Virus record (IMG/VR): IMGVR_UViG_3300006751_000186
Coordinates: 1-20,855 of that record
Origin: a virus
Reading direction: 5' to 3' (one strand)
DNA length: 20,855 nt
In this document: positions 1 through 20,855 of the stretch, one piece after another
How positions within the stretch are numbered: the stretch's first letter is position 1
Layout: each line of letters starts with the position of its first letter
The notes under the pieces: generated by a model
What the model saw: the letters and a program-made list of their open reading frames with translations, nothing else
What the model was told of the DNA's origin: nothing
The model's database searches: none
Position numbers and translations under genes: made by a program

Positions 1-20
1 CACGGTGCACGGTGCACGGT
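1..20. repeat. 7-bp tandem repeat at the window edge
   Basis: The first 20 bases are almost three copies of the unit CACGGTG. The array is cut by the window edge, so its true length is unknown. Each full junction contains the palindrome GTGCAC. It could be the end of a longer iteron-like or terminal repeat, or simply a short low-complexity run. Confidence 0.5.
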
Positions 21-36
21 AGAACGTGTTTAATTG

Positions 37-57
37 TGGCCGCGTCGATTGCGGCCA
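37..57. repeat. Inverted repeat, 7-bp stem
   Basis: TGGCCGC (37-43) and GCGGCCA (51-57) are perfect inverted copies separated by 7 bases. The stem is GC-rich and lies about 100 nt past the stop codon of the last leftward gene. No T-run follows on either strand, so it is not a textbook intrinsic terminator. It could still slow or end leftward transcription. Confidence 0.45.
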
Positions 58-114
58 GGTTTGAACGGTCTGCAAACCGCTCGACTTTCGCCAGTGCTTA
101 ATGAGCTGACTCAC

Positions 115-144
115 AAAGCGAGCCGACCTAAGCCGATTCGCTTT
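115..144. repeat. Inverted repeat downstream of the leftward operon
   Basis: AAAGCGA (115-121) and TCGCTTT (138-144) form a perfect 7-bp stem with a 16-nt loop, starting 17 nt past the stop codon of the leftward gene at 161-553. The position suits a 3' end structure for the leftward transcript. A weak terminator or RNA-stabilising hairpin is possible, but no U-tract follows. Confidence 0.4.
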
Positions 145-160
145 AGAGTCTGACCATTGC

Positions 161-553
161 TTAGGGGATCCACATTTGACCGTCGGGTGTGAACACAGCA
201 TATTCAGCTGAATCAACTCGCTCACCGTCGGAGGTGTGAAAGAACCTATCACCCTCTAATCTACCCTTGGATACGTCGATTGTAGGGTTGAAGTAGACTC
301 GTCTAAGACCGTCGATAGGTCTTTGGGTGTCGGGCTCGATACGACCTTTGAACCATGCAAACACCTTGCGAGGTCCTTCGCCTGATACACACCGTTCGAA
401 TTGCTTAGAGGTCAGACCCCCAACCTTGAGGTCATAGCAGACAGCACAAACGACCCTGTGAGCCTTTACCTTGCCATCAGCACCTTTGACTTGCATAGAC
501 CATTGTTCGGAGTGTTTCCGGTCTAGGTTTCGATAGAAATTGCCTTTGAGCAT
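161..553 (-). CDS. YRNL/WS-motif phage protein of unknown function (copy 1)
   Basis: A 130-residue soluble protein with no signal peptide or membrane segment. I start it at the ATG at 553-551, not at the upstream in-frame codon at 637, because AAAGGAAGC lies just upstream of this ATG and the earlier start would overlap the preceding gene. The N-terminus reads FYRNL, followed by a WS pair, a CAVC motif, then GPRKVFAWFKG, VYFNP and a C-terminal VDSAEYAVFTPDG. I associate the order YRNL - WS - G(R/K)xVxAxxxG - Y(F)(N/D)P with a widespread uncharacterised phage protein family; that is from memory. The neighbouring gene 619-1020 shows the same landmarks, so the two look like divergent paralogues. 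It is the last gene of the leftward block, 65 nt after its neighbour. Function unknown. Confidence 0.7.
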   Translation of the reverse strand: MLKGNFYRNLDRKHSEQWSMQVKGADGKVKAHRVVCAVCYDLKVGGLTSKQFERCVSGEGPRKVFAWFKGRIEPDTQRPIDGLRRVYFNPTIDVSKGRLEGDRFFHTSDGERVDSAEYAVFTPDGQMWIP

Positions 554-580
554 TGCTTGCTTCCTTTGTTTGAGTTCACA

Positions 581-608
581 GATCGGCACACCGTGAGATG
601 AGCCGATC
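581..608. repeat. Intercistronic hairpin in the leftward operon
   Basis: GATCGGC (581-587) and GCCGATC (602-608) are perfect inverted copies with a 14-nt loop. They sit in the 65-nt gap between the two YRNL-type leftward genes, just upstream of the AAACAAAGGAAGC ribosome-binding region of gene 161-553. This could be an RNA processing or stability element that tunes the last gene. There is no T-run, so it is not a classical terminator. Confidence 0.45.
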
Positions 609-618
609 GAGAATCCAA

Positions 619-1020
619 TCAGCGGTAGACTGAGCACACCTCATTGAAAGCTAATGTGACCCCTGAAAGGTCGGGATCGAAGTAGGTGGCTGTTGAGGTC
701 TTGAGAATCCAACACCCTTGCTTGAGAGCTAACGACAGCTCACCGAGCAGCTCGCCCGTCGGTTGTCCTTCGGATACATCACCCGCAACATAGGCAACAA
801 CCTCCCGACCCTTGCCATGTGACTTGTCTGCTAGGTTGGCAACAATGCGAGCGCAACCCGTGATGATGCTCTTAGGGTTGTTCGTGTGTACGTTAGACAT
901 CATGAGACCGCCGGTGTGGTGGCTTACACCCTTGAGTCTGCTCGCGTGACCTGAGCGGGTGAGCTTGGCTGCAGCGCAACTCCAACCACCCCGTGTTAGG
1001 TTTCTATAGATTGCTTTCAT
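619..1020 (-). CDS. YRNL/WS-motif phage protein of unknown function (copy 2)
   Basis: 133 residues, starting at the ATG 1020-1018 with AGGAG about 6 nt upstream. It lies only 2 nt after the previous gene's stop codon. The landmarks match the neighbour at 161-553 in order: IYRNL near the N-terminus, GGWS shortly after, GREVVAYVAG in the middle and a YFDP motif followed by a short hydrophobic end. It has a longer, Gly/His/Ser-rich linker between the first and second blocks. No catalytic motif, signal peptide or membrane span is visible. It appears to be a divergent paralogue of 161-553 in a family I recognise only as recurrent uncharacterised phage protein. Unlike its three neighbours it has an ordinary AGGAG ribosome site instead of AACAAAGGAAGC. 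Function unknown. Confidence 0.65.
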   Translation of the reverse strand: MKAIYRNLTRGGWSCAAAKLTRSGHASRLKGVSHHTGGLMMSNVHTNNPKSIITGCARIVANLADKSHGKGREVVAYVAGDVSEGQPTGELLGELSLALKQGCWILKTSTATYFDPDLSGVTLAFNEVCSVYR

Positions 1021-1022
1021 GC

Positions 1023-1355
1023 TTAGCTCCTGCCTAGATCGAAAGATTCAAACCACATCGAGCACCAAATGCCGGCATCATCGTGAAACTCAACAGCAAC
1101 ATTCTCAGAGTCAAATGAGGGGAAATGCGCATCAACCAAATCGGTTGCGTCGATGCGAGCTGTGTTGAATTTGATAATTAGTTCTTCTAAGTCGTCGTCC
1201 ATTCGGATCTCGGCAACTTGGAAATCACCTATATATAAATCACCTGTCATTACCTGACCTAGGGTGTCTTCTAGGGTGTCGTAGTGAATATCACCATCAC
1301 CCCAACCTGCTGAGGTGTGTGTGAGGGTGTAACCTTGTCTTAGAACGATTTTCAT
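1023..1355 (-). CDS. Small, strongly acidic phage protein (copy 1)
   Basis: 110 residues, starting at ATG 1355-1353 behind CAACAAAGGAAGC. I count 23 Asp/Glu against 6 Lys/Arg, a net charge of about -17. The protein begins with a short QGYTL strand-like block. After an acidic stretch it has LEELIIKFNTARIDATDLVDAHFP and then FDSEN and EFHDD blocks. The gene at 1383-1805 shows the same pattern (DGYTF; GDLIVHWDL; SEIVAQHYPEFD), so the two look like divergent duplicates. Small, highly acidic early phage proteins include DNA mimics and anti-restriction or host-takeover factors; that is known of other phages and only a possibility here. No known domain is recognised. Confidence 0.7.
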   Translation of the reverse strand: MKIVLRQGYTLTHTSAGWGDGDIHYDTLEDTLGQVMTGDLYIGDFQVAEIRMDDDLEELIIKFNTARIDATDLVDAHFPSFDSENVAVEFHDDAGIWCSMWFESFDLGRS

Positions 1356-1382
1356 AATGCTTCCTTTGTTGGGTGTCGGTGA

Positions 1383-1805
1383 TTACTGAGCAGCTGCGCA
1401 GAGGGGTGATGTGGTTTGCATTTCGATAACTGTGGCGATTGCTCCGAACAACCGATTGAACAACACCGTTTCATGATCAAAGCGCTTATAGGTGGCTGAC
1501 AGGTTGCCGTCGCACTCATCAAAGATTGCCTCCGACTCGTAATCAAACTCAGGATAGTGCTGAGCGACAATCTCAGAGCCGTCGCATGAATTCAGGTCCC
1601 AATGGACAATGAGATCGCCGTTATCGGCTTCCTCAGTCCATGCGTACTCTAAGAGATCATCATCAGCGAATGTGCCTAGGAGGGGCTCAGAGCCGTCGTT
1701 CATGTGAGCGAATGAGAGGTCCTCAGAGTCTACCCACCTTGAATCGTATCCGTCACAGGTGGCTTGGCTTGAGAATGTGTAACCGTCTTGAGTTGTGAAA
1801 TGCAT
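1383..1805 (-). CDS. Small, strongly acidic phage protein (copy 2), first gene of the leftward block
   Basis: 140 residues starting at ATG 1805-1803, with AACAAGGGAAGC about 5 nt upstream. I count 29 Asp/Glu against only 4 Lys/Arg, a net charge near -25, extreme for 140 residues. It aligns by eye with the next gene (1023-1355) in the GYTF/GYTL start, the (D/E)LI block and a HYPEFD/HFPSFD motif. It then carries an extra C-terminal tail, moderately hydrophobic and ending in several alanines. It is the promoter-proximal leftward gene, facing the 1806-2111 control region. A charge-mimic or inhibitor role is inference only. It could equally be a structural or host-interaction protein. Confidence 0.7.
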   Translation of the reverse strand: MHFTTQDGYTFSSQATCDGYDSRWVDSEDLSFAHMNDGSEPLLGTFADDDLLEYAWTEEADNGDLIVHWDLNSCDGSEIVAQHYPEFDYESEAIFDECDGNLSATYKRFDHETVLFNRLFGAIATVIEMQTTSPLCAAAQ

Positions 1806-1827
1806 CGCTTGCTTCCCTTGTTAAGTG

Positions 1828-1844
1828 TGAGAGTGAATCTCTCA
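1828..1844. repeat. Leader hairpin of the leftward transcript
   Basis: TGAGAG (1828-1833) and CTCTCA (1839-1844) are perfect inverted copies with a 5-nt loop. They lie about 6 to 23 nt upstream of the ribosome site of gene 1383-1805. In the leftward mRNA this makes a compact hairpin in the 5' leader. It could protect the RNA end or serve as an operator dyad just downstream of the predicted start point. Confidence 0.45.
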
Positions 1845-1852
1845 TGTATCTA

Positions 1853-1880
1853 AGTATGGCATATGCTGTCTAAATGACAT
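1853..1880 (-). promoter_or_regulatory. Candidate leftward promoter
   Basis: On the minus strand ATGTCA (complement of 1875-1880) matches the -35 consensus at 4 of 6 positions. Sixteen bases later CATACT (complement of 1853-1858) matches the -10 consensus at 4 of 6. It would start transcription near 1846, just before the leader hairpin. The match is modest, and TATGAT further upstream on the same strand is an alternative -10. Confidence 0.3.
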
Positions 1881-1896
1881 CATAGAAGTGATAATC

Positions 1897-1917
1897 AGGG
1901 TTATTTATCCTAACCCT
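1897..1917. repeat. Inverted repeat, likely operator
   Basis: AGGGTTA (1897-1903) and TAACCCT (1911-1917) are perfect 7-bp inverted copies around an AT-rich 7-bp centre. They lie directly upstream of the candidate leftward promoter. The size and spacing are typical of a dimeric-repressor operator. Which protein binds is not shown by the sequence. Confidence 0.5.
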
Positions 1918-2069
1918 ATGATCGTGTTGTATCGAGCTAGACTAGACCCAATGGGAGCAGAAAAAGCCTAATGATTTCAAGGTGTAGGGTATACCCCCAC
2001 CCCGGTTTGTCTATGCATGCACGTCGTTGATCACTACATCTAAATTCCCACCCCAATTCACTTTGGATC

Positions 2070-2098
2070 TTGACCGGATGAAGCTAAATAGGCATCAT
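2070..2098 (+). promoter_or_regulatory. Rightward promoter of the RHH/HIT genes
   Basis: TTGACC (2070-2075, 5 of 6 to the -35 consensus) is followed after exactly 17 bp by CATCAT (2093-2098, 4 of 6 to the -10 consensus). Transcription would begin near 2105, giving a leader of about 16 nt that consists almost entirely of the ribosome site AGGAGGTGA. This is the best sigma70-type match in the intergenic region. Confidence 0.5.
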
Positions 2099-2120
2099 TC
2101 AGACAAAGGAGGTGACACCC

Positions 2121-2309
2121 ATGGGCTACACCGGAAAGAATTTCCCAGAACGGATGACATATTCGTTTTTAGAGGGCACAAAGGACCGAATTGAGGCCGC
2201 AGCGATGGCCGACGGTCTTGGGAGCCTGGCCTGGATTCGCCAGGTGGTTTATCGAGCGCTGGTCGCTAGCGAAATGAGACGAGGGGTCTACAATGAACAA
2301 ACTGATTAA
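2121..2309 (+). CDS. Ribbon-helix-helix (CopG/Arc-like) DNA-binding protein
   Basis: 62 residues. I choose ATG 2121 over the GTG at 2112 because the GTG lies inside the strong AGGAGGTGA ribosome site (2107-2115), which is spaced correctly for 2121. The pattern fits a ribbon-helix-helix fold: a short strand (RMTYSFL, residues about 11-17), helix one (KDRIEAAAMADG), a turn, then helix two (LAWIRQVVYRALVA). The WIRQ(V/A) sequence at the start of helix two is typical of the family. Such proteins bind DNA as dimers, usually as transcriptional repressors. It is the first gene after the divergent control region, and its stop overlaps the next gene by 17 nt. Autoregulation at the nearby palindromes is a reasonable inference. 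Confidence 0.7.
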   Translation: MGYTGKNFPERMTYSFLEGTKDRIEAAAMADGLGSLAWIRQVVYRALVASEMRRGVYNEQTD

Positions 2310-2520
2310 GCCATACGAGCCATGTGAACCTGATCTGCGTGACGCTCTCTACCTCGGCTTTCGCCAGGGCGGCCATCGAGCCGTGGATGTCGCTGTTGAT
2401 ATCGACTACGGCCTTGAGGAGGTCACTTTCGAGGAAGCTCACCGTGCCTTGCGCGAGCTCACGCCTCTCCTCGACGTTCTTCGAGACCGCATAGCCAAAG
2501 AAGGGATAGTTCAGCAATGA
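2293..2520 (+). CDS. Small hypothetical protein between the RHH and HIT genes
   Basis: 75 residues, ATG 2293 with a GAGG stretch about 8 nt upstream. It starts inside the 3' end of the RHH gene and ends overlapping the HIT gene (ATGA at 2517-2520), so translation is probably coupled across all three. The sequence is acidic and predicted mostly helical (EEVTFEEAHRALRELTPLLDVLRDRIAKE), with no cysteine pair, signal or membrane segment that suggests a function. I do not recognise the family. Its tight placement suggests a job linked to one of its neighbours. Confidence 0.6.
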   Translation: MNKLIKPYEPCEPDLRDALYLGFRQGGHRAVDVAVDIDYGLEEVTFEEAHRALRELTPLLDVLRDRIAKEGIVQQ

Positions 2521-2951
2521 AGGGCTGCCCATTTTGCGAAAAAGACAACAAAGACTTAGCCTACACCCGGTTGGACCGTTATCCGGTCTCTCCGGGGCAT
2601 TCGCTCGTCATGCCGGCCCGCCATGTGGATAATATCCATGATTTGAAGCCTGAAGAGCAGCTAGCCCTCATCGAAGAGCTAAAGGCGACCAAAACACGAC
2701 TGAAACAGGAATATAGCTGCGACGGCTTCAATATCGGCGTCAATCTCGGTGAAGTAGCTGGTCAGACAGTCCCACACATTCATTTCCACGTTATCCCGCG
2801 TTATGAGGGTGATGTGCCGAATCCACGAGGTGGAGTGCGCTGGGTAATTCCAGAGAAGGCTGACTATGTGCGAATCGCCATGCAGAGGGCTTTCGATAAG
2901 TTAAAGGAGGAAGACCGCAACGCCCCTCCGAGAACTATCCCTTTTGACTAA
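2517..2951 (+). CDS. HIT-family nucleotide hydrolase/transferase-like protein
   Basis: 144 residues, complete. It carries the histidine-triad signature in the form PHIHFHVIPR, with H87, H89 and H91; in the family the middle histidine is the catalytic nucleophile. The preceding GEVAGQTV block and the following RYEGD are also typical. A CPFC motif at residues 4-7 resembles the N-terminal zinc or structural cysteine pair seen in many HIT proteins. HIT enzymes split nucleotide phosphoramidates or dinucleoside polyphosphates such as Ap4A; the exact substrate cannot be read from sequence. The start ATG overlaps the previous stop (ATGA), and a strong terminator follows 12 nt after the stop codon. 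A role in clearing alarmone-type nucleotides during infection is speculation. Host-derived acquisition is possible. Confidence 0.85.
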   Translation: MKGCPFCEKDNKDLAYTRLDRYPVSPGHSLVMPARHVDNIHDLKPEEQLALIEELKATKTRLKQEYSCDGFNIGVNLGEVAGQTVPHIHFHVIPRYEGDVPNPRGGVRWVIPEKADYVRIAMQRAFDKLKEEDRNAPPRTIPFD

Positions 2952-2963
2952 AAGAACCTAGCC

Positions 2964-3008
2964 AAAGAACCTGGTCATTTTTTCGCGAGTGACCGGGTTC
3001 TTTTTTTT
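2964..3008 (+). terminator. Intrinsic terminator after the HIT gene
   Basis: AAAGAACCTGGTCA (2964-2977) pairs with TGACCGGGTTCTTT (2990-3003), with one G-U wobble. It closes a 12-nt loop and runs into eight consecutive T bases (3001-3008). This is a classical rho-independent terminator for the rightward RHH-HIT transcript and separates it from the late operon. Confidence 0.9.
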
Positions 3009-3031
3009 GACGACCAGCCCCGTACAGATCT

Positions 3032-3048
3032 AGTCGCAATTCGCGACT
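3032..3048. repeat. Inverted repeat upstream of the late operon
   Basis: AGTCGC (3032-3037) and GCGACT (3043-3048) are perfect inverted copies around AATTC. The repeat ends 12 bp before the candidate late promoter -35 box. It could be an activator or repressor site controlling late transcription. Nothing in the sequence identifies the binder. Confidence 0.4.
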
Positions 3049-3060
3049 CCCACCTTCCTT

Positions 3061-3090
3061 TTGCCTCTCCTGGCAACCCACTCCCATGAT
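3061..3090 (+). promoter_or_regulatory. Candidate late-operon promoter
   Basis: TTGCCT (3061-3066, 4 of 6) and CATGAT (3085-3090, 4 of 6), 18 bp apart, are a modest sigma70-like match between the terminator at 2964-3008 and the first late gene. A promoter is expected somewhere here because the terminator insulates the upstream genes. Transcription would start near 3097 and give a roughly 100-nt structured leader. A phage-specific late promoter would not be visible to me. Confidence 0.3.
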
Positions 3091-3111
3091 AAAACATAGT
3101 CAGTGCCGATA

Positions 3112-3170
3112 GGTTGTTGTTCAACCGCTGGCCGCGCCGAGGGTTTCGCTTCCTTTGTTTCCCTCGGCGC
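3112..3170 (+). ncRNA. Structured two-hairpin late leader with an anti-RBS loop
   Basis: Two hairpins follow the candidate late promoter. The first is GGTTG (3112-3116) with CAACC (3122-3126). The second is a perfect 10-bp stem, GCGCCGAGGG (3134-3143) with CCCTCGGCGC (3161-3170), around a 17-nt loop. The loop contains GCTTCCTTTGTTT (3148-3160). The exact reverse complement is the ribosome-site region of leftward gene 161-553 (559-571). Twelve of these bases recur at 1359-1370, and a one-mismatch copy lies at 1811-1822. In RNA, the loop could base-pair with those ribosome sites. There is no T-run after the stem, so it is not a terminator. It may be a 5' leader element or a small regulatory RNA. 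The pairing is seen in the sequence; the function is inference. Confidence 0.4.
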
Positions 3171-3200
3171 AAACCGATTCTCATCATGCAGCGAGATCCA

Positions 3201-3689
3201 ATGGCGAAGCGATACGACAGCAGTAAACTGTCAGTGCAGCAGTTCAAACGTGGCGAAGAAGAAGCTCTGGAGCAAGTCAGGGCAGAACTGCGTGAAGAAG
3301 CCAAGAAGACCCCCATCAACAAGAAGCTCCATCTCGAAGCCGAGGCTAGCCTCGTGCCGGATGTTCACAGCTTGATTGGCAACGCCTACCACATCATCGA
3401 CACCGAGCTGCGAACCCTCAAGGGGCTAAGTCGCAATCAGTACGAGGGGCTCGATAAGAACCAGGCTGCAAACTTTGCTTCCATCGTCCGGTCCATCCAG
3501 ACTCTGAACAACGTTGAGATGACCTTGCGTGACCAGAACGCTCTTGAGGCTCTGCCTGATGACGAACTCAGGAAGAGAGCCAGCGACGCCTTCCTTAAGC
3601 TCGACAAACGACTGCAGAAGGTGATCACCGAAGAAGGCAGTAAAATACAGGCGAAGCGGGCCGAGAAAGCGTACCGGGATGCAGAATGA
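3201..3689 (+). CDS. Helical protein at the head of the late operon, possible small terminase
   Basis: 162 residues from ATG 3201, preceded by GCGAGA. ATG 3186 is an in-frame alternative adding five residues, and the open frame extends further upstream across the leader hairpin, which I consider non-coding. The protein is highly charged and mostly helical, with a basic N-terminus (MAKRYDSSKLS), a middle helical block and a long C-terminal Glu/Lys/Arg helix. Its position as the first late gene upstream of the large terminase, plus its size and helical nature, fits a small terminase subunit. However, I see no clear helix-turn-helix signature and other genes intervene. The stop TGA overlaps the ATG at 3686 and lies just past ATG 3679. 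The function is an inference from context. Confidence 0.6.
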   Translation: MAKRYDSSKLSVQQFKRGEEEALEQVRAELREEAKKTPINKKLHLEAEASLVPDVHSLIGNAYHIIDTELRTLKGLSRNQYEGLDKNQAANFASIVRSIQTLNNVEMTLRDQNALEALPDDELRKRASDAFLKLDKRLQKVITEEGSKIQAKRAEKAYRDAE

Positions 3690-4446
3690 GCTTAAAGTCG
3701 CCAGTTGTTTCTCTGGCATCGGCGGGTTCGAGTACGGTATCGAAGCAGCTATCCCTTCTGCCCGAACCGTCGCCCAAATCGAGATCAACGACTACTGTCG
3801 TGACGTCCTCGCCTGGCATTGGCCAGAGGCCGTCCAGCACAGAGACATCAACGACGTTCAAGGCTCAGACCTCGGAGACATTGACATCCTGCTCGGCGGG
3901 TCGCCCTGTCAGGGATTTAGCTCGCCTGGAGTGGCAGCCGGACTGGAAGACGAGCGTTCGGCCCTTTGGTTTCAGATGCTTCGACTGGTGCGCGAGACTC
4001 GTCCAAAATACGTGGGTATCGAGAACGTCTCCGCTCTTTCCGAACGAGGCCTCGACCAAGTACTCAGCGGACTGGCCGAAGCGGGGTATGATGCGGAGTG
4101 GACGAGTTTATCGGGACATGACACAGGTGCACCCCACCGTCGCTCCCGAATATGGATCCTGGCCTACCCCAACAGCCTCAGACTCCCGCTCCAGTCGCCG
4201 AGTCGCGTACATGGACAAAGGCAACGCGGGGACGACCCTTCTCGACGCAGCGATGGTCCACGACGGTTTTCCGCCAACCCGTGGCAAAACGGATCGCCGG
4301 TTGAATCCACGATTCGTGCTCTGGCTGATGGGCTATCCAATGGGGTGGTTCGATGGCGTGAACAAGTCCAAGCGCTGGGCAACGCCATCATCCCCCAAGC
4401 AGCCTTCTGGCTTGGGCAGCGAATAGGGGAGATCGAATATGGATGA
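3679..4446 (+). CDS. C5-cytosine DNA methyltransferase
   Basis: 255 residues. It shows the C5-methyltransferase motifs in order: motif I FSGIGGFE (residues 11-18, S-adenosylmethionine binding), motif IV GGSPCQGFS with catalytic C77, motif VI ENV (115-117), motif VIII HRRSR (153-157) and motif X LGNAIIPQ (about 233-240). The enzyme methylates cytosine C5 in double-stranded DNA. In phages such genes usually protect the genome from host restriction or compete for host methylation sites. Only about 75 residues separate motifs VIII and X, so the target-recognition region is short; most family members are 300 residues or longer. It overlaps its upstream neighbour by 11 nt and the next gene by 8 nt. 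Most of the gene is also open in the +1 frame (see 3686-4426). Target sequence unknown. Confidence 0.92.
   Translation: MQNELKVASCFSGIGGFEYGIEAAIPSARTVAQIEINDYCRDVLAWHWPEAVQHRDINDVQGSDLGDIDILLGGSPCQGFSSPGVAAGLEDERSALWFQMLRLVRETRPKYVGIENVSALSERGLDQVLSGLAEAGYDAEWTSLSGHDTGAPHRRSRIWILAYPNSLRLPLQSPSRVHGQRQRGDDPSRRSDGPRRFSANPWQNGSPVESTIRALADGLSNGVVRWREQVQALGNAIIPQAAFWLGQRIGEIEYG
3686..4426 (+). CDS. Overlapping +1-frame ORF inside the methyltransferase gene, dcm-associated protein family
   Basis: A 246-residue open frame lying wholly inside the methyltransferase gene, one frame over. Its ATG 3686 overlaps the upstream stop as ATGA, a common coupling arrangement. The N-terminal 100 residues are Ser/Thr/Pro-rich and could be mere frame shadow. 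The second half carries ordered motifs: RTSPLFPNEAS, WPKRGMMRSGRVY (W130 onward), WPTPTASD (159-166), LNPRFVLWLMGYPMGW (206-221) and WATPSSPK. I recognise this order from a phage protein family usually annotated as methyltransferase-associated and often found beside dcm genes. The last block is encoded by the bases that give motif X (GNAIIPQ) in the other frame. If expressed, this is a true dual-coding gene. Function unknown, possibly DNA recognition or assistance to the methylase. Confidence 0.5.
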   Translation: MSLKSPVVSLASAGSSTVSKQLSLLPEPSPKSRSTTTVVTSSPGIGQRPSSTETSTTFKAQTSETLTSCSAGRPVRDLARLEWQPDWKTSVRPFGFRCFDWCARLVQNTWVSRTSPLFPNEASTKYSADWPKRGMMRSGRVYRDMTQVHPTVAPEYGSWPTPTASDSRSSRRVAYMDKGNAGTTLLDAAMVHDGFPPTRGKTDRRLNPRFVLWLMGYPMGWFDGVNKSKRWATPSSPKQPSGLGSE

Positions 4447-12359: not shown

Positions 12360-15300
12360 TGGCGCTTGAGAAGCAAATGGTGTCGCTCGCATTCGAGAAA
12401 GGCTTAAACCAAAAGGTTTCTGACCGTGTGCTGAATGCGCCTGAACTCGCTGACGTCCAGAACGGTCGGTTCGAGAAAGCTGGCGAAATTAGACGTCGCT
12501 ATGGCTTCACCCCGCTGATGAGCAACTCTGATGTTTCGAACACCGTAGACGACGAGTTTCTAACGAGCATGTCTGGCCAGACCAGCCTTGAATGTGCGAA
12601 AGCCAGTGCTGTCTACAAGGGTGAGAAGCTTATCTTTGACGGCAACCGAGTGCATGCCCAGCGCGGCAACAACTCGTTTGCTCGAAAAGGTGTAGCGGAT
12701 GGTGTCACCTGCGAGAGCTTACCTCTCTCGAATAACCAGTCTGTACTGCAGAGTGGTGCCGACATTGCCTATCTGACGCATGCGACGTACGGGGACTGGT
12801 ATTGCGTCGTCTACTACGAGTGTGACTCGACACTGCAGAACATCACAGGGTCGGCTGATCGCAAGTCGGTAACCTACAGTGCTTACGCACAACTCTATGA
12901 TGCTGCGACGGAGCAATGCGTTGGTGACCGACAGCTAGTCACCCAGTACACGATAGTCGACACGACTGTTTCTGAAGGCAACGCAGACCAAAGGCTTTAC
13001 CTTCACCCGCGCATCCAGGTTCGCTCATCAGGCACGTACTTCGTCATCTTCTACACCCATGTTCATGCCGGAGACAGCCCTGACAGTGTCCTGCTTCGAT
13101 ACCGCAGCATCAATGTCGCAAGCACGAAGAATCTAAGCAGCTTTTTGCCATCCAGCGGCAGCTACGCAACGCTTAGCGAGTATGCGATATGGGACGTGGA
13201 GAAAGTCACAAAGGGCAGTGGTCAGACAGAGCGGTTCTTGATTCTGTTTCACAGCACATCCGGCTCATTTCCTTGGAGTGTGCATGAGCGCTTCTTTGAT
13301 ACTTCCTCGGGAGCGCTTTCGAATACGGGCATGGGTACTTTGGCTCTAGGGAGTGCTGCGGATCCTGCCATAGCGGAGGCCTATTCACAGTACAACGGCT
13401 ACGCCTATGGGTGCATGGTTCGGGCATTTAAATCTGGCTCTGACGACTCCAAGGACAGAATTGTTCTCATGTTGCCCTATGTTTCGGGCGGCACGAGAAA
13501 GACTCGATGTCATATTCTCGACTATTCAAACTCAAGTGGTACAGCAATTGTCGCTTTGGCCAATGGTGATGCAAATGGAGACGAGGCTCTGCTCAATGCA
13601 GGTGCATGCCTGGAGCCCGTAGCTAGCGGTGATGAGACTCATATTCGTGTGTACTTCACGACAGTGGCTTACCAGTCCTCTGGTACCTTACCAAACGCAA
13701 CAACTACCCGAACCTGTCGACTGCAAATCAGCGACGGGGCAAGGACTGACTTCAAGCCGATTTCATTCAACACAACCATCGTCTCCCATCCTTGGAGTTA
13801 TGAGTCCACGACAACCAAGCCCAGCATCTATTTTGTGATTGCAGAATCGCTAAGTGGATATTTGGGCAGCGATTTTTCTGCTGGTTGTAACTATGTCGTG
13901 CGAGATGACTTAAACGAGGAAGGGAACACGTACTCAAGGGAGCATATGATTCCTGTGGCCAGCACCCCGGCTGGCGATGTGTCCCATACGCATTTTTCAA
14001 ACTGGTTTACAGCTCGCTACACATTGGCTGGTGGTCAAATTTTTAACCGCGCAACCAACTTTGTTCATAGCCCGACTCGCCCGATTACGGGACGGGTTGG
14101 CTCTCAACGCATTATTGGTTCCAGCTCCTACCTTGGAGCAAACCTTCAAACAGGCTTCCCATCGTTCAACGCCAGCCTACTCAAGGTAGAGCACGAACCA
14201 AAACGACGGCTACCCTCCGTTTACCACAACAACCACCTTCTGATTGGTGGCGGATTCCTCATGACCTATGACGGATACCGCACAATGGAGAACGGCTTTC
14301 TTCGTCGCCCTCAGATAAGAACGGTGCTTGGAGGCACGGGGACAGAGTCAACCTTTGGTGTTGCAGGGCGCATCGAGCCAGGCAGTTACACGTACAGAGC
14401 GGTGTATGAGTACATTGACAAAGCAGGCAACTTGCATCGATCTGCGCCAAGTGACCCGGTTGATGTCACAACGACTGAAAGCAGTGGTGGCGCGAGCGAC
14501 GGTTGGACCAAGGTCGCGGTCTACAACTATCAGCATTCAATGCGGATGTTTGAAAACGAGCAGGTAAGGCTTGTCCTCTACCGGAGCCTAAAGGGCCAAG
14601 TCGTTTCGTTTCGGGTTGCGGATATCCGAAATGACTTCGATAACCTCTCGTCTGACCTGATTGACCTGAACTCTGACGCTGACATCTACGATAAGCACAA
14701 CCCTCACTTGACTCACGAGGTGCTCTATACCAACGCTGAAGCTCCAAGTGAAAACCTTGGAAGCATCACCGATATCGCAGTGCATCAAAACCGCGTGTTT
14801 CTCTCGACCTCGAACCATCGGGTTCACGTCTGCAAGCCAACGGCTCGTGGTCTCTCTCCTGAGCCCTATGCTCGTGGGAGCTTTCAGTTCAGAGAGGTTG
14901 AAGGAGGAAGCGAGTTTGTTCGTGGCTTAGAGTCCAACGGAGATCACCTCCTCGTCTTTACGAACGAAAACGTATTTGCCATTGCGGGCGAAGGGCCTGC
15001 CCCTGATGGCTCAGGATCGACCCTGACAGAGCCTAGGTTGCTCATAGCGGGCCAAGGAGCGGTAGATGGAACAATCCATGCCGTTATCCCCGCAGGATGC
15101 GTCTATCAGTCTTCTAGAGGCTTATACATGATTGGCCGAGATATGAAGGTCAGCTACATCGGCTCTAACGTTGAGGACCTGACGACCTACCGGGCAATTG
15201 CGGCTGCGGCGAATGACTCACGACACGAACTCTACATTGCTATGGGCGAGCCATTGGCTGGTGGTGCTGATTACGCAGGCTACTCGAAGATTCTAGTCTA

Positions 15301-15898
15301 CAACTACTTCTTCAATGCCTGGAGCGTCTACACCCATACGGCTAGCGTGATGGGCTACAACAGTGGGATCCATGTCGTTGACGGTGTTCTCCACCAGGCT
15401 CGTGCCACCTACGGCCAATATTGGGACGGTGCGACTCAGCGTCAATCTGCGGCAGGTAGCGACGTAGGCTTCTGGAAAGAAGATACGGGTTCGTACTGGG
15501 ATGTCTCCGAAGGCGCTTCCCCGACTTATGACAAGTTCTCGACCATCATTGAGACACCGTCTATCTACCTGAACAACCTGCAAGGAGCGCAGCGGGTTTA
15601 TCGGGTGATGTTTGCAGGCGATTATCTTGGCGACCACGACATCACAGTTGAGATGACGGTGGACCACGACGCGAGCTCATCCCACAGCCAGACTAAAACC
15701 GCGAGCGCGTTGACAACGAAAGACCGCTACCGGCTGCCAGTGAAACGCCAGAAGTGCCGGGCGATGAAAATAAAACACACGATAGCTCCCAATAGCTCAT
15801 CCGCTCAGTCCAATGGGCTCTTTAAGCTTTCAGGGCTGGCTCTTGAAGTGGGTCTACGACCAACATCATTCAAGCTTCCGAAGGGAGACACCATCTGA
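12359..15898 (+). CDS. Very large stabilisation/nozzle-like virion protein
   Basis: 1179 residues from ATG 12359, which overlaps the previous stop; an upstream in-frame GTG at 12347 lies inside the preceding gene. The start resembles P22 gp10 or T7 gp12-type tail nozzle and stabilisation proteins: GLNQKVSD, APELADVQNGRFEKAGEIRRRYGF. Most of the rest is Ser/Thr/Tyr/Asn-rich beta structure. A beta-propeller-like part occurs near residues 790-1020, with IHAVIPAGCVYQSSRGLYMIGRDMKVSYIG and ILVYNYFFNAWSVYT. It is far longer than P22 gp10 or T7 gp12. The extra length may include domains for receptor or surface binding. Function is inferred from order and these motifs. Confidence 0.7.
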   Translation: MALEKQMVSLAFEKGLNQKVSDRVLNAPELADVQNGRFEKAGEIRRRYGFTPLMSNSDVSNTVDDEFLTSMSGQTSLECAKASAVYKGEKLIFDGNRVHAQRGNNSFARKGVADGVTCESLPLSNNQSVLQSGADIAYLTHATYGDWYCVVYYECDSTLQNITGSADRKSVTYSAYAQLYDAATEQCVGDRQLVTQYTIVDTTVSEGNADQRLYLHPRIQVRSSGTYFVIFYTHVHAGDSPDSVLLRYRSINVASTKNLSSFLPSSGSYATLSEYAIWDVEKVTKGSGQTERFLILFHSTSGSFPWSVHERFFDTSSGALSNTGMGTLALGSAADPAIAEAYSQYNGYAYGCMVRAFKSGSDDSKDRIVLMLPYVSGGTRKTRCHILDYSNSSGTAIVALANGDANGDEALLNAGACLEPVASGDETHIRVYFTTVAYQSSGTLPNATTTRTCRLQISDGARTDFKPISFNTTIVSHPWSYESTTTKPSIYFVIAESLSGYLGSDFSAGCNYVVRDDLNEEGNTYSREHMIPVASTPAGDVSHTHFSNWFTARYTLAGGQIFNRATNFVHSPTRPITGRVGSQRIIGSSSYLGANLQTGFPSFNASLLKVEHEPKRRLPSVYHNNHLLIGGGFLMTYDGYRTMENGFLRRPQIRTVLGGTGTESTFGVAGRIEPGSYTYRAVYEYIDKAGNLHRSAPSDPVDVTTTESSGGASDGWTKVAVYNYQHSMRMFENEQVRLVLYRSLKGQVVSFRVADIRNDFDNLSSDLIDLNSDADIYDKHNPHLTHEVLYTNAEAPSENLGSITDIAVHQNRVFLSTSNHRVHVCKPTARGLSPEPYARGSFQFREVEGGSEFVRGLESNGDHLLVFTNENVFAIAGEGPAPDGSGSTLTEPRLLIAGQGAVDGTIHAVIPAGCVYQSSRGLYMIGRDMKVSYIGSNVEDLTTYRAIAAAANDSRHELYIAMGEPLAGGADYAGYSKILVYNYFFNAWSVYTHTASVMGYNSGIHVVDGVLHQARATYGQYWDGATQRQSAAGSDVGFWKEDTGSYWDVSEGASPTYDKFSTIIETPSIYLNNLQGAQRVYRVMFAGDYLGDHDITVEMTVDHDASSSHSQTKTASALTTKDRYRLPVKRQKCRAMKIKHTIAPNSSSAQSNGLFKLSGLALEVGLRPTSFKLPKGDTI

Positions 15899-16686
15899 TG
15901 GCTGAAGAACTACCAAGCTCTCTCGGAATGCTGCAAGCAGGTTTCGACCGCATCGACACTGCCTTGGCTGCCAATGATGCCGCCAGCGCTGCAATGCTCG
16001 ACGAATATCTCATTGGCGTCTCTCGTGCCTACGGTAAGCGGGTTGGCATTAATCCAAATGCACTCCGCGCCATGGCTAAAAAAATGATTCAGTCGAGAAT
16101 TGCGGCGGTAGCTCAGCAGGAATCTGCAGCTCGTGAGACAAAGCTTCAGTCGCTAAGCGTAGCAGGCGCAGCCGAGCGCAAGTTTGACCTCGGGATGGAA
16201 GGCTTAAGAATCAATCAGGAGCAGTTTGACCGAAACATGTTCCGGCAATACGTCGGTGCTGCTGTCTCGGCGGCTGGGGCAACAATTGCTGAGGGTGTTC
16301 GCAACGGGTTGTTTGAGTTTGATTCCGGAGACTCTAAAACGGGCGACAAGGCATTTGAGGGCGATAAGCTTGCTGACCCTGGCGACAATCCTGATTTACA
16401 GGGCCTCAAGACACTCTCCACTGATGTAGCTGGTGGTAAGCAATTTACTCTTGATGAGCCAGACTTAAGAGGCGTGCAGTCTACGACTTCCAACTTAGAG
16501 GAACTAGGTCGAAGCCAGCGATTAAAAACTGACCCAGGTTTGTCACAAAGAATGGAACAACAGCCCCTCAACCGAACAGGTAGCCGTGGTCGTCATGAGC
16601 CCGACTTTCCGTCGCACAACGACTCCGCGATTGAACCCCCTCAACTGCTTCGACTCAAAGAACGCCGCAGAAAGAAGTTTTTCTAA
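15898..16686 (+). CDS. Internal virion / ejection-like protein 1
   Basis: 262 residues, ATG 15898 overlapping the preceding stop (TGATG), with AGGGAG a little far upstream. It is Ala/Gln-rich and helical at the N-terminus, with a short hydrophobic, small-residue segment (YVGAAVSAAGATIAEGV, about 118-134), then a Asp/Ser/Pro-rich disordered half and a basic end (LKERRRKKFF). Alanine-rich helices plus a glycine/alanine segment that could insert in a membrane are features of ejection proteins that leave the virion with the DNA. I do not recognise a named family. Confidence 0.55.
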   Translation: MAEELPSSLGMLQAGFDRIDTALAANDAASAAMLDEYLIGVSRAYGKRVGINPNALRAMAKKMIQSRIAAVAQQESAARETKLQSLSVAGAAERKFDLGMEGLRINQEQFDRNMFRQYVGAAVSAAGATIAEGVRNGLFEFDSGDSKTGDKAFEGDKLADPGDNPDLQGLKTLSTDVAGGKQFTLDEPDLRGVQSTTSNLEELGRSQRLKTDPGLSQRMEQQPLNRTGSRGRHEPDFPSHNDSAIEPPQLLRLKERRRKKFF

Positions 16687-17252
16687 TGGAAGAATTTGAA
16701 GAGAGAATGACAAGCCCTTTCGGGGTCAGCGGCGCCGCAGCACTCAATAGGATTGCCAGGGAAGCAGGAGAGCAGAGACGCGATAGGTTTACCAACCCCT
16801 ACGACGAACATACCTTGCAGCAACTACAGGAGCTTGATGACATAGCGTCAGGCGAAACAATGAGCTTCGCCGAGACACAAGCTCGTGACATGGCCGGTAA
16901 AGCCGGTGCGGGTGTCATGGGTATCTCAAAGCTCCGTCGTGGTGTGAGCGGTGCAGGAACATTTGCCCAGGCAGCACAGCAAGCTCACGATGTTCGAAAG
17001 GCTGGCATGCAGCAGGCTGACATCGTCGGCCAACAAAAGCGTCTTGAGGCAGCCTCTGGCGCGACGAAGTTACGAGCTTCTAAGGAAGCAGAGAAACGCG
17101 GTTTAACGATGACCTACGAAGGTCAGCAACAGGCTGCACGACAAGCAGACGAGCAAGCTAAAACCAATTTGTTTGGCACCTTTTTGAGCACAGCAGCAAC
17201 GATTATGAGCGGCGGCATCGCTGGTGGCCTCTTTGACGATTTGTTTAGCTAG
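16686..17252 (+). CDS. Internal virion / ejection-like protein 2
   Basis: 188 residues, ATG 16686 overlapping the previous stop (TAATG). It is Ala/Gln/Glu-rich, with long stretches of AQQAHDVRKAGMQQADIVGQQKR-type helix and a C-terminal hydrophobic segment (LFGTFLSTAATIMSGGIAGGLFDDLF, about 162-188). The same architecture, helical Gln/Ala body and Gly/Ala hydrophobic end, is common in small internal proteins of podoviruses that help build the trans-envelope channel. The stop lies 9 nt before the next ATG, with TAGGAG between. The exact role is inference. Confidence 0.55.
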   Translation: MEEFEERMTSPFGVSGAAALNRIAREAGEQRRDRFTNPYDEHTLQQLQELDDIASGETMSFAETQARDMAGKAGAGVMGISKLRRGVSGAGTFAQAAQQAHDVRKAGMQQADIVGQQKRLEAASGATKLRASKEAEKRGLTMTYEGQQQAARQADEQAKTNLFGTFLSTAATIMSGGIAGGLFDDLFS

Positions 17253-17261
17253 GAGAATTTG

Positions 17262-18908
17262 ATGGCTGATAGCACGCAAGATGATAGCGGCTTTTATTCG
17301 ATGCCGACACTGGAGCAGTTGCGGTACGTATTGCCGGACACTGCGATGCAGCGAGATCAGAAAATTCAAAACGAACTCTCGCGCCGACATGCGGTTCCAG
17401 GGATGACCTTAGAGCAACCTGATGTCATTGAAGACCATTTAAGCGCGTTAGAAATTGAAGAGGCTGAGGTCCAAAGGGAGGTCGAGGAAGAACGTCAGGA
17501 GCAGGTTGGAATCTATGCAGACCGATCGACCATGGATGGTCCGGGCGGAATGAGCATGAATCCGGCACCTTTGCCACCCCCTGAGGTTACCCCTTTATCG
17601 GGTGATATGAGCGGCGCTGACGAAGCAGAGATTGTACAACCCCTCTATGTGGATTCAGAGGGACGAATAGACCCGACTCCTGAGAACATGAGGATTCTCA
17701 ACAACGTCTTAAAGGCATACCAAACGGCAGCAAAGACTGAGTTTGAAGCAGACCAAGAGATTCAAAAGCAGCGCCAAGCGTTTGACCAAGACAAGCTTCG
17801 TCTTCAGGAGGAACTTGCAACAAAGCGTGCTGGCGAGGCTGAGTCTTTTCGAAAGATGGAAACGCTGCGACAGGACACGATGGAAGCGGCGCGTGCTGAG
17901 ATTGATCGTGCCAATGAAATGGTGATGGATGCCACCATTGACCCAAAACGACTGTTCCCCAATACGATGAGTAAAATGGCTTCAGCACTGGCTGTTGGCC
18001 TAGGTCAGTTTGGGGCCACCTTGACCGGCACACAAAACGCCGCCCTGCAAATCATTGACTCTGCAATCGCCAACGACATCGCCGCACAGCGAGCGGACAT
18101 TGAGAACCTCAAGTTCGGGGTTCAAACAAAGCAAAACGAATACTCGATGCTGATGTCTGAGTTCCAAGACCGGAGAACGGTTGAAGCCATGATTTACGAC
18201 ATCGCCTATGCCCAGTTGGACACCAAGCTGGCGCAGGTTGAGACAAAGTTCGGAATCAACTCTTCTGATGCGCGGGTAACCAAGCTTCGAGCAGCTTTTC
18301 AGAAACAAAGAGCCGACAACAAGAGCAAGTACCAAGGCATTAAGATGAATGCCGAGTTTGCATCCTACACCTTCAATTCGCAACTCGAAGCCCAAAGACG
18401 AGCTGCTGCATCTAAGGCAGGGCTGGCTGAATTTAGACCCGCAATTCAAGAAAAGCTCATGGGTGCGCGGATGGCAAAGCGAATGATTGCTGGTCTAAAA
18501 GAGATGGCTCCTAAGACAAATATGATGGGAGGTCTCGTCCCATGGCACAACTTGTCTGAGCAATACCAAGAGCAGCTTAAAGGCCTGGCGGCTCAAATCG
18601 TTCGAACTTACTCGGGTGTGACAGCCACCGAAGATGAGCGCGAGCAAGTGGCTAAACGCTTGGGCGGATACTTCAATACCGCAGAAACCAAGGTAACACG
18701 CCTTGCACAGGTCGAAAGAGAAATCGATGTGATGATGGCGGCAGCAGTCGATGTGATGAGCACGAGAGAGCAGGCTCTTTTTGTAGAGCGCTTTGGTGAC
18801 ATCCGACTAGAGGCGGGTGGCTCAATTAATTTCATGACTCAGTTAACTGATGGACTAGGAATCAAGGCTGGTGACCACCTCAAGGCTATCGTAGGACCGA
18901 AAGAGTAA
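17262..18908 (+). CDS. Internal virion / ejection-like protein 3 (coiled-coil)
   Basis: 548 residues from ATG 17262; the TTG at 17259 is less likely because TAGGAG is spaced better for the ATG. A Pro/Glu-rich start is followed by a long charged coiled coil (about residues 140-225). Then comes a segment DPKRLFPNTMSKMASALAVGLGQFGATLTG with NAALQIIDSAIANDIAAQ (about 227-285), a pattern I recognise from large phage and prophage virion proteins of unknown function. More helix and a compact C-terminus follow. Gene order and composition suggest a protein packed inside the head and ejected with the DNA. No lytic transglycosylase or peptidase motif is visible. Confidence 0.6.
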   Translation: MADSTQDDSGFYSMPTLEQLRYVLPDTAMQRDQKIQNELSRRHAVPGMTLEQPDVIEDHLSALEIEEAEVQREVEEERQEQVGIYADRSTMDGPGGMSMNPAPLPPPEVTPLSGDMSGADEAEIVQPLYVDSEGRIDPTPENMRILNNVLKAYQTAAKTEFEADQEIQKQRQAFDQDKLRLQEELATKRAGEAESFRKMETLRQDTMEAARAEIDRANEMVMDATIDPKRLFPNTMSKMASALAVGLGQFGATLTGTQNAALQIIDSAIANDIAAQRADIENLKFGVQTKQNEYSMLMSEFQDRRTVEAMIYDIAYAQLDTKLAQVETKFGINSSDARVTKLRAAFQKQRADNKSKYQGIKMNAEFASYTFNSQLEAQRRAAASKAGLAEFRPAIQEKLMGARMAKRMIAGLKEMAPKTNMMGGLVPWHNLSEQYQEQLKGLAAQIVRTYSGVTATEDEREQVAKRLGGYFNTAETKVTRLAQVEREIDVMMAAAVDVMSTREQALFVERFGDIRLEAGGSINFMTQLTDGLGIKAGDHLKAIVGPKE

Positions 18909-18911
18909 CCA

Positions 18912-20855
18912 ATGGCAAGACTTTGGAACGCACAGGCTCAGGCCTACCAGGAATTCGATGACGAAGAGGTTCAGAAGAGAATCCTCTCAGGCGGGTTCGG
19001 TTTTGCCAGTGGTCAAAAGGTTCCTATTGCTCTGCCTGACGGGAAGAAGTTTGAGATTGAGGCGGAGTATGCCCAGAAGGCCTTCAAAATGGGGGCTCGT
19101 TTTGTTGGGGCACAAGAACGACGGCAGGATGAGCTTAAGGAAGAGTATGGCCAGGGCTGGGGTAACACTGCACTAGCGCTTGGACTAGGTGCAGCTCAAG
19201 GTGTCTTTACACCTATGATTAACCCGCTTCTTGTGAAGTCTGGGGTGGTCGATAAAGAGACAATAGATGCCGTTAGGGAATACCAGACCGGGGCTTACTA
19301 CACGGGTGATGTGCTCGGGCTTCTCGGTAGCCTTGTGGGTACAGCCGGAGCTGCGTCAGGGGCTCAAGCAACAACCCGCGCTGCCCTTGCAGTCGCAGCA
19401 CCCGGTGCCGCCATCGCTCGTGGAGCTTCAAAGGCTGGTGGCGCTCTTGCTCAGTTAGCGGGCCGGGAAGCTACGACTCTTGGTGGCAAGTATGGAGCGA
19501 AAGCTCTCGGCCATGTCGTCGAGGGTGGTCTCGATGCGGCAACCTACACAGCCGCTGACCAAGTCTCTGAAGCAATGCTGGGTAACCCGAACATCACAGC
19601 AGAGAGCTTCGCTGGGAACGTGGGTCTATCCTTTGTGCTTGGGGGTGGCATCAACGCTGCTCTGCCAGGCATGTACGCTATGTCCCTTCCTGCCAGAGAG
19701 AAGGCTACCGAGAGTTTCCGTCGTGCTTGGTCTTTTCTGGCCGGAGGAGCTGGTGAGGTCCCTGGTCGCGGGATGAAAGAAGCAGCCACAACGCTGGCTC
19801 GCCAAGAAGGCATCCCCTACGAAGAAGCTCTCAAACGGGTTCGTTTCACGGCTGAACAAGCAGCAGTTCGCCGCAGCACAGACGTCGAAGCGGTCGACTA
19901 CATCAATCGCCACAATGACCTCGGGATCCTCATCGACAAAAAGAGGCAGCAGCTCAAGAAGCTGCAAAACGAAGAGGAACTACGGTTAGCTGATGTTGGC
20001 CCAAACCTGCAGGCCCTTAAAGACCAGCGGGAAGACCTGACCTTACGCAAGCAAGAACTTAAGGATGTCAGCGCTGAGAAAGATTTAATCTCTGCGCAAA
20101 ACTTCAATCTCAAAACGATTCGGGAGCAGTACAAGGAGGCGAGACACGAACTCGAGTTGGAGATCAACCACCTAGAGTTCAACCACAAGGAGTCTCAGAA
20201 GACTGTTGATGGTTTTCGTAAAGACCTCAGTGATGAGCTAGGCGCATCAAAGGACACTTATACTGAAGGGCTCTTTAGAGACTCTGAAAACGCTGCGGCT
20301 GAGCTTAGTGACCTGCGTGATACGGTGAATCAAGGACGTGAGCTCGCACGAGGCTCCAACAAGATAAGCCAACTGAAGCAGTCAATCGAAGCCGGTGCCA
20401 ATGAGGGCGAGTTTGCGACAGATGTAGTCAACGCGGCATTTAAGATGCTCAAGACTGTACGGGAAGGCATGGAGGGGCGTGACCTCACCAACCTTGTCAT
20501 TGATGCAGATGAGAAGAAGGTTCTCAAGGCTCTCAAGATTCTTGAGGATGCAATCTCAGGAAAGGTCCTAGGTGCAACCAAGGCCACTGCAAAGAAGGCC
20601 CCAGGACCAGCACCAAAACAGGCAAGCCAGTCTGTAGACGAGGCACTGGATGCTTCATTCCTAAGCTCAAGCAAAGAAGGACCTAACCAGAAGGAACTGG
20701 TCGACCTTCTGAAGGCAGCGATAGGTCACGGCTCAAAGGAAGACAGGCTTCTTAAGCAAGAACTCTTCGAAGCGCTCGACAACATGAGGAAGTCACTTGG
20801 TGACGTCGTGTTTTCTAAACATGCAGACGGGGCACTCGATTTCGCCACACAGAAA
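18912..20855 (+). CDS. Large internal virion / ejection protein, partial (3' end beyond window)
   Basis: At least 648 residues from ATG 18912, 3 nt after the previous stop, open through the last base of the window. Order: a soluble start (MARLWNAQAQAYQEF), Gly/Ala-rich hydrophobic segments (about 85-105, 130-185), then AKALGHVVEGGLDAATYTAADQVSEAMLGNPNITAESFAGNVGLSFVLGGGIN (about 196-248). The rest is a long charged coiled coil (about 340-450) and helical repeats. The (V/A)EGxxxxAxYxxxxxxSExxLGxPxxTAExxxxxxG pattern is one I associate with large phage or prophage virion proteins in delta-proteobacterial lineages, from memory. Any lytic or peptidase domain would lie beyond the window. It fits the pore-forming end of the ejection set. 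Confidence 0.65.
   Translation, partial: MARLWNAQAQAYQEFDDEEVQKRILSGGFGFASGQKVPIALPDGKKFEIEAEYAQKAFKMGARFVGAQERRQDELKEEYGQGWGNTALALGLGAAQGVFTPMINPLLVKSGVVDKETIDAVREYQTGAYYTGDVLGLLGSLVGTAGAASGAQATTRAALAVAAPGAAIARGASKAGGALAQLAGREATTLGGKYGAKALGHVVEGGLDAATYTAADQVSEAMLGNPNITAESFAGNVGLSFVLGGGINAALPGMYAMSLPAREKATESFRRAWSFLAGGAGEVPGRGMKEAATTLARQEGIPYEEALKRVRFTAEQAAVRRSTDVEAVDYINRHNDLGILIDKKRQQLKKLQNEEELRLADVGPNLQALKDQREDLTLRKQELKDVSAEKDLISAQNFNLKTIREQYKEARHELELEINHLEFNHKESQKTVDGFRKDLSDELGASKDTYTEGLFRDSENAAAELSDLRDTVNQGRELARGSNKISQLKQSIEAGANEGEFATDVVNAAFKMLKTVREGMEGRDLTNLVIDADEKKVLKALKILEDAISGKVLGATKATAKKAPGPAPKQASQSVDEALDASFLSSSKEGPNQKELVDLLKAAIGHGSKEDRLLKQELFEALDNMRKSLGDVVFSKHADGALDFATQK

Follow-up and report, generated by a model that had tools for sequence, protein, structure and literature searches.

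Same-strand nesting of long genes is considered rare in prokaryotes, and gene finders routinely drop such genes. A candidate pair of this form lies in the IMG/VR virus record IMGVR_UViG_3300006751_000186, of which we analysed a stretch of 20,855 bases (the window). Here a C5-cytosine methyltransferase frame, which we call alpha, encloses a second open frame, beta, in the +1 register. The locus raises the question of whether beta is a protein in its own right or a shadow cast by alpha, and, if it is a protein, what it contributes to the methyltransferase.

Two frames and the motifs they carry

A preliminary description of this locus had placed alpha at 3679-4446 and beta at 3686-4426, and its coordinates, reading-frame lengths and motifs were all correct. 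The features that matter below are these:

2517-2951, HIT-domain protein in the phage contig (PF01230, 1.1e-22)
3114-3689, ORF without a recognised family, upstream neighbour of the methyltransferase pair
3679..4446, + strand, alpha: large-domain C5-cytosine methyltransferase polypeptide, 255 aa, with motifs I-VIII and X and without motif IX (ORF, PF00145, NCBIfam dcm, M.HhaI)
3679..3688, + strand, tandem start codons: alpha ATG at 3679 and beta ATG at 3686, spaced by 7 nt (sequence)
3686..4426, + strand, beta: nested +1-frame polypeptide, 246 aa, PHROG 1008 family, carrier of motif IX (phrog_1008, leave-out profile)
3709..3726, + strand, alpha motif I (FSGIGG), invariant or nearly so in alignment A4 (sequence)
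3895..3912, + strand, alpha motif IV (GGSPCQ), with catalytic Cys 77 at 3907-3909; G74, P76 and C77 invariant in A4
4021..4029, + strand, alpha motif VI (ENV); E115 and N116 invariant in A4
4073..4102, + strand, beta motif WPKRGMMRSG, overlapping alpha AGYDAEW, both frames constrained; G134 and G139 invariant in 84 betas
4126..4149, + strand, alpha motif VIII (GAPHRRSR); R155 and R157 invariant in A4
4150..4374, + strand, segment VIII-X: evolution in the beta frame, with alpha a poorly conserved linker on the same bases (substitution counts)
4160..4183, + strand, beta motif WPTPTASD, putative start of the target-recognition region; T161 and P162 nearly invariant (entropy)
4295..4348, + strand, beta motif IX (RRLNPRFVLWLMGYPMGW) (entropy, hhalign register, single-chain relatives)
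4375..4398, + strand, alpha motif X (LGNAIIPQ), with the beta tail WATPSSPK a shadow on the same bases (substitutions, entropy)
4439-5089, ORF without a recognised family, downstream neighbour of the pair
5333-6814, large terminase, just downstream of the pair and ORF 4439-5089 (phrog_2, 1e-40)

The PF00145 match of alpha (5.6e-40) is confined to residues 6-170, which correspond to motifs I-VIII; alpha also matches NCBIfam dcm at 1.2e-37 and M.HhaI at 7e-21, the latter likewise over motifs I-VIII. The key residues of C5-methyltransferases (the AdoMet site of motif I, the PC of IV, the ENV of VI and the RxR of VIII) are invariant in 50 relatives, and motifs I, IV, VI and VIII place alpha in the PF00145 class. 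The locus departs from a single-chain enzyme, which has IX and X in one chain: X is in alpha and IX in beta, and the two together hold the full motif set. A profile search of the 246-residue product, suggested in the preliminary description, returned phrog_1008 at 1.2e-15 in two stretches and makes beta a member of PHROG 1008; no Pfam or NCBIfam family was found for it by profile searches. Although PHROG 1008 is named 'DNA methyltransferase', the window's beta has no catalytic motif, and it would be a small-domain partner rather than a catalytic methyltransferase. Its ATG (3686-3688) overlaps the TGA (3687-3689) of the upstream ORF. Beyond the HIT-domain protein and the terminase, family searches of neighbouring ORFs gave weak sub-threshold matches, and no endonuclease was recognised beside the pair, some of these ORFs having no family at all.

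Selection on the nested frame

It had been argued that a shadow frame should not mimic the motif order of another family. We shuffled synonymous codons only, leaving the alpha protein unchanged (2 x 5000 shuffles), and scored the +1 frames on a beta profile made from 168 loci with the window and its near relative left out. The shuffles had median scores of 59 and 56 bits and best scores of 102.7 and 96.0, against 147.9 bits for the window's beta; the +1 frame was open for 246 codons in 14/5000 and 13/5000 of them. Roughly 59 of the 148 bits are therefore a shadow that any alpha of this type casts, so that mimicry accounts for this much of the resemblance, and the remainder, up to 147.9 bits, needs selection on beta. 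Because none of the 10,000 alpha-preserving shuffles reaches its score, beta is more than a shadow arising by chance. On the beta profile, the +1 shadow of ordinary dcm genes is at most 18 bits.

Substitutions tell which frame codes where, given that beta position 3 is alpha position 1 and alpha position 3 is beta position 2. Across 16 pairs of relatives, the rates at alpha codon positions 1/2/3 were 0.143/0.111/0.319 in the interval I-IV, 0.133/0.066/0.262 in IV-VI, 0.132/0.059/0.195 in VI-VIII, 0.253/0.118/0.149 in VIII-X and 0.120/0.075/0.372 from X to the end. The variable position in VIII-X is beta's third, and this stretch therefore evolves as beta. On either side the alpha pattern prevails, and VI-VIII is constrained by both frames, with an alpha third-position rate of 0.195 compared with 0.331 in I-IV plus X-end (p 1e-9). 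Counted over all pairs, VIII-X has 426 substitutions at alpha position 1 and 251 at position 3, whereas I-IV plus X-end has 200 and 482 (p 6e-36, a pooled value that overstates independence because some pairs share members; a few pairs with no located motif VIII mark have VI-VIII counted within VIII-X, which dilutes the flip). The flip agrees in 11/11 clade-distinct pairs. It also appears between the window and its relative L001, where VIII-X substitutions at alpha positions 1/2/3 number 19/5/8 of 74 each (Fisher p 0.0016 against IV-VIII plus X-end).

Codon-position entropy, counted independently on deduplicated loci, has its maximum at beta position 3 in the motif IX block (1.21 vs.48/.54) and in the WPTP block (1.56 vs.72/.76). 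Alpha motifs I, IV and X have theirs at alpha position 3 (1.81, 1.55 and 1.74), and the codon positions of the WPKRGMMRSG block stand at.63/.95/.96. Both frames are conserved and under selection. The earlier proposal that two real protein families share this DNA, with selection on each, is thus borne out by the shuffles, the codon-position substitutions and the entropy, as well as by the start codons and the alpha-led survey described below. A second proposal, that the ATPSS tail is an evolutionary footprint of motif X, fell: WATPSSPK is a shadow of GNAIIPQ, and X-end substitutions sit at alpha third positions (0.372, compared with 0.120 and 0.075). A beta tail selected as a motif X footprint is therefore rejected, since the DNA past motif X evolves in the alpha frame.

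It is extremely improbable that the +1 frame makes no product and merely shadows a conserved methyltransferase gene. Such a reading would account for the bits expected from the alpha frame alone and for the family's near-constant overlap with dcm, but it fails to explain why VIII-X evolves in the beta frame and not in alpha's, why no shuffle attains the observed score, or why ordinary dcm genes cast so little; moreover, motif IX is absent from alpha and needed. The preliminary description would have discounted beta had its only homologues been frame shadows of dcm genes. That check does not discriminate, because genuine betas are themselves nested in dcm genes, and it is the codon-position evidence that decides.

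Motif IX and a putative two-chain enzyme

Ordinary C5-methyltransferases have motif IX between the recognition region and motif X, for example MTPRECARLMGFPDSF in locus L205. Alpha of the window has no motif IX, and the corresponding place in the DNA reads RRLNPRFVLWLMGYPMGW in the beta frame. Aligned with ordinary C5-methyltransferases by hhalign, beta gives motif IX as its sole register, a weak match (P 0.14) that is not significant alone. As a test of complementarity, genomes were searched with PF00145, and the presence of motif IX in a gene was judged by PF00145 coverage, a regular expression having missed many ordinary methyltransferases. Genes matched to about position 320, with motif IX in frame, had no +1 beta beyond the 18-bit shadow; the 7 genes whose match ended at about 165-225 (L175, L177, L178, L179, L181, L230 and L233) had nested betas of 101-281 bits. 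This complementarity is stronger support than the hhalign register for the predicted motif IX of beta.

Single-chain relatives from actinophages (Estave1, Gudmit, Phinally and others) have motifs I-VIII, then LPTP... and FPEWMMGWPAGW, then motif X, all in frame. An AlphaFold2 model of one single-chain relative fits M.HhaI end to end (Z 22.8, 3.0 A, 243 residues; 1-367 on M.HhaI 12-325), with pLDDT 78-94 in the IX-X part and low confidence in the recognition region. The window has the same motif set as M.HhaI and M.HaeIII, and the fold is the same in the single-chain relative; what differs is that the window splits the motifs over two frames of one DNA. Modelled by itself, beta gave a poor AlphaFold2 result (pLDDT 59.7, pTM 0.28), which would not be surprising for half a protein, and its profile had no meaningful match to any solved chain. 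The N-terminal third of beta (1-85) is poorly conserved. We infer that beta carries the target-recognition region, whose bases are selected in the beta frame.

Several features of the relatives are noted here in passing. The recognition region often has several repeated (W/L)PTPxA units (L028, L243, L245 and others), which suggests repeat-based growth of a variable region. The actinophage loci L247-L278 (L249 is an example) are single-chain, with motif IX in the alpha frame, yet have an open +1 frame that scores 52-112 bits on the beginning of the beta profile but lacks motif IX; this frame may be a relic or an alpha shadow. Many alphas carry a Dcm C-terminal stretch, EPxVGRVADGxPxRVDRL, that is a frame echo of beta NPxWVEWLMGFPxGWTDL, with variable first codon positions.

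We consider it highly probable that the locus encodes one two-subunit (split) C5-cytosine DNA methyltransferase of the M.EcoHK31I kind. The two frames would be one split enzyme and not two unrelated functions, because the +1 product carries the motif IX that is absent from alpha. In this enzyme, the large catalytic domain would be alpha, which has motifs I-VIII with the AdoMet site and the catalytic residue Cys 77, and whose motif X completes the fold. The same mRNA would also be translated in the +1 frame, from a separate ATG, to give beta. Beta would supply the small domain, including motif IX and presumably the variable target-recognition region. The two chains are expected to associate into a complete enzyme that would methylate phage DNA and probably host DNA too, and the phage probably benefits by being protected from host restriction.

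A separate beta start is also reflected in the start codons. Among 70 loci whose beta frame is open through motif I, the beta start lies at most 45 bases upstream of motif I in 58, and it is ATG in 51. The typical start is xTGAATGAGYTGGC, with the beta ATG 4 bases after the alpha start and a Shine-Dalgarno upstream (for example GAGGAGGCAAGGTGAATGAG in L032). At this paired start 23/23 distinct loci use AAT for Asn and 23/23 use GAG for Glu; at other sites in the same alphas the counts are 52/148 and 76/239. Selection for the beta ATG would lead one to expect such a choice. In 83 loci the beta ORF opens only past motif I, and an internal start is required there. The window's own Shine-Dalgarno is weak, and the true beta start could be internal.

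Two other ways of reading the pair have to be set against these data. A programmed +1 frameshift after motif VIII might fuse alpha I-VIII to the beta recognition region and motif IX, with no separate beta start. The single-chain actinophage relatives have exactly such a junction, and in some phages (L002, L244 and L245) alpha ends just after VIII while beta continues through X. A fusion would have no use for the beta segment upstream of VIII, which is nevertheless conserved and under constraint in both frames; the beta ATG beside the alpha start is kept by synonymous choice; and the fused chain would lack motif X, which stays selected in the alpha frame. We regard a frameshift as unlikely for these reasons. 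Somewhat less likely again is an alpha that is active by itself, with beta a separate regulator or accessory protein overprinted by chance. Alpha does have the catalytic motifs and motif X, and beta alone has no confident fold, but motif IX is missing from alpha, whose VIII-X segment shows no conservation at the protein level; single-chain relatives have the beta motifs in frame where the small domain belongs; and beta and alpha were never separate in our samples.

Known relatives, layouts and distribution

The beta polypeptide of M.EcoHK31I is encoded inside alpha in another frame, and the window's second polypeptide is nested in another frame too (3686-4426 inside 3679-4446). Both M.EcoHK31I polypeptides are reportedly required, to go by the title of a 1995 report by Lee, Kam and Shaw. 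M.EcoHK31I is a natural two-polypeptide enzyme (PMC3404938, PMC3439449). Its target is YGGCCR, and it belongs to a bacterial restriction-modification system. PMC3404938 assigns motifs I-VIII and X to the large subunit, for which it also predicts the recognition domain, and motif IX alone to the small polypeptide. Compared by description and not by sequence, the window agrees with M.EcoHK31I in having a large chain with I-VIII and X and motif IX on a second polypeptide. It differs in that its pair is in a phage with no endonuclease recognised nearby, and in that its VIII-X bases evolve as beta codons, whereas the M.EcoHK31I recognition domain is predicted in the large subunit. M.AquI (CYCGRG) is likewise one C5-methyltransferase made of two polypeptides, but has both IX and X in the small subunit (PMC3404938); the window keeps X in alpha, and its X-end evolves in the alpha frame. 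M.AquI-like relatives occur in Corndogvirus and Arthrobacter phage ArV1 (L002 and L245). Our literature search found the nested pair described nowhere beyond mentions of M.EcoHK31I.

Four layouts occur in one homologous set:

Layout 1, ordinary single chain
Layout 2, nested, with X in alpha (the window)
Layout 3, overlapping, with X in beta, M.AquI-like (L002, L244, L245)
Layout 4, single chain with an LPTP recognition region (L240, L242, L243)

A few small indels could interconvert them.

About 250 loci of phages and bacteria were found to have the nested layout. The beta profile retrieved 80 loci from viruses and 80 from genomes; together with earlier ones they make 170, a sample biased towards beta. 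Beta had been described as a phage protein usually found beside dcm genes; instead, 164/170 of these loci have it within alpha, always at one and the same frame offset, the others being 5 partial overlaps and 1 frameshifted copy. The frameshifted copy, L050, had been a candidate fusion and was rejected as such, being a nested pair with a frameshift. A search led by alpha only found a nested +1 beta in 80/80 loci; in 2 of these the contig stops short of motif IX. The idea that beta is a family standing alone beside dcm was also rejected, with 0 such loci among the roughly 250 surveyed, a survey in which distant members could be missed. By record title only, with MAG-based and prophage entries taken as titled, the hosts include Pseudomonadota, Actinomycetota, Cyanobacteriota, Chloroflexota, Bacteroidota, Bacillota, Verrucomicrobiota, Desulfobacterota and one archaeal Alkanophagales genome. 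Both ORFs are annotated at times, as in Paenibacillus phage Arcticfreeze (56/57) and Firecracker (gp6/gp5); often only one is.

The pair is best filed as a new member of the known M.EcoHK31I kind, yet one that is very widespread and usually unannotated. It is quite possible, though we hold this more tentatively, that the nested layout is among the most widespread same-strand nested pairs in prokaryotes and phages, and that it is kept by uncoupling specificity, with the whole target-recognition domain in beta, from catalysis. If true, alpha would act as a tolerant linker on the shared bases, and recognition cassettes could diversify or swap with the catalytic chain untouched; the Dcm C-terminal stretch EPxVGRVADGIPNRVDRL would be mostly a reading-frame echo of beta motif IX. 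Genomes that list the dcm half alone would hold half an enzyme, and the prediction is that cloning or expressing the annotated gene by itself will fail. The locus is a good natural case for the study of dual coding because its coding frame switches cleanly between VIII and X, and the paired start codons make two-frame translation from one site directly testable.

A few copies in the survey carry stops. One in-frame stop lies in alpha, with beta intact, in L012 (2104-2424) and in L102 (2233-2739); these could reflect sequencing error, decay or stop recoding. An E. coli PCP07014 prophage (L360, 1503-2264) has one stop each in alpha and beta, near each other, and its RefSeq annotation is that of a pseudogene containing an internal stop. 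Its relative in an E. coli PT62 prophage (L359, 1500-2237) is intact and unannotated, with a beta of 209.9 bits, and offers a convenient system; its start region has GGAGG and GTGAATGAG.
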